DNA of 64,000 nucleotides from Alphaproteobacteria bacterium (GTDB lineage: Bacteria; Pseudomonadota; Alphaproteobacteria; GCA-2731375): NCBI GenBank assembly GCA_016776605.1, contig JADHTB010000003.1, positions 186,001-250,000 on the forward strand, in the 5' to 3' direction. This document shows, one piece after another, positions 1-64,000 of this stretch. The translations under genes were made by a program, and so were the position numbers. Numbering within the stretch: position 1 is the first letter of the stretch; every line of letters begins with the position of its first letter. Below the pieces are notes generated by a model. It had not been told where the DNA came from. It saw only the letters and a list, made by a program, of their open reading frames with translations, and ran no database searches.

Positions 1-2253
1 GCAAAATTCACCGCCGATTTGAACGAGGAAGGGCAATTGTATGGCGCCGTTCTGCGCTCGCCCCACGCCCACGCGGTCATCAATACCATCGATACCAGCG
101 CGGCAGCGGCGTTGCCCGGCGTGGCCGGCGTCTATACCGGGGCGGACCTGGAAGCCGATGGGATTGGGCCATTGCCCTGCGCCGCGGCGCAGGTGGTTGC
201 CACGGTTGCCCCCATCATCGTGCCGCCGCGTTATGCCCTGGCGCGAGGCCGGGTGCGCCATGTGGGCGATCCGGTGGCTTTCGTGGTGGCGGAAAGCCTT
301 AATATGGCACTCGACGCGTTGGAACTGATCGAGGTCGACTACGATCCCCTGCCGGCATTGGTCGACAGCCGGGGGGCCTTGGCGCCCGGCGCGCCGGAAA
401 TCTGGCCCGAAGCCGCCGGCAATCTCTGCTATTTGTTTGAAAAAGGCGATCAGGCGGCGGTTGATAGCGCTTTCGCGGGGGCGGCCCATGTGGTCGAGCT
501 CGAAATCGCCAACAACCGAGTCTCGCCTGCGCCCAGCGAACCCCGCGCCGCCATCGGCCGCCATGACCCGGCCACGGATACGCTGCATTTGCTGCTGACC
601 GGCCAGGGCGTACACGCTATCCGTGACCAGTTGGCCGGCGCGATTTTCAAAGTGCGGCCGGAACAGCTGCACGTCTCCGCGCCCGATGTGGGAGGCGGTT
701 TTGGCCTGAAGAATTTCGTCTATCCGGAATGGGTGTTGCTGCTCTGGGCGGCGCGGCGCCTGGGGCGGCCGGTTAAATGGGTGGCCGAGCGCAACGAAGA
801 ATTCATGAGCAGCACCCAAGGCCGCGATATCCATGCAACGGCCCGTCTGGCCCTGGATGGGGATGGCCGCTTCCTGGCCCTTTCCGCCGCCTTGACCGCG
901 AACATGGGCGCCTATCTTTCTTCGTTCGGGCCAGGTGTTTCGACCAACGCCGCCTCGACGGCGATGGGCGGTATCTACGATATTCCCAGCGTCTTCATGG
1001 CGGTGCGCGGCGCCTTTACCAACACGTTGCCCGTCGATGCCTATCGCGGCGCCGGCAAACCGGAAGCCAACTACATCATCGAGCGCCTGATCGAGGCCGC
1101 CGCGCCGCGTATCGGCGTCGACCCGATCGAACTGCGTCTGTTGAACGCCATCGACCGCTTCCCCTACCGCTCCGCCCTGGGGATCGAGATTGATACCGGC
1201 GATTTCAAGGGCAATATCGAAAGCGCCCTCCGCCTGGCCGACCGCGCCGGCTTTGCAGGCCGGCGCAAAGCGGCCGCCGAAGCCGGCCGCCTGCGCGGCA
1301 TGGGGGTTGGCTGCTTCCTGGAAACCGCCCGCGGCGCCAATGCCGAGGGGGCCGAGGTTCGGTTCCGGGCCGATGGCGGGGTTGAGCTGCGTCTGGGTAC
1401 GGAGGCCAACGGCCAGGGCCACGAGACCGCCTTCAGCCAAATCGCCGCCGCCACCTTCGGCCTGCCGCTGGATGCCTTCCATTATATTCAGGCCGACACG
1501 GCAGAGGTGCGCGCCGGTAATGGCCATGGCGGCGCCCGTTCCATGCATATGGGCGGCAGTGCCTTGGTGGCCGCGATGGCGGCGGTGCTGGACAAGGCCC
1601 GCCCGATCGCGGCGCAGATGCTGCAGGCCGACGAAACGGCGCTGGCCTTCGAAGACGGCGCCTTCGGTGTCGCCGGCAGCGACCGTTCGGTTCGCCTGCT
1701 CGACGTCGCGGCGGCGGCGCGGGACCCGAAGCTGGCGGGAGAGGTCGGCGCCAACGGTCTGGACAGTTACGCGCGGCGGGAAGATGCGCCCTTTACCTTC
1801 CCCAGCGGCTGCCATGTGGCGGAGGTCGAGATCGACCGGCAGACCGGCGCCCTGCGCCTGGAAAGCTATCTTATGGTCGATGACTACGGCGCCATGATCA
1901 ATCCGCGCCTGACCGAGGGCCAGGTGCACGGCGGCGTGACCCAGGGGATCGGCCAGGCCCTGTTGGAAAACCTTGTCTACGACCCAGACACGGCGCAATT
2001 GTTGAGCGGCACATTAATGGACTACACCCTGCCCCGCGCCACCCACCTGCCGTCCTTCGCGGTTCACTTCCGGCAAACCCCGACGGCGGCAAACCCCTTG
2101 GGGGTCAAGGGCTCCGGCCAGGCGGGCTGCATCGCCGCGCCGCAAACCATTATCTCCGCCATCCTGGATGCCTTGAAACCCCTGGGCATCACCGACATTG
2201 ACATGCCCGCCACCCCTGAACGCCTGTGGCGCGCGATGAATGGCAAGCCGTAA
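1..2253 (+). CDS. xanthine dehydrogenase / CO dehydrogenase large-subunit-like molybdopterin-binding protein (5' truncated by window edge)
   Basis: Frame is open to base 1 (AKFTADLNEEGQLYGAVLRSPHAHA); GGGFGLKNFVYPE, AYRGAGKPEANYIIER and GVKGSGQAG motifs typical of CoxL/XdhB-type subunits. Confidence 0.92.
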   Translation, partial: AKFTADLNEEGQLYGAVLRSPHAHAVINTIDTSAAAALPGVAGVYTGADLEADGIGPLPCAAAQVVATVAPIIVPPRYALARGRVRHVGDPVAFVVAESLNMALDALELIEVDYDPLPALVDSRGALAPGAPEIWPEAAGNLCYLFEKGDQAAVDSAFAGAAHVVELEIANNRVSPAPSEPRAAIGRHDPATDTLHLLLTGQGVHAIRDQLAGAIFKVRPEQLHVSAPDVGGGFGLKNFVYPEWVLLLWAARRLGRPVKWVAERNEEFMSSTQGRDIHATARLALDGDGRFLALSAALTANMGAYLSSFGPGVSTNAASTAMGGIYDIPSVFMAVRGAFTNTLPVDAYRGAGKPEANYIIERLIEAAAPRIGVDPIELRLLNAIDRFPYRSALGIEIDTGDFKGNIESALRLADRAGFAGRRKAAAEAGRLRGMGVGCFLETARGANAEGAEVRFRADGGVELRLGTEANGQGHETAFSQIAAATFGLPLDAFHYIQADTAEVRAGNGHGGARSMHMGGSALVAAMAAVLDKARPIAAQMLQADETALAFEDGAFGVAGSDRSVRLLDVAAAARDPKLAGEVGANGLDSYARREDAPFTFPSGCHVAEVEIDRQTGALRLESYLMVDDYGAMINPRLTEGQVHGGVTQGIGQALLENLVYDPDTAQLLSGTLMDYTLPRATHLPSFAVHFRQTPTAANPLGVKGSGQAGCIAAPQTIISAILDALKPLGITDIDMPATPERLWRAMNGKP

Positions 2254-2270
2254 CCAAGCGCAACGGTGCT

Positions 2271-2357
2271 ATCAGGGTCGCCGCGAAAGCGACTCCAATT
2301 AATTGAAAATTGCCCTAATTCCAAAGATCTGAGCATTTTCAGAATGAAAATGCTCTA
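2271..2357. repeat. Degenerate copy of palindromic repeat family A
   Basis: Right half AATTCCAAAGATCTGAGCATTTTCAGAATGAAAATGCTCTA matches the 101-bp copies at 6174, 13560 and 59900; left half diverged. Confidence 0.8.
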
Positions 2358-3170
2358 GCCAGTTGGCGGCACATCCAGCCGAATAACGTCTTCCTGGCCG
2401 TCGCGGACCAGGGGATAGCGCACCATCACCAACGGGTCATGGCCCGGAATGATATGCTTCCCGGAGTCCGCCAGATTGCGCATGGTGGTATAGCCCTGCA
2501 CCATATCGGCTGCCGAATAAACGATAGGGAACGGGGCGACCCCCTCCATATTTTCATAAAAATGCGAGGCGTCCGAGGCCAGGACGACCCAGCCGCGCTT
2601 GGTCAGCACACGGACACATTGCACACCGGCGGTATGGCCGCCGATCCAATGCACCGAGATCCCCGGCGCCACCGCCCCATCGCCATCGTGAAAGCAAACC
2701 CGGCCGTCAAAGATCCGCCGCACCATGGTGCAAACGTGATCAGGGGCATAGGCATGGCCAAACGGTTCATGGCACATATGCTTGCCCGTGGCATAGTTCA
2801 TCTCGCGTTCCTGCAGATGGAAGCGGGCGGCGGGAAAATCATCCAGGGTGCCGGCGTGGTCATAATGCAGATGGGTGATGATCACGTCCTTGACCTTGGC
2901 CGCATCGATGCCGATGATTTCCAAGCCTTCGCGGGGCAGCCGGGTGATGACCCGCCCCCGCTTGTCCCCTTCGCCACGCTCAAAGCCCGTATCCACCACG
3001 ATGGTGCGGTTTTCGTTGACGATGGCCCAGACGAAGTAATCCAGGGGCATCGGGCCATCGTGGGGATCGGTATCGGGATGCGGCGCTATGATGAAATTGT
3101 CGCGCCGCAGCCGCTCCTTCACGCTGCCATAGCGGATGGCGAAGACTTCGTGGATTTCCGGTTCGCTCAT
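2355..3170 (-). CDS. MBL-fold metallo-hydrolase (N-acyl homoserine lactonase-like)
   Basis: HLHYDHAGT motif, later metal-ligand positions GGHTAGVQ, SDASH and IPGHDP. Confidence 0.88.
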   Translation of the reverse strand: MSEPEIHEVFAIRYGSVKERLRRDNFIIAPHPDTDPHDGPMPLDYFVWAIVNENRTIVVDTGFERGEGDKRGRVITRLPREGLEIIGIDAAKVKDVIITHLHYDHAGTLDDFPAARFHLQEREMNYATGKHMCHEPFGHAYAPDHVCTMVRRIFDGRVCFHDGDGAVAPGISVHWIGGHTAGVQCVRVLTKRGWVVLASDASHFYENMEGVAPFPIVYSAADMVQGYTTMRNLADSGKHIIPGHDPLVMVRYPLVRDGQEDVIRLDVPPTG

Positions 3171-3197
3171 AATTTCGTTTCCTCTTCTTATTGCTGA

Positions 3198-3962
3198 TCA
3201 GCGGGCCAGATAGCCGCCGTCTATCACCAGTTCGCTGCCGGTAACGAATTTCGCGGCATCGGAGGCCAGATAAAGAATACCCTCCGCGATATCCGCCGGT
3301 TCACCCATTTGCCCGGTAGGCTGGGACTGCAGGATCGCTTCCCGGCGCGCCGGTCCACCGCGTTGGATGGCACCGCCAACCATGGGCGTATCGATAAAGC
3401 CCGGATGCACCGAATTGACCCGGATATTGAGGCCGCGCGCCGCGCATTCAATGGCGACGGCCTTGGTCAACAGGCGAACGCCGCCTTTCGAGGCTGTATA
3501 GGCGGCGGACAAGGGCAGGCCGATCATGCCCAGGATGGACGAGGTATTGATGATAGCGCCGCCATTTTCTTTCATGGCACCAACGCCGTGCTTCACGCCC
3601 AGAAAGACGCCATCCAGATTGACCGACATGGTGGCCCGCCAAAGTTCCAGGGGCGTTTCCTCGACCGGCAGGCCGTTACCCCCCACGCCGGCGTTGTTGA
3701 CCAGAATGTCCAATCGGCCATGATCGGCCAAAACGGCGGCGATGATCTTTTTCCAGTCGGCCTCGTCGGTGACGTCGTGATGGTGATATTGCGCCGTGCC
3801 GCCCGCGGCGATAATAGCCGCCACGGCCTCGTCGCCGGCGCCATCCTGCAGATCGGTCAACACCACCGTGGCGCCTTCGCGGGCCATCAATTGTCCTGTC
3901 GCCAGTCCGATGCCAGAGGCCCCCCCCGTAATCAAGGCGACCTTGTCCGCTACCCGTCCCAT
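3198..3962 (-). CDS. SDR family oxidoreductase
   Basis: TGGASGIG, NNAG, YTASKGG motifs; start trimmed to ATG 3962 behind GGGAGGG. Confidence 0.9.
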   Translation of the reverse strand: MGRVADKVALITGGASGIGLATGQLMAREGATVVLTDLQDGAGDEAVAAIIAAGGTAQYHHHDVTDEADWKKIIAAVLADHGRLDILVNNAGVGGNGLPVEETPLELWRATMSVNLDGVFLGVKHGVGAMKENGGAIINTSSILGMIGLPLSAAYTASKGGVRLLTKAVAIECAARGLNIRVNSVHPGFIDTPMVGGAIQRGGPARREAILQSQPTGQMGEPADIAEGILYLASDAAKFVTGSELVIDGGYLAR

Positions 3963-4083
3963 CTCCATCCCTCCCATTATATTTTTATTTCTGGGCACAG
4001 AATGAAGCAGAGCGCTGGCCAGATCAAATGCCCTGCGCGTAAGATGCGGCAATAATTTTGCAACGAGTACCAGCGAGGCGGAT

Positions 4084-4467
4084 ATGGATAAGGCGCTTTA
4101 CGAAAAAGGCCTGGGCATCAGGAAAGAAGTTCTGGGCGAGGAATACGTGGACCGGGCAATCAATAACGCCACGGATTTCAACCGGCATTTCCAGGAAATG
4201 ATCACGGAATATGCCTGGGGCGGCATCTGGGGCTCGGACGCCCTCGAGAAAAAGACCCGCAGCATGCTGAACCTGGCCATGCTGGCCGCTCTGAACCGGC
4301 CCCAGGAGTTCGAACTGCATTTTCGCGGCGCCTTAAAGAACGGCTGCACCTTGGATGAATTGCGCGCCGTTCTGGAACAGATCGCCGTCTATTGCGGCGC
4401 CCCGGCCGGCGTGGAGGCTTTCCGCATCGCCCGCGGGATACTTGACGAACAACAGGAAGGAGCCTGA
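4084..4467 (+). CDS. carboxymuconolactone decarboxylase family protein
   Basis: Translation: RSMLNLAMLAALNRPQEFELHFRGALKNGCTLDELRAVLEQIAVYCGAPAG. Confidence 0.88.
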   Translation: MDKALYEKGLGIRKEVLGEEYVDRAINNATDFNRHFQEMITEYAWGGIWGSDALEKKTRSMLNLAMLAALNRPQEFELHFRGALKNGCTLDELRAVLEQIAVYCGAPAGVEAFRIARGILDEQQEGA

Positions 4468-4469
4468 GC

Positions 4470-5345
4470 ATGGCATCCGAGCAAAACCCATTGATAGGTT
4501 TCATCGGCCTTGGCGCCATGGGCAGCCGCATGGCGGCCAATGTTGCCGCCGCCGGTTTTCCCATGATCTGCTTCGATGTGGCGGGAACCAAGGACCGTGC
4601 GCCCGAGGGCGCGGCGATTGCCGCATCCGTGGGCGCGGTCGCCGCCGCGGCCGAGATCATTATTCTCAGCCTGCCCAACGGCGCGGTCTCGGCCTCGGTC
4701 GCGGAAGAAATTATCGAGACCAACCAGCGCACGGTCTCGACCATCATCGATACTTCCACCATCGGTGTGGCCGCGGCCAAGTCCGTACATAGCCGTCTGG
4801 CTGGTTCCGAATTGGCCTATATGGACGCGCCCGTGTCGGGCGGTATCGCCGGTGCGGCGGCTGGCAGCCTGGCCCTGATGTTCGCCGGCTCGGACGAAAA
4901 ATTCACAACACTCCTGCCCCTTATGCAGGCGATGTCGAAAAATCCCTTCCATGTCGGGACAGAGGCGGGCCAGGCTCAGGCCATGAAACTGTTGAACAAC
5001 TTCCTCTCCGGCCTGGCCATGACCGCGACCTCCGAGGCTATTTCCTTTGGCCTGACCCAGGGCCTGGAAATGTCCACCATGCTGGATGTGTTGAATGTTT
5101 CTTCGGGGCAGAACACCGCCACGTCCGACAAATTTCCCAACCGGGTGCTGACGGAACTCTATAACGCGGAATTTCTCAACACCATGTATCTCAAGGATAT
5201 CAGCCTGTATGTGGAAAATGTCGCGGCCGCCGGTACGGTTGATACCATAAGCAGCAACCTGCTGCCCATCTGGCAGCGTTTTGCCGCCGCCGAGCCCGGT
5301 GCCGATATAACCGAGGTATTCCCGTTTCTGCGCGATAAGCGCTGA
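4470..5345 (+). CDS. NAD(P)-dependent oxidoreductase, 3-hydroxyisobutyrate dehydrogenase family
   Basis: GFIGLGAMGSRMAANV N-terminus, DAPVSGG motif, 291 aa. Confidence 0.9.
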   Translation: MASEQNPLIGFIGLGAMGSRMAANVAAAGFPMICFDVAGTKDRAPEGAAIAASVGAVAAAAEIIILSLPNGAVSASVAEEIIETNQRTVSTIIDTSTIGVAAAKSVHSRLAGSELAYMDAPVSGGIAGAAAGSLALMFAGSDEKFTTLLPLMQAMSKNPFHVGTEAGQAQAMKLLNNFLSGLAMTATSEAISFGLTQGLEMSTMLDVLNVSSGQNTATSDKFPNRVLTELYNAEFLNTMYLKDISLYVENVAAAGTVDTISSNLLPIWQRFAAAEPGADITEVFPFLRDKR

Positions 5346-5365
5346 ACAAGCGCAGGAGAACAATT

Positions 5366-6118
5366 ATGAATAAAATCGATCTGGACGGCCGCACGGCCAT
5401 TGTCACGGGTGGCGCGGACGGCATTGGCCGGGCCATTAGCGAACGGTTCCTGGCGTCGGGCGCCTCGGTCATTATGTGGGATATCAGACAGGATAATCTG
5501 GACGCCATGTTGGCGGCGAATAATGTTGGCGACCGCCTGCAAGGGAGCAAGGTTGACGTGACCGACCCGGATCAGGTTGCCGCCGCCCGCGATAGCGCCC
5601 TGGCGGCCCATGGCAAGATTGATATTCTGGTCTGCAACGCAGGCATCGCCGGCCCGGCCAAGAAAAGCTGGGAATACAGCTATGCCGAATGGCGGTCTGT
5701 CGTCAGCCTGGATCTGGACGCGGTCTTTCTGTGCTGTCAAAGTCTGATCCCGCACATGATGGACAATGGTTATGGCCGCATCGTCAACATCGCCTCCATC
5801 GCCGGCAAGGAAGGCAATCCGAACGCCTGCGCCTATTCCGCCGCCAAGGCCGGGGTGATCGGCTTGACCAAATCCCTGTCCAAGGAAACGGCCGAGGCGG
5901 GCGTGTTGATCAATTGCATCACCCCGGCGGCGATCCGCACCGCGATCTTTGACCAGCTCACCCAGGAGCACGTGGATTACATGCTCTCGCGCATTCCCAT
6001 GGGCCGTCTGGGCCGGACCGACGAGGCCGCCGCCCTGGTGGCCTGGTTGTCCTCGGAAGATTGCAGCTTCTCCACCGGCGGTGTGTTCGATCTGTCCGGC
6101 GGCCGGGCGACGTATTGA
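5366..6118 (+). CDS. SDR family oxidoreductase
   Basis: TGGADGIGRA, CNAGIAG, YSAAKAG. Confidence 0.92.
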   Translation: MNKIDLDGRTAIVTGGADGIGRAISERFLASGASVIMWDIRQDNLDAMLAANNVGDRLQGSKVDVTDPDQVAAARDSALAAHGKIDILVCNAGIAGPAKKSWEYSYAEWRSVVSLDLDAVFLCCQSLIPHMMDNGYGRIVNIASIAGKEGNPNACAYSAAKAGVIGLTKSLSKETAEAGVLINCITPAAIRTAIFDQLTQEHVDYMLSRIPMGRLGRTDEAAALVAWLSSEDCSFSTGGVFDLSGGRATY

Positions 6119-6173
6119 TCCCATGCGCATCGAGGTTACCCCCAGAGGCGGGATCAGGGAACCGGACTGGGCC

Positions 6174-6274
6174 AGAGCAATTCCGAATTAAAGAGAATCG
6201 CGAAGCGATTCTAAGTGATTGGAAAAAATGCTCTAATTCTAAAGATCTGAGCATTTTCAGAATGAAAATGCTCT
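6174..6274. repeat. Palindromic repeat family A, 101 bp
   Basis: AGAGCAATTCCGAATTAAAGAGAATCGCGAAGCGATTCT...GAGCATTTTCAGAATGAAAATGCTCT; two tandem hairpins. Confidence 0.9.
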
Positions 6275-6291
6275 GGGGAAATCATGGTGGA

Positions 6292-7137
6292 TTATTGGTG
6301 ACGCCGGGCCAGAAAGCGGCCGCCGCCTAACTGGCCCTTTTCGATTGAACCCACGAACAGCGTGTAGATGTCGTCCCACCTGCGGTAGACCGCCTCGCCA
6401 AAACCAGCAACGGTTTGTGCCTTCAGGCCGCGGTACATCGCCAGCCGCGCCGCCAGGATTTCCGCCCAACGGGCGCTCAAATCCACGGCCTCCACCACCT
6501 CGCAACCCGCCGCTGCCAACAGGTCCCGATAGCCGGCCAGGGTGGCGAGATCCACATAGCCCATGCCCTGGCTCATTTTGTCACGGTCATGGGCGTTCAG
6601 GCCGCTGCCTTCCAATATGTCGGTAAAGGCGATGCGCCCGCCAGCTTTGGTCACCCGGGCAACTTCGGCGATCAAGCGTTTTTTGTCTGGAATATGACAC
6701 CAGGCTTCCTGGCCGATGACCACGTCGAAGGTGCGGTCGGGAAAAGGGTTTTCCAGTGCGTTGGCGGTTTGGAAGGTCACTAGACCCGACAATCCGGCCA
6801 GTTCGGTCAAACGTTTGGCGCCCTCGACCCGGCTTTCGGTCAGATCGATGCCGGTCACCCGACAACCATAATTGTGGGCCAGATAACGCGCCGGGCCGCC
6901 CATGCCGCTGGCCACATCCAGGACATGGCTGGTGGCCGTAATACCCGCCGTTTGCGCCAAAATATCAATAGCCCCGACGCCATCGTAATGGTCCATGTCG
7001 TAATTCTGCAGGATATCCTCGTTCAACGTGGACAGCTCGATACCGTCCAACGCCAGTTTTTCCAGGATCTGTTGTTCGTTGATCGGGTGGGTATCGTAAA
7101 AATTCACGACGGTGCGGGTATGTGCTTCAATGTTCAT
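6292..7137 (-). CDS. class I SAM-dependent methyltransferase
   Basis: VLDVASGMGGPARYLA motif I; FDVVIGQEAWCHIPDKKRLIAEVARVTKAGG. Confidence 0.88.
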   Translation of the reverse strand: MNIEAHTRTVVNFYDTHPINEQQILEKLALDGIELSTLNEDILQNYDMDHYDGVGAIDILAQTAGITATSHVLDVASGMGGPARYLAHNYGCRVTGIDLTESRVEGAKRLTELAGLSGLVTFQTANALENPFPDRTFDVVIGQEAWCHIPDKKRLIAEVARVTKAGGRIAFTDILEGSGLNAHDRDKMSQGMGYVDLATLAGYRDLLAAAGCEVVEAVDLSARWAEILAARLAMYRGLKAQTVAGFGEAVYRRWDDIYTLFVGSIEKGQLGGGRFLARRHQ

Positions 7138-7323
7138 ATCTGATCCAGAATATCCTATTTGTGTATAGGTCTCTTGGTAGGAGCAGACACATTATCGGCA
7201 ACAGATTGTTTCCACAAATGCCGCTTGCCCCAGCGGCCGAACCACCCACATAAAGTCGGCAAGCCACGGTTATGCTATAATCCGCAATAATCGAGGCATC
7301 ATCTTTGGGGATCGGAATTCATC

Positions 7324-7962
7324 ATGGCCTTAACGGGGATCAATCATCTAGCGTTCATCACCCACGACCTGGAAGCCACCATCCGCTTTTACCGCGACCT
7401 ACTCGGCATGACGCTGGAGGCCGGCGTCGGCCATGACGGCTATCGCCATTATTTCTTTCGGGCCGGCGAGGCGCAAATCGCCTTTTTCGCCTATGCCGGC
7501 GCCCAGCCCATGCGGCCCAAATCCCACGGTTCGCCAACCCGGGAACCGCTTGGATTTGATCATGTTTCCATGACTTGTGAAAGCCGGGAAGACCTGTTCG
7601 CCGCCAAGGACAGGTTGGACGCCGCCGGCTTCGAGGTTTCGGGCGCCGTGGATCACGGTACCATGTGGTCCATATACTTCTTTGATCCCAACAATATCCC
7701 GTTGGAGATCAGCTGGGATATCATGAAGATCACCCAGCCCCCCGCCGTGGCCGACGACCAGCCCCTGGACATCGTGGCCGAGGGGGCCGGGCCGCAGCCG
7801 GGCCATTGGCCGGAGGTGACCAGGCCAACGCCGGTGGCGCAGATGACGGCACACGCCGGCAACGGCTTCCAAATGCGCGATGCCGCGTTGAGCGAAAATC
7901 GCGGCGACTACACTCCCGAATACCGCGCCCTGCTGACGAAAGCCTCCGACGCGGCGGAATAG
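7324..7962 (+). CDS. VOC family protein (glyoxalase-like)
   Basis: INHLAFITHDLEATIRFYRDLLGM; FDPNNIPLEIS. Confidence 0.88.
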   Translation: MALTGINHLAFITHDLEATIRFYRDLLGMTLEAGVGHDGYRHYFFRAGEAQIAFFAYAGAQPMRPKSHGSPTREPLGFDHVSMTCESREDLFAAKDRLDAAGFEVSGAVDHGTMWSIYFFDPNNIPLEISWDIMKITQPPAVADDQPLDIVAEGAGPQPGHWPEVTRPTPVAQMTAHAGNGFQMRDAALSENRGDYTPEYRALLTKASDAAE

Positions 7963-8037
7963 ACGCATCCTGGGTGACTTCGCCATCGCGCGCCGCTATA
8001 AGAAACGCGTTCTTGTAGGCGGCTTATTGGGGTCAAC

Positions 8038-9063
8038 GTGACGTTATCTTCTTTACCGGCGGGCGTCGCGGTTGTCCGCGCCTGGAAAAATCCAGGCGCC
8101 GTTCCCGGTGCCTGGCAGCGGGCCGCCTTTGCGCTGTTTCTGCTGCTGGCCCTGGTGCTGCCGTTCGTTCTGGAGAACTACACCATTTACACCCTGGCCC
8201 TGGTTGGGGCGCTGGCCATGGCTATTTTAGGGGTCAATCTGCTGACCGGGTTAAGCGGGCAGTTTTCCATTGGTCATGGCGCCTTTTTCGCCATCGGCGC
8301 CTATAGCACCGCCATCGCCATGAACCATGGCGGGCTCTCTGCTTATAGCGCCCTGCCCGTGGCCGCCGTGGTCTCGTTTGTCAGTGGTTTTCTGTTTGGC
8401 TGGCCGGCCCTGCGCCTTGGCCTGATGCATTTGATATTGCTGACCTGGGGTTTCTCGCTGGTGCTGCCACAGGTCTTGAAGCATGAGGTTTTTCAGGACT
8501 GGACCGGCGGCGTCAGCGGCGTTTATCTGGACCGTCCCGATCCGCCTGCGTGGCTGGGGCTGAACGACGATCAATATTGGTACTTCATTACCCTGGCCAT
8601 CATGGTTTTGTTTTTCTGGATCGCCGGCAATCTGATCAACAGCCGTTCGGGCCGGGCCCTGGCCGCCATCCGCGATAACGAGATTGCCGCCGCCCCCATG
8701 GGTATCAACGTGGCCATGTTTAAAACCACTGTTTTTGGTATTTCCGCCATGTACGCCGGCATTGGCGGCGCCTTGACCGGCCTGTTGGCGGATTTCGTGG
8801 CGCCGGATTCCTATGGCCTGTTCTTTTCCATTCTTTTGTTGATCGGTGCCGTGACGGCGGGGTTTCGATCGGTCTGGGGCGCGCTGATTGGCAGCCTGCT
8901 GGTTGTGTACCTACCCGCCGCCGCCGGCAATCTGTCGGCGTCCGTAGCGGTGCCGCCCTTTGGCTTCGCGGTTCTGCTGGTGATTTATTTCATGCCAGAC
9001 GGTATCTCGGGCCTGGCGATGCGTACCTATCGCCGCTTCGCCAATAGTCAGAAACACGGCTGA
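8038..9063 (+). CDS. livM: branched-chain amino acid ABC transporter permease (LivM-like)
   Basis: NLLTGLSGQFSIGHGAFFAIGAY, IRDNEIAAAPMGINV; GTG start. Confidence 0.88.
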   Translation: MTLSSLPAGVAVVRAWKNPGAVPGAWQRAAFALFLLLALVLPFVLENYTIYTLALVGALAMAILGVNLLTGLSGQFSIGHGAFFAIGAYSTAIAMNHGGLSAYSALPVAAVVSFVSGFLFGWPALRLGLMHLILLTWGFSLVLPQVLKHEVFQDWTGGVSGVYLDRPDPPAWLGLNDDQYWYFITLAIMVLFFWIAGNLINSRSGRALAAIRDNEIAAAPMGINVAMFKTTVFGISAMYAGIGGALTGLLADFVAPDSYGLFFSILLLIGAVTAGFRSVWGALIGSLLVVYLPAAAGNLSASVAVPPFGFAVLLVIYFMPDGISGLAMRTYRRFANSQKHG

Positions 9064-9302
9064 TACCATGCGGCAATCCCTGTTATGGCCATTCCAGTGA
9101 CCGCTGTCACTGTGGCGCCGGGGAATAGCACCAATATCGATAGCTGAGGGCTGGTCAGACAAGGCGTACAAATTATGCCAACACTCGCGGATTTTCCCAA
9201 TATGGCGGTGGCCCTGCTCCTGGTCCTGGTTTTCCTGCTGTAGCAGGCTGCTGAAAAATGCCGCCTTCATCGCCGTCATGGCGGCACGACGTTGCCGCGC
9301 GG

Positions 9303-12300
9303 TTATTCCGCCGCTGCCGGCATGGTGCTGCCCGGAACGCGCCATTCCGCCAGCAAGTTATCCTGCAGCGCCTTTGCGTCTTCCAGATGCCGTGCCTTGA
9401 TATGGCCGTAACCACTGATTAGCTCCGGCACCTGGGCCAGACGCACGGCAAGACCCAGATTGCCGGCTTTCAGGCCGGTCAGCAGTTCCCCGATCATGGC
9501 TTCATATTCACCAATCAGGCGGCGCTCCGTTCGCCGTTCCTCGGTCCGGCCAAAGATGTCCAGCGGGCCGCCGCGCAGAAATTTAAAGCGCGCCAGCCAG
9601 GTCATGGCGGTACCGATCCAGGGGCCGATATCCCGTTTTACAGGCAGGCCGGTTTCCGGATTGGTTTTGCTCCAGATCGGCGGCGCCAAATGAAAGGCCA
9701 GGGTGTAATCGCCCTCGAACTGCTGCTCTAACGCCGCCTTGAAACGGCCATCGCTATACAGCCGGGCCACCTCATATTCGTCCTTGTAGGCCATCAGTTT
9801 GTACAAATTGCGGGCCACGGCCATGGCCAGGGCCTGGCTGTCAGGCGAGATTTCAGCCTCCCGCGCTTTTACCTTTTCCACCAGGGCGCCATAGCGGCGG
9901 GCCAGGCGGCGGTTTTGATAGGCGGTCAGTTCCCCCTCGCGCCGCGCCACCAGAGCCGGCAAATCATCCTCCGCGACATCCGGGCTTGCGCCCCGATCGG
10001 CCTGCCCGATCACCGCTTCCAGGTCGACGGCAGCCCGCCGCCCCCACAGGAAGGCTGATTTATTCATCTCTATGGCGACGCCATTCATTTCGATGGCCTG
10101 CTCGATCGCCTCGGCCGATACTGGGATCAGGCCTTGCTGATAGGCATGGCCCAGCATGAACAAATTGGCGCCGATGGCATCCCCCAGCAGGGCGGTGGCC
10201 AGGCGGGTGGCGTTTAGGAAGGTGGCCTTGCCTGGCCCGGTCTCGGCCTGGATTCGTATCTCCACATCGTCGGCGGGGAATTCCAGGCTCGAATCCATGG
10301 CGAATTGCCCGGTGATCGCCTGGTTATTGTTGACCAGGACGTGGCTGCGGCCAGAATCTATGGCCGCCAGGGATAATTCACTGGCCGTGACCAGACTGTC
10401 ACAGCCCAGGATCAGATCGGCGGTGCCGGCGGACAGGCGGGCCGATTGAATATCGTCCTGACTAACCGCCAGACGGACGTGCGAGGAAACCGCACCGCCT
10501 TTTTGCGCCATGCCGAACTGATCGATGGTGGAAAACGCCTTGCCCTCCATATGCGCGGCCATGGTCAACAGGGCGGAAATGGTTACAACGCCGGTGCCGC
10601 CAATGCCGGTGATCAGGATGCTGTAGGCTTCGCCCTCGAGCAGCGCCGGGCGCTTGGGTTCGGGCAACAGGCGTACGCTTTCCGGTACATCCGCCACCGC
10701 GCCCGCCTTGCGCGGAATACCGCCAACAACCGAGACAAAGCTGGGGCAGAAGCCTTCGGCGCAGGAATAATCCTTGTTGCAGGAGGATTGATCAATCCGC
10801 CTTTTGCGGCCGAAATCCGTCTGCAATGGCAGCACGGACATGCAGTTGGACGTGGTGGAGCAATCACCGCAGCCTTCGCAGACCAGGTGGTTGACGAACA
10901 GGCGCCGGGCCGGGTCTTCCATGTCGCCGCGCTTGCGCCGGCGCCGTTTCTCGGCGGCACAGGTCTGGTCGTAAATCAGTACCGAGACCCCTTCGACCTC
11001 GCGCAATTCCCGTTGCACCCGGTCTAACGAGCGGCGATGTTCGAATGTGGTGCCGGGCGCAAAATCGGCGCTGGTGGGATACTTGTCAGGCTGATCGCTG
11101 ACGACGACGATCTTCTTTACCCCTTCAGCATGGACCTGACGCGAGATTGCCATGGGGCTCAATTCGCCGTCGATGGGCTGGCCGCCGGTCATGGCCACGG
11201 CGTCATTGAACAGGATCTTGTAGGTGATGTTGACCTTGGCCGCGATGCAGGCGCGGATCGCCAGCAAACCGGAATGGAAATAGGTGCCATCGCCAAGATT
11301 TTGAAAGACATGGCCGGCCTTGGAAAATGGGAAATGCCCAATCCAGTTTGCCCCTTCACCGCCCATGTGGGTATGGGCGTCGATGTTGCGATCCATATAG
11401 GTGGCCATGAAATGACAGCCAACGCCACCCTGTCCACGGCTGCCGTCCGGTACCTTGGTCGAGGTGTTATGGGGGCAGCCGGAACAGAAATAAGGAATGC
11501 GCGTTACCGTCATCTGTTGGCGTTGCGCGGCACGGGCCTCTTTCGCCGCCAGGAAGGCGAGACGCGCCTCAATCCGGTCGCTGGTATGGAAATGTTTGAT
11601 CCGGCCGGCCAGGGCGCGGGCGATTTCCTCGGCCCCGAATTCGCCGCACCCGGGCAACATCTCGTTGCCCTCGCCGTCATGGCGCCCAACCACCCGGGGC
11701 CGCCGCCCCTCGGGCAGATCATAAAGGGCGTCACGCACCTTGCTTTCCATGAAGCGGCGTTTTTCCTCCACCACCACTACTTCTTCCAGGCCGGTGGCGA
11801 AATTGCGCACGGTCTCGGCATCGAAGGGGAAGGGCATGCCCATTTTCAACATTACGATGCCAAGGTCGGCGGCCTGGGCGGCATTGATGCCCAGTTCCAT
11901 CAAGGCCTGACGCACATCGGTCGCCGCCTTGCCGCTGGAAATGATGCCGATCCGGGGCCGGGGACTTTCCATCACGACTTTGTTCAGGTTGTTGGCGCGG
12001 GCAAAGGCCATCGCGGCGGGCAGTTTGAATTGGCGCAGCCGTGTTTCCTGCAAGGTCCAACTGTCGCCGGCCCGAATATTGACGCCATCTTCGGGGAAGG
12101 TGAATTCGGGCAGGATGATTTTTAAACGGGACGGGTCGCCGTCTATGGGCGCGGCGGCATCGACCGTATCCGCCGTGACCTTGAAACCGGTCCAGGCGCC
12201 GCTGAAGCGGGACATGGCCCAGCCGTAAAGGCCGTAATCGACAATTTCCTGCACCGTGGCGGGATACAGCATGGGCATCTGCAAATCGGCGAACATGGTT

Positions 12301-12779
12301 TCTGATGCTGCCGGCACATCGGTGGATTTCATGGCGTGATCGTCGCCCACCACGGCCAGAACGCCACCATGTTGCGAGGTGCCGATCATGTTGGCGTGAC
12401 GTATGGCGTCGATGGAACGGTCCAGGCCCGGCCCCTTGCCATACCACATGGCGAAAACACCATCATGGGTGCTGTCGCCGAACATGGAGGATTGCTGGCT
12501 ACCCAGGCAAGACGTCGCCGCCAGGTCTTCATTAATTCCGGGAACGAAATGAATGGCCCTATCCGCCAGAAACCGGTTGGCGCGCCATAATTCCTTGTCG
12601 ATATTATGCATGGGCGAGCCGCGATAGCCGGAAATAAAGCTGGCGGTGTTTAGGCCGGCGGCCTTGTCCCGCAGGTATTGCAACATGGCGACGCGTACGA
12701 GGGCTTGACTGCCGGTCAGGTAAATCCGGCCTTCCTCGCTTTGATATTTATCGTCAAGAGAGACTGCCGTTAGCGTCAT
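9303..12779 (-). CDS. indolepyruvate ferredoxin oxidoreductase family protein (fused alpha/beta form)
   Basis: 1158 aa; TPP-enzyme region, EGCGDCSTTSNC cysteine motif, C-terminal 2-oxoacid oxidoreductase gamma-like domain (ITGIGGTGVVTISALL). Confidence 0.92.
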   Translation of the reverse strand: MTLTAVSLDDKYQSEEGRIYLTGSQALVRVAMLQYLRDKAAGLNTASFISGYRGSPMHNIDKELWRANRFLADRAIHFVPGINEDLAATSCLGSQQSSMFGDSTHDGVFAMWYGKGPGLDRSIDAIRHANMIGTSQHGGVLAVVGDDHAMKSTDVPAASETMFADLQMPMLYPATVQEIVDYGLYGWAMSRFSGAWTGFKVTADTVDAAAPIDGDPSRLKIILPEFTFPEDGVNIRAGDSWTLQETRLRQFKLPAAMAFARANNLNKVVMESPRPRIGIISSGKAATDVRQALMELGINAAQAADLGIVMLKMGMPFPFDAETVRNFATGLEEVVVVEEKRRFMESKVRDALYDLPEGRRPRVVGRHDGEGNEMLPGCGEFGAEEIARALAGRIKHFHTSDRIEARLAFLAAKEARAAQRQQMTVTRIPYFCSGCPHNTSTKVPDGSRGQGGVGCHFMATYMDRNIDAHTHMGGEGANWIGHFPFSKAGHVFQNLGDGTYFHSGLLAIRACIAAKVNITYKILFNDAVAMTGGQPIDGELSPMAISRQVHAEGVKKIVVVSDQPDKYPTSADFAPGTTFEHRRSLDRVQRELREVEGVSVLIYDQTCAAEKRRRRKRGDMEDPARRLFVNHLVCEGCGDCSTTSNCMSVLPLQTDFGRKRRIDQSSCNKDYSCAEGFCPSFVSVVGGIPRKAGAVADVPESVRLLPEPKRPALLEGEAYSILITGIGGTGVVTISALLTMAAHMEGKAFSTIDQFGMAQKGGAVSSHVRLAVSQDDIQSARLSAGTADLILGCDSLVTASELSLAAIDSGRSHVLVNNNQAITGQFAMDSSLEFPADDVEIRIQAETGPGKATFLNATRLATALLGDAIGANLFMLGHAYQQGLIPVSAEAIEQAIEMNGVAIEMNKSAFLWGRRAAVDLEAVIGQADRGASPDVAEDDLPALVARREGELTAYQNRRLARRYGALVEKVKAREAEISPDSQALAMAVARNLYKLMAYKDEYEVARLYSDGRFKAALEQQFEGDYTLAFHLAPPIWSKTNPETGLPVKRDIGPWIGTAMTWLARFKFLRGGPLDIFGRTEERRTERRLIGEYEAMIGELLTGLKAGNLGLAVRLAQVPELISGYGHIKARHLEDAKALQDNLLAEWRVPGSTMPAAAE

Positions 12780-12912
12780 GGCTCATCCTCGCTATGTCAT
12801 CGGGCCGAAGGCGGGTGTCGGGATGATCCAACTAAACAGCCAGACTGGCAAGTGCGAGGGGGTAAAAATTTTAAATTGTCAACGTGCGCATCCCTATCGG
12901 CGCGGCTCAATA

Positions 12913-13422
12913 TTAAGCCTCGCTTTTGCCTATGATCATCTTGAGGCCGGCGATGATCTGCCTGGCAACTTCCGGCCCCTGGCCTTTGACTTTATCGGAC
13001 ACGACGGTCTGCATGGCCTGTAGGTGGGCGGCGATGGCCAGCTGTTCGGTGGTGCCAACCCGGTCGACGGTGGGGAGGAATTCACACAACATCCGGCCGA
13101 TTTCCGTGACCAGATTGTAGCCAAAGGTGCCCGCCTCGCCCCGGATTTCGTGGGTTTTCACGATCAGCAGGGACAGGTCATATTCCGAAGTATCCTGCAT
13201 CTTCTGGAACAAGGCTATTAGGGCGCGCATATCGGCTTCGAAGCGGGGCTCGAAATTCGGCTTGTCCTTCTCCAGGACAAATTCGGCCATCGGCACCGGG
13301 TTCTTTTCGGAGCGGATATTGGCGCCGACTTTTACCTGCAATTTGTTTGGCGCGGCAATGATTTCATGCTCGTCCGCCCTGACAGCCAATAGATCGGCAG
13401 CTTTGCTGCTACTCTTGCCCAT
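12913..13422 (-). CDS. hypothetical protein with Hpt-like motif (HEIRGEAGTFGYNLV)
   Basis: 169-aa ORF; helical composition and an H-x-x-R-G-x-A-G-T-F-G segment. Confidence 0.65.
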   Translation of the reverse strand: MGKSSSKAADLLAVRADEHEIIAAPNKLQVKVGANIRSEKNPVPMAEFVLEKDKPNFEPRFEADMRALIALFQKMQDTSEYDLSLLIVKTHEIRGEAGTFGYNLVTEIGRMLCEFLPTVDRVGTTEQLAIAAHLQAMQTVVSDKVKGQGPEVARQIIAGLKMIIGKSEA

Positions 13423-13559
13423 AAAAGGTCTCTATTTCTCTACTGATCAATACGTCAATTCTGGTAGGCATCTTATATTCGGCTGGTAAACACAGGGTTA
13501 AGACGCGATTTTATTTCAACTGCCCGCGTCGGCGGGCATGGCGACAATCGAGCTGCTCT

Positions 13560-13660
13560 AGAGCAATTCCGAATTAAAGAGAATCGCGAAGCGATTCTAA
13601 GTGATTGGAAAAATTGCTCTAATTCTAAAGATCTGAGCATTTTCAGAATGAAAATGCTCT
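13560..13660. repeat. Palindromic repeat family A, 101 bp
   Basis: Almost identical to 6174-6274; flanked by TA on both sides. Confidence 0.92.
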
Positions 13661-13683
13661 AGGCCTTGCCTAAAGCGGATACT

Positions 13684-14910
13684 CTAAGTCTCCAGCACAT
13701 GGCCGGCGGCGAACAATGCCTCTATTTCGGCCTCGGGCAGGCCGGCATCGGCCAGGATCTGGCGGCTATGCTGGCCAATTGCAGGGGGGTCTTCGCGGAC
13801 CGAAAAACTGCGGCCGTCCATCTCGAGGGGCAGGCGCGGGGTCTTGACCTGGCCGCCGCCGGGCACATTCATCTTGCGCAACTGACCGCCTGCATTCAGG
13901 TGAGGGTCATCCAGTAGATCCTCGGGCTTGTTGACCGGGCCGAATGCCAGTTGCGCCGTATCGCACAGGGCCAGCAGCGCATCCGTTGAAATGCCTTTGC
14001 ACATCTCTGCAATGGCGCCAACCAGCCAATCCCGTTGCGCCACCCGGCCGCCGTTGCTTTGCAGGCGTTCGTCCGCCAAGAAATCGGGTCGTTCAAAAAC
14101 ATCACAAAATCGCAGCCATTGGGTATCCGTCACCACGCCAATAAAAATCGCCTTGCCCTCGGCGCTTTCAAAAGTGTCGTAAATGCCCCAGGCCCGGATT
14201 GGCACCGACATAGGCACCAACGGCTTGCCATTCATGCCATGCTGCACCATATGCTGGCCCACCGCGAAGACGGCTGTTTCGAATAACGCGGCCTTGACCA
14301 ATTGCCCCATGCCCGCAGTGCCCGCAGTGCCCACCGCACCGGGTGCGTCGCGCTCGCGCAAGGCGGCCAGCACGCCGATCACGCCAGCCATACCGCCCAT
14401 GATATCCACCACCGATGCGCCCGCCCGCAGGGGCTGGCCCGGCGGCCCGGTCATATAGGCTAGGCCGCTCATCATCTGTACGATCTCGTCCAAGGCCCGG
14501 CGTTCTTCGTAGGGACCGGACAGGAAGCCTTTCAATTGCAGATAGATCAAACCGGGATTCAGGGTCTTTAGCGCCTCATAGCCCAGGCCCAGCCGGTCCA
14601 TGGTGCCCAGGGCAAAATTTTCCAGCAAGACATCCGAACGCCGTACCAGGGCCTCCACCGCGGGCCGGCTACCGGGCGCCTTCAGGTCGATGGCCAGGCT
14701 TTGCTTGTTGCGGCAGAACAAGGGAAAAAAGCTAATGCCGACACCTTGCAAGTGCCGCGTCCGGTCGCCGTCGGGCACCGGTTCGATCTTGGTTACCTGC
14801 GCGCCCAGGTCGGCCAGGATCATGCCCGCCGACGGCCCCATCACCGCATGGCTGAATTCCAACACCTTGATCCCCGCCAAGGGCAGGCCTGCCCGGTTAC
14901 TCATACTCAA
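13684..14910 (-). CDS. CaiB/BaiF family CoA-transferase
   Basis: LAGIKVLEFSHAVMGPSAGMILADLGAQVTKIEP N-terminus. Confidence 0.93.
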   Translation of the reverse strand: MSMSNRAGLPLAGIKVLEFSHAVMGPSAGMILADLGAQVTKIEPVPDGDRTRHLQGVGISFFPLFCRNKQSLAIDLKAPGSRPAVEALVRRSDVLLENFALGTMDRLGLGYEALKTLNPGLIYLQLKGFLSGPYEERRALDEIVQMMSGLAYMTGPPGQPLRAGASVVDIMGGMAGVIGVLAALRERDAPGAVGTAGTAGMGQLVKAALFETAVFAVGQHMVQHGMNGKPLVPMSVPIRAWGIYDTFESAEGKAIFIGVVTDTQWLRFCDVFERPDFLADERLQSNGGRVAQRDWLVGAIAEMCKGISTDALLALCDTAQLAFGPVNKPEDLLDDPHLNAGGQLRKMNVPGGGQVKTPRLPLEMDGRSFSVREDPPAIGQHSRQILADAGLPEAEIEALFAAGHVLET

Positions 14911-14988
14911 CCTCGTTCCAAAATGATTTTATCCATGCCTCGGATGACAATGCGCCGGATACCGCGGCATGGCGACAAGACATGGCAT

Positions 14989-16254
14989 CTACCAGGCGCC
15001 ACGGGTGTCGATCACGAACTTGTCCTTGATCAGATCGCGGCCGACATGCATGAAGGCGAAGTGATCCACCAACAGCAGAATGACGTTGGCCTGTTCAATG
15101 GCCATATCGAAATCGGCCAATTCCAGGCCGCGATCGCTCAACGCCTTGGGCAGGGCGGAAATATGGGGTTCGACCACCAATAATTTCGCGACTTTACTGT
15201 CGGCAAGCTGGGCTACGATCTCGACTGCCGGGCTTTCCCGCAGATCATCCACATCCGCCTTGTAGGACAGGCCCAGACAGGCGACCACGGGATCCACCAG
15301 GGACTGTGCCCGCGCCACCACCTTGGCGCAGACGATGCCCGGCATGGCGTCATTGATCTGCCGCGCCATGCGGATAATCCTGGCGTCTTCCGGCGCACCC
15401 TCGACGATGAACCACGGATCGACCGCAATACAATGGCCGCCGACGCCGGGGCCGGGCGACAGGATATTGACCCGGGGGTGCAGGTTGGCCATCTGGATCA
15501 ATTCCCAGACGCTGATTTTGTGCCGGTCGCAAATGACCGACAATTCGTTGGCGAAGGCGATGTTCACGTCCCGGTAGGCGTTTTCGGTCAGCTTGGACAT
15601 TTCCGCCGTGCGCGCATTGGTCACCTTGCATTCGCCCTGTACCACGATGCGATACAGGGACAAGGCCCGCTGGGCGCATTTGCGGGTCATGCCGCCAATC
15701 ACCCGGGCGTTATTCACCACCTCTTCGATAATCCGCCCCGGCAGCACCCGTTCAGGGCAATGGGCGACGTTGATATCCGCCATCTCGCCCTTGTCATGGG
15801 GGAAACTGAGGTCGGGCCGCAAGGTCGCCATCCAGCGCGCCATCTTTTCTGTCGTACCCACGGGCGAAGTGGATTCCAGGATTACCAGATTGCCTTTTAC
15901 TAAAACCGGCGCGATGGCCTCGGCCGCCGCTTGTACATAATTGAGGTCCGCGCCGAGGCTGGCGCCATGGCCCGTGTCATCGCCCTCCCGCAGCGGCGTG
16001 GGTACGGCAACCAGAAAGGCGTCGGCGGCCTGCACCGCTGTGCTGACGGACAATTTGCCATTTTCCACCACCCGGCGCACCAGGGCATCCAGGTCGGGCT
16101 CGCCGAAATGCGGTTTGCCGGCGCTGATGCTGTCGACTACGTTTTGGCTGGTATCCGTGCCGAGGATCTGCACCCCGTGATTGGCAAACACCGCCGCCGT
16201 GGGCAGACCGATATAACCCAGACCGACAACGCTGATTTTATTAAAGCTGTTCAT
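14989..16254 (-). CDS. wecC: UDP-N-acetyl-D-mannosamine dehydrogenase
   Basis: [50 protein letters not shown]. Confidence 0.92.
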
Positions 16255-17353
16255 GGCGCAGTCTCTCCACAATCCGTTCGCTGGCCCGGCCGTCGCCGTA
16301 CGGGTTATGGGCCCGTGACATAGCCTGGTAGGCGTCATTATCATCCAAAAGAACGCCCAAACGCTCCAATAGTCTATCGGTATCGGTGCCGACCAGCTCT
16401 ACCGTTCCGGCATCCACTGCCTCGGGCCGTTCGGTGGTGTCGCGGGTGACCAGCACCGGCTTGCCCAGCGAGGGCGCTTCTTCCTGGACGCCGCCTGAAT
16501 CCGTGACGATCAATTCGGCGCGGCGCATCAGATAAAGAAACGGCAGATAATCCAGGGGCGGGATTAAATGCACATTGTCGTGGCCGCTTAGCACGTCGTT
16601 GGCCGCTTTTTGCACATTTGGATTCAGATGCACCGGGTAGACCACGACCACATCATCGCGCATGGCCAAGGTCGCCAGGGCACGGCAGACCCGTTCCAGA
16701 CCGCCGTCAAAATTCTCCCGGCGGTGGCCGGTCGTCAAAACCAGGCGCTTGGCCGGGTCGATAAAATCAAATTGCTTTTGCAATTGCGACTGCAGCCCGG
16801 GTGATCCGTCAATGATCCCGATCGCCTGCAAAAGGGCATCGATCACCGTGTTGCCGGTGACCAGGATGCGCCCGTCCTCGATACCCTCGGCCAGCAGGTT
16901 TTGCCGCGAAGTCTCGGTGGGGGGAAAATGCAGATCGGCGATGACCGAGGTCATCTTGCGGTTCATTTCCTCGGGCCAGGGGGAATATATATTGCCCGTG
17001 CGCAAGCCCGCCTCGATATGACCCACCGGGGTTTTTTCATAATAAGCGGCCAGGGCGGCGGCAAATGTCGTGGTGGTATCGCCCTGAACCAGGACCCGGT
17101 CGGGCCGGCAGTCCTGGATTACCCCCTGGACACCGGAAAGCGCGGCCGAGGTAATGTAACTCAGGCCCTGGCCCGCCTGCATGATATCCAGATCATAGTC
17201 GGGCGTAATATGGAACAAGGCCAGCACCTGATCCAGCATCTCCCGGTGCTGGGCGGTGACGCAGACCAAGGACTCAATGCCCTCCGCCGCCGCCAACGCC
17301 TTGACGACCGGGGCCAGCTTGATGGCTTCAGGCCTGGTGCCGAATACGGTCAA
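16241..17353 (-). CDS. wecB: UDP-N-acetylglucosamine 2-epimerase (non-hydrolysing)
   Basis: [44 protein letters not shown]; apparent TTG start; overlaps wecC. Confidence 0.92.
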
Positions 17354-17460
17354 AACCTTGATGGGGCACCCTCTCAGATGTTCGGTGCAATATGAAAAGC
17401 CACAATTCGCCAGACAACAGGCAAAATACTACAATGGCGTCGATTGAATAGCACGTGAAG

Positions 17461-18624
17461 CTAATTTATCGAACCCGGACTAAACCGCGCCGGCGACAGA
17501 TCAGCAGCGATGACACCGAATTGTTTCAGATCCGCGGGAACATCGTTGCCCACTGCCAAGGCCGCCGCGACCCGCCCCATGGATGGCGATGTTTGAATGC
17601 CGTAACCGCCCTGTCCGGCCAGCCAGAAGAAGCCCGGCACCTTTGGGTCGAACCCCACGACCGGCGTCTTGTCGGCAACGAACGAGCGCAACCCGGCCCA
17701 ACTGCGGATAATGCGGCCAATTTCCAGTGTGGTCGCCGTTTGCAGGCGGTCCACGGCAATGGCGATATCCAGCTCCTCCGGCTGAACATCACAGGGTGCC
17801 ATCGGCGTTTCATCCGCCGGCGAGCCCATCAGCGCGCCGCTTTCGGGGCGGGCGTAGAATTCTTCGTCCGCGTCGATAAATGCGGGCCAGGCGGCAAAGT
17901 CCATATCGCCGGGGCCATCGAACAGAATGGCGGTACGGCGTTTCGGCATCAGCCCCACACGCTTTGCGCCTGCTATATCGGCGACTTCATCGCACCAGGC
18001 GCCGGCTGCGTTGATGATCACCTTGGCGAAAATATCCTCGCCTCCTGCATGAACATGCCAGCTGTCTCCTCGGCGTTCGAGGCCGGTAACCCTGGCGTCC
18101 TGGCGAAGCTGGACGCCGCGCTTGCGGGCGCCGCGCAAAAAGCCCTGATGCAAGGCATTGACGTCCATGTCCATGGCGTCCGCTTCCAACACCCCAGCCG
18201 CGATGTAACCCTGGCGCAGCACCGGCACCAGTTCCCGGGCCTCCGCCCCCGTCAGGCGCTGCATGCCATCAAGATGTTTGGTACCCGCGTCATAGGCCGC
18301 ATCCAGGGACGCCATCTGGTCTTCACGCCCGACAAACAGGGCGCCGCGCGGTGTCAGGATTACTGTGTCGGTGAAGCCATCGGGCGGGTCGATTAAGAAA
18401 GAACGCCCGCCGCTGGTTAACGCGCGGATCGGGGCGTTGCCATAGGATTCCGAATACAGCGCGGCGGAGCGGCCAGTGGTGTGATAGCCGGGCTGGGCTT
18501 CCATTTCCAGCATCAGCACACTGCCCTCGGTGGATAGAAAATAAGCGGCCGAGGCACCGGCCATGCCGGCGCCGATAATGACGAAATCAAACGATTGACC
18601 GTGCGATACCAAATCAGACGCCAT
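17461..18624 (-). CDS. FAD-dependent oxidoreductase (DadA/glycine oxidase-like)
   Basis: FDFVIIGAGMAGASAAYFLS; ATG at 18624. Confidence 0.88.
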   Translation of the reverse strand: MASDLVSHGQSFDFVIIGAGMAGASAAYFLSTEGSVLMLEMEAQPGYHTTGRSAALYSESYGNAPIRALTSGGRSFLIDPPDGFTDTVILTPRGALFVGREDQMASLDAAYDAGTKHLDGMQRLTGAEARELVPVLRQGYIAAGVLEADAMDMDVNALHQGFLRGARKRGVQLRQDARVTGLERRGDSWHVHAGGEDIFAKVIINAAGAWCDEVADIAGAKRVGLMPKRRTAILFDGPGDMDFAAWPAFIDADEEFYARPESGALMGSPADETPMAPCDVQPEELDIAIAVDRLQTATTLEIGRIIRSWAGLRSFVADKTPVVGFDPKVPGFFWLAGQGGYGIQTSPSMGRVAAALAVGNDVPADLKQFGVIAADLSPARFSPGSIN

Positions 18625-18751
18625 GGGATTGATGATCTCCGCCGCTCCCGAACCCCGCGCCCGGCAGCCGCTTCCAGCATAAAATTTCATCTGGAAAATG
18701 CAAGAAACGCCACGGATGCCGGCCTTGCCGCGCTTGGCGAAATAGGCTGCT

Positions 18752-19000
18752 TTAGTTGCCCAAGGCTTCGAATTTGTCCATCAGTTCGTCTTGGCTTTCA
18801 ACAAAATCCGGGTGCTGCTCAATGCAGTCGACCACCGGGCAGACCAGACGGCATTGGGGTTCGTCCTCGTGGCCGACGCACTCGGTGCATTTGAAGGCAT
18901 CGATGGTATAGAACGGGTCGCCAGCCGAAATTGCGTCGTTGGGGCAGACGGGCTCGCAGGCATCGCAGGCGGTGCAGGTTTCGTTGATCAACAGTGCCAT
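18752..19000 (-). CDS. 2[4Fe-4S] ferredoxin, YfhL/Allochromatium type
   Basis: CTACDACEPVCP and CTECVGHEDEPQCRLVCPVVDC motifs. Confidence 0.93.
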   Translation of the reverse strand: MALLINETCTACDACEPVCPNDAISAGDPFYTIDAFKCTECVGHEDEPQCRLVCPVVDCIEQHPDFVESQDELMDKFEALGN

Positions 19001-19024
19001 GATCGGCTCCTTCCTCGGATAAAC

Positions 19025-19870
19025 TCAGGATGCTTTCGGCAGCGCGTCCAAATCGGCCAGTTTCTGATGCCGAAAGGCGCCCCACAAAGCCGCGCCAATG
19101 GCGCCGGCGTAAATGGAATCGGGGTGGCTTTGCAGGGTCAAATTCATCTTTTGCGCCACCATGCGTTCCGCCATGGTCGCCACCAGACCGCTGTCGTTGG
19201 CCAGACCGCCGGTTACCAGTACCACGCCCTCGTCAACGCGGGTGGATTTCAGCAGCTTCACCAGCCTGTCGGCCATGGAGGTGTGAATGCCCTTCAGGAT
19301 GTTCTGGGTCGAAATGCCCCGGCTGACCATGTTGATCACATCGGTTTCCGCCAATACGGCGCAGATGGAACTGACGGCCTCCGGGTCATCGGCCTGTTGC
19401 GACAATGCACCAACCTCGTCCAGGGCGACGCCCAGATAGCGGGCGATATTTTCCAGGAACTGCCCGGAGCCCGAGGCGCACTGACTGGTCATCTTGTAGG
19501 TCAGAACCTTGCCCCGTTCGTCCACCCGGATGGCCCGGCCATGCAGGGCGCCCACATCCATGGCCGCGCGGGTTTCGGGCTGTAGATAAATGGCGCCACG
19601 GGCATGGGTGGTCATGGAGTAGAAGTGCCCGGTGCGAAATTCAATATTCTCGCCTTCACCGGTGGTTGACACATAGTCGATGTCGTCCTCCATCAGGCCC
19701 GCCTCGGCCAGCATTTCATCAAAACATTGACGCGCCAGCTCCATGGGGTCGCGGCGGCGAATACGTTCCACCCGTTTGCTCAGCCATTCAGGCTTTTCGC
19801 CGCCCTGGCTCTGAAACAGCACGCCCTTGATGGCGCCGCTGCCGACGTCGATACCTGCCGTGGTCTGCAT
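19025..19870 (-). CDS. bcrD: benzoyl-CoA reductase subunit D (BcrD/BadG), ATPase subunit
   Basis: TTAGIDVGSGAIKGV, ASGSGQFLENIARYLG, VTGGLANDSGL; 281 aa; fourth in the bcrCBAD order. Confidence 0.92.
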   Translation of the reverse strand: MQTTAGIDVGSGAIKGVLFQSQGGEKPEWLSKRVERIRRRDPMELARQCFDEMLAEAGLMEDDIDYVSTTGEGENIEFRTGHFYSMTTHARGAIYLQPETRAAMDVGALHGRAIRVDERGKVLTYKMTSQCASGSGQFLENIARYLGVALDEVGALSQQADDPEAVSSICAVLAETDVINMVSRGISTQNILKGIHTSMADRLVKLLKSTRVDEGVVLVTGGLANDSGLVATMAERMVAQKMNLTLQSHPDSIYAGAIGAALWGAFRHQKLADLDALPKAS

Positions 19871-19871
19871 A

Positions 19872-21209
19872 TCAATGCCCTCCTGCTTGTGCTGCGTCCG
19901 CTTCTATGGCCCGGCGCGCGAAGGTCGCCGCGCCCAGGGCGCCGGTGTAGATGGAGTCCGGATCGATGTTGATGGTCAGATCGCCGTAGTTTTCCTTGAT
20001 CAATTGCTTCAGGGCCTTCACGGCGGCGCCGTTATTGGCAACCCCGCCGGTGAAGGTGAATTGATCGCGAATGCCCCCTGAACGGGACAGGATCGACATG
20101 GCGCGCAGGATGATGGCCCGGTGCAGGCCGGCCAGAATATCCTCCCGCGCCTCGCCCAACGACAACCGGTCACGCAATTCGGCACCGGCGAACACGGTGC
20201 AGGTGGAATTAATGCGGACGTTGCGGGTTGATTTCAGGGCCAGGGGCCCCAATTCGTGCAGGCCCAAATTCATCTCGTCGGCGATATAGCCCAGATAGCG
20301 GCCACAGCCGGCGGCGCAGCGGTCGTTCATTTGAAAATTTTCGACGATGCCGGCGGGATCGACCTGGATTGCCTTGGTATCCTGACCGCCGATGTCCAAC
20401 ACCGTCGCGGTATCGGGATACATCACATGGGCGCCCAGGCCGTGGCAGAGAATTTCCGAACGAATATGTTCCTTGGAAAACGGCAGCCGGGCCCGGCCAT
20501 AGCCGGTGCCGATGACGTAGGTTTCCTCCAACGTCATATCCAGTGCGGCCTTGACCGGCGCGCGCACCGCATCGGATGCCGCCGACAAGTCATCGAAGGC
20601 GATAAAGGTACGGTCCAGTGCCCGCATCAGCTTATCGGACAGGCTTTCATCGGAAATACGGTTCTCCACATCGATGATGGAACGGTCATAAACATTCAAT
20701 ACGTAGTCAAAGGGCAGTTTGCATTCCCCGGCCACCTCCTCGCCCACCGCCAGGTAGCGCGAACCGGCGATATCACGGAAGAAGTCCGACTTGCGGTTAG
20801 CGCCGGCCGCGAATTGCGCCGGCGCCTCCCTGTTCAGGCGGCGAAAAATCTCTGCCAGGGCTTCGTGCAGCGCCGCCGTATCGGCGCCAAAGCGGTCAGG
20901 CGCGGCGTTGGCGGTGCAGGTCTGTTCCAGGTCCGCCAGCTGCTCCAAAAATTGTTCCAGACGGAAATCCCGAACCAGCTGATCCAGAAAACTATCCAGG
21001 CGGCCGTCCAGGGCCCTCACCCCATCCAGGCTATGGCGGAACAAATAGAAGCGGGCGTTCAACAACGCCTCCTGCTTTGCGACCTCGGCCGCCACATCAT
21101 AGTTGGAGCGGGAATTGGTAATGCCCCGGCCTATAACCTGCAGGTCTTCGTTCATGACCACCGCCTTGGTGGTGGTGGAGCCTAGATCGATCCCGACAAA
21201 GCATTGCAT
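19872..21209 (-). CDS. bcrA: benzoyl-CoA reductase subunit A (BcrA/BadF), ATPase subunit
   Basis: [37 protein letters not shown]; 445 aa. Confidence 0.93.
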
Positions 21210-21233
21210 GACTAGATCCTCCTAGAGCAACCT

Positions 21234-21326
21234 GCGTTCATTTGAACGCAGATAAGTTGCTCGAACTCTTAGAACTAGATCAAATTATCAGCCGAAAAAC
21301 GCTTCCGTTTTTAGGCTGTTTGATCT
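21234..21326. repeat. Palindromic repeat family B
   Basis: Hairpin 1 GAGCAAC-CTGCGTTCA..TGAACGCAG-GTTGCTC; hairpin 2 CTAGATCAAA..TTTGATCTAG; flanked by TA. Confidence 0.88.
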
Positions 21327-22617
21327 AGGCGGCCTGAATGGCGCCCTTTTGTTGCAGCATCTGGAAATAGCTTTCCAACCGGTTCTTAACGTTGGCGGCC
21401 GAGAAATAGCGCGGATCGACCAGATCGGTTTCGATGAAGGCGGCGGGCTTGCCAGTGCGTTTTTCGATCTCGCGCAGCATCAATAACTGGCCGGCGGAAA
21501 AGCTGTTGCAGCTTTTCACGGAATTGATCACCAGGCCGTCCGCCTGATAATCCTCCATGTAGTTGCACAGCATTCTGATCCGCGCCGGCAGGCTTAGATT
21601 GGTGTAACAACCCAAACAATAATCGGCCAGGGATTCGATGGGGTGATCCGGGTCGTGGCGAAAGCCGAAATCATAGACGCCGCCGACCTTGGTGTAGGTC
21701 GAGGCGACGACCACGGCGCCTTCGTCATAGAACATCTTCCAGAATTCGCGGAAGTTGGTGTAATTCGGCGTGCCTTCAACGACCAGGCGGAAGCGTTCCT
21801 TGCCGAAATCACCTTCCGGCGTGACCGGGCCCTGGCCGTTCGCCAGACGCTGTTCGATTTCGCCCCGCAGGGTGCGGTAATATTCCGTTGCGGCCTCGGT
21901 GCCGCGAAACGCGGTGAAGATCGGGCCGATGTAATAGACGCCGCCGAAAAAGGCATCAATGGGCGATGGCTTGTTCTTGGCCGATTGCAGGATCCAGACC
22001 AGATCATCCTCGGCCTTGGCCGATTCCCGCATATATTGCCGCAGCCGGTCCATGTCGAACTTGACGCCGCTGACCCGCTCCAGGGTCGGAATGACATCCT
22101 CCTTCAACTGCTTGACCACATAGTCGCGCATGTTCTGGGTGATTTTGCCGTCGGCCTGATAGGGCACATGCAACATGATGGTTTCGCAGTCATAATGTTC
22201 GCGCACCAGCTCGAACCATTTCATGAAGGTGAAACAGCCGGTGTAGGAAAGCAGCAGCACATCCGGGTCCGGCAGCTTGTCCCCCGTGGGGCCGATATTA
22301 CCCTGCAGCATCATGCCGAGGTCGGATTTGACGTAGGTGCAGACGTCCTCGGACTGGCCGTTGCGCTCCGCCTCCATGATCAGGCGGCCGGTTTTTTTGC
22401 GCATGCCGTTTTGCAGGGCGTTGATCTCGGGAAAATTGCGGACCAGATCAAAGCACATCAGCAATTCGTTCAGGTTGCCCGGCACGAAGGTTGAACAGAC
22501 CTTGCGGCCCTCTTCGTTCGCCGTGGACAGGGATTTGAAGTTGGTATCGATCATTTCCTTCTGCTTCAGCATGGAAGGTTCTTTGATCACATCCTGTGGG
22601 GCTGCGTTGCTCATCAT
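21325..22617 (-). CDS. bcrB: benzoyl-CoA reductase subunit B (BcrB/BadE)
   Basis: 2-hydroxyacyl-CoA dehydratase fold family; YTGCFTFMKWFELVREHYDCETIMLHVPY, CLGCYTNL, NSVKSCNSFSAGQL; ATGA overlap with bcrC. Confidence 0.93.
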   Translation of the reverse strand: MMSNAAPQDVIKEPSMLKQKEMIDTNFKSLSTANEEGRKVCSTFVPGNLNELLMCFDLVRNFPEINALQNGMRKKTGRLIMEAERNGQSEDVCTYVKSDLGMMLQGNIGPTGDKLPDPDVLLLSYTGCFTFMKWFELVREHYDCETIMLHVPYQADGKITQNMRDYVVKQLKEDVIPTLERVSGVKFDMDRLRQYMRESAKAEDDLVWILQSAKNKPSPIDAFFGGVYYIGPIFTAFRGTEAATEYYRTLRGEIEQRLANGQGPVTPEGDFGKERFRLVVEGTPNYTNFREFWKMFYDEGAVVVASTYTKVGGVYDFGFRHDPDHPIESLADYCLGCYTNLSLPARIRMLCNYMEDYQADGLVINSVKSCNSFSAGQLLMLREIEKRTGKPAAFIETDLVDPRYFSAANVKNRLESYFQMLQQKGAIQAA

Positions 22618-23777
22618 GCACTCCAAAGTTTGATTGAATCGGCGAAGGTGCCCGCCTGCTCGCGGATGGCCTGTAGTTGTCCGGTGTTTTCGGCATACTT
22701 GAAGGCGGTGAAGGGGATATCGACCTTGTTCAAGGCCTCCTGCAACATGGGCCGGTCCAACAGGGCCGGGTCGCAAAAGCTCGGCGCCGCGAAGATCACC
22801 CCTTCGGCACCGCTGCTGCGCACCTGTTCGATCAGGAATTTGCCCTTGTCCGCTTTGTCCGGCTCGAACTTGGCCGAGGTGGCGGCGGAATGATGCAGAA
22901 AGGCCTTCGACAGGTTTTCCAGCGGGTCGCCGGCCGTGGGCACGTCATCCAGCAGCCAGCGGGTAATCAACAGGAAATCATCGTCCACCACATAGCAACC
23001 CGCCAATTCCAGGGATTTGATCAGGCCCAGGGGCGGTTGCTCGCAGAACACGCCGTTGACCACGACCCGGCAATTGTCCCGCCGTGGCCGCTCTTCCTCT
23101 GCCGCGGCGGCGACATAGTCGCGCAGCAATTGGCTGTGTTCCTCCACCGGCAGGACCATGCCGGCGCGCAACAGCAAATAAAGCTCGGATGTCGGCGCTT
23201 GCCAGGGTCGCTCGGCGCGATATTGGTAAAGCGCCGCGATTGCCTTGCGGTTGTCGTTATAGACGGCGATGGACTGGCGCAGATCGTCATCGCTGATAGG
23301 GCGGCCCACCAGTTCGCCCAGATCATCGCGCAGGGATTGCAGTTCATGGATATAAAAGGTGCCGGCGATATCGTCGCGATAGGTCTGCGGCACATCGAAG
23401 TAGCGCACGTACTTGTCCTTGAACAGCAGTTGCCACATGCCGGACAGGTTTCGAATGACATCGCAGATACTGGGAAACAGCATGCCGTCCAGGCTGTCCA
23501 GGCGGCCCGTCAGACCCAATTCGATGGTGGAGCGGGGGATGCGGCAAATATAACTTTGATAGTAAGCGTCGCCGTGGATCACTTCCAACTGATCGCCGCC
23601 GCCGAAAATACCCACCGGCAGCATGCCGGCGGCATGGATGATCTCGCGCGGCACATAGATCGGTAAATAACCGATCGCCTTGCGCCCCGGCTCAGCCGCC
23701 TTCCAATCCTTGACGGCGTTGAAATCCAGGTCGTCGAACAGAGCCTGGCAGCGGTCGACAATTTCTTGCACGGTCAT
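22614..23777 (-). CDS. bcrC: benzoyl-CoA reductase subunit C (BcrC/BadD)
   Basis: 387 aa; GYLPIYVPREIIHAAGMLPVGIFGGGDQLEVIHGDAYYQSYICRIPRSTIEL; first gene of the operon. Confidence 0.92.
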   Translation of the reverse strand: MTVQEIVDRCQALFDDLDFNAVKDWKAAEPGRKAIGYLPIYVPREIIHAAGMLPVGIFGGGDQLEVIHGDAYYQSYICRIPRSTIELGLTGRLDSLDGMLFPSICDVIRNLSGMWQLLFKDKYVRYFDVPQTYRDDIAGTFYIHELQSLRDDLGELVGRPISDDDLRQSIAVYNDNRKAIAALYQYRAERPWQAPTSELYLLLRAGMVLPVEEHSQLLRDYVAAAAEEERPRRDNCRVVVNGVFCEQPPLGLIKSLELAGCYVVDDDFLLITRWLLDDVPTAGDPLENLSKAFLHHSAATSAKFEPDKADKGKFLIEQVRSSGAEGVIFAAPSFCDPALLDRPMLQEALNKVDIPFTAFKYAENTGQLQAIREQAGTFADSIKLWSA

Positions 23778-23910
23778 CTTGGTTTTGCTCCCGAATAGTA
23801 GCCATAACCTCGTCGTCTTCCCCTGACTTCGCCGTTCCCCTAAAAGTTCAATCGCTACTGATCATCCTGGACTTGCTTGCCGCCGCCGCCAAAAAAACAC
23901 CCCAAAAGCA

Positions 23911-23940
23911 TTGACGAAATCTGTCTGATCAAGCTATTAT
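23911..23940 (+). promoter_or_regulatory. Putative sigma70-type promoter for korA (TTGACG-N18-TATTAT)
   Basis: -35 at 23911-23916, -10 at 23935-23940. Confidence 0.55.
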
Positions 23941-23959
23941 GGTAATCAAGTACCATAAT
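23936..23959. promoter_or_regulatory. Perfect inverted repeat ATTATGGTA-ATCAAG-TACCATAAT (candidate operator)
   Basis: 9-bp perfect arms, 6-bp spacer, in the bcrC/korA divergent intergenic region and overlapping the candidate -10. Confidence 0.75.
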
Positions 23960-24015
23960 GCGGTTTTAGTCGTCAAGTGGCAAAACGAATGACCAAACGT
24001 ATGAAGGGACAATCG

Positions 24016-25794
24016 ATGACACAGGTAGAGACGCAAAGCCGCGCTTCGGTGCCCGCTGCGATCACGGCGACTATGGCGGCGGCGGAAACGCCTAGCATCG
24101 CCATTGCCATGTTGGGCAGTGGTGGGTCCGGCGTCATGACGGCGGCGGAAATTCTGCTGCGGGCCGCCGCGCGGGCGGGCTATTTCGGCTTGATGACGAA
24201 AACCTTCGGACCGCAAATTCGCGGGGGCGAGGCCGCCGCCTTCGTCACCCTGTCAACCCGGCCGGTGGAAACCCAGGCCGATCAGATCGACTTGCTGTTC
24301 GCCATCGATTGGAAAAACGCCGAACGATTTGCCGGCGAACTGCAATTAGGCCCGGACACATTGGTAATTTCCGGCGACGTGGGCGCCGCGCTGCCCGACA
24401 TCGTGACCGGGCCACGGCCCCGTCTGGGCGAGGTCAACCTGAAAACCCTGACCCGGTCCCACAAAGGCGTCCGGCCCAACATGGTTGCACTGGGCACGGT
24501 GGGGGGCGCCATCGGTTTGCCGCGGCATGCGATAGCGGAGTTAATTGCCGAACGCCTGGGTAAAAAAGGCGAAGCGGCCATGACCCAGGGTTTGACCGCC
24601 GTCGATCTGGGTTATGACGAGGCGGCAAATTTCGCCGTGGCCAAACTGGCGCCGCCGTTGGGGGACAGCGCGCGCTGGATCATTTCCGGCAATCAGGCGG
24701 CGGGTTATGGCGCTATACGGGGCGGGGTCCGCTTTGCCGCCGCCTATCCCATCACCCCGGCCACGGAAATCCTGGAATGGCTGGCCCCGCGTCTGCAAAA
24801 GATCGGTGGCTTGCTGGTGCAGGCAGAGGATGAGTTGGCCTCCATCAACATGATCATCGGCGGCTCGTTCGGTGGCGCGGCCGTGCTGACCGCGACCTCC
24901 GGCCCTGGGCTGGCATTAATGAGCGAGTCCATCGGCCTTGCCGTGGCGGCGGAAATACCCCTGCTGGTGATTAATGTCATGCGCGGCGGGCCGTCCACGG
25001 GCATCCCCACGAAATCGGAACAATCCGACTTGAACATTGCCGTTTACGGCTTGCACGGGGATGCCCCCCACGTGGTGACGGCACCGAATTCCATTTCCGA
25101 CTGTCTGTTCACGGCGCAATGGTCCACCCATCTGGCGGAAGCCATGCAAGTCCCGGCCATCATGCTGTCCGACCAATCTTTCGGCCAGGCCCTGGGCATC
25201 GTGGAAAAGCCAGCGGCGCTGGCCTTTGCCACCCACCGGGCGGTGGCCGAGGCGCCGGCGCAGGACTATCAACGCTATGCCGTGACCGCTTCCGGCGTCT
25301 CACCCATGGCCCTGCCCGGCACGCCCGGTGGGCAATACACCGCCGATGGTCTGGAACACAGCGAAAGCGGCACGCCCTCCTCCGCCGTTAATGATCATAA
25401 TAGGCAGTTGGAGAAGCGCTTGCGCAAGGTGGTGGAATTTGATTACGGCGATCACTGGGCCCAGATTGAAGGCGACGGACCCGCCGCCATCATCACCTGG
25501 GGCTCCGCCACCGGGCCGGTGCGTCAGGCCATGCGGCGGGTTGATCCCGACGGCACGCGCCTGCGCCTGATCTCTCTGCGTTTGATCAGCCCGGCCCAAC
25601 CGGCGCGCCTGGCTCAGGCCTTGACGGGTTGCGGCCAAATCCTGGTCGTCGAACAAAGCCAGATGGCGCAGTTCTTTGGCCATCTGAAGGCGCAATTCGA
25701 TCTGCCCCCAATGGCCGGTCTATACGCCCGGCCGGGGCCGCAACCGTTTCGGGTGGCGGAGATCGCCGCCAAGTTAGAGGAGTGGCTATCATGA
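24016..25794 (+). CDS. korA: 2-oxoacid:acceptor oxidoreductase subunit alpha (2-oxoglutarate:ferredoxin oxidoreductase-like)
   Basis: N-terminal gamma-like domain GSGGSGVMTAAEILLRAAARAGYFGLMTKTFGPQIRGGE then alpha domain; ATG 24016 has AAGGGA upstream (ORF open from GTG 23977). Confidence 0.9.
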   Translation: MTQVETQSRASVPAAITATMAAAETPSIAIAMLGSGGSGVMTAAEILLRAAARAGYFGLMTKTFGPQIRGGEAAAFVTLSTRPVETQADQIDLLFAIDWKNAERFAGELQLGPDTLVISGDVGAALPDIVTGPRPRLGEVNLKTLTRSHKGVRPNMVALGTVGGAIGLPRHAIAELIAERLGKKGEAAMTQGLTAVDLGYDEAANFAVAKLAPPLGDSARWIISGNQAAGYGAIRGGVRFAAAYPITPATEILEWLAPRLQKIGGLLVQAEDELASINMIIGGSFGGAAVLTATSGPGLALMSESIGLAVAAEIPLLVINVMRGGPSTGIPTKSEQSDLNIAVYGLHGDAPHVVTAPNSISDCLFTAQWSTHLAEAMQVPAIMLSDQSFGQALGIVEKPAALAFATHRAVAEAPAQDYQRYAVTASGVSPMALPGTPGGQYTADGLEHSESGTPSSAVNDHNRQLEKRLRKVVEFDYGDHWAQIEGDGPAAIITWGSATGPVRQAMRRVDPDGTRLRLISLRLISPAQPARLAQALTGCGQILVVEQSQMAQFFGHLKAQFDLPPMAGLYARPGPQPFRVAEIAAKLEEWLS

Positions 25795-26633
25795 CCCCCA
25801 CCACCCCAGATACTGCCTGTGCGCTGACCGCGCGGGATTACAAGTCCGATCTGAAGCCGGTCTGGTGTCCGGGCTGCGGTGACTTCTCCATCCTGATGTC
25901 GATCACCATGGCCATGGCCCAGATTGGCCGCCCGCCCGAGGAAGTCGCCGTGATATCCGGTATCGGCTGTTCCTCGCGGGTGCCGGCCTATACCAATTGC
26001 TATGGCTTTCATGGGGTTCATGGCCGGGCCCTGCCGTTGGCCACCGGCCTGAAATTGAGCCGGCCCGATTTGCTGGTGCTCGCCGCGGGCGGCGATGGGG
26101 ACGGCTATTCCATTGGTGGCAATCACTTCCTGCACGCCTGCCGGCGCAACGTGGATCTGACCTACATCGTTATGGACAATCAGGTCTATGGCATGACCAA
26201 GGGGCAGCCATCGCCCACCACGCCGCCCGAATGGGACAGCGCCCTGGTGCCGGGTGGTACCGGTTTGCGCCCCTTCCATCCCCTGGTCATCGCCCTGGCG
26301 GCGGGAGCCAACTTCGTCGCCCGCTCGTTCTCGGGCGACGCCAACGGTACGGCGCAAATCATTGTCGATGCGATCCGGCATCCGGGTTTTTCCCTGATCG
26401 AAATTCTCAGCCCCTGCGTTACCTTTCGCCCGGAAGAGCGGGATTGGGCGAAACAGGTCCACCCGGCGGCGGTGGCGGAAACCGGCGACCGGGCCCAGGC
26501 CGCGCGCCGGGTCCTGACCGACGACGGTTTCAATACGGGCATTCTGTATCGCGGCGACCGGGAGCCCTATCAGCCGGCCTTTCATCCGGTTGAGGTCGAA
26601 GGCGCCGACTTTGATGCGGACTTCCTGCCATGA
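25791..26633 (+). CDS. korB: 2-oxoacid:ferredoxin oxidoreductase subunit beta
   Basis: KPVWCPGCGDFSIL, GIGCSSR, GGDGDGYSIGGNH TPP motif; ATGA overlap with korA. Confidence 0.92.
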   Translation: MTPTTPDTACALTARDYKSDLKPVWCPGCGDFSILMSITMAMAQIGRPPEEVAVISGIGCSSRVPAYTNCYGFHGVHGRALPLATGLKLSRPDLLVLAAGGDGDGYSIGGNHFLHACRRNVDLTYIVMDNQVYGMTKGQPSPTTPPEWDSALVPGGTGLRPFHPLVIALAAGANFVARSFSGDANGTAQIIVDAIRHPGFSLIEILSPCVTFRPEERDWAKQVHPAAVAETGDRAQAARRVLTDDGFNTGILYRGDREPYQPAFHPVEVEGADFDADFLP

Positions 26634-27166
26634 ACACCGCCAGCCCATACGACCACTCATCTGTCGTCTTCGCCGACCGCGAAACGCTGTTGGCGCATGC
26701 CTATGCCATCGAGCTGGAGGCGGCCGAACGCTACCAGGCCCTGGCCGAACAAATGTATAGCTGCGGCAATGACGAAGTCGCCGACCTGTTTGCCAAGCTG
26801 GCGGAGATCGAAGGCAAGCATGCCGCGGAACTCAGCCTTGAACATGGCGCTGCCAGCACACCGATGGCGGCGGCGGACTACATGTGGTCCGGCTTGGAAT
26901 CGCCCGAAGCAATTCCGTTTGGAGACATGCATTATTTGCTGCAACCCTATCAGGCCCTGACCCTGGCCCTGGCGGCGGAGCGCCGGGCGCACGCCTTCTA
27001 TGAAGCAGCGGCGGCGCAATCGCCCAACGCGGATATCCGTACATTGGCGGCTGAATTCGCCAGCGAGGAGGCCGACCATGTATTTCTGGTCCTGGACTGG
27101 CTGCAACGCTATCCGGAACCGGAACCGGATTGGGATGAGGACATGGACCCGCCGGAGTCCCTATGA
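26630..27166 (+). CDS. ferritin-like/rubrerythrin-like diiron protein
   Basis: Two E...ExxH-type helix pairs (AAERYQ..EIEGKH; AERRAH..SEEADH); ATGA overlap with korB. Confidence 0.82.
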   Translation: MNTASPYDHSSVVFADRETLLAHAYAIELEAAERYQALAEQMYSCGNDEVADLFAKLAEIEGKHAAELSLEHGAASTPMAAADYMWSGLESPEAIPFGDMHYLLQPYQALTLALAAERRAHAFYEAAAAQSPNADIRTLAAEFASEEADHVFLVLDWLQRYPEPEPDWDEDMDPPESL

Positions 27167-27194
27167 AGGAATGCCAGGGCGGGGGGCAGGGTTG

Positions 27195-27650
27195 ATGCAA
27201 CATTCAGAAGTTACCATTCGTGACGCGGCTGCCGGGGATATCCAGACGGTAATCCGGCTGGACGAAATCCACACCGGCCTGGCCAAGCCGGATTACTGGC
27301 GCGAGATGTTCGCCGCCTATGTGACCGCCGCGCATTTCGGGCGCTTCTTCCTGATCGCCGAGGCGGCGGGCGAGGTGGCCGGTTTCATCGTCGGCGAAAT
27401 CCGCACCTGGGAGTTTGGCTCGCCGCCCTGTGGCTGGGTCTTCGCCGTCAATGTTTCCCCGGATTGCCGGGAAGGGGGCATCGGCAGCGGCCTGCTGGAC
27501 GCCATTTGCGCGCGCTTTCGTGATTGCGGTGTGGGGACGGTCCGCACCATGATCTCGCGCAACGATCCCCTTAATTTGGCCTTTTTCCGCAGTCAGGGCA
27601 TGACGGCGGGCCCCTATATCGAGCTGGAGAAAAGCGTCGAACCAGTATGA
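27195..27650 (+). CDS. GNAT family N-acetyltransferase
   Basis: VTIRDAAAGDIQTVIRLDE; VNVSPDCREGGIGSGLLDAI (acetyl-CoA binding motif). Confidence 0.87.
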   Translation: MQHSEVTIRDAAAGDIQTVIRLDEIHTGLAKPDYWREMFAAYVTAAHFGRFFLIAEAAGEVAGFIVGEIRTWEFGSPPCGWVFAVNVSPDCREGGIGSGLLDAICARFRDCGVGTVRTMISRNDPLNLAFFRSQGMTAGPYIELEKSVEPV

Positions 27651-27665
27651 ACGAAACCTGAGAAT

Positions 27666-28091
27666 ATGCGCCTGCAAAAATCAACCGAGTTTGCCCTGTA
27701 TGCGGTCCTGGAACTGGCTGCTGATCCGGGCCGGCAGATGTCTACCGCCGATATCGCCGTCCGTTACGGCATCTCGGCCCATCATCTGGCCAAGGTCATG
27801 CGGCAACTGGTGCGCGCCGGGCTGATCCAATCCGTGCGCGGCGTGGGTGGTGGTTATCGTTTCAGCGGCAATGTCAAACGGGTCACATTGTGGGACATCA
27901 TCGAACTGTTCGAGCCCGAGGCACCCGGCGACGGCGAAGCAGGCTACGACACCCCCATCGCCAGGGCCCTGTATAGAGTGCGGGCGGAAATCGACGATCT
28001 GGCCCGCGCCACCATGCAATCCATTACCCTGAAGTCACTGCTAAAATTTGCCCCGGCCGAAACCGTCGAGGGTCTAGCCCGGACTCTCTAA
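27666..28091 (+). CDS. Rrf2 family transcriptional regulator lacking cysteines
   Basis: MRLQKSTEFALYAVLELA...ISAHHLAKVMRQLVRAGLIQSVRGVGGGYRF; no Cys in the 141 residues. Confidence 0.88.
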   Translation: MRLQKSTEFALYAVLELAADPGRQMSTADIAVRYGISAHHLAKVMRQLVRAGLIQSVRGVGGGYRFSGNVKRVTLWDIIELFEPEAPGDGEAGYDTPIARALYRVRAEIDDLARATMQSITLKSLLKFAPAETVEGLARTL

Positions 28092-28174
28092 GGGGAACAA
28101 TCGACCGAATCGCTTAAGCTTCAGCGACTCCGAATTAATCGAAAACTGCTTGTCTTATAATTTTCTCGATTAGT

Positions 28175-29434
28175 TCAGCCGTGATAATTTTCTGTCGCCA
28201 GGAGCGCTTCCGTGGGCGCAACGGTCAGACAATCGAAATTGGCATTTCTGATGCGGCTGCACATTTCGTGGGCCTGGCGCTCGTTCATGCCATGCACCCG
28301 GGCCCGGTAAGATACCGCCCGTCCGCTTTCGATGGTATCGATGGACATGTTGGCCTCGGACAACAGGCCGGGCAATGCGCCGGTCAGTTTGCGTAGATGC
28401 CGGCGGGCCGAGGCCACCTGATTAAATGCGCCTATTTGTACCGACCATGCTATGTCAAAACGGGATTTGTCGAAATTTTCGGCGGCTTTGACGGCTCTGC
28501 GACTGGGTTTCTGCCGGGGCAGAGGAACGTGGCTAAAGCCATCCATGCGGCCCCGTGGGCGGACGAATCGACTGGGTAGCCCCGGCTCGTCGCCGCGTTG
28601 CAAACGTCTGAAACCGTTTGCCAGAAGTTTACGCATGCGCTGGTCCCGGCTGTTGGCGGAGCGGCCACCGAACAACACCCCTACCAAACGCCCTTCATCG
28701 CGGCTGGCCGAGGCCACCAGATTAAAGCCCGAGGCGCGGATGTAACCGGTCTTGATGCCGTCCACACCCTGGACGCTGCCAACCAAATTGTTGTGGTTGT
28801 GATACACTTTACCCCCGTAGGCGAACGAGGGTTTGGAGAAATAGTCAAAATGCTGCGGAAAATCACGCCGTATGGCCAAAGCCAGCCGGGCCATATCCCG
28901 CGCCGTTGATAGCTGGCGGCGGTTTGGCAGGCCGGAGGCGTTGCGGAACGTGGTTCGGCTCATTCCCAGATCCCGGGCCCGTCGGGTCATCTTCAGGGCG
29001 AACTTGAATTCGCTGCCGCCGATCGCCTCGGCCACCACAGTGGCGGCATCATTGGCCGATTTCGTTACCAGAGCCATGATCGCCTGGCGTACGGTAATGA
29101 TCTGGCCCCTTTTCAGGCCCAGCTTGGAAGCCGGCTGTCCCGCCGCCCGCCGAGACGTTTTCAATTTCTGCTCCAAGCGTAGCGTGCCCTTTTCCAGCGC
29201 CTCGAACACCATGTACAAGGTCATGATTTTGGTTAGCGAGGCAGGATATTTGCGGGCATCGGCGTTGCGTTCGGCTAGAACTCGACCGTTATCGCCATCC
29301 ACGACCAGTTCGGCATAGCGTGACCGTCCCGCTGCCGCGGGCGCCGCCAGGGATGCCGACAACAACAAGACGCCGGCTATCGACAACATCCATGTCGCCA
29401 CGGCCCCGCTATTGATGCGATTGCGGTCGGTCAT
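28175..29434 (-). CDS. D-alanyl-D-alanine carboxypeptidase (PBP5/6-like) with C-terminal SPOR domain
   Basis: YPASLTKIMTLYMVFEAL (SxxK), KSANDAATVVAEA, HNHNNLVGSVQGVDGIKTGY; SPOR-like WSVQIGAFNQVASARRHLRKL. Confidence 0.92.
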   Translation of the reverse strand: MTDRNRINSGAVATWMLSIAGVLLLSASLAAPAAAGRSRYAELVVDGDNGRVLAERNADARKYPASLTKIMTLYMVFEALEKGTLRLEQKLKTSRRAAGQPASKLGLKRGQIITVRQAIMALVTKSANDAATVVAEAIGGSEFKFALKMTRRARDLGMSRTTFRNASGLPNRRQLSTARDMARLALAIRRDFPQHFDYFSKPSFAYGGKVYHNHNNLVGSVQGVDGIKTGYIRASGFNLVASASRDEGRLVGVLFGGRSANSRDQRMRKLLANGFRRLQRGDEPGLPSRFVRPRGRMDGFSHVPLPRQKPSRRAVKAAENFDKSRFDIAWSVQIGAFNQVASARRHLRKLTGALPGLLSEANMSIDTIESGRAVSYRARVHGMNERQAHEMCSRIRNANFDCLTVAPTEALLATENYHG

Positions 29435-29651
29435 GTAACCGCGTCGAAAAACGTGATGGCAGAAATAGCGGGCGAAGGTGGCACAGGCTGTCCAATACTT
29501 AAGAACTCTATAATCAAGTAAAACGAATCATCATGAATAATAGGTAAACATACCACTTCTCCGCAACGGTCTTTTCCGATCTCGCAATTTTATTACTGTC
29601 CCGATATGACATAGTGGATTGTCTTTTATCCAAGGTCATTAATCTTTTTCG

Positions 29652-29711
29652 CTAATTTTTGCCAAACTTATCTTCAATCAACCGCTTCGTTGTTGCATCT
29701 AATTTCAACAT
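29652..29711 (-). other. Short ORF, 19 aa (MLKLDATTKRLIEDKFGKN), with strong Shine-Dalgarno
   Basis: AGGAGG shortly upstream of ATG; in a gene-poor AT-rich gap. Confidence 0.3.
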
Positions 29712-30077
29712 TTTCCGTCCTCCTGAAAGCATCGGCTGTCTCAAGGGGAAAAAGAACAGGCAGGAAAACCAGCGCATAGACGCTACAGCTCCTTTATCGG
29801 TTCGAAATCGATCAGGTCGATCGATACGATATAGTCTGGTTCACCGCTGCAACAGTGGATGAAGATGGTCAAATCGATGGAAATTCCGCCGTGTTGAGCG
29901 CCAGGAGCATTGAACATGTAAGCGCCGGGGCGGGCTTAGATGGCGACGGGTGTTGTTTGTTTTGGTTTCTGCATCCTGAGAATCTACTCAGATACGGCAG
30001 GGAATGTTACGGTGACGACCGAAGCATTGAAGCGACAATAAGCGTAAAATTCCGACATCCTCCCAAGGAGTTCGACG

Positions 30078-30788
30078 ATGGCGAGCAATGCTAAATTTTC
30101 GGAAATTGCGGCCCTTGCGGGCGATCCCAGCCGTGCTGCAATGCTCCATGCGTTGATGGACGGGCGCGCTCTGACTGCGTCCGAAATGGCACGCGCAGCC
30201 GGCATTACACCACAGACGGCGAGCGACCATTTGGCTCGCATGGTCGCCGCGGGACTTCTTAGCGTCGTAAAACAGGGCCGGCATCGCTACCATCGGCTTG
30301 CTTCCCCGGTGGTGGCGCAGATGATGGAAAGCATTATGCAAGTGGCGTCGGCTTCGGAGCCGACGCGACCTCAACTCACCGTTGGGCCGCGCGACAAATC
30401 TCTGCGGGCCGGACGAACCTGCTATGACCATCTTGCCGGTCGTTTGGGCGTTGCGCTAGCGGCCTCATTGGTGGCGGATGGTTATATTGAATTAACGGAT
30501 GACGCCGGTTTGGTGACAAACGATGGTGTTGCCTTTTTAGGCGGGATCGGGATCGATATGGATGCTCTCCTGGCCCGTGGCGGCAAACGGTCTAAACGTG
30601 TCCTGTGTCGGCCGTGTCTTGATTGGAGCGAGCGGCGACCGCATCTATCGGGTGCAGTGGGGGCGGCGTTATGCGCGCACAGTCTCAAAAATGACTGGAT
30701 ACGTCGCATTGATGATACGCGCGCAGTCATGGTTACCCCTAAGGGCCGGCGCGTTTTTCGAGATGAGCTGGGCCTGCACCTGGAATAA
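30078..30788 (+). CDS. ArsR-family winged-helix regulator
   Basis: EIAALAGDPSRAAMLHALMDGRALTASEMARAAGITPQTASDHLARMVAAGLL; AAGGAG before ATG. Confidence 0.88.
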   Translation: MASNAKFSEIAALAGDPSRAAMLHALMDGRALTASEMARAAGITPQTASDHLARMVAAGLLSVVKQGRHRYHRLASPVVAQMMESIMQVASASEPTRPQLTVGPRDKSLRAGRTCYDHLAGRLGVALAASLVADGYIELTDDAGLVTNDGVAFLGGIGIDMDALLARGGKRSKRVLCRPCLDWSERRPHLSGAVGAALCAHSLKNDWIRRIDDTRAVMVTPKGRRVFRDELGLHLE

Positions 30789-30974
30789 CTGCCTGTTGCG
30801 CCAATACCGGCTGTAGTGCCAGGGCTGTCCATGGCTGGGCGCCTCAGCGCAACGGAAGCAGGCTGGATCGGGGGAATATACTTCGCGGGCTATGCCGCCG
30901 CCATTCCATGACTGGCCCATGCGACGGATCACTTCGACCGTCACTGGCTGGGTTTTCCGTTAATCGCTAATGGC
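30789..30974 (+). pseudogene. MFS transporter remnant
   Basis: Frame translates LPVAPIPAVVPGLSMAGRLSATEAGWIGGIYFAGYAAAIP*LAHATDHFDRHWLGFPLIA, an MFS-like N-terminus with an internal TGA and no remaining body. Confidence 0.6.
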
Positions 30975-31135
30975 ATCCGTGTTTGGTATGTGACCTGCCT
31001 GGTCTCCGTGGCAGCGTGTTTTGCTCACATGTTTCACTTCACTTTGAAACCATCGCCATTTGGCGGCACCGTACGGCGGGCCGCTTGCCTTACATCGCCC
31101 CAGTCGATCATGCTGCGGCGCAAAATAAAAATATG

Positions 31136-31202
31136 GTGCAGTGCACAATTTCTTCTTGACATGCGACTTTTACTCCCTATTTTATGGCTATGTTGCATTG
31201 CA
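31136..31202 (+). promoter_or_regulatory. Phasin promoter region with two TGCANTGCA palindromes
   Basis: GTGCAGTGCAC (31136-31146), TTGACA (31156-31161), AT-rich -10 near 31178-31185, TGCATTGCA (31194-31202). Confidence 0.5.
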
Positions 31203-31350
31203 GCAGAAGCGAATTTTGACTAGTTGAAATGGGTTTCGGCGTTACCGGGGCCGCGATCCCACGGGCCTCTTTGGCAGCGGATTGCACCGGTCGGCGAGAT
31301 TCAGATGACGCCAACAACCAGATGATGCCAACAAACAGAGAGATTTGATC

Positions 31351-31866
31351 ATGACCGCTAAAACCACCAAGCAGGACAAAGTCACCGACAGCGCCACCAC
31401 AGCGGCCGAGACCATGGTTGCGGTCGGCCAGGAGGCCCTTCGCAACTTCGCCAAAGCCAGCACCGAAAGCTATGAAAACGCCTTCACCGGCATCCGCGGC
31501 AAGGCCGGGGATCTGGTCCAGGGCTATGATGAAATAGCCGCCACCGGCAAGGAAAACATGGAAATCCTTAGCGCGGCCGGCACGGCCTATGGCAAGGGCG
31601 TGGAAGCCATCGGCGGGGAATGGATGAACTTCGCCAAAAAGATGATGGACACTAACGTGCAGGCGACGAAGGCCATCCTAGGCGCCAAGTCTCTGAACGA
31701 AGTGATGGATCTGCAATCTGAATTTATGCGCGGCAGCTTCGACGGTCTGATGGCCCAGAGCACCAAGATTGGTGAACTGGCGACCAAGGTGGCCCAGGAT
31801 GCGGCCGAACCCATCAACGCCCAGCTCACCGCAACGGTGGAGAAATGGCACAAGAACGCGGCGTAA
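31351..31866 (+). CDS. phasin family protein
   Basis: 171 aa, helical; FAKASTESYENAFTGIRGKAGDLVQGYDE, QSEFMRGSFDGLMAQSTKIGELATKVAQDAAEPINA. Confidence 0.88.
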   Translation: MTAKTTKQDKVTDSATTAAETMVAVGQEALRNFAKASTESYENAFTGIRGKAGDLVQGYDEIAATGKENMEILSAAGTAYGKGVEAIGGEWMNFAKKMMDTNVQATKAILGAKSLNEVMDLQSEFMRGSFDGLMAQSTKIGELATKVAQDAAEPINAQLTATVEKWHKNAA

Positions 31867-31909
31867 TCGCCGTATGGCAGCCCTTCCCATTGGGAGGGGC
31901 GCCGCAGAG

Positions 31910-31943
31910 AAGGGTCCGGTTCCTCCCACCGGACCCTTTTTTG
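31910..31943 (+). terminator. Rho-independent terminator
   Basis: AAGGGTCCGGT-TCCTCCC-ACCGGACCCTT followed by a T run. Confidence 0.85.
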
Positions 31944-32129
31944 TGCCTTTTTTCAGGGTCCGGCCCGCCGCCGGGCCGCTTATTTTTGCTCTTTGTAAAT
32001 AACTACAAGCTACTATCCTGTCGATCACCTCTTCCAATATGATGGAAATGGCCGATATGATAAGAACGTGGCATACTTCGGTTTGGCTTGGGTGGGGGGG
32101 TTGAGCCGTATGCAGGGGTTCCAATTGGC

Positions 32130-32480
32130 ATGAGTGAACTGAACGGCAATAACGGTACCGAGGATGACGGCGGCCAGAATGGCGGCAGCGGTACCGATGT
32201 GGTCACCAAAACCAAGCCGAAGACGAAAAAGCCGTCCATGTACCGTGTGCTATTGTTAAACGACGATTACACGCCGATGGAGTTTGTCATCCATGTGTTG
32301 GAGCGCTACTTTAGCAAGGACCAACAGGAAGCGACCCAAATCATGCTGCATGTGCACCAGAAGGGGATTGGTGTCTGCGGCGTCTTCCCATTTGAAATAG
32401 CGGAGACTAAGGTGATGCAGGTGACCGACCTCGCCCGCAAGAACCAGCATCCGCTGCAATGCACAATGGAAAAAGTCTAG
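32130..32480 (+). CDS. clpS: ATP-dependent Clp protease adaptor ClpS
   Basis: [45 protein letters not shown]. Confidence 0.95.
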
Positions 32481-34840
32481 TGGCATCATTCGCGACAGAA
32501 TTGGAACAAAGCCTGCATCGCGCGTTACGTAGCGCCAACGATCACCGGCATGAATTCGCAACCCTGGAACATCTGTTATTGGCCTTGTGCGATGACAATG
32601 ATGCCCGCTCTGTATTGCGCGCCTGCAATGTGGACATTGACCAGTTGCGCCTGCAATTGACCAACTATCTGGACGAAGACCTGGCCTCGTTGACGGTTGA
32701 GGAGGAAGAGGAGGCAAAGCCCACGGCTGGCTTCCAACGGGTCATCCAGCGCGCCGTCTATCACGTGCAATCTTCGGGCCGGGACGAGGTGACGGGCGCC
32801 AATGTTCTGGTCGCCGTCTTTGCCGAGCGCGAGAGCCACGCGGTGTTCTTCCTGCAGGAACAGGACATGACGCGGCTGGATGCGGTCAGTTATATTGCCC
32901 ACGGCGTGGCTAAGGCGCCGGGCATGAGTACCGAACGGACCGTGCACGGCACGGAAGAAAAGGACCAGGAAGAAAGCGGCGTCAAATCCGGCGACGAGGC
33001 CCTGGCGGCCTATTGCGTCGATCTGAATGAAAAAGCCCGTAGCGGCCGCATCGATCCGGTTATCGGCCGGGAAGAGGAATTGGAACGAACAATCCAGATC
33101 CTCTGCCGGCGGCAAAAGAACAACCCGCTGCTGGTCGGCGACCCCGGTGTCGGCAAAACCGCCATAGCCGAAGGTCTGGCCCGCCGCGTGGTGCTGGGTG
33201 AAGTGCCGGAAGTTCTACGCGATACCACGATATATTCCCTGGACATGGGCGCACTGCTGGCTGGCACCCGTTATCGGGGCGATTTTGAAGAGCGTCTGAA
33301 GGCGGTTATTCAGGAACTGGAAAACCACGCGGACGCCATTCTGTTCATAGACGAAATTCATACGGTGATTGGCGCCGGCGCCACCTCCGGCGGCGCCATG
33401 GATGCGTCCAACATGTTAAAGCCGGCCTTGGCTAGCGGCACCATCCGTTGCATGGGCTCCACCACCTACAAGGAATACCGCGGTTATATCGAAAAAGACC
33501 GGGCCCTGTTGCGGCGCTTTCAGAAGATCGACATCAACGAGCCAAGTGTGTCGGATGCGGTAAAGATCCTGCAGGGATTGAAACCTTATTTCGAGGATTA
33601 CCACAACATCCGCTACACCGGCGATGCGATCAAGGCGGCGGTTGAGCTGTCGGCGAAATATATCAATGACCGCAAACTGCCGGACAAGGCGATCGATGTC
33701 ATCGATGAAGTGGGTGCGGCGCAGATGCTGCTGCCTGAAAGCCGGCGCAAAAAGACTATCTCGGTCAAGGATATCGAGACCGTGGTGGCCAAAATCGCCC
33801 GCATCCCGCCGAAGACCGTTTCCAAGGACGACCGGGCCAGTCTGGCCAATCTGGACGGCGAACTGAAAAATGTCGTGTTCGGCCAGGACCAGGCCATCGA
33901 AGCGCTGGCAACAGCTCTGAAGATGTCGCGGGCCGGTCTGCGTGAACCGGAAAAACCAATTGGCAGCTATCTGTTTTCCGGCCCCACCGGTGTCGGCAAG
34001 ACCGAGGTGGCGCGGCAGTTGGCCAATATCATGGGCATGGAAATGGTCCGCTTCGATATGTCGGAATATATGGAGCGGCACACCATCAGCCGTCTGATCG
34101 GCGCACCGCCCGGCTACGTAGGCTTTGATCAGGGCGGCATGTTGACCGACGCCATCGATCAGAACCCCCATGCAGTCCTGCTGTTGGACGAGATTGAAAA
34201 GGCCCATCCCGATCTGTTCAACATTCTGTTGCAGATTATGGACTACGGCAAACTGACCGATCACAACGGCAAGCATGTGGACTTCCGCAATGTGGTCCTG
34301 ATTATGACCACCAATGCCGGTGCGGCGGAGATGTCAAAGATGGCCATCGGCTTCGGCCGGGATATGCAGGTTGGCGCCGATGAAGAGGCCATCAATCGAC
34401 TATTCACGCCGGAGTTCCGCAATCGTCTGGACGCCACTATCAGTTTTTCGGCACTGCCGCCGGAGGTGATTTCCAAGGTGGTTGATAAATTTATCGGCGA
34501 GCTGAGCGCCCAACTGGGCGAGCGCAAGGTTTCCATCAGCATCAGTGATGCAGCCCGCGATTGGTTGGCGGAAAAAGGCTATGACAAGCTTTATGGTGCC
34601 CGCCCCCTGAGCCGGATTATCCAGGACAAGGTGAAGAAACCTCTGGCCGATGAATTGCTGTTCGGCAAACTGGCCAAGGGTGGCCAGGTCACGGTTGATG
34701 TGGCTGACGGCAGATTAAACTTTGAATTCAAGGCCCTTGAGAAAAAGCCAAAGCGCGGCAAGAAAGGCGATGGCGGCAGCAAAGGCCCGGCCGATCCGGA
34801 AGCCCCCAGCGACGACAAAATTCCGGAACTGGTTACCTGA
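32480..34840 (+). CDS. clpA: ATP-dependent Clp protease ATP-binding subunit ClpA
   Basis: Two AAA modules (GDPGVGKTAIAEGLA; FSGPTGVGKTEVARQL); GTG start overlapping the clpS stop. Confidence 0.95.
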   Translation: MASFATELEQSLHRALRSANDHRHEFATLEHLLLALCDDNDARSVLRACNVDIDQLRLQLTNYLDEDLASLTVEEEEEAKPTAGFQRVIQRAVYHVQSSGRDEVTGANVLVAVFAERESHAVFFLQEQDMTRLDAVSYIAHGVAKAPGMSTERTVHGTEEKDQEESGVKSGDEALAAYCVDLNEKARSGRIDPVIGREEELERTIQILCRRQKNNPLLVGDPGVGKTAIAEGLARRVVLGEVPEVLRDTTIYSLDMGALLAGTRYRGDFEERLKAVIQELENHADAILFIDEIHTVIGAGATSGGAMDASNMLKPALASGTIRCMGSTTYKEYRGYIEKDRALLRRFQKIDINEPSVSDAVKILQGLKPYFEDYHNIRYTGDAIKAAVELSAKYINDRKLPDKAIDVIDEVGAAQMLLPESRRKKTISVKDIETVVAKIARIPPKTVSKDDRASLANLDGELKNVVFGQDQAIEALATALKMSRAGLREPEKPIGSYLFSGPTGVGKTEVARQLANIMGMEMVRFDMSEYMERHTISRLIGAPPGYVGFDQGGMLTDAIDQNPHAVLLLDEIEKAHPDLFNILLQIMDYGKLTDHNGKHVDFRNVVLIMTTNAGAAEMSKMAIGFGRDMQVGADEEAINRLFTPEFRNRLDATISFSALPPEVISKVVDKFIGELSAQLGERKVSISISDAARDWLAEKGYDKLYGARPLSRIIQDKVKKPLADELLFGKLAKGGQVTVDVADGRLNFEFKALEKKPKRGKKGDGGSKGPADPEAPSDDKIPELVT

Positions 34841-34884
34841 TACCACACCGCCGGCGCCGCCCCGATCATAGGAGCTAGCTAGGA

Positions 34885-35214
34885 ATGACTGCGTTTCCGC
34901 AATATTTGTTAATCGTCAGTGCCGAGATCGACGGGGCGGTCGAAGCCGCCTGGAACCAATGGTATGATGAAGAGCATTTACCTCAGGCCCTGGCCTGTCC
35001 CGGCGTCTTGCGCGGTAGCCGCTATGTCTCGGCTGGTGACGCCAGCCTGACCAGGGATGGCGAAAAATCCCAATCATCCGCCAAGACCTATATGGCGGTC
35101 TATGAACTGAGCGGCCCGGAGGCCTTGGACACGCCGGAATTCATGGAGATGCGCGGTTGGTATCAGTTTACCGACAAGATTACCGCCCGCACCCAGGTTT
35201 TTCAGAAGCTTTAA
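34885..35214 (+). CDS. conserved hypothetical protein, dimeric alpha/beta barrel-like
   Basis: YLLIVSAEIDGAVEAAWNQWYDEEHLPQALACPGVLRGSRY. Confidence 0.7.
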   Translation: MTAFPQYLLIVSAEIDGAVEAAWNQWYDEEHLPQALACPGVLRGSRYVSAGDASLTRDGEKSQSSAKTYMAVYELSGPEALDTPEFMEMRGWYQFTDKITARTQVFQKL

Positions 35215-36107
35215 ATCTCCGTGCCGGCGGATTTCTGCCCGATGACCGTAAAGAATGAAGCGGATTTGGGCTGCTGCGGTAATTCCACCTCCAATGGCAC
35301 CATGCGCGCCACCGGGCTGGCCTGGCCACGCACAATGGTACCTTCCAGGGTCGATGGCATGGGATTGCGGGCCACGGGCACCGCGTCGGCGGCGCTGTAT
35401 ACGCAAAGGTAGATGGCGCGGCGGCGCCCGGCCGATAGGTTCGGCTCGCTGCCGTGTTGCAGGCGGGTGTGCATCAGACAGACGGCGCCGGCCTTGCCTT
35501 CAATAGGAACCTGGCGGGCCAGATAGTCTTGTTCCAACGCCGGCGCGACCATGCCGGTGAAAACGCCGTCCTGGAACAGGCTGTCAATGGTCCCGCGATG
35601 GGTGCCCGGCACCACCATCAGGCAGCCATTGTCCTCATCCACATCGTCCAGCAACAGCAACGCCGTGATAACATCGTCATTGGTATGCGGGGTGTAACAA
35701 AAATCCTGGTGATAGCGCACGACCATTGTGCTGCCGGGCAGTTTGGAGTTGATCTTGCAATGGTGATACTTGACGTTCGGTCCGATCAGATCGGCGACCA
35801 TGTCGACCATCGGCGCATCGGTCATGACGGTGTGGAAGTCCGCGGATATTTCAGCTGGATTGTTGATCCGCCGCAGGGCGGGCTGTGCCGCCGAATGGCT
35901 CTCCTCAAGATCAAAGCGCGGCCGGCCGTCCACGGTGGGTTCGCCATAGGGTTGGTTGTGGCCCCGGCTTTCCGCCGTCCAGTCATCCATTTGCCGACGC
36001 AGGCGTGCCAGCGTGCCGCCATCCACGGCACCGTCCACCACCAGATAGCCATCGCGCCAAAACTGTTCACGCTGCTTTTGCGAAAGGATCTTGCCTGCCG
36101 TGGTCAT
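35211..36107 (-). CDS. phytanoyl-CoA dioxygenase family protein
   Basis: WRDGYLVVDGAV; HQDFCYTPHTNDDVITALLLLDDVDEDNGCLMVVPGTHRG. Confidence 0.9.
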   Translation of the reverse strand: MTTAGKILSQKQREQFWRDGYLVVDGAVDGGTLARLRRQMDDWTAESRGHNQPYGEPTVDGRPRFDLEESHSAAQPALRRINNPAEISADFHTVMTDAPMVDMVADLIGPNVKYHHCKINSKLPGSTMVVRYHQDFCYTPHTNDDVITALLLLDDVDEDNGCLMVVPGTHRGTIDSLFQDGVFTGMVAPALEQDYLARQVPIEGKAGAVCLMHTRLQHGSEPNLSAGRRRAIYLCVYSAADAVPVARNPMPSTLEGTIVRGQASPVARMVPLEVELPQQPKSASFFTVIGQKSAGTEI

Positions 36108-36148
36108 GACATCGTGCCTTTTTTGTTGCGCTCAATCGTCTATCCATT

Positions 36149-36247
36149 AGAGCGGTCGGCGTTCATTCGAACGCTGGCTGCTCTAATGCTCTAGATTAGA
36201 TCAAATTATCAGCCTAAAAACGATTCCGTTTTTAGGCCGTTTGATCT
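36149..36247. repeat. Palindromic repeat family B
   Basis: Same second hairpin as 21234-21326 (TAGATCAAATTATCAGCCTAAAAACGATTCCGTTTTTAGGCCGTTTGATCTAG), TA flanks. Confidence 0.88.
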
Positions 36248-36290
36248 AGTACCAAGCAGACAGGGGCTGTAGCAATCGAAGAGGCTGACG

Positions 36291-37085
36291 ATGCGTCTGA
36301 AGGACAAGGTCGCCATTATCGCCGGCGCTGGTCAGACCGAGCCGGATGGCATGGGCAATGGCCGGGCCACGGCGCTGACATTTGCCCGCGAAGGGGCAAG
36401 GCTGATGCTGGCCAACCGTTCCGGCCCGTCCCTGGAGGAAACCGCGCGGCAGGTCCGGGCGGAAGGCTATGCGGTCGAAACCATGTTGGCGGATATTACC
36501 GATGAAGCGGATTGCCGCAATCTGATGGCGGCCACGGCGGACGCTTTTGGCCGGCTGGATATCCTGCACAACAATGTGGGCGCGGGTATTGTCGAGGGCG
36601 ACACGACGCAGATTGATCTGGCCGACTGGCAGGCCAGCCTGGACCGTAATCTGACCGGCGCCATGCTGCTCTCGAAACATGCCCTGCCCATTATGCGGGA
36701 CCAGAAATCCGGCTGTATCATCCATACCAGCTCCATCGCATCGGTCGCCGCCTATCCTCTGATCGCCTACAAGGTGGCAAAGGCGGCGCTGAATGAATTC
36801 TGCCGCTGGCTGGCCTACGAGAACGGCCCGCATGGCATCCGTTGCAACATTTTGATGCTGGGCCTCATGGACACACCAACAGCCTTGGCGATGTATCACC
36901 GCAGCAGCGGTGATCCCATGCAGGAGATCCGCGGCCAGCGCGACGCACTGCCCCGCCTGGGCCGCATGGGCGATGCCTGGGACGCCGCCAACGCCGCCCT
37001 GTTTTTGGCCTCCGACGCGGGCGCCTATATCACCGGCGCCATCCTCCCCGTGGATGGCGGCCTAACCACGAAGGTTGGCCTATGA
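36291..37085 (+). CDS. SDR family oxidoreductase
   Basis: Rossmann N-terminus, HNNVGAG, YKVAKAALNEFCRW. Confidence 0.9.
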   Translation: MRLKDKVAIIAGAGQTEPDGMGNGRATALTFAREGARLMLANRSGPSLEETARQVRAEGYAVETMLADITDEADCRNLMAATADAFGRLDILHNNVGAGIVEGDTTQIDLADWQASLDRNLTGAMLLSKHALPIMRDQKSGCIIHTSSIASVAAYPLIAYKVAKAALNEFCRWLAYENGPHGIRCNILMLGLMDTPTALAMYHRSSGDPMQEIRGQRDALPRLGRMGDAWDAANAALFLASDAGAYITGAILPVDGGLTTKVGL

Positions 37086-37303
37086 ACAACACCCAGGATT
37101 TGGAGCAGCGCCTGGTGGCGTTGGAAAGCCACATTGCCCACCAGGACGGCACCCTCGAGGATTTGCATGACATGGTGAACACGCAATGGACGGAGATCGA
37201 GGCCCTGCGGCGGGAGATGGAGCAATTGCGCGGGCGTCTGCTGCGCATGGAGGGGGAAATGGAACCCGCCCAGCCCGATAATGAACCGCCACCGCACTAT
37301 TAG
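37082..37303 (+). CDS. slyX: SlyX family protein
   Basis: LEQRLVALESHIAHQDGTLEDLHDMVNTQWTEIEALRREMEQLRGRL coiled coil. Confidence 0.8.
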   Translation: MNNTQDLEQRLVALESHIAHQDGTLEDLHDMVNTQWTEIEALRREMEQLRGRLLRMEGEMEPAQPDNEPPPHY

Positions 37304-37334
37304 AACAGGTTTGCACAGCAAGAGAGTATTGAAG

Positions 37335-39266
37335 ATGACCCAGGCGCCGGGCGCACGTTCCCGATTTGCCGACGATGATGCCACCATTCGCGCCGCCCTG
37401 GAAAAGGCCAGCACGCCGGCCTTGATGGCGGCAATGGTGCATATCACCGGTAGTGGCGACATTCTGCGCGGACCGATCCGGCCCAGCCATTCCATTTTCC
37501 GCGATCTCCAGGGCGGCATTTCAAAGGCCGACCAGGCCACGGTGCGCGCGCGGGCGCTTGCTGTGTTGAAGGCCTACCGCGATGGCGACGGCCAGTTGCC
37601 GCCTGCCCCCGGCCCGGCCCGGGTCCACGAGATGGTCAATTTTGTTATCGGCCGGGAGGTGCCCGCGGCCTACGTGGACTTTCTGCTGACGGAGCTGTCC
37701 CTGGACGGCGCCGACCCTTACGGGCACCCAGGTCTGGACGATATTCCCAGCCAGGCCAGGGAACAGTTTCAGGTGGTGATCATCGGCGCCGGCATGTCCG
37801 GCATATTGGCGGCGATCCGCCTGCGGCAGGCCGGCATCCCCTATGTCATCATGGAAAAGAACAAGGATGTAGGCGGGACCTGGCTGCAAAACACCTATCC
37901 CGGCTGCCGGGTCGACAGTTCCAACCACACCTATAGTTATTCCTTTGCGCCCAAAGATTGGCCACAGCCCTATTCCAATCAGAAAACCCTGTTGCAGTAT
38001 TTTGACGACTGCGCCACGGAACATGGCATCCGCGGCAACACCCGCTTCAACACCGAGGTCACGACGGCCCGTTATGACGAAACAACCAACACCTGGCAGT
38101 TAGAGGTGGGCGGGGCGGATGGCGGCACGGAGGTTATCACCGCGAACGCGGTGATCGCCGCCGTGGGCCAATTGAACCGACCCAAATTTCCGGACCTGCC
38201 GGGCCGCGACGGGTTCTTCGGCGCCTCGTTTCATTCCGCCCGGTGGAACCACGCCCATAACCTGACAGGCAATCGGGTGGCGGTGGTGGGCACCGGGGCC
38301 TCGGCCTTTCAATTCGTGCCGGAGATCGCCAAGCAGGCCCGGGAGGTCTTTGTCTTTCAGCGCACCCCGCCCTGGATGATCCCGACGCCGGACTATCACG
38401 ACGATGTGGCGGCCGAGACGCACTGGCTTTTGAACAACGTGCCGTTCTATGACAAATGGTTTCGTTTCTGGATGTTTTGGGCCTCGTCCGAAGGTCTGCT
38501 CTCCGCCGTCAAGGCCGATCCGGACTGGGATGGCTCGGAGCGTTCCATCAGCGCCGAGAATGACGGCCTGCGCCTGATGTTGACGGAATACATCAAACAA
38601 CTGGTGGGTGATGACAAGGAATTGCTGGCCAAGGCCATTCCCGATTATCCGGTCGGCGGCAAGCGCATATTGCGCGACAACGGTAATTGGATCCGTGCCT
38701 TGAAGCGCGACAATGTGCACGTCATCACCGATCCGATCGAGGCCATCAGCCCGGCCGGCGTGCGCACCAGGGACGGCACGGATTACAAGGTCGAAACCTT
38801 GATCTATGGCACCGGCTATCAGGCCAACCGCTTTTTGAGCCCGATGAAAATTACCGGCATGGGCGGCGTTGATCTGCATGACCATTGGGGCGAAGACCCC
38901 CGCGCCTATCTGGGCATGACCATGCCCGGCTTCCCAAATTTCTTCTGCCTGTATGGCCCCAACACCAACATCGTGGTCAACGGCAGCATCATCTTTTTTT
39001 CCGAATGCGAGGTACGCTATGTGCTCGGCTGTCTGGCGATGCTGCTGCGCGGCAACCACGGCAGCCTGGATTGCAAACGGGAGGTCCACGACGCCTATAA
39101 CCGCGAGATCGACGCGGGCAACCAGGCCATGGCCTGGGGTTCGGACAAGGTAACCAGCTGGTACAAAAACAGCCAGGGCCGGGTAACACAAAACTGGCCC
39201 TTCACCCTGCTGGATTTCTGGACCCGCACCAAGGCCCCAAACCCGGACGACTATATTTTTAGTTAA
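37335..39266 (+). CDS. flavin-containing / Baeyer-Villiger-type monooxygenase
   Basis: VVIIGAGMSGILAAIRLRQAG; FHSARWNH; VAVVGTGASAFQ. Confidence 0.9.
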   Translation: MTQAPGARSRFADDDATIRAALEKASTPALMAAMVHITGSGDILRGPIRPSHSIFRDLQGGISKADQATVRARALAVLKAYRDGDGQLPPAPGPARVHEMVNFVIGREVPAAYVDFLLTELSLDGADPYGHPGLDDIPSQAREQFQVVIIGAGMSGILAAIRLRQAGIPYVIMEKNKDVGGTWLQNTYPGCRVDSSNHTYSYSFAPKDWPQPYSNQKTLLQYFDDCATEHGIRGNTRFNTEVTTARYDETTNTWQLEVGGADGGTEVITANAVIAAVGQLNRPKFPDLPGRDGFFGASFHSARWNHAHNLTGNRVAVVGTGASAFQFVPEIAKQAREVFVFQRTPPWMIPTPDYHDDVAAETHWLLNNVPFYDKWFRFWMFWASSEGLLSAVKADPDWDGSERSISAENDGLRLMLTEYIKQLVGDDKELLAKAIPDYPVGGKRILRDNGNWIRALKRDNVHVITDPIEAISPAGVRTRDGTDYKVETLIYGTGYQANRFLSPMKITGMGGVDLHDHWGEDPRAYLGMTMPGFPNFFCLYGPNTNIVVNGSIIFFSECEVRYVLGCLAMLLRGNHGSLDCKREVHDAYNREIDAGNQAMAWGSDKVTSWYKNSQGRVTQNWPFTLLDFWTRTKAPNPDDYIFS

Positions 39267-39278
39267 GCGGAAACGCGC

Positions 39279-39629
39279 TCAATCGATGGGCACGAAAATG
39301 CAGTGGCGGATCTGGCTGTCGATGGCTTTTGATAGATGGCCCTTGCCGGAGATGTCTTCGACCAGGATGACTTCGCCGGCGGCGATGATGCGGCTTTCGC
39401 CGTCGGAGGCAGTAATTTGCACGCCGGCGTCCAGATTGATGATGTACTGGCGGCGCGGGGCGCTGTGCCAATCAAGTTCGTAGGTCGGGGGCACCTTGCG
39501 AAAGATGATGCCCGTGGCCGGCAGCCGCGCGGACAGCTGGCCGCCCCGGCCTTCTTCAACCCATTCAACCTCGATATCGCGAAAGTGCGATTGGCCGTCG
39601 TCGTCTTCGTACAGATTATGGATGCGCAT
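39279..39629 (-). CDS. cupin-domain protein
   Basis: DWHSAPRRQYIINLDAGVQITASDGESRIIAAGEVILVEDISGKGH. Confidence 0.75.
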   Translation of the reverse strand: MRIHNLYEDDDGQSHFRDIEVEWVEEGRGGQLSARLPATGIIFRKVPPTYELDWHSAPRRQYIINLDAGVQITASDGESRIIAAGEVILVEDISGKGHLSKAIDSQIRHCIFVPID

Positions 39630-39701
39630 ATGCCTGGCGACCTTCCCGTTGCTTCATTGGCCGGCAAGGATGCGCGCAACGGGACGAACTGGCAAGCCGC
39701 C

Positions 39702-40610
39702 CTAAAAAGTGCCCAGATCCTTTGACCAGCGGGCCATGATCTCCAGCCCGAACGGCGTTGGCTGTTGCGCCGGCACCCGGTCGAAGACTTCGCCCAGGCC
39801 CAGGCGGCGGGCGGTCAGGCGTTTGCCGTAACAGAGCAGATGTTCGATGGAGCCCATCAGAAAGGACAACAAGGGCAGAATTTCGGCGAAGGCGCGGTCG
39901 GCCTCCGCTTCATCCCCCGCCAGCATGGCGTTATAAATCGCCACCTGGCGGTCGCAGGCATCAACGCCGGGGATCATGCCGTGGCAGCCCGCCCGCAGGC
40001 TGTCCACCAGCTCCATGCCATTGCGGCCATTGAACAGGGTGAAGGCGCCATTGGTATCTTCGCGCAGGGCGGCAATATAGGTGGCGGGGCCTTCCGCCTT
40101 CAGGATCGAAATATTGGGATGCTGGCGGTTCAATTCCGCGAAGCCGGCATTGGAGACGCCGATGCCGATATATTCCGGTGCGTTCTGAATGCCCACGGGC
40201 AGGGGCGAAGCATCGGCCACGGCGCCGTAAAAGCGGATCAACCCGGCCTCGGAGGCGCCGCGCACGGGAGGTGGTTGCAGCACCACCCAGGCCGCGCCCA
40301 GTTCGCCGGCCAGCCTGGCCATGGCGGTCTGGCCGGCCACGTTGCTTTCGGCGATGGTAACGGATAGCGGCACCTGGCCATCCACGTCCTCGGCTGCCCA
40401 TTGCATCAGGCAGCGCCGCTCTTCGGTAGATAGTTTGTTGGTCTCGGTCGCCAGTCCGCCGACCGCGATGCCGTGCACGCCCTGGGCCAGGGCGCCTTTG
40501 ACCTGGGCCCGCATGGCCTGCCGGTCCAAATCGCCATTGCGGTCATAGAAGGCGTACAGCATGGGATAAATGCCGTGAAACTGGCCCTGGTCGCGATTAG
40601 CGTCGGTCAT
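39702..40610 (-). CDS. dihydrodipicolinate synthase family protein
   Basis: GIYPMLYAFYDRNGDLDRQAMRAQVKGALAQGVHGIAVGG; QNAPEYIGIGVS. Confidence 0.88.
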   Translation of the reverse strand: MTDANRDQGQFHGIYPMLYAFYDRNGDLDRQAMRAQVKGALAQGVHGIAVGGLATETNKLSTEERRCLMQWAAEDVDGQVPLSVTIAESNVAGQTAMARLAGELGAAWVVLQPPPVRGASEAGLIRFYGAVADASPLPVGIQNAPEYIGIGVSNAGFAELNRQHPNISILKAEGPATYIAALREDTNGAFTLFNGRNGMELVDSLRAGCHGMIPGVDACDRQVAIYNAMLAGDEAEADRAFAEILPLLSFLMGSIEHLLCYGKRLTARRLGLGEVFDRVPAQQPTPFGLEIMARWSKDLGTF

Positions 40611-40835
40611 ATCTCAACTCCTGTCCTGCGGGCCGGCGATTGCCGTGGACTGCCAGCGGTAACAGGCTCGGGCGACCCGCAATTCGATGACGATCGAAAA
40701 CAGCCTAGCCATAAGTCAAAGCGGCGCGGCAGGCAACGCGGGGTTTGTTCTGTTCCAGAAGGACTGCTTCAGTTATACCAAACAGCCTGGCATCGGCGCC
40801 CCGCTGATGCCGTTTTTTTGCATCTGTGGTTCACA

Positions 40836-42116
40836 ATGAGCATGCTCCGAAAAGACTCTATTGAATCCAGATACGGCTGGTGGGTGGCCATTGCCTCCAC
40901 CCTGATGATTACGGTCGCCTTCGGTTCCACCTACCTTGTCGTCGTGGGCCTGAAACCCATCGCGGCCGAATTCGGCTGGCCCCGGCAAATCCCTTCGGCC
41001 GGCTATTCCGCCGCCCTGTTTGGGGCCGGGATTGGCGGCATTCTCATGGGCCTGTGGTCCGACCGCCGGGGCATGTCCGGGCCGTCCCTGACCGGCGCCA
41101 TCTTTGTCGGTTTGGGTCTGATGGCGATTTCGCAAAGCAATTCGGTGGTTACCTTTCTGGGCGCGCATCTGTTGATCCTGGGCATACTGGGCAACGGCGC
41201 CATGTTTTCACCCCTGCTGACCAACGTCACCCACTGGTTCGACCGCCGCATGGGTATTGCCGTGGCCGTGGTCTCTGGTGGGCAAAGTCTGGCCGGCGCC
41301 ATCTGGCCGCCGATTTTCCGCTATGCGATGGCGCAATATGGCTGGCGGGAAACCATGTTTGCATACGGCCTGTTCTGTCTTGCCGCTCTGATCCCGCTGT
41401 CCCTGGTCATGCGGCGGCCCAGCCCGCGGATGATCAGAGGCGGCGCGGCGGCGGACAAGGCGACCCGGGCGGCGCAGGTGGGGCAAAGACAGGATCTGGT
41501 GTTGGGTTTGCAGCCCAATACAGCCTTTTCCATGTTGTGCATGGCGATCATCGGCTGCTGTGTGGCCATGTCCATGCCCATGGTTCACATCGTCGCTTAT
41601 TGCTCCGATCTTGGCTTCTCCGCCGCCCGCGGGGCCGAGATGTTGTCGATCCTGTTGTTCAGCGCCTTCCTTTCGCGCCTCGCCTATGGCTGGCTGGCCG
41701 ACCGCATTGGCGGCTTGAAGACACTGCTGCTGGGTTCGTCCCTGCAACTTCTGGGCCTGGCCTGTTTTATGTATGTGGATACGCTGGAAGGGCTGTATCT
41801 GGTCTCGATCTTCTATGGCCTGGGTTATGGCGGCATCGTGCCCATGTACGCCATCATCATCCGGCAACTGTTTCCCGGTTCCCAGGCCGGTTGGCGCATC
41901 GGCGTGATCTTCCTGTTCGGCACCACCGGCATGGCCATAGGCGGCTATCTGGGCGGCTTTATTTTTGACCAAACGGCGACCTACCGCCTGGCCTTCCTGA
42001 CCGGCATCTGCTTCAACCTGGTGAACCTGGTTTTGGTCAGCTTCATGGTGTGGCGCCATGGCAAGCATGGCGACCGTGGCGGCCAACTTATCCCGTCGGC
42101 CCCGGCGGTGGCATAA
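40836..42116 (+). CDS. MFS transporter
   Basis: About 12 hydrophobic segments; internal ATG 40836 preferred over ORF start 40473, which overlaps the minus-strand gene. Confidence 0.9.
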   Translation: MSMLRKDSIESRYGWWVAIASTLMITVAFGSTYLVVVGLKPIAAEFGWPRQIPSAGYSAALFGAGIGGILMGLWSDRRGMSGPSLTGAIFVGLGLMAISQSNSVVTFLGAHLLILGILGNGAMFSPLLTNVTHWFDRRMGIAVAVVSGGQSLAGAIWPPIFRYAMAQYGWRETMFAYGLFCLAALIPLSLVMRRPSPRMIRGGAAADKATRAAQVGQRQDLVLGLQPNTAFSMLCMAIIGCCVAMSMPMVHIVAYCSDLGFSAARGAEMLSILLFSAFLSRLAYGWLADRIGGLKTLLLGSSLQLLGLACFMYVDTLEGLYLVSIFYGLGYGGIVPMYAIIIRQLFPGSQAGWRIGVIFLFGTTGMAIGGYLGGFIFDQTATYRLAFLTGICFNLVNLVLVSFMVWRHGKHGDRGGQLIPSAPAVA

Positions 42117-42137
42117 CCCGCAGTACAGGAAACAGCG

Positions 42138-42308
42138 CTAAGTCCGGCGCAATATTTTCCAGAAGTATTTTACAATCAGAACAAATAGCGCGGCAGCGAG
42201 GATCAGGGTCATCACGGCGCCATGGGGGCTCCAGAATGGGATGGATGGAAACAGAGTGGTCCATAGAAGCCAGTAGGTACCGAACATAAAGCTGGCACTT
42301 GATAGCAT
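42138..42308 (-). CDS. small membrane protein (56 aa), absent from the supplied ORF list
   Basis: MLSSASFMFGTYWLLWTTLFPSIPFWSPHGAVMTLILAAALFVLIVKYFWKILRRT; AAGGAG upstream of ATG; hydrophobic segments and a basic C-terminus. Confidence 0.6.
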   Translation of the reverse strand: MLSSASFMFGTYWLLWTTLFPSIPFWSPHGAVMTLILAAALFVLIVKYFWKILRRT

Positions 42309-42633
42309 TGCATTTCTCCTTCGGTAGCCCCGCTGCCTGTCCCTCGAGCGGATCAGTTACTGATACGCTCTGATCCCAAAAGATAGCGCAATTGAACCAA
42401 TCACCTGGACCGCTCACGCGATTTCATGCGATTGAAAATTGCTCTCGGGATAGGCCGGTGGCTTTGCGTCCCGCCGTCGCCGGCGGTTTGCCCTTTCGTG
42501 GACGTGTGTTCACGTTTCCACACCTAAGGCGTCCAGCTTGGTCCCCAAATCGTTACCAAATCATTAATGAACCAGTATGCCGCAATCTGCTAAGCTGGCT
42601 GAGTCGCACCGTATTCCTGGAGGAATTTTCATC

Positions 42634-43104
42634 ATGGATGACCTGCCAATCCTACAAGTCCGCCAAATCGAAGCCAATATCATCAAGCCCATTTACGAAC
42701 AGATGGTGGCTGAATTAGGCGAGGAACGGGCCCGGGAAATCTTGACCACGGCCATCAACAAGGATGCGGTGCGCCAGGGCGCCGAACTGGCGGCCAGCAC
42801 CGATCTGCCAAACAATCTGGAAACCTTCACCACGCTGATGGGCCGCTGGTCCGCGGGCGATTCCCTGACAAAGGAGGAACTGCATTCCAGCAAGGATCAG
42901 CTTGATTTCAACGTCACCCGCTGCCGCTATGCCGAGACATACGCGGAAATGGGCCTCTCGCACATTGGCTCCATTCTCTCCTGCGGCCGGGACGGCTCGC
43001 TTTGCGAAGGCTATAATTCGGATGTGACCCTGACCCGAACCCAGACCATCATGGGCGGCGCCTCGCATTGCGATTTCCGCTTCAAGATTAACAAGGCGGG
43101 TTAG
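42634..43104 (+). CDS. L-2-amino-thiazoline-4-carboxylic acid hydrolase-like protein
   Basis: DFNVTRCRYAETYAEMGLSHIGSILSCGRDGSLCEGYNSDVTLTRTQTIMGGASHCDFRFK; GGAGGA before ATG. Confidence 0.78.
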   Translation: MDDLPILQVRQIEANIIKPIYEQMVAELGEERAREILTTAINKDAVRQGAELAASTDLPNNLETFTTLMGRWSAGDSLTKEELHSSKDQLDFNVTRCRYAETYAEMGLSHIGSILSCGRDGSLCEGYNSDVTLTRTQTIMGGASHCDFRFKINKAG

Positions 43105-43107
43105 GCT

Positions 43108-43842
43108 ATGCGGCTGACGGGCCGGCGTATTCTGATTACCGGCGCGGCATCGGGCATCGGGCGGGCCTGCGCCGAACTATTCAGCCGTGAAGGCGCGGCC
43201 CTGGCTCTGTTGGACCGCAATGACCATGGCCTGTCGGATTTCGATGCCATTGCCTGCCCCGCGGATGTCACGGACGTGGCGGCGGTCGGGGCGGCGGTCG
43301 CCGCGGCGGTGGCGGGACTGGGCGGCCTGGACGGCGTGGTCAATTGCGCCGGCAAGGACATGCTCGGCCGCCTGACCGAGGTTTCGCCCGAAGCCTGGGC
43401 GGAGATTATCAATATCAATTTGACCGGCAGCGCCAATGTCTGCCGCGCCACCATTCCCAACCTGCGGGCGGCGGGAACGGGCAGTATTGTCAATGTTGCC
43501 TCTGGCGCCGGCCTGTTTCCCCTGCCCGACCGCACGGCCTATTGCGCCGCCAAGGCGGGCCTGGTGATGTTTTCTAAGGCCCTGGCCATGGAAGTCGCCG
43601 ACAGCGGCATCCGCGTCAATGCGGTCTGCCCCGGCGCCATCGATACGCCCATGCTGGCCGGCTCTTACCAGAACGCCCCCGACCCAGCGGCGGAAAAGGC
43701 CATGATCCAGCAACGCTATTTATTGGGCCGCTTTGGCGAAGCCTCCGAGATCGCCGCCGCCATTCTATTTCTAAGCAGCGCCGACGCCTCCTACATCACC
43801 GGCACGGCCATGGCGGTGGATGGCGGCCGGACATTCTACTAG
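43108..43842 (+). CDS. SDR family oxidoreductase
   Basis: ITGAASGIGRACAELF; YCAAKAGLVMFSKAL. Confidence 0.92.
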   Translation: MRLTGRRILITGAASGIGRACAELFSREGAALALLDRNDHGLSDFDAIACPADVTDVAAVGAAVAAAVAGLGGLDGVVNCAGKDMLGRLTEVSPEAWAEIININLTGSANVCRATIPNLRAAGTGSIVNVASGAGLFPLPDRTAYCAAKAGLVMFSKALAMEVADSGIRVNAVCPGAIDTPMLAGSYQNAPDPAAEKAMIQQRYLLGRFGEASEIAAAILFLSSADASYITGTAMAVDGGRTFY

Positions 43843-43900
43843 GGCAGTACCGGGGATGGATGGTAAGTGGGGGTACCCGTACGCATGAAGGAACGACCAT

Positions 43901-45127
43901 ATGAATGACGATGCCATGATCCTTGCGGGCATCAAGGTGCTGGATGCGGCCAGCTTTATTGCCGGGCCGGTAGCAACCACGATCATGGCCGATTTCGGCG
44001 CCGATGTGATCAAGGTGGAACCGCCCATGGGCGATGGCTATCGAAAACTGTCCACCCTGGCCGGCATGCCACAGGCCGAGGAACATTACCATTGGCAGGT
44101 CGATAACCGTTCCAAGCGGGGTTTGCATCTGGACCTGACCAGTGAAGCCGGGCGCGAGGTGTTGTACCGGCTGGTCGCCGAGGCGGATGTTTTCGTCACC
44201 AATTTCATGCCGGGCGTGCGGGAAAAACTGGGCCTGCGCTATGAAGATCTGGCACCCCTGAACAGCCGCCTGATCTATGGTTCCATGTCCGCCTATGGCG
44301 AGACGGGACCAGAGGCGGGACAGACCGGTTTCGACACGACCGCCTATTGGGCCCGCAGCGGCCTGATGGATTTGGTGCGCCCCGATCCAAGTGGCGATCC
44401 CGCCCGCTCCATGCCTGGCATGGGCGACCACCCCACCGGCGTCGCGCTGCTTTCGGCGATCCTGCTGGCGCTTTATCGGCGCGAGCGCACGGGACGCGGC
44501 GGCATGGCCCATACCTCGTTATTGGCCAACGGTATCTGGTCAAATGTCTTCATGGCGCAGGCCGCCCTGTGCGGGGCGGAGGTGCCGCAACGGCCCCGGC
44601 GGGAGGCCGCGACCAATGCATTGTCGAACCATTACCGCACCAAGGATCAACGCTGGTTCATTCTGACCGCCGCCAACGAGGAAAAGGAATGGACCCGGTT
44701 TCCCGACGCCATCGGCCATCCGGAATTAAGCACGGATCCGCGCTTTGTCAGCCAACAGGCGCGGCAGGAAAATGCCAGCGCGCTGGTGGCCATAATGGAT
44801 GAAATATTCGCGCGGCAGGACTTGGATTATTGGCGTAAGGCTTTCGGCGCTAACCGGATCACGGTCGGGGAAGTGGCTAAGACCGAAGATATTCTGCATA
44901 GCGCACAGGCCCGCGCGGCAGGGATCACCGTACCCGCCGCCGGTGCGGCCTTCGGCGCCGAATTGACCGTCGACAGCCCTTTGTGGATCGAAGGCGCGGC
45001 CAAACAGGCCCCACGGCCCGCGCCCGAACTAGGCGAACATACATTGGAGATTCTGGCCGAAGCCGGCTACGACGCGGCCGGCATCGACGATTTACGCGTC
45101 CGGGGGGCCTTGGGCGCCGATTTTTAG
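43901..45127 (+). CDS. CaiB/BaiF family CoA-transferase
   Basis: LAGIKVLDAASFIAGPVATTIMADFGADVIKVEPPMGD. Confidence 0.93.
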   Translation: MNDDAMILAGIKVLDAASFIAGPVATTIMADFGADVIKVEPPMGDGYRKLSTLAGMPQAEEHYHWQVDNRSKRGLHLDLTSEAGREVLYRLVAEADVFVTNFMPGVREKLGLRYEDLAPLNSRLIYGSMSAYGETGPEAGQTGFDTTAYWARSGLMDLVRPDPSGDPARSMPGMGDHPTGVALLSAILLALYRRERTGRGGMAHTSLLANGIWSNVFMAQAALCGAEVPQRPRREAATNALSNHYRTKDQRWFILTAANEEKEWTRFPDAIGHPELSTDPRFVSQQARQENASALVAIMDEIFARQDLDYWRKAFGANRITVGEVAKTEDILHSAQARAAGITVPAAGAAFGAELTVDSPLWIEGAAKQAPRPAPELGEHTLEILAEAGYDAAGIDDLRVRGALGADF

Positions 45128-45170
45128 GCCGAATTTTAGGTCCGGTTTTTAGGCCCGATTCTGGGCCCGC
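45119..45170 (+). repeat. Four degenerate tandem 13-nt units
   Basis: GATTTTTAGGCCG / AATTTTAGGTCCG / GTTTTTAGGCCCG / ATTCTGGGCCCGC. Confidence 0.6.
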
Positions 45171-45191
45171 AATCCAAGTGAGGAGAAAATT

Positions 45192-46439
45192 TTGGTTAGA
45201 TTGGCTGATCTTGACGAGCCCGAGCGCTCGCACCTGGGCAACATACCCTGCCCTCGTTTTGATACCGAGCCCTGGGTCAGCGGCCCGCCCTTGAAAGAAC
45301 GGCGGATCGCGGTGATTTCCACCGCCGCCCTGCAACATCGCGACGACACGCCCTTTATGATAGGCGCCGGCGATTATCGGGTCATCGCCGACGATACCCC
45401 GGCCAAGGATCTGGTGATGAGCCATGTCTCCACCAATTTTGACCGCTCTGGTTTTGAGCAGGACCTGAACGTGGTCCTGCCCCTGGACCGCCTGCATGAA
45501 ATGGCCGAGGCGGGGGAAATCGGCTCGGTCGCGCGCTTTCACTACGCCTTCATGGGTTCCACCGACCCCGTGCAGATGGAAGATGCGGCCCGAACCATGG
45601 CCGGGCTGTTAAAAGCGGACGGCGTCGACTGCTGCCTTCTTTTACCTGTTTGACCGTTGTGTACGCGCGCCGTGGGCGGGCTGGCACATTTTCTGGAAGA
45701 CGAAGGCCTGGCGACAACACAGATTAGTTTGATCCGCCCGCAGACCGAGAACACACGCCCGCCACGGGCCCTGTGGGTGCCGTTTGAATTGGGCCGTCCC
45801 CTGGGCGCACCTAATGATCCGGCCTTCCAAACAAAAGTTCTGCGCGCCGTTCTGGCCTTGCTGGAACGGGACGACGGCCCGGTAATCCTGGACGACTTCC
45901 CCGAGGACGCGCCGGCAGTCGCGGCGGCAGAGGACGGCGAGGGCTGGTTCTGTCCCATCAATCTGCCGCCCCCGCCTGCGGATTTGGCGGCGGGCGGCGG
46001 CTTCAAGGCGGCAATAGAAGCGGAGATCGGCGGCCTGACCACCTGGTATGATATCGCCTTGCGGCAGCGGGGCCGCACCACCATGGGCCTCAGCGGCATG
46101 ACGATCCATGAAATCACCGACTTTATCTGTGCCTTCCTGGACGGAGAGATGCCGGACAACCCCAACGAAAACCAGAGCCTGGGGCAAAGCCTGAAATTCG
46201 CCGTGGAAGACCTGAAGGCCTTTTACCGGGAAGCCGCCGGGGCGCAGCCGGGCCATAACACGGGTAAGGAAATGAACAACTGGTTCTATGGCGACACGGC
46301 CGCCGGCAAGGCGCTGTATGCCTTGTGGCCGATCATAGACAAGTTGGCGGAGACGGCGGATGACAGCTTCATGAAGACCTTTGCCAATCTGTTGTTGATC
46401 CCCGCCTCGCAAAAATACCGGGCGAAGAAGGAGGCCTGA
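45192..46439 (+). CDS. glycine/sarcosine/betaine/D-proline reductase component B-like candidate selenoprotein (Sec at TGA 45651-45653)
   Basis: ORFs 45192-45653 and 45657-46439 share a frame and are separated only by TGA CCG; combined DGVDCCLLLPV-U-PLCTRAVGGLAHFLEDEGL; AGGAG before the TTG start. Confidence 0.78.
45658..45688 (+). promoter_or_regulatory. Candidate bacterial SECIS hairpin
   Basis: UGUGU(45658-62)/GCACA(45684-88), CG/CG, CGCC/GGCG with apical GUG loop 19-21 nt after the UGA; hand-folded. Confidence 0.45.
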
Positions 46440-46441
46440 AG

Positions 46442-47404
46442 ATGGCAACCAAACTGGCAATTCTGGACGATTATCAGCGCGTGGCCCTGGAGATGGCTGA
46501 TTGGACCAATCTGCCGGGAGAGGTGGATATTACCGTGTTCGATGACAATCTGGCCGACCTGGACGCGGTGGCCGCCCGTCTGGCCCCGTTCGAGGTGCTG
46601 GCCGCCATGCGCGAGCGCACGCCGTTTCCCCGGGACCTGTTCGCGAAGCTGCCGAATTTGAAATTGTTGGTCACCACGGGCATGCGCAACGGCGCCATTG
46701 ATCTTCGGGCCGCGGCGGATCACGGCGTAACCGTCTGTGGCACCGGCGGGCAGTCGGCGGCCACGGTGGAAATGATCTGGGCCCTGATCCAGGCGGTGGT
46801 GCGCAATCTACCCCAGGAGGACCGGGCTACCCGCGCCGGTCATTGGCAAACCAGCGTGGGCAAGACGTTGGCCGGGCGTACCCTGGGCCTGGTCGGCCTG
46901 GGCCGCCTGGGCGCCCACACCGCGGCAATAGCGAATTTATTCGATATGCGGGTCATTGCCTGGAGCGAGAATTTGACCGCTGACCGGGCCCGGGAATGCG
47001 GCGCCGAGCTGGTGTCGAAAGCGGAATTGTTCAAACAATCCGATATCGTCTCGATCCATCTGATCCTGTCCAAGCGCAGCCGTGGCCTGATCGGGGCCGC
47101 TGACCTGGCCTTGATGAAACCGGATGCCTATCTGGTCAACACCGCCCGCGGCCCCATTGTCGACGAGGCGGCCCTGTTGGAGGTATTGCGCGAAGGCCGC
47201 ATCGCCGGCGCGGCCCTGGATGTCTATGATGTCGAACCCCTGCCCAGGGATCATCCCCTGCTGGCCCTGGAGAACACCGTTCTGTCGCCGCACATGGCCT
47301 ATGTGACGCAGGAAAACCTACGGCAATTCCATGCCGAAACCGTGGAAGACATCGCCGCCTGGCTGAACGGACAGCCGATCAGGATATTGGAAGCACCAAA
47401 GTAA
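46442..47404 (+). CDS. D-2-hydroxyacid dehydrogenase family protein
   Basis: LGLVGLGRLGAHTAAIA; NTARGPIVDEAALLEVLREGRIAGAALDVYDVEPLP. Confidence 0.92.
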   Translation: MATKLAILDDYQRVALEMADWTNLPGEVDITVFDDNLADLDAVAARLAPFEVLAAMRERTPFPRDLFAKLPNLKLLVTTGMRNGAIDLRAAADHGVTVCGTGGQSAATVEMIWALIQAVVRNLPQEDRATRAGHWQTSVGKTLAGRTLGLVGLGRLGAHTAAIANLFDMRVIAWSENLTADRARECGAELVSKAELFKQSDIVSIHLILSKRSRGLIGAADLALMKPDAYLVNTARGPIVDEAALLEVLREGRIAGAALDVYDVEPLPRDHPLLALENTVLSPHMAYVTQENLRQFHAETVEDIAAWLNGQPIRILEAPK

Positions 47405-47451
47405 ATTTATCCGGCTGCGTTGTGACCCCGCCCGTAGCTACCGGGCAATGG

Positions 47452-48021
47452 CTACCATGAAATATCCGAAAAATCGGCCACGCCGGCGCCAAGATCAATG
47501 CCTTCCATTTCGCACATTTTCCCAGATGTCGTGGCCTTGGCAACAGCCAGATACGTCGGACGTTCCAGTATGGCGATGTGGGCAATCTGCTGTGGCGGCG
47601 AGACCCCCGCGAAAGGGAAGACGACATTTTCGAACAGAGCCACGCGCGCGGAATGATCGGTCATATCCATGACGCAACGCAGGCCGCAGGGTTGCGCCAT
47701 CATGCGGTCAAAAGTTTTTTCCAACTGTCCGGCGGCCCGCTCGCCGACCCCCGCCGTGAACGTCTTGCCCGTTATATCCTGACCGAAATAGGCCTCTAAT
47801 TCGGTGCCTACGAGACGGTAACGATAGCTGCCGTCGGGCGCCAGGTTGCGCAATACAATGCGCGGCAGCAGATTTGTGATTTTGCCCGGATCAAATGCAC
47901 TTCGCAGCGGACGAAAATTCTGACGCGGCAAATTCAGCATATATGCCGCGAATTGCCTGGACTGTTCATGACGGTAGGTGACGCCGTCACCTGCACTTTG
48001 CCCGCCGTTATGATTAACCAT
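47452..48021 (-). CDS. PAS domain-containing protein (PAS_5/DUF1457-like)
   Basis: LPRIVLRNLAPDGSYRYRLVGTELEAYFGQDITGKTF. Confidence 0.75.
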   Translation of the reverse strand: MVNHNGGQSAGDGVTYRHEQSRQFAAYMLNLPRQNFRPLRSAFDPGKITNLLPRIVLRNLAPDGSYRYRLVGTELEAYFGQDITGKTFTAGVGERAAGQLEKTFDRMMAQPCGLRCVMDMTDHSARVALFENVVFPFAGVSPPQQIAHIAILERPTYLAVAKATTSGKMCEMEGIDLGAGVADFSDISW

Positions 48022-48290
48022 TATGGTCTCTCAATAGTATAAAATCAGATACAGTGCTCTAAATTACAGAACAATTCCGGGTACATGCCCACAATGACAA
48101 TCAAAATATATGCCATACGAATGAATTATTGTGCAGAACTAGGCGGAAAAATCTGAATACGCCTATTTATTATTTATCCGCAGTATTGCCGAACACATGA
48201 TTGTGATGTTTTGTATAACATATTGGTTGATTGTGGCGCAGGACCCAGCCCGCAGCAAAAATTTTATAACAGCAACAATCGATTCGGCGC

Positions 48291-48304
48291 TTGACGTCGG
48301 TCAA
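48291..48304. promoter_or_regulatory. FNR/FixK-like site TTGAC-GTCG-GTCAA
   Basis: Dyad TTGA-N6-TCAA about 86 bp upstream of the oxidase operon's first ORF. Confidence 0.5.
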
Positions 48305-48389
48305 TTAAACCCCTGGCCAAGCGGCATAACATTCTCCCGTAACTCGAACAGGCGTTGATATTTGATGCAACCCTCTGAAAGGGACGGCG

Positions 48390-48560
48390 ATGAGTGATCA
48401 AAATACAGGTTCCGGCGGCGCGCCGGAGGAGCGGGTGCCCGCCATGCAGCGGCTGCTCGATAATCCATTTCTTTTACTCTTCATGGGCGTGGCCACACCC
48501 GCCGCGCTGTATTTGCTTTGGGGGGTGATGGAATTGTCCCAGATCCCTCTGGCGCCGTAA
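48390..48560 (+). CDS. small single-TM protein (56 aa) preceding oxidase subunit II; absent from the supplied ORF list
   Basis: MSDQNTGSGGAPEERVPAMQRLLDNPFLLLFMGVATPAALYLLWGVMELSQIPLAP; AAAGGGA upstream; 24 bp before coxB. Confidence 0.72.
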   Translation: MSDQNTGSGGAPEERVPAMQRLLDNPFLLLFMGVATPAALYLLWGVMELSQIPLAP

Positions 48561-48584
48561 CGGATATTCAGGGAGGAACACAGA

Positions 48585-49130
48585 ATGGCAATTTTCCCGC
48601 CGCAAAACCGTCTCTGGTGGAAAGAACCGCTATCGGGCATAGAAATCACCTGGATCGGTGTCGCATTTGTGTGGGGCCTTGTTATGTTCGGCACCATGGT
48701 TGGCTGGCATTTCGTGGGCAAGCAAAACCTGTCGAACGAGACCTACCGCATCAACCCCAACGCCTTTGGTGAAAAGGTCGAGGCCATGGTGGAGCGTTAC
48801 CAGGTCCGCGAAGAGGGCGATACGGGGATACCCGTGGTCCATCCGGCGCCGGGAACCGACATCTACATGCTGGGACGGCTATGGGAATGGTACCCGGTGT
48901 TGGAACTGGAGAAAGACCAGAAATACCGCCTGCACCTGTCATCCATGGATTGGCAGCACGGCTTTTCACTGCAACCACAGAACATCAACCTCCAGGTTCA
49001 TCCTGGTTATGAAATGGTCCTGACTATCACGCCGGACAAGAGCGGTGAATATGCGGTTGTCTGTAACGAATTCTGCGGCATCGGTCATCACACGATGGTC
49101 GGTAAAATCCATGTCATCGATAATAAATAG
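48585..49130 (+). CDS. cytochrome c oxidase subunit II (B-family/ba3-like)
   Basis: CuA motif CNEFCGIGHHTM; one N-terminal TM segment. Confidence 0.9.
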   Translation: MAIFPPQNRLWWKEPLSGIEITWIGVAFVWGLVMFGTMVGWHFVGKQNLSNETYRINPNAFGEKVEAMVERYQVREEGDTGIPVVHPAPGTDIYMLGRLWEWYPVLELEKDQKYRLHLSSMDWQHGFSLQPQNINLQVHPGYEMVLTITPDKSGEYAVVCNEFCGIGHHTMVGKIHVIDNK

Positions 49131-49139
49131 GGGCTGAAC

Positions 49140-50870
49140 ATGGCTGTTGATACACAAGCACCATCCCGCGGGTTCATCGGCGCAAGCTATCGAACCTGCC
49201 CGGAAACCGGTCTTAAGGTCTGTTCCCAGGCCGAGGCCTTGATCAAGGTAAATGCCGTGGTTGCGGTGGTTTTCCTGGCTGTCGGCGGCTTTTTTGGCCT
49301 GATGGTGGCGTTGACCCGGTGGCCGGCGGTGCATTTACTGCCGGCGGATTGGTTCTATCTGCTGCTGACCGCCCATGGCGCCGATGTTCTGTTGTTCTGG
49401 GTGATTTTTTTCGAAGTGGCGGTTTTATACTTCGCCTCGGCGATAATTTTGAACTGCCGGCTGGCGGCGCCAAAATTCGCCTGGCTGGCCTTTGTCCTGA
49501 TGGTGGTTGGCGCGGTTCTCGCTAACGTCGCCGTGTTACAGGGCGAATCCAGCGTCATGTTCACTTCTTACGTTCCCATGCAGGCGGCGCCCCATTTCTA
49601 TCTGGGTCTGATCGTCTTCGCCGTCGGCACATTGATCGCCGTTTTCTGCTTTTTCGGCACCCTGGTGATTGCCAAGGAGGAAGGCAGTTATGAAGGCTCG
49701 GTCCCGCTCGTCACCTTTGGCGCTATCACGGCGGCGATCATCGCCGTCTTCACCATCGCCTCGGGCGCGATCATCCTGATCCCCACATTCCTTTGGTCGA
49801 TCGGTTATATCAGCCACATCGATCCGCTGATGTACAAGGTGATCTGGTGGGGCATGGGGCATGCATCGCAACAGATCAATGTCTCTGCCCAGGTGGCGAT
49901 CTGGTACGCCGTGGCGGCCATGCTGCTGGGCGCCAAGCCGTTGTCGGAGAAGGTCAGCCGCATGGCTTTCCTGATGTATATTCTGTTCCTGCAACTGGCA
50001 TCCGCCCATCATCTGTTGGTGGAGCCGGGCGTCAGTTCCGAATGGAAGATCTTCAATACGTCCTACGCCCTGTATCTCGCCGTCCTGGGCAGCATGATCC
50101 ATGGCATGAGCATTCCGGGCGCCATGGAGGCGGCGCAACGGCGCAATGGCTTCAACAACGGTATCTTCGAGTGGCTGCGCAAGGCCCCTTGGAGTAACCC
50201 GGCCTTTTCCGGCACCATGCTGTCAATTGTGATTTTTGGTTTCCTGGGCGGCATCAGCGGCGTCGTCATGGGCACCGAACAATTGAACCTGATCATGCAC
50301 AATACCTTGTACGTGCCGGGACATTTCCATGCCACCGTGGTGGGTGGTACGACCTTGGCCTTCATGGCGGTCTCCTATCTGTTGGTACCGCTGATTTTCC
50401 GCAAGGAAATCATGTTCAAGAAGATTGCCCAATGGCAGCCCTACGTCTTTGGCGCGGGCGTCGCGGGTATCTCGTTGTTCATGATGGGCGCGGGTACCCT
50501 CGGCGTGGCCCGGCGGCATTGGGATATGGGCTTCTCCGATGCGGCCATGAGCTTTGACTATCCGGCCACCGCCTTCCTGATGATGGGCCTGAACGGCATC
50601 GCCGCTCTTTGCGCCGCCCTGGGCGGGTTGATGTACGTGTTGGTGATTGTTTGTTCGGTATTTTTCGGTAAAGCCCGGACGCCGGAATCCATTGCCGCAT
50701 TCCCAACCTTGCCCAAAACCGGTGGTGCCGCGACAGTCACCACCTATGGCAGCGAAGCACATCCGAAACTGCCGGGCACCGTGGTTCTGGTCAGCGTCTT
50801 CTTCGTGGCGTTCGTCCTCTACTACTACGTCAATTGGAAGTACTTGTCCGAGGTCTGGCCCCTGAGCTAG
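49140..50870 (+). CDS. cytochrome c oxidase subunit I (haem-copper oxidase)
   Basis: Many TM segments; ASAHHLLVEPG, YVPGHFHATVVGG His motifs. Confidence 0.92.
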   Translation: MAVDTQAPSRGFIGASYRTCPETGLKVCSQAEALIKVNAVVAVVFLAVGGFFGLMVALTRWPAVHLLPADWFYLLLTAHGADVLLFWVIFFEVAVLYFASAIILNCRLAAPKFAWLAFVLMVVGAVLANVAVLQGESSVMFTSYVPMQAAPHFYLGLIVFAVGTLIAVFCFFGTLVIAKEEGSYEGSVPLVTFGAITAAIIAVFTIASGAIILIPTFLWSIGYISHIDPLMYKVIWWGMGHASQQINVSAQVAIWYAVAAMLLGAKPLSEKVSRMAFLMYILFLQLASAHHLLVEPGVSSEWKIFNTSYALYLAVLGSMIHGMSIPGAMEAAQRRNGFNNGIFEWLRKAPWSNPAFSGTMLSIVIFGFLGGISGVVMGTEQLNLIMHNTLYVPGHFHATVVGGTTLAFMAVSYLLVPLIFRKEIMFKKIAQWQPYVFGAGVAGISLFMMGAGTLGVARRHWDMGFSDAAMSFDYPATAFLMMGLNGIAALCAALGGLMYVLVIVCSVFFGKARTPESIAAFPTLPKTGGAATVTTYGSEAHPKLPGTVVLVSVFFVAFVLYYYVNWKYLSEVWPLS

Positions 50871-50983
50871 GGGTCCGGCACGAAATAGGGAGCCGGGCAC
50901 TTTTGGCCCAACTGGATTTGGTCCAACTGGCCCGCTCCCAATTTTCCACCTTGTTTAGGAAACCGTCCAGGGGAGACAGGAAT

Positions 50984-51871
50984 ATGGCTACCGCCTTCAG
51001 TCGATCGCAGTTCAGCCAATTACACAACGTCTTCAAGCTGCGCATCGGCTTTGCCATCATGCTGACGGCGCTGGCCGGTCTGGCAATGACCCCTGGCGCC
51101 CATTTATCAATTCCCGAAATTGCTGCCCTGGCCCTGGCTGTACTGGTCTCCGCCGCCGCCGCTGGCGCCCTCAACCAGTATCTTGAACGGGACCTGGACG
51201 GAACCATGGCGCGGACCGCGAACCGGCCCTTCGTGACCGGTTTCTATCAGGCCGGGCCGAAATGGCTTTGCGCCATAATCCTGTTGATGGCCGGCGCATT
51301 CGTCCTGGCCTGGTCCGTACTGAATTTTGCAACGGCGGTGTATGTGTTTCTAGGCGCCTTTTTCTATGGCGTGGTCTACACCGTCTGGCTAAAGCGGCGC
51401 AGTTGGATGAACATCGTGGTGGGCGGCCTGTCGGGCAGTTTCGCGGTGCTGGCCGGCGTGGCGGCCGCCGATCCCGACCTGGCCACGGCGCCGGTCTTGC
51501 TGGCGGTGGTGTTATTCCTGTGGACGCCGCCGCATTTTTGGAGCTTGGCCATGGCCCTGCACAAAGACTATGCGGCGGCCAAGGTGCCGATGTTGCCGGT
51601 GGTCATTGGCGACGGCCCGGCGGCGCGGGTGATCCTGGCCCATACGGTGGCCCTGGTCGCTTTGTCCCTGTTGCCGTTCGCTTTTGGCATGGGCTGGCTT
51701 TATTTGGCCGGAGCCCTGATTGGCGGTGCTTACTTCGTCTGGCGCGCCATTGAATTGGTGCGCGATCCCGGTCCGGTGCTGGCCATGAAGACCTTTTTCG
51801 CCTCGCTGATCCAGCTGACCCTGCTGTTGGCCGTTGCCATCGCCGACCCATGGGTGATGGGGCTGGTATGA
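50984..51871 (+). CDS. ctaB: protohaem IX farnesyltransferase
   Basis: AAAGALNQYLERDLDGTMARTANRPFVTG; WTPPHFWSLAM. Confidence 0.93.
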   Translation: MATAFSRSQFSQLHNVFKLRIGFAIMLTALAGLAMTPGAHLSIPEIAALALAVLVSAAAAGALNQYLERDLDGTMARTANRPFVTGFYQAGPKWLCAIILLMAGAFVLAWSVLNFATAVYVFLGAFFYGVVYTVWLKRRSWMNIVVGGLSGSFAVLAGVAAADPDLATAPVLLAVVLFLWTPPHFWSLAMALHKDYAAAKVPMLPVVIGDGPAARVILAHTVALVALSLLPFAFGMGWLYLAGALIGGAYFVWRAIELVRDPGPVLAMKTFFASLIQLTLLLAVAIADPWVMGLV

Positions 51872-52689
51872 CGAATGGGGTGAAATGGGGAACCATCATG
51901 GCAATGGTGGCGATGCTGCCCGCCGCGCTGTCGGCGGCCGCGCCCCTGGTGCCGGATGAAAAGGGAGCCCTGGCGATCAGCCAGGCGGCTCTGGGGCGCC
52001 AGATTGACGACCACAGGTTTGTCGACAGCAGTGGCAACACGGCCCGCCTCAGCGATTTTCGCGGCAAACCGCTGGTGATCAACCTGATCTATACCGCCTG
52101 CATCCGTAGCTGCCCGGTGATCGTGCAGACCCTGGCGGACGCCGTGACCGATGCTCAGGGCGCGTTCGACGAAGACAGCTTCAACGTCATTACCGTTGGT
52201 TTCGAGGCCGGCTCCGATACACCAGACCGCATGGCGTCCTTCGCCAAAACTCAGGGCATTGATCTGCCGAACTGGCGCTTTCTATCCAGCGACGGCCGGA
52301 CCATCGAGAAATTTGCCGAACAGTTGGGTTTTGTCTATTACGCCTCTACCCAGGGCTTTCAGCATTTATCCCAGGTCAGCGTGCTGGATAGTCAGGGGCG
52401 TTTGTACAGCCAGATCTATGGGGAAAATTTTGCCAGCCCGTTTCTTGTGGAACCTTTGAAGGATCTGGTCTTTGGCCGCAACGCCGATGCAACTTCGATC
52501 ACGGGCCTGATCAACCGCTTGCGTTTGTTCTGTACCCTTTACGATCCGGCGGCCCAGCGCTACCGCTTCGACTATTCCGTCTTCATCGGCTTTTTCATTG
52601 GTCTGGCGGCGCTAACAACGGTCGGCAGCATTTTGGTGCGCAATCTTTGGCGCCGCCGCCACGATCTGCAACTCTCGATCAGGCACTGA
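51868..52689 (+). CDS. SCO1/SenC family copper chaperone
   Basis: GKPLVINLIYTACIRSCPVIVQTL (CxxxC); start chosen at an ATG near the ctaB end, ORF open from 51850. Confidence 0.87.
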   Translation: MTNGVKWGTIMAMVAMLPAALSAAAPLVPDEKGALAISQAALGRQIDDHRFVDSSGNTARLSDFRGKPLVINLIYTACIRSCPVIVQTLADAVTDAQGAFDEDSFNVITVGFEAGSDTPDRMASFAKTQGIDLPNWRFLSSDGRTIEKFAEQLGFVYYASTQGFQHLSQVSVLDSQGRLYSQIYGENFASPFLVEPLKDLVFGRNADATSITGLINRLRLFCTLYDPAAQRYRFDYSVFIGFFIGLAALTTVGSILVRNLWRRRHDLQLSIRH

Positions 52690-52732
52690 TCAGGCCGGAA
52701 AACAAGACACTAAAAGGGGAAAGGGGAACTTC

Positions 52733-54292
52733 GTGCAAGCCTTGCAACGTCCATTGCAGGCCGTCTTCAATGTTCTGGAAGGCTGGCTCGATAGGCCATT
52801 CGGGCCGGATTGGAACCCTTTGTACCATCTGGGCGCATTGGGCTTTTTCTATTTCTGGGTCGTCGCGGTCAGCGGCATTTATATCTATATCTTCTTTGAT
52901 ACCGGCATCTCGGAAGCCTACGATTCAGTCGAGTATATGACCCATGAGCAATGGTATCTGGCCGGCGTCATGCGGTCTTTGCATCGTTATGCCTCCGACG
53001 GCATGGTGGCGATGATGATGTTGCATTTGGTCCGCGAGTTCTCGCTGGACCGTCATCGCGGCAGCCGCTGGTTTACCTGGTTCACGGGTGTGCCGATCCT
53101 GTGGCTGGTGGTGATTTGTGGCATCACGGGCTATTGGCTGGTCTGGGATACCCTGGCCCAGTATGTCGCCACCGCCACCACCGAATGGTTGGACTGGCTG
53201 CCGATATTCGGCGAGTCGGTGGCGCGCAACTTCCTGGCGCCTTATTTCCTGGATGATCGTTTTTTTACCTTGATGGTATTCCTGCACATCGCCGTGCCGT
53301 TGATCCTTTTATTGGTGCTGTGGATCCATCTGCAACGGGTGACGAAACCGGAAATTTTCCCCGCACGCGGTCTGGCCATCGGCAGCTTTGCCATGTTGTT
53401 GGGCCTGTCCCTGTTCTGGCCGGCGTTGAGCCAAGGGCCCGCTGATCTGAGCCGGGTGCCGGCGGTGGTGGGGCTGGACTGGTTCTATCTGATCGCCTAT
53501 CCGGTGGTCGAAATATGGGGCGCTGGACCAGCCTGGGCGCTGGCGTTCGGCGGCAGCATGCTGATCGCGGTGCTGCCCTGGCTGCCGCCCCTGCGGAAAC
53601 GGTCAGTGGCGCAGGTCGATCTGGCTAATTGCAACGGCTGTACCCGCTGCCAGGAAGACTGCCCGTTTGCCGCCATCACCATGATCCCCCGCAGCGACGG
53701 CCGCCCGTTTGAACGAGAGGCAATGGTCGACCCCGAATTGTGCACCAGTTGCGGCATTTGCGCCGGCGCCTGCCCCACATCAACCCCGTTTCGCCGGGCC
53801 TCCGCCTTTGTGCCGGGCATCGACCTCACCGACCAGCCCCTGAGTGACCTGCGTCAGCGGATACACGACGGCACGGCGAATTTGACTGGCGACCGCAGGG
53901 TTTTGCTGCTGGGTTGTGCGCACGGCATCGGGACCGGCAAAGCGGTAGCGGACAACGTGGCGGCGGTTCAACTGCCCTGCATCGGTGCCTTGCCCCCGGC
54001 CTTCATCGATTACGTTCTCAGCCGCGATTTGGCCGACGGGGTATTCCTGGCGGGATGCAAGGGCGGCGAATGTTATAGCCGCTTCGGTCTGCGCTGGACC
54101 GCGCAACGATTGACGGGGCAACGCGACCCGCACTTGCGCGCCCGCGTCCCGCGAGAGCGCCTTGGCCAGCTCCAGGCCGGGGCCCGGTCCGGGAAACATC
54201 TCGCCACGGCGGTCCGCGCTTTTCAGGCCGGCCTGCCGCAACGGCCCCCGGAACCGGAAAGCCCCAGGACACGGGAGGCAGAGACGGTATGA
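52733..54292 (+). CDS. cytochrome b N-terminal domain / 2x[4Fe-4S] / MvhD-like fusion protein
   Basis: Cyt b helices (SLHRYASDGMVAMMMLHLVREF; FLHIAVPLILLLVLWIHLQRVT), CNGCTRCQEDCP and CTSCGICAGACP, then LPCIGALPPAFIDYVLSRDLADGVFLAGCKGGECYSRFG. Confidence 0.88.
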   Translation: MQALQRPLQAVFNVLEGWLDRPFGPDWNPLYHLGALGFFYFWVVAVSGIYIYIFFDTGISEAYDSVEYMTHEQWYLAGVMRSLHRYASDGMVAMMMLHLVREFSLDRHRGSRWFTWFTGVPILWLVVICGITGYWLVWDTLAQYVATATTEWLDWLPIFGESVARNFLAPYFLDDRFFTLMVFLHIAVPLILLLVLWIHLQRVTKPEIFPARGLAIGSFAMLLGLSLFWPALSQGPADLSRVPAVVGLDWFYLIAYPVVEIWGAGPAWALAFGGSMLIAVLPWLPPLRKRSVAQVDLANCNGCTRCQEDCPFAAITMIPRSDGRPFEREAMVDPELCTSCGICAGACPTSTPFRRASAFVPGIDLTDQPLSDLRQRIHDGTANLTGDRRVLLLGCAHGIGTGKAVADNVAAVQLPCIGALPPAFIDYVLSRDLADGVFLAGCKGGECYSRFGLRWTAQRLTGQRDPHLRARVPRERLGQLQAGARSGKHLATAVRAFQAGLPQRPPEPESPRTREAETV

Positions 54293-54807
54293 AAACATTT
54301 TTCCGCCCTGCTGGACGATATGCCGGCCAAGCCCTGGTTTATCTGCTGTTCGCGGCCTTTCTGGGTTACTTCGCCTCGGCGCCTAAATACACCCACTTCC
54401 CGCCTGATCAGGCGCTGATCAAACTCAGCCTGGCCCATGGCGCCAAGCGCGTGGGGGGCTGCCGGCGTTTTACCCGGGCGGAACTGCAGGAAATGGCGCC
54501 AAACATGCGCCGCCCCCTGGATTGCCCGCGCCAGCGCCTGCCCGTCGTGGTGGAGTTCGTGATCGACGGCAAGACCCGCTATAGCGCCGCGGTGCCGCCC
54601 ACGGGCCTGTCGGGAGATGGTCCCAGCCGCATCTATCAACGTTTCGCGGTCAGCCCGGGCAAGCATGCCATCGTTGCCCGCCTGCGCGACAGTGATCGTA
54701 GCGAAGGCTTTGACTATGAAACAACAGCCGAGATCGAATTGGCCGCCCAGCAAAGCGTGGCCATCGATTTTCGCCAGGAAATGGGCGGTTTTCTGTTCCG
54801 CTGGTAA
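54289..54807 (+). CDS. hypothetical membrane-anchored protein of the oxidase cluster
   Basis: N-terminal TM (ALVYLLFAAFLGYFA) and beta-rich domain; ATGA overlap with the preceding gene. Confidence 0.72.
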   Translation: MKTFFRPAGRYAGQALVYLLFAAFLGYFASAPKYTHFPPDQALIKLSLAHGAKRVGGCRRFTRAELQEMAPNMRRPLDCPRQRLPVVVEFVIDGKTRYSAAVPPTGLSGDGPSRIYQRFAVSPGKHAIVARLRDSDRSEGFDYETTAEIELAAQQSVAIDFRQEMGGFLFRW

Positions 54808-54873
54808 GCCTGGCAAGGACGGATCCGCAGCATGCAAGCGGTGTGAAAGCAATATGGAAAGGGAGCCATTACA

Positions 54874-55290
54874 ATGACCTTTATTGCCTGGCAGGCCGAG
54901 TTCGAGACCGGAATCCAATCGATTGATTTTGAACATCGGGAAATGGTGGAGCTGCTAAATCAGCTTTACGATGAGCTTGACCGCGACCCGGATGGCGGCG
55001 CCATAGAGGCGTTTCTAGGCGAGGTTTTTGCCAATATATCGGCCCACTTCGCGCTGGAAGAAAAAATCATGCGCGACACCGCCTATGACGAATATCGGCT
55101 CCACAAACAAGACCACGAACAATTACTGGACGCCATACGCGATATCATGGACGATCATCACAAGGGCCATTTTGGCGAGATTCCCGATCTGCTGTCTGGA
55201 CGTTTAAAAAAATGGTTCGAGGAACATTTTCGTAATTTCGACGCCCGCCTGGGTCATATAAGCGAGGGCGGCGCCATGGCGCATACTTAA
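54874..55290 (+). CDS. bacteriohemerythrin
   Basis: IQSIDFEHREMVELLNQLYDEL; HFALEEKIMRDTAYDEYRLHKQDHEQLLD. Confidence 0.9.
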   Translation: MTFIAWQAEFETGIQSIDFEHREMVELLNQLYDELDRDPDGGAIEAFLGEVFANISAHFALEEKIMRDTAYDEYRLHKQDHEQLLDAIRDIMDDHHKGHFGEIPDLLSGRLKKWFEEHFRNFDARLGHISEGGAMAHT

Positions 55291-55315
55291 AGGCGCGCTC
55301 GCAGGGGATTGGTTT

Positions 55316-55912
55316 ATGAGCAAACTACAAATTTTTGGTGCGGCCCGGTCGCGGACCATGCGGGCCTTGTGGCTGGCTGACGAACTGGAGCTGGACTACG
55401 ACCACCGCCTGAAGGACGAGGCGGGCTTGGACTATCTGTCCATCAATCCCAGTGGCAAGGTGCCGGCCATTGATGACAACGGCTTGGTGCTAACCGAATC
55501 CATGGCCATCAACATGTATCTGGTGAAAAAGCATGGCGGCGATTTGGCGCCCCGGGATTTGGCGGAAGAAGCGGTCATTTTGCAATGGACCTTTTGGGCC
55601 ATGACGGAAGTAGAAGGCGCGGCGCTGACCGTGTTGTTCAATCGGGCCCTGCTGCCCGAAGACGAACGGGACGCCGCCGCCGCGGATAAAGGCGAGGCCA
55701 GCCTGCAAAAACCCCTGGGTATCCTGAATGAGGCCCTGGCGAACCGGCAATGGCTGGCGGCTGATCGTTTCACCGTGGCGGACTTGAATGTGGCATCCGT
55801 GCTAAGTTGGGTTAAATTGGCACGGATTGACCTTGGGGCCTTCCCCAATCTGACCGAATGGTTGGGCCGCTGTTTGGGGCGCCCGGCCCTGGCTAAAATT
55901 CTAAAGGGCTAA
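55316..55912 (+). CDS. glutathione S-transferase family protein
   Basis: SRTMRALWLADELELDYDH; NPSGKVPAIDDNGLVLTESMAI. Confidence 0.9.
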   Translation: MSKLQIFGAARSRTMRALWLADELELDYDHRLKDEAGLDYLSINPSGKVPAIDDNGLVLTESMAINMYLVKKHGGDLAPRDLAEEAVILQWTFWAMTEVEGAALTVLFNRALLPEDERDAAAADKGEASLQKPLGILNEALANRQWLAADRFTVADLNVASVLSWVKLARIDLGAFPNLTEWLGRCLGRPALAKILKG

Positions 55913-55925
55913 TGGAGAGATGCGA

Positions 55926-56429
55926 ATGGTACAGACAATCGAGCAATTTGGCGGCCAGTGTCACGATATACTGAAGCAGAAGCCTGGGCCGGAGGGTTTG
56001 GAGCTGGTGCGCCAGGGCCTGGAGCAGGTTCTGGTGGATGCGGAATTTCTGGCGGCGCATTTGGGGCCGGACGCAGATGCGCCACGCAAGATCATCTATG
56101 AGGATCCGGAACTGAAGTTCTGCATTCTGGCGCATGTGTTCAAGGGGGCGAACGAATCGCCGGCGCACGATCACGGCCCGACCTGGGCGATTTACGGTCA
56201 GGCTGGGGGCACGACGGAAATGACGGAATACCGCGTGGTAGAGGCCTCGGAAGATGGCAAGCCGGGTAAAGTAGAGGCTTTCAAGTCCTACGAATTAAAG
56301 CCGGGCATGGCCGTCGCGTACGAGGCCGGGCAGGTGCATTCCCCCAAACGTACGGGGGAGACGCGGCTTATTCGGATCGAAGGCGTGAATGTGACAACGG
56401 TCAAGCGAACCCCATACGAGCTCGCCTAA
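55926..56429 (+). CDS. cupin-fold/cysteine dioxygenase-like protein
   Basis: ESPAHDHGPTWAIYGQAGGTTEMTEYR; AVAYEAGQVHSPKR. Confidence 0.75.
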   Translation: MVQTIEQFGGQCHDILKQKPGPEGLELVRQGLEQVLVDAEFLAAHLGPDADAPRKIIYEDPELKFCILAHVFKGANESPAHDHGPTWAIYGQAGGTTEMTEYRVVEASEDGKPGKVEAFKSYELKPGMAVAYEAGQVHSPKRTGETRLIRIEGVNVTTVKRTPYELA

Positions 56430-56437
56430 ACGCCACA

Positions 56438-57229
56438 ATGAAATTCAATTTGCAGGACAAGGTTGCCCTGGTGACGGGCGGCAGCCGGGGCATCGGCAGG
56501 GCAATTTCCCTGGCGCTGGCGGAGCAGGGCGTGCACATCGCCCTGTGCGGACGGACATCGGAAACCCTGGCGCAGGTGGCTGACGAGATCCGGGCATTGG
56601 GCGTGCAAGCCTGGCCCATCGTTGCCGATGTCAGCCGGCTTGAGGATATCCAGAACTTCGTAAGCGCGGCGGCGGGGGCTGCCGGGCAGGTGGATATTCT
56701 GATCAACAACGCCGTGACGTCAATGAGTGCGCCGTTCGATGAACAGACCGACGAACATTGGCGCTATCACATCGACGTCAAGCTGATGGCATACATACGC
56801 CACGCCCGCGAGGTGCTGCCGCATATGAAGCTTCAGGGCGGCGGCCGTATCGTCAATATTGGCGGCATGACGGCGCGGATCGCGGCGCCCCTGCGGGTGA
56901 CCAACGGCATCGTCAACGCCGGTGTCGCTAACTTCACCAAGCAATTCGCCGGCCATGTCGCGACCCACAACATTACCGTCAATTGCGTTCACCCCGGCAC
57001 CACGGCGACCGACCGGATGTTGCAGAGCTTTGATCGCCAGGCCCGGGACGCCGATGTCAATGTGGATGAGATTGAAGCCAGACAAATTGCAACTATTCCA
57101 ATGGGCCGCCTGATCCTGCCTCAGGATATTGCCGCCGCCGCATTGTTCTTCTGCTCGCCCATGGCCGACATCGTGACCGGTCAATCCATTGCCGTGGACG
57201 GCGGTTCCGCCAATTCCGTGAATTACTAA
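56438..57229 (+). CDS. SDR family oxidoreductase
   Basis: VTGGSRGIGRAISLALAEQG; INNAVTS. Confidence 0.92.
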   Translation: MKFNLQDKVALVTGGSRGIGRAISLALAEQGVHIALCGRTSETLAQVADEIRALGVQAWPIVADVSRLEDIQNFVSAAAGAAGQVDILINNAVTSMSAPFDEQTDEHWRYHIDVKLMAYIRHAREVLPHMKLQGGGRIVNIGGMTARIAAPLRVTNGIVNAGVANFTKQFAGHVATHNITVNCVHPGTTATDRMLQSFDRQARDADVNVDEIEARQIATIPMGRLILPQDIAAAALFFCSPMADIVTGQSIAVDGGSANSVNY

Positions 57230-57268
57230 CCCATTTTCGATATTTATCGAATCGCTGAGCCGCCCGCG
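57230..57268. repeat. Short post-stop repeat family C, copy 1
   Basis: CCCATTTTCGATATTTATCGAATCGCTGAGCCGCCC, immediately after a TAA. Confidence 0.7.
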
Positions 57269-57288
57269 CGGCTGGGCAGGGCGGCTCA
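57256..57288. terminator. Strong GC-rich hairpin after the SDR gene (possible transcript-end structure, no T run)
   Basis: TGAGCCGCCC ... GGGCGGCTCA perfect 10-bp arms, 13-nt loop. Confidence 0.5.
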
Positions 57289-57307
57289 GGGCTGCTATGA
57301 ATCGGGC

Positions 57308-57667
57308 ATGAGTGCAGGGGAAAAGGATGGCGAATTCGCCGGCCTGTCGGAACGCTTGCGGACGCGGCAGGCGGAACTGCGCGCCCTATCGGACGGGGCC
57401 CGCGACAGCCGCAAGCCGGTGGAATTGGATCAGAGCAAGGTGGGCCGCCTGTCACGCATGGACGCCATGCAGGATCAGGCCATGGCCCAGGAATCGGAGC
57501 GCCGCCGCCTGGGCGAGTTGCAGCGGATCGAAGCCGCCCTGCAACGCCTGACGGGCGGCGACTTTGGCTTTTGCGTCAGCTGCGACGAGGCGATTGCACC
57601 GGCCCGCCTGAAGCTGGACCCGGCAGTGGCCACCTGCATCAACTGCGCCAGCCGCGGCCGGCGTTGA
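57308..57667 (+). CDS. TraR/DksA family zinc-finger protein
   Basis: CVSCDEAIAPARLKLDPAVATCINC. Confidence 0.85.
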   Translation: MSAGEKDGEFAGLSERLRTRQAELRALSDGARDSRKPVELDQSKVGRLSRMDAMQDQAMAQESERRRLGELQRIEAALQRLTGGDFGFCVSCDEAIAPARLKLDPAVATCINCASRGRR

Positions 57668-57685
57668 GCGGCGGGCCGATCTTTC

Positions 57686-59020
57686 ATGGCGTATCTGCAA
57701 TTCCTGTTCAATAACCGCCGGTTTTTGGGCTTTGGCCTGTTCATCGCCTTTTTTTCGGCTTTCGGGCAGACCTTTTTTATCGCCGTTTTTGGCCCCGACA
57801 TTCGGGCCGAGTTCGGTTTAAGCCATGGTGGTTTTGGCGGCTACTACGCCATAGGTACGGCGGCTAGTGGCATTTGCCTGATCTGGGCCGGCAAGCTGAT
57901 TGACCGGTTCGATCTGCGTTGGGTCACGGCTTTTGTATGCGGCGCCTTGGTCCTGGCCTGCGCCAACATGGCAATGGTTCCCGCCGCCTGGGCTTTGGTG
58001 CCGGCCCTGTTCGCCCTGCGTTTATCCGGCCAGGGCCTGATGAGTCACACCGCGATGACCAGCATGGGACGTTATTTCGAGGCGGAGCGCGGGCGCGCCG
58101 TTTCGATCGCCATTTTGGGCTTTCCCATGGGCGTCGCGGTGTTTCCCGGTCTGGCGGTGTGGTTGAGCTCCATGCTGGGCTGGCGCATGGCCTGGGCCGC
58201 TATCGCGGCCAGCCTGGCGCTGTTCTTGATCCCTGTTGCCCTTTGGCTATTGCGGGGCCATGGTGCCCGGCACCACTATTTTCTGGCTCGGACCGAGACC
58301 GAGACAGGCCAAACCGATACGGCTCGGACCGGCCCACAAAATGCCCCGGAAAAGACGGCGGAAACCACCCGGCGGCGGCAGTGGACGCGGGCCGAAGTGG
58401 TCCGCGATCTGCGCTTTTATCTGTTGTGTTTTTCCATCACCGCGCCGTCGTTCATCGTGACCGGGTTATTTTTTCACCAGGCCCAGCTGGCCTTCTCCAA
58501 GGGTTGGAGCCTGGCCTGGATGGCCTCTGCCTTCATCGCCTATACGGTTGGCGCCATTAGCGCCAATCTGGCCTTTGGGCCGTTGATCGACCACTATGGC
58601 GCACGTCGGTTGCTGCCCTATTATCTCTATCCCCTGGTGCTTGCCTGCCTGACCATCGTCCTGTTCGATCATCCGATGGCAGCCGTGGCGCTGACCCTGC
58701 TGCTGGGCCTGACCAGCGGCGGCGGACAAACTCTGGTTGGGGCCGCCTGGCCGGAATTTTATGGTGTCCTGCATCTGGGCGCGATCCGCGCCCTGGTCAT
58801 GTCCATGAGCGTCGGCGCCTCCGCCTTGTCGCCGTTCACTCTGGGCTGGTTGATTGACCGGGGCGTGGCCATGGAAACCATGGCCCTTGGCTTTCTGGGC
58901 TATCTGGCTCTGGCGATTGTCAGCATATTGGTCGCCCTGGCTCGGCCCGCTACCGGCCAGCGCCGACCCAGCGCCGACCCCGGAACATTTGACCTGAACA
59001 AGCAAGGACCGAACGAATGA
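57686..59020 (+). CDS. MFS transporter
   Basis: About 12 TM segments; GKLIDRFDLRWVTAFVCGALV. Confidence 0.9.
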   Translation: MAYLQFLFNNRRFLGFGLFIAFFSAFGQTFFIAVFGPDIRAEFGLSHGGFGGYYAIGTAASGICLIWAGKLIDRFDLRWVTAFVCGALVLACANMAMVPAAWALVPALFALRLSGQGLMSHTAMTSMGRYFEAERGRAVSIAILGFPMGVAVFPGLAVWLSSMLGWRMAWAAIAASLALFLIPVALWLLRGHGARHHYFLARTETETGQTDTARTGPQNAPEKTAETTRRRQWTRAEVVRDLRFYLLCFSITAPSFIVTGLFFHQAQLAFSKGWSLAWMASAFIAYTVGAISANLAFGPLIDHYGARRLLPYYLYPLVLACLTIVLFDHPMAAVALTLLLGLTSGGGQTLVGAAWPEFYGVLHLGAIRALVMSMSVGASALSPFTLGWLIDRGVAMETMALGFLGYLALAIVSILVALARPATGQRRPSADPGTFDLNKQGPNE

Positions 59021-59796
59021 AGCGTTATGCGGATGGCAAAATTTTGCTGGAAACCAATGGCCCGGTAACCACGGTCATCATCAACCGACCAGCGGTACGC
59101 AACGCCTTGGACAATGCCGCCGCCCGCGGCCTGGGCCAGGCGATGCGGGATTTTGATGCCGATGACAGCCAACTGGTTGCCGTTTTGACTGGCGCCGGCG
59201 GGGCTTTTTGCGCCGGCGCCGATTTAAAACAAGTGGCCGGCAGCGCCGACTATGTCGCCTGGGCCGGTGATGCGGAAGGACCCACCAATCCAACGTTGTC
59301 AAAACCCGTCATTGCGGCGGTTGCGGGCCATGCCGTTGCCGGCGGCCTCGGATTGGCGCTGTGGTGTGATATCCGGATAATCGATGACACCACTGTATTT
59401 GGCGTCTTTTGCCGCCGCTGGGGCGTCCCCATGAGCGACGGCACGACAGTACGCCTGCCCCGCCTGATCGGATCCGCCCGCGCCCTGGACATGTTGATCA
59501 CGGGCCGGGGCGTGGATGCGGACGAGGCCATGGCCTGGGGCCTGGCCACCCGCCGCGCGCCCACGGGTGGGACCCGCCAGGTGGCCGAGGAACTGGCCCG
59601 CCAGATCGCCGAATTTCCTCAGATCGCCATGCGCTCCGATCGCCGCTCCGCCTATATGCAGGTCGGCCGCACCCTGGAGGAAGCCGTTAAAGTGGAAAAG
59701 GAGCTCTCGCTGGCCGCCAAGGCGGTCGAGGCCCAGAGCGGCGCCGCCCGTTTCGCCAGTGGCGCCGGCCGGCATGGCCAGTTCGACGAGGCTTAA
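59017..59796 (+). CDS. enoyl-CoA hydratase/isomerase (crotonase) family protein
   Basis: TVIINRPAVRNALD; LTGAGGAFCAGADLKQVAG; GHAVAGGLGLALWCDIRI. Confidence 0.93.
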   Translation: MKRYADGKILLETNGPVTTVIINRPAVRNALDNAAARGLGQAMRDFDADDSQLVAVLTGAGGAFCAGADLKQVAGSADYVAWAGDAEGPTNPTLSKPVIAAVAGHAVAGGLGLALWCDIRIIDDTTVFGVFCRRWGVPMSDGTTVRLPRLIGSARALDMLITGRGVDADEAMAWGLATRRAPTGGTRQVAEELARQIAEFPQIAMRSDRRSAYMQVGRTLEEAVKVEKELSLAAKAVEAQSGAARFASGAGRHGQFDEA

Positions 59797-59899
59797 TCGA
59801 TGGCATTTAGATGCGTGCCCGCGCCGGGTTGATATGGGCGGAGGAAACGTGGTTGATACACCAAGAGAGAACATGATTGCCGCGGAAAACGACGCCGCT

Positions 59900-60000
59900 A
59901 GAGCAATTCCGAATCAATGAGAATCGCAAAGCGATTCTAAGTGATTGGAAAAATTGCTCTAATTCTAAAGGTCTGAGCATTTTCAGAATGAAAATGCTCT
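59900..60000. repeat. Palindromic repeat family A, 101 bp
   Basis: Matches 6174 and 13560 copies with few substitutions; TA flanks. Confidence 0.92.
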
Positions 60001-60019
60001 AATGAGGGGAGCTGAGGTA

Positions 60020-61672
60020 ATGAACGGAATTGACTACATCACCCAAATATTGAAACAGGAAGGGGTCGAATGGTTGTCCTGTTTCCCCAGCAATCCGATA
60101 ATTTCGGCGGCCGCCAGGGAAGGCATCCGCCCCATCGCCTTTCGCCACGAACGTGGCGCGGTCATGGCGGCCGATGGCTATAGCCGCATCAGCGACCGTC
60201 AGCGGTTCGGCGTGGTCGCGGTGCAAGCCCAGGCCGGGGCGGAAAACGTCATGGGCGGGTTGTCCCAGGCCTATGCCGACAATGTTCCCATACTGGTCCT
60301 GCTGGGCGGCAACAACCTGGATAACATTTCCGTGCGGCCCAATTTCAGCGCCGTGCAGAAATACCAGGGATGGGTCAAGCAGATCGAAGCGATCTACACG
60401 CCGTCCCAGGTTGGCGATGTCATGCGCCGGGCCTTTCATGCCTTGCGCAACGGTACCCCCGGTCCGGTGGTGGTCGAATTGACGGGCGATGTTTGCAGCC
60501 AGGAAGTCCCCGAAGCAGCGCGGACCTATCGCGCGCCCAAGCTGACACGCCAGGCACCCGAAGGCAGCGATATCAGCGCCGCGGCCAAGGCATTGATCGC
60601 AGCCAAGAAACCGATGATTTGGGCCGGCGCCGGGGTGCTTTTTTCGGGCGCCACGGGCGCCTTGCGGGCGTTGGCCGAACTGACCGCCACGCCTGTGTTC
60701 TGCACCATGCCGGGCAAGTCAGCCTTTGATGAACGCCACCCCCTCGCCCTGGGCGCGGGAAGCGGCGCCACGACCTTGCCGGCGCATCGTTGGCTTACCG
60801 ATTGCGATGTGCTGCTGGCACTTGGCTCAAGCTTGACCCGCTCCCCCTACGGTCAACCGGTCCAGCCCGGCAAAATGATCATTCACAACACCATAAACCC
60901 GGATGACATCAACAAGGACGAGGCGGCGGACATCGGACTGGTCGGCGATACTTGTCTGACCATTCAAGCCCTGATCGAGGAGATCAAGGCCCAGACGGGC
61001 GGCCAGGGTGTCGGTGATAGAGGTCAAATCGAGGCTGAGATCGCGGCGATCAAGGCCGAGTGGATGGCGGAATGGACGCCGGTGCTGAACTCCGATGAAG
61101 AACCGTTGAGCTATTACCGCGTCATCCATGAGATCAACCAGAACCTTGATCTGGAAAATAGTATCGTTACCCACGACGCCGGCGCGCCGCGCGATTCAAT
61201 CGTGCCCTTCTACACCGCGACCACGCCGCATAGTTTTATCGGTTGGGGCAAGACCACCCATCTTGGTTTCGGCATTCCGCTGATGATCGGCGCGAAGATG
61301 GCCGAACCCGATAAATTCTGCCTGAATTTGATGGGGGACGGCGCCTTTGGCATGTCTGGGACCGACATTGAAACGGCGGTCCGGTCCAAAGCCGCCATTA
61401 CCACGGTGCTTCTCAACAACAGCGCCATGGCGACCTATTCCGGTCCAACACAAGGCGCCATCGGCGCGGAGGCGCGTGAACGTTACGGCGTTTCCAGCAT
61501 GCAGGGCGATTATGCCAAGATCGCCGAAGGCATGGGCGCTGTTGGCATAACGGTGACCAAAATCACCGAGATCGCGCCCGCCTTACAGGAGGCACAACGC
61601 CTCAACGCCAGCGGCACGACCGTGCTGATCGATGTCCATGCGAATGTCGAACACCGGCGCTCGAAATTTTAG
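60020..61672 (+). CDS. thiamine-pyrophosphate-requiring enzyme (acetolactate synthase-like)
   Basis: AFRHERGAVMAADGYSRIS; NLMGDGAFGMSGTDIETAVRSKAAITTVLLNN. Confidence 0.92.
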   Translation: MNGIDYITQILKQEGVEWLSCFPSNPIISAAAREGIRPIAFRHERGAVMAADGYSRISDRQRFGVVAVQAQAGAENVMGGLSQAYADNVPILVLLGGNNLDNISVRPNFSAVQKYQGWVKQIEAIYTPSQVGDVMRRAFHALRNGTPGPVVVELTGDVCSQEVPEAARTYRAPKLTRQAPEGSDISAAAKALIAAKKPMIWAGAGVLFSGATGALRALAELTATPVFCTMPGKSAFDERHPLALGAGSGATTLPAHRWLTDCDVLLALGSSLTRSPYGQPVQPGKMIIHNTINPDDINKDEAADIGLVGDTCLTIQALIEEIKAQTGGQGVGDRGQIEAEIAAIKAEWMAEWTPVLNSDEEPLSYYRVIHEINQNLDLENSIVTHDAGAPRDSIVPFYTATTPHSFIGWGKTTHLGFGIPLMIGAKMAEPDKFCLNLMGDGAFGMSGTDIETAVRSKAAITTVLLNNSAMATYSGPTQGAIGAEARERYGVSSMQGDYAKIAEGMGAVGITVTKITEIAPALQEAQRLNASGTTVLIDVHANVEHRRSKF

Positions 61673-61711
61673 ACCATTTTCGATATTCATCGAATCGCCG
61701 CGCCGCCCTGT
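61673..61711. repeat. Short post-stop repeat family C, copy 2
   Basis: ACCATTTTCGATATTCATCGAATCGCCGCGCCGCCC immediately after a TAG; matches 57230-57268. Confidence 0.7.
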
Positions 61712-61736
61712 TTCGCCTGTATTCAACAGAGACGGA

Positions 61737-63569
61737 TCAGGCGGCCAGGTACTTGGCGGCGTTGAAATAGGGCAGGTTATCCTGGGAAGAGCAGCCTAGC
61801 GTCGCCAACCTTTCGGCGATTTTAATTGCCTTTTGGTATTTGCGTTCACTTTCCGCGAGGGTATGCGTTTGGAACACGGTGCCGCAGAGTGATATGCCGT
61901 AATGGGCCTGTAGCGTCCGCACTTTTCTGCCGGCCAGCATGCCGTCGGCGATGAGCGAGAGGTCAAAATCACGCTGTTTTACAATCTGGATGTTATTTTC
62001 CACCAGATAGGCGCGGATGCTCGCTTCCGCCGCCAGGGCCGCGTCCCAATAATCCGATTCCCCTTGTGTCACTTCGCCCGAGACCTCGACGAAAGCCTTG
62101 CAGAAGGCGAGGAACACCTGCTCATTTTCGTTTGCCGATTTCCATGCCGTGCCGCCAAGCCGGTTCCAAACGGTCAGATCCATCTCTTCATAAATCTTCG
62201 GCACCCGCGCAAAGAACAATCGGTGCAGCCCGTTTTCACTTAGCGAGCTATCAAGCTTCTGTTCCTTATGGATATCGACAGCGGCGTAGGTGCCGCAGAC
62301 AGGACAGGTGTCATCTTCATAGGCGTTTTTCTTATAAATGTGCGAACAGCGTGTTCTATTCGGCAATTCATTTTTGCAGAGCAGATAGATATCGCTGCCG
62401 TCCTCGCCATCCTGCTGTTCGCCGATCCAATTGAACCGGTTCATGAACTTCATATATGAACGTGGATGGCTCCAAAGACTCCATTCCAGCTTTTCCACCG
62501 GACCGAATGTGCTCCAATTGGAACTGACATCGATGACGATGCATTTCTCCTTGCCCGGTGCCGAGCGCAGACCACGGCCCACCGACTGGCCCCACAGCAC
62601 CTTCGACAAGGTCGGGCGAAGATGGACGATGATGTTACAGTGCGGATTGTCCCAACCCTCGGCAAGTACGCCCACCGACACCATCGCCTCGATTTCGCCA
62701 CTCTCGTGACGCGCCAGAAGTTTCATCCGCTCCTTGATCGGCGTCGCGGCGGTGACAATGGCGGCTTCGATGCCGAACTGTTGGATGCTTTGCAAGGTTG
62801 CTTCCGCGACGCTGATATCGGCGCAGAACCAGGCCGAAACAGGTTTCGCCGCAAGCTTCAGGCGCTCTTCGTTATAGCTCCACATCGCATAGTCGATCAT
62901 CGATGATTTAATGATCGCGGGGGCCAGTTTCGCGACCGGAAAGTCGCCCGAACTGATGTCGATGCTGTTCAGATTAAGGTCGTGCACGAAATGCGGCCGG
63001 TAGACCGGCTGCACCAAAGTGCCTTCTTTGATTAAGTCTTCGATATTTGCGCAGTCAATTATGGCGTCGAAGGCAAGATTGAGTTGATCACGTTGATCGC
63101 CGGTACGACGCTCTGGCGAGGCCGTCAGCCCTATGAATTGCGCCTCCGCCTTACCGTGCTCGTTGAAATCGTCGATGATCCGTTTATAGCCTCTGCCATT
63201 CGGTGATACCCGGTGCGCCTCGTCGACAATGATGAGATCAGCCTTGGGCACGGCATCCGCCAACACTTCCTTTGCCCGCATATTTGTCGAGAGCAGAATA
63301 TCGTAACCCTCGAAAGCAGGCCCGGTGTCGGAAACCGCCAACTTGCGGACAGTGTGCTTCTTGCCCAGCGCCTTTTCGAGCTGTTCCAGCAGCACGAGCC
63401 GGTGGCACAGCACGATAATTTTCTTATCCTTGTAGAACCGCTCGACGATCTCGCTCGCGAGCACGGTCTTACCGGCGCCGGTGGGCGCTTTTAAGATAAA
63501 CCGGCGATGTTGGTTTATGATCGACGGGAAGTCGTCGATGAGATTTTGTTGCCAATTTCTGAGATGCAT
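61737..63569 (-). CDS. DEAD/DEAH-box helicase (type III restriction-like/SSL2-type)
   Basis: APTGAGKTVLASEIVERF Walker A, DEAH box, SVGRGLRSAPGKEKCIVIDV motif VI; CxxC-type zinc segment. Confidence 0.9.
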   Translation of the reverse strand: MHLRNWQQNLIDDFPSIINQHRRFILKAPTGAGKTVLASEIVERFYKDKKIIVLCHRLVLLEQLEKALGKKHTVRKLAVSDTGPAFEGYDILLSTNMRAKEVLADAVPKADLIIVDEAHRVSPNGRGYKRIIDDFNEHGKAEAQFIGLTASPERRTGDQRDQLNLAFDAIIDCANIEDLIKEGTLVQPVYRPHFVHDLNLNSIDISSGDFPVAKLAPAIIKSSMIDYAMWSYNEERLKLAAKPVSAWFCADISVAEATLQSIQQFGIEAAIVTAATPIKERMKLLARHESGEIEAMVSVGVLAEGWDNPHCNIIVHLRPTLSKVLWGQSVGRGLRSAPGKEKCIVIDVSSNWSTFGPVEKLEWSLWSHPRSYMKFMNRFNWIGEQQDGEDGSDIYLLCKNELPNRTRCSHIYKKNAYEDDTCPVCGTYAAVDIHKEQKLDSSLSENGLHRLFFARVPKIYEEMDLTVWNRLGGTAWKSANENEQVFLAFCKAFVEVSGEVTQGESDYWDAALAAEASIRAYLVENNIQIVKQRDFDLSLIADGMLAGRKVRTLQAHYGISLCGTVFQTHTLAESERKYQKAIKIAERLATLGCSSQDNLPYFNAAKYLAA

Positions 63570-64000
63570 CGGGCGCTTATATCAAAGAATGTATGAGCAA
63601 TACACTAACACCGCACATCCTCGGTCAATTGCCTGTTTTCGCGCCGAGGCTGTCCAAATCCAAGCCAGAAAAATTGTCCACTAAAATTCATCCAAACGCG
63701 ACCTAACATTTTGATCCAATTGCTATATTTAAAAACTTCAGGGCACATCTAAACCAGGTGCATGCTGATTTCGGCGGAAATTTGGCCAGCTCGCCAGCGC
63801 GCCGATTTTTGCAGGCTTGCCGTGAATCCCGGCCCAAACACGGTCGATAGCCGCAGCCTGGCGCGGCAAACCGTATTCAATTCCTCTGATCCAGGTGTCG
63901 TGTTAATCTGATTTCAGCGGATTAAAGCTGAGAGTGGGCGTTGATGGATCTGCCCATGAATTGAAAGTAAGGGTCGGATTGGCGACGGAGAACATCGAAA

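Follow-up and report, generated by a model that had tools for sequence, protein, structure and literature searches.

The cytochrome b/Fe-S fusion protein encoded at 52733..54292 of the window (i.e. the whole analysed stretch of 64,000 nucleotides) and the small anchored protein encoded just after it (hereafter SMALL) may together act as a membrane module whose electron transfer is dedicated to NO reduction, in eNOR-using proteobacterial denitrifiers, a reading to which we give about an even chance. It relies on properties of the protein itself (invariant ligands, a bc1-like cytochrome b, an HdrA2-like end), on its genetic context (conserved gene order, co-occurrence with eNOR, linkage to nirS, an FNR/NnrR-type box), on the existence of a sister protein, and on a host genome that encodes NirS and NosZ with no other NOR. 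The elements of the operon, all on the forward strand, are the following.

48291..48304, +: FNR/NnrR-type palindrome TTGACGTCGGTCAA, upstream of the operon
48390..48560, +: 56-aa single-helix protein before subunit II (SuII), in position and size like subunit IIa of ba3-type enzymes
48585..49130, +: SuII of the eNOR-type enzyme, COX2 cupredoxin with the CuA motif CNEFCGIGHHTM (COX2, 9.6e-5)
49140..50870, +: subunit I (SuI) of the eNOR-type enzyme (COX1, 3e-66), with His241 and Gln245
50834..51871, +: CyoE/CtaB haem O synthase (TIGR01473, 2.3e-76), true start probably downstream of 50834
51850..52689, +: SCO1/SenC copper chaperone with a C-terminal helix (PF02630, 3.2e-11)
52733..54292, +: fusion protein gene, GTG start, 519 aa, cytochrome b + Fe-S + MvhD/FlpD
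54289..54807, +: SMALL, 172 aa, one N-terminal helix and a predicted Ig-like beta sandwich
54874..55290, +: hemerythrin-like protein (PF01814, 2.6e-11), conserved beside SMALL

The fusion ORF is open and co-directional with its neighbours in this compact operon, and its last four bases (54289-54292) overlap the next gene. As in the preliminary description, the gene lies between that of SCO and that of a small anchored protein. The protein is made of three parts: cytochrome b helices A-F (residues 1-290), two [4Fe-4S] motifs (292-350) and an MvhD/FlpD domain (about 390-500). In Pfam, Cytochrome_B is matched at residues 27-202 (E=1.8e-21; the cytochrome b part as a whole being residues 27-290), Fer4-type families at 292-350 (best 3.7e-10) and FlpD/MvhD (PF02662) at 405-500 (6.7e-10; 39.5 bits for a cut-off of 22.3). 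All three domains exceed the Pfam cut-off, and the same three families are matched in 55/55 aligned homologues (E<=0.001), FlpD reaching 4.8e-21 at best. Thus the triple fusion proposed at first from the letters of the DNA is recovered by HMM domain search, including the C-terminal similarity to MvhD, for which the solved MvhD chains 9sw2_D (8.7e-5) and 5odc_D (2.9e-4) are matched as well. The predicted model of the fusion is confident overall (pLDDT 86.7, pTM 0.84).

The paired histidines and cysteine motifs that had drawn attention to this protein are strongly conserved. Among 75 homologues His84, His98, His185 and His199 are invariant, which corresponds to two bis-His haem b sites, and so are eleven cysteines (303, 306, 310, 337, 340, 343, 347, 395, 416, 442 and 447); Cys300 is kept in 74 of the 75. 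The last four of the invariant cysteines (395, 416, 442 and 447) lie in the MvhD part and would be enough for one putative [2Fe-2S] cluster. MvhD carries an N-terminal CxxC, where the fusion has a single cysteine left, Cys395.

The membrane half of the predicted structure matches bc1 cytochrome b (E=1.8e-8). In profile-profile alignment the cytochrome b of bc1/complex III is aligned past helix D, via helices E and F of the fusion (E=6e-20); the membrane part thus covers the equivalent of cytochrome b6 together with the N-terminal half of subunit IV. This alignment sets LDWFY of the fusion on the quinol-site motif PEWY, and Asp249-Trp250 are invariant among homologues. The fusion shares with the cytochrome b of bc1/b6f the two bis-His haems and helices A-F, and its DWFY motif is PEWY-like by alignment, but it is devoid of helices G-H and has an Fe-S domain fused on its inner side; unlike bc1/b6f it also has no Rieske or cytochrome c1/f partner in its operon. 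Concerning orientation, Lys+Arg outnumber Asp+Glu (means of 75 sequences) in the N-terminus, in loops 103-112 and 200-212, and in the segment that follows helix F, whereas acidic residues prevail in the remaining loops. From this alternation of loop charge the Fe-S part is predicted to be cytoplasmic.

The soluble half is a single continuous module: a match to HdrA2 (NF040770, E=1.4e-14) spans residues 292-501 and falls at the C-terminal end of the profile (positions 571-768 of 777), i.e. two [4Fe-4S] motifs followed by an MvhD domain, as in the HdrA2 C-terminal module/MvhD (FlpD) described previously (PMC5296606). The fusion differs from HdrA2 in having no HdrA FAD domain, HdrBC or hydrogenase, and in joining the module to a membrane cytochrome b. 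The link to hydrogenase, formate dehydrogenase or heterodisulfide reductase that was suggested initially holds for the module, which is a genuine HdrA2-type Fer4-MvhD arrangement, but not for the context, since none of these partners is found among the operon genes scanned.

The layout of the fusion also recalls NosR/NirI/NapH/CcoG, Fe-S proteins of the membrane that assist either the enzymes of denitrification or the assembly of oxidases. NosR has been linked to electron transfer to NosZ, and the layout of NosR/NapH in denitrification is similar (PMC5928378), although their membrane domain is unrelated to that of the fusion. The membrane fold of the fusion is that of cytochrome b and not Fer4_5, an FMN domain is absent and an MvhD domain is added. 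Fer4_5/NapH-type and FMN domains gave no match in the fusion at E<=0.01, nor do they appear among the families listed for the 55 homologues, which rules out membership of the NapH/NosR/CcoG group.

SMALL is presumably extracytoplasmic. Its gene starts at most 20 bases from the fusion stop in 61/65 loci, and its Cys58 and Cys79 are nearly invariant, being lost in two loci (L063 and L157). The fold search with its predicted structure returned no significant solved relative (best E=8e-3), the sequence profile search matched nothing, and SMALL contains no recognised cofactor motif. In five loci (L063, L076, L157, L195 and L199) a tandem pair of fusion genes precedes SMALL. A second haem-copper-oxidase-like protein of ~460 aa is encoded in Beta-, Gamma- and Zetaproteobacteria, in many cases by the gene that immediately follows SMALL (L052:7516-8922, L063:4090-5532, L130:124-1557(-), L157:11490-12869 and ~27 more loci). 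It keeps the haem ligands and one CuB His (GHV[LM]QF), the CuB HH pair is absent, and it has no NCBIfam name.

The nature of the neighbouring enzyme had been given as a haem-copper oxidase. A haem-copper enzyme does adjoin the fusion, but its active site is not that of an oxidase: Gln245 of SuI aligns with the active-site Tyr237 of the Thermus ba3 oxidase, and the Gln (SQQ motif) is present in every SuI homologue reaching the active site. Replacement of the active-site Tyr of oxygen reductases by Gln defines eNOR, whose genes are often misannotated as oxidases, and sNOR carries Asn at this position (PMC8756737). Judged by this residue, SuI is a Gln-type eNOR NO reductase; the Tyr-to-Gln change rules out an ordinary B-type oxygen reductase, and the Asn of sNOR rules out that family. 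The enzyme has the diagnostic Gln and the CuA-type SuII of eNOR (PMC8756737); no cytochrome b/Fe-S partner is described for eNOR in the literature found. The match of SuII to TIGR02866 (1.1e-12) is under the cut-off of that family. For the 56-aa ORF (48390-48560), which has no Pfam match, small ORFs are found at the equivalent place in the Thermus and Thermomicrobium eNOR loci.

The host genome encodes NirS (E=1e-149) and a full-length NosZ (1109.7 bits). Its three COX1 genes correspond to an A-type oxidase with HPEVY, a cbb3-type enzyme and SuI of eNOR; among them, in a genome that is 93% complete, there is no cNOR or qNOR. With NirS and NosZ present and no cNOR/qNOR, eNOR is likely the NO reductase of a NirS/NosZ denitrifier. 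One Cu-oxidase match in the genome (L178) looks like a CopA-type multicopper oxidase and not like NirK.

A pattern-based genome scan, which picks up close relatives, gave 71 loci, mostly from metagenome-assembled Proteobacteria; such assemblies also provide the majority of the fusion homologues. Most loci for which sufficient flanking sequence is available show the order SuII-SuI-CyoE-SCO-fusion-SMALL; they belong to Alpha-, Beta-, Gamma- and Zetaproteobacteria and to Magnetococcales. The hemerythrin-like gene is a frequent next gene in Alphaproteobacteria. Linkage to B-family haem-copper enzymes is thus observed across several classes, with the difference that the partner is eNOR and the system one of denitrification. 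This assignment to denitrification stems from NirS and NosZ in the genome, from the FNR/NnrR-type box upstream and from the unlinked copies lying beside nirS (see below). An FNR/NnrR-type palindrome is present at most 400 bp upstream of SuII in 59/83 loci, versus 6.9% of random 400-bp stretches.

Among 399 Pseudomonadota genomes eNOR is present in 30, the fusion in 34 and both in 29 (Fisher p=8e-38, a value that assumes independent genomes, whereas the eNOR genomes belong to ~12 families). The only genome having eNOR and no fusion has a contig ending just after SCO. Five genomes have the fusion and no eNOR; completeness does not exceed 82% in four of these, and in three of the five the fusion is on a short contig (about 5 kb or less). 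The fusion thus pairs near one-to-one with eNOR in proteobacterial denitrifiers. At least nine genomes carry a fusion gene that is unlinked from eNOR; in each of the nine, a nirS homologue is found only a few kb away. The fusion is hence associated with NO metabolism, and not with the eNOR transcript alone. Homologues of nirS (>=40% identity) are found in the retrieved flanks of 27/123 records, some of which overlap. In a Magnetococcales-like group (L185, L186, L189, L190, L194, L197 and L201) the eNOR-unlinked fusion-SMALL pair is near cysteine desulfurase, IscU-type or serine acetyltransferase-like genes. The sole plasmid-borne homologue is annotated "cytochrome b N-terminal domain-containing protein". 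Among plasmid records, the operon occupies 14059-20598 of NZ_CP156080.1 (Defluviimonas sp. SAOS-178_SWC, a candidate culturable host). In loci of Thermus, Thermomicrobium and Haloarcula that are eNOR-type by annotation, no fusion was seen; the fusion is therefore not intrinsic to eNOR, nor needed everywhere. On a Thermus plasmid (L128) the eNOR-like genes, with no fusion, adjoin a NirS-like nitrite reductase, an Rrf2 regulator and a DUF542 protein.

Five loci, four of Nitrosomonadales/Betaproteobacteria and one from a further genome, encode a sister protein (L052:5069-7000, L054, L058, L069 and L130:3637-5619(-)). It has the same cytochrome b, including the DWF motif, with Fer2 ([2Fe-2S])-FAD-NAD replacing Fer4-MvhD. 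These domains are closest to BenC, MmoC and NqrF, families in which NADH is oxidised and one-electron acceptors are reduced. By analogy, electrons more likely enter than leave through Fer4-MvhD in the other version, and the sister protein is the main ground for favouring input as the direction of electrons in the fusion.

In the reading that we prefer, the donor would be a cytoplasmic reductant: ferredoxin, or else a flavoprotein that binds to the MvhD [2Fe-2S] domain. Having crossed both [4Fe-4S] clusters, electrons would reach the inner haem b of the cytochrome b part first and the outer one next. Their acceptor would be either quinone, at the outer DWFY site, or a periplasmic component that feeds the CuA subunit of eNOR. 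SMALL would cap the outer face of the fusion. We infer the direction of the electrons, their donor, their final acceptor and the binding of quinone at the DWFY site. It counts against this reading that the operon encodes no donor, be it a flavoprotein or another protein. The preliminary description had already put forward an unrecognised quinone/ferredoxin electron route, an idea that stands with the direction conditional on these inferences. The literature search returned no published function for the fusion; an earlier mention in the primary work on eNOR (10.1073/pnas.2316422121) is possible.

The place of the fusion gene, directly after SCO and CyoE, counts against electron input and would fit a role in maturation equally. 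This makes the main rival a maturation reductase, which we hold to be rather improbable: the fusion would move cytoplasmic electrons across the membrane and reduce Cu(II) or the SCO dithiol for copper loading of eNOR, with SMALL as a helper, the pair being the functional counterpart of CcoG-CcoH in cbb3 oxidase assembly. The succession of CyoE, SCO and fusion in most loci argues for it, as do the near one-to-one co-occurrence with eNOR and SMALL itself, whose single helix plus beta domain is a layout like that of CcoH. A copper reductase would nevertheless need neither a full cytochrome b with two haems nor an invariant DW motif resembling a quinone site, and a Fer4_5/NapH-type match is missing. 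Where the fusion and SMALL are separated from eNOR they are found beside nirS, tandem copies of the fusion exist, and other eNOR lineages show no fusion-type gene, all of which speaks against maturation. It is also unlikely that the fusion is a general quinone reductase that merely belongs to the same anaerobic regulon as eNOR. FNR-type control alone could account for some of the co-occurrence, but the latter reaches 29/30, including genomes in which the genes are unlinked, and the gene order is tight over several classes.

The PEWY-like site and the Fe-S chain on the N-side are also what quinol-driven bifurcation, or reverse transport, would use. Quinol would be oxidised at the outer DWFY site and its electrons split, one going to eNOR (of very high potential) and the other through the haems b and the Fe-S clusters to a low-potential cytoplasmic acceptor, making reduced ferredoxin or NAD(P)H. 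A similar scheme exists as a proposal for the anammox Rieske/b complexes that include NAD(P) oxidoreductase subunits (PMC12954380), and several fusion hosts look like chemolithotrophs from their record titles. In the Kuenenia complexes, which also act in nitrogen metabolism, a cytochrome b is likewise coupled to an Fe-S/flavin redox module on the cytoplasmic side, but these complexes comprise Rieske proteins, SUIV and multihaem cytochromes c (PMC12954380), whereas here a single polypeptide is accompanied by SMALL. With no Rieske protein or cytochrome c1/f among the operon genes, a SMALL lacking any recognised cofactor motif, BenC/MmoC-type domains that in the sister protein would normally run outward from NADH, and a path that is steeply uphill unless a haem has an unusually low potential, we hold bifurcation to be unlikely. 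Its most specific form, a Rieske-free cytochrome b complex having NO via eNOR as high-potential sink and sending the other electron to ferredoxin/NAD(P)+, is very unlikely; if true, denitrifying chemolithotrophs would gain low-potential reductant from NO reduction.

eNOR is reportedly more widespread than recognised and has a proposed proton channel. If the fusion and SMALL are its dedicated partner in Proteobacteria, models of energy yield and N2O production in many uncultured denitrifiers have left out part of the electron path. The organisms concerned are marine, sulfur-, iron- and sediment-associated, uncultured denitrifiers, in which the partner may serve either electron input or maturation. 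The fusion provides a ready marker for eNOR operons, and the two natural versions of the protein, Fe-S/MvhD and NADH-reductase, make the identity of the donor directly testable.
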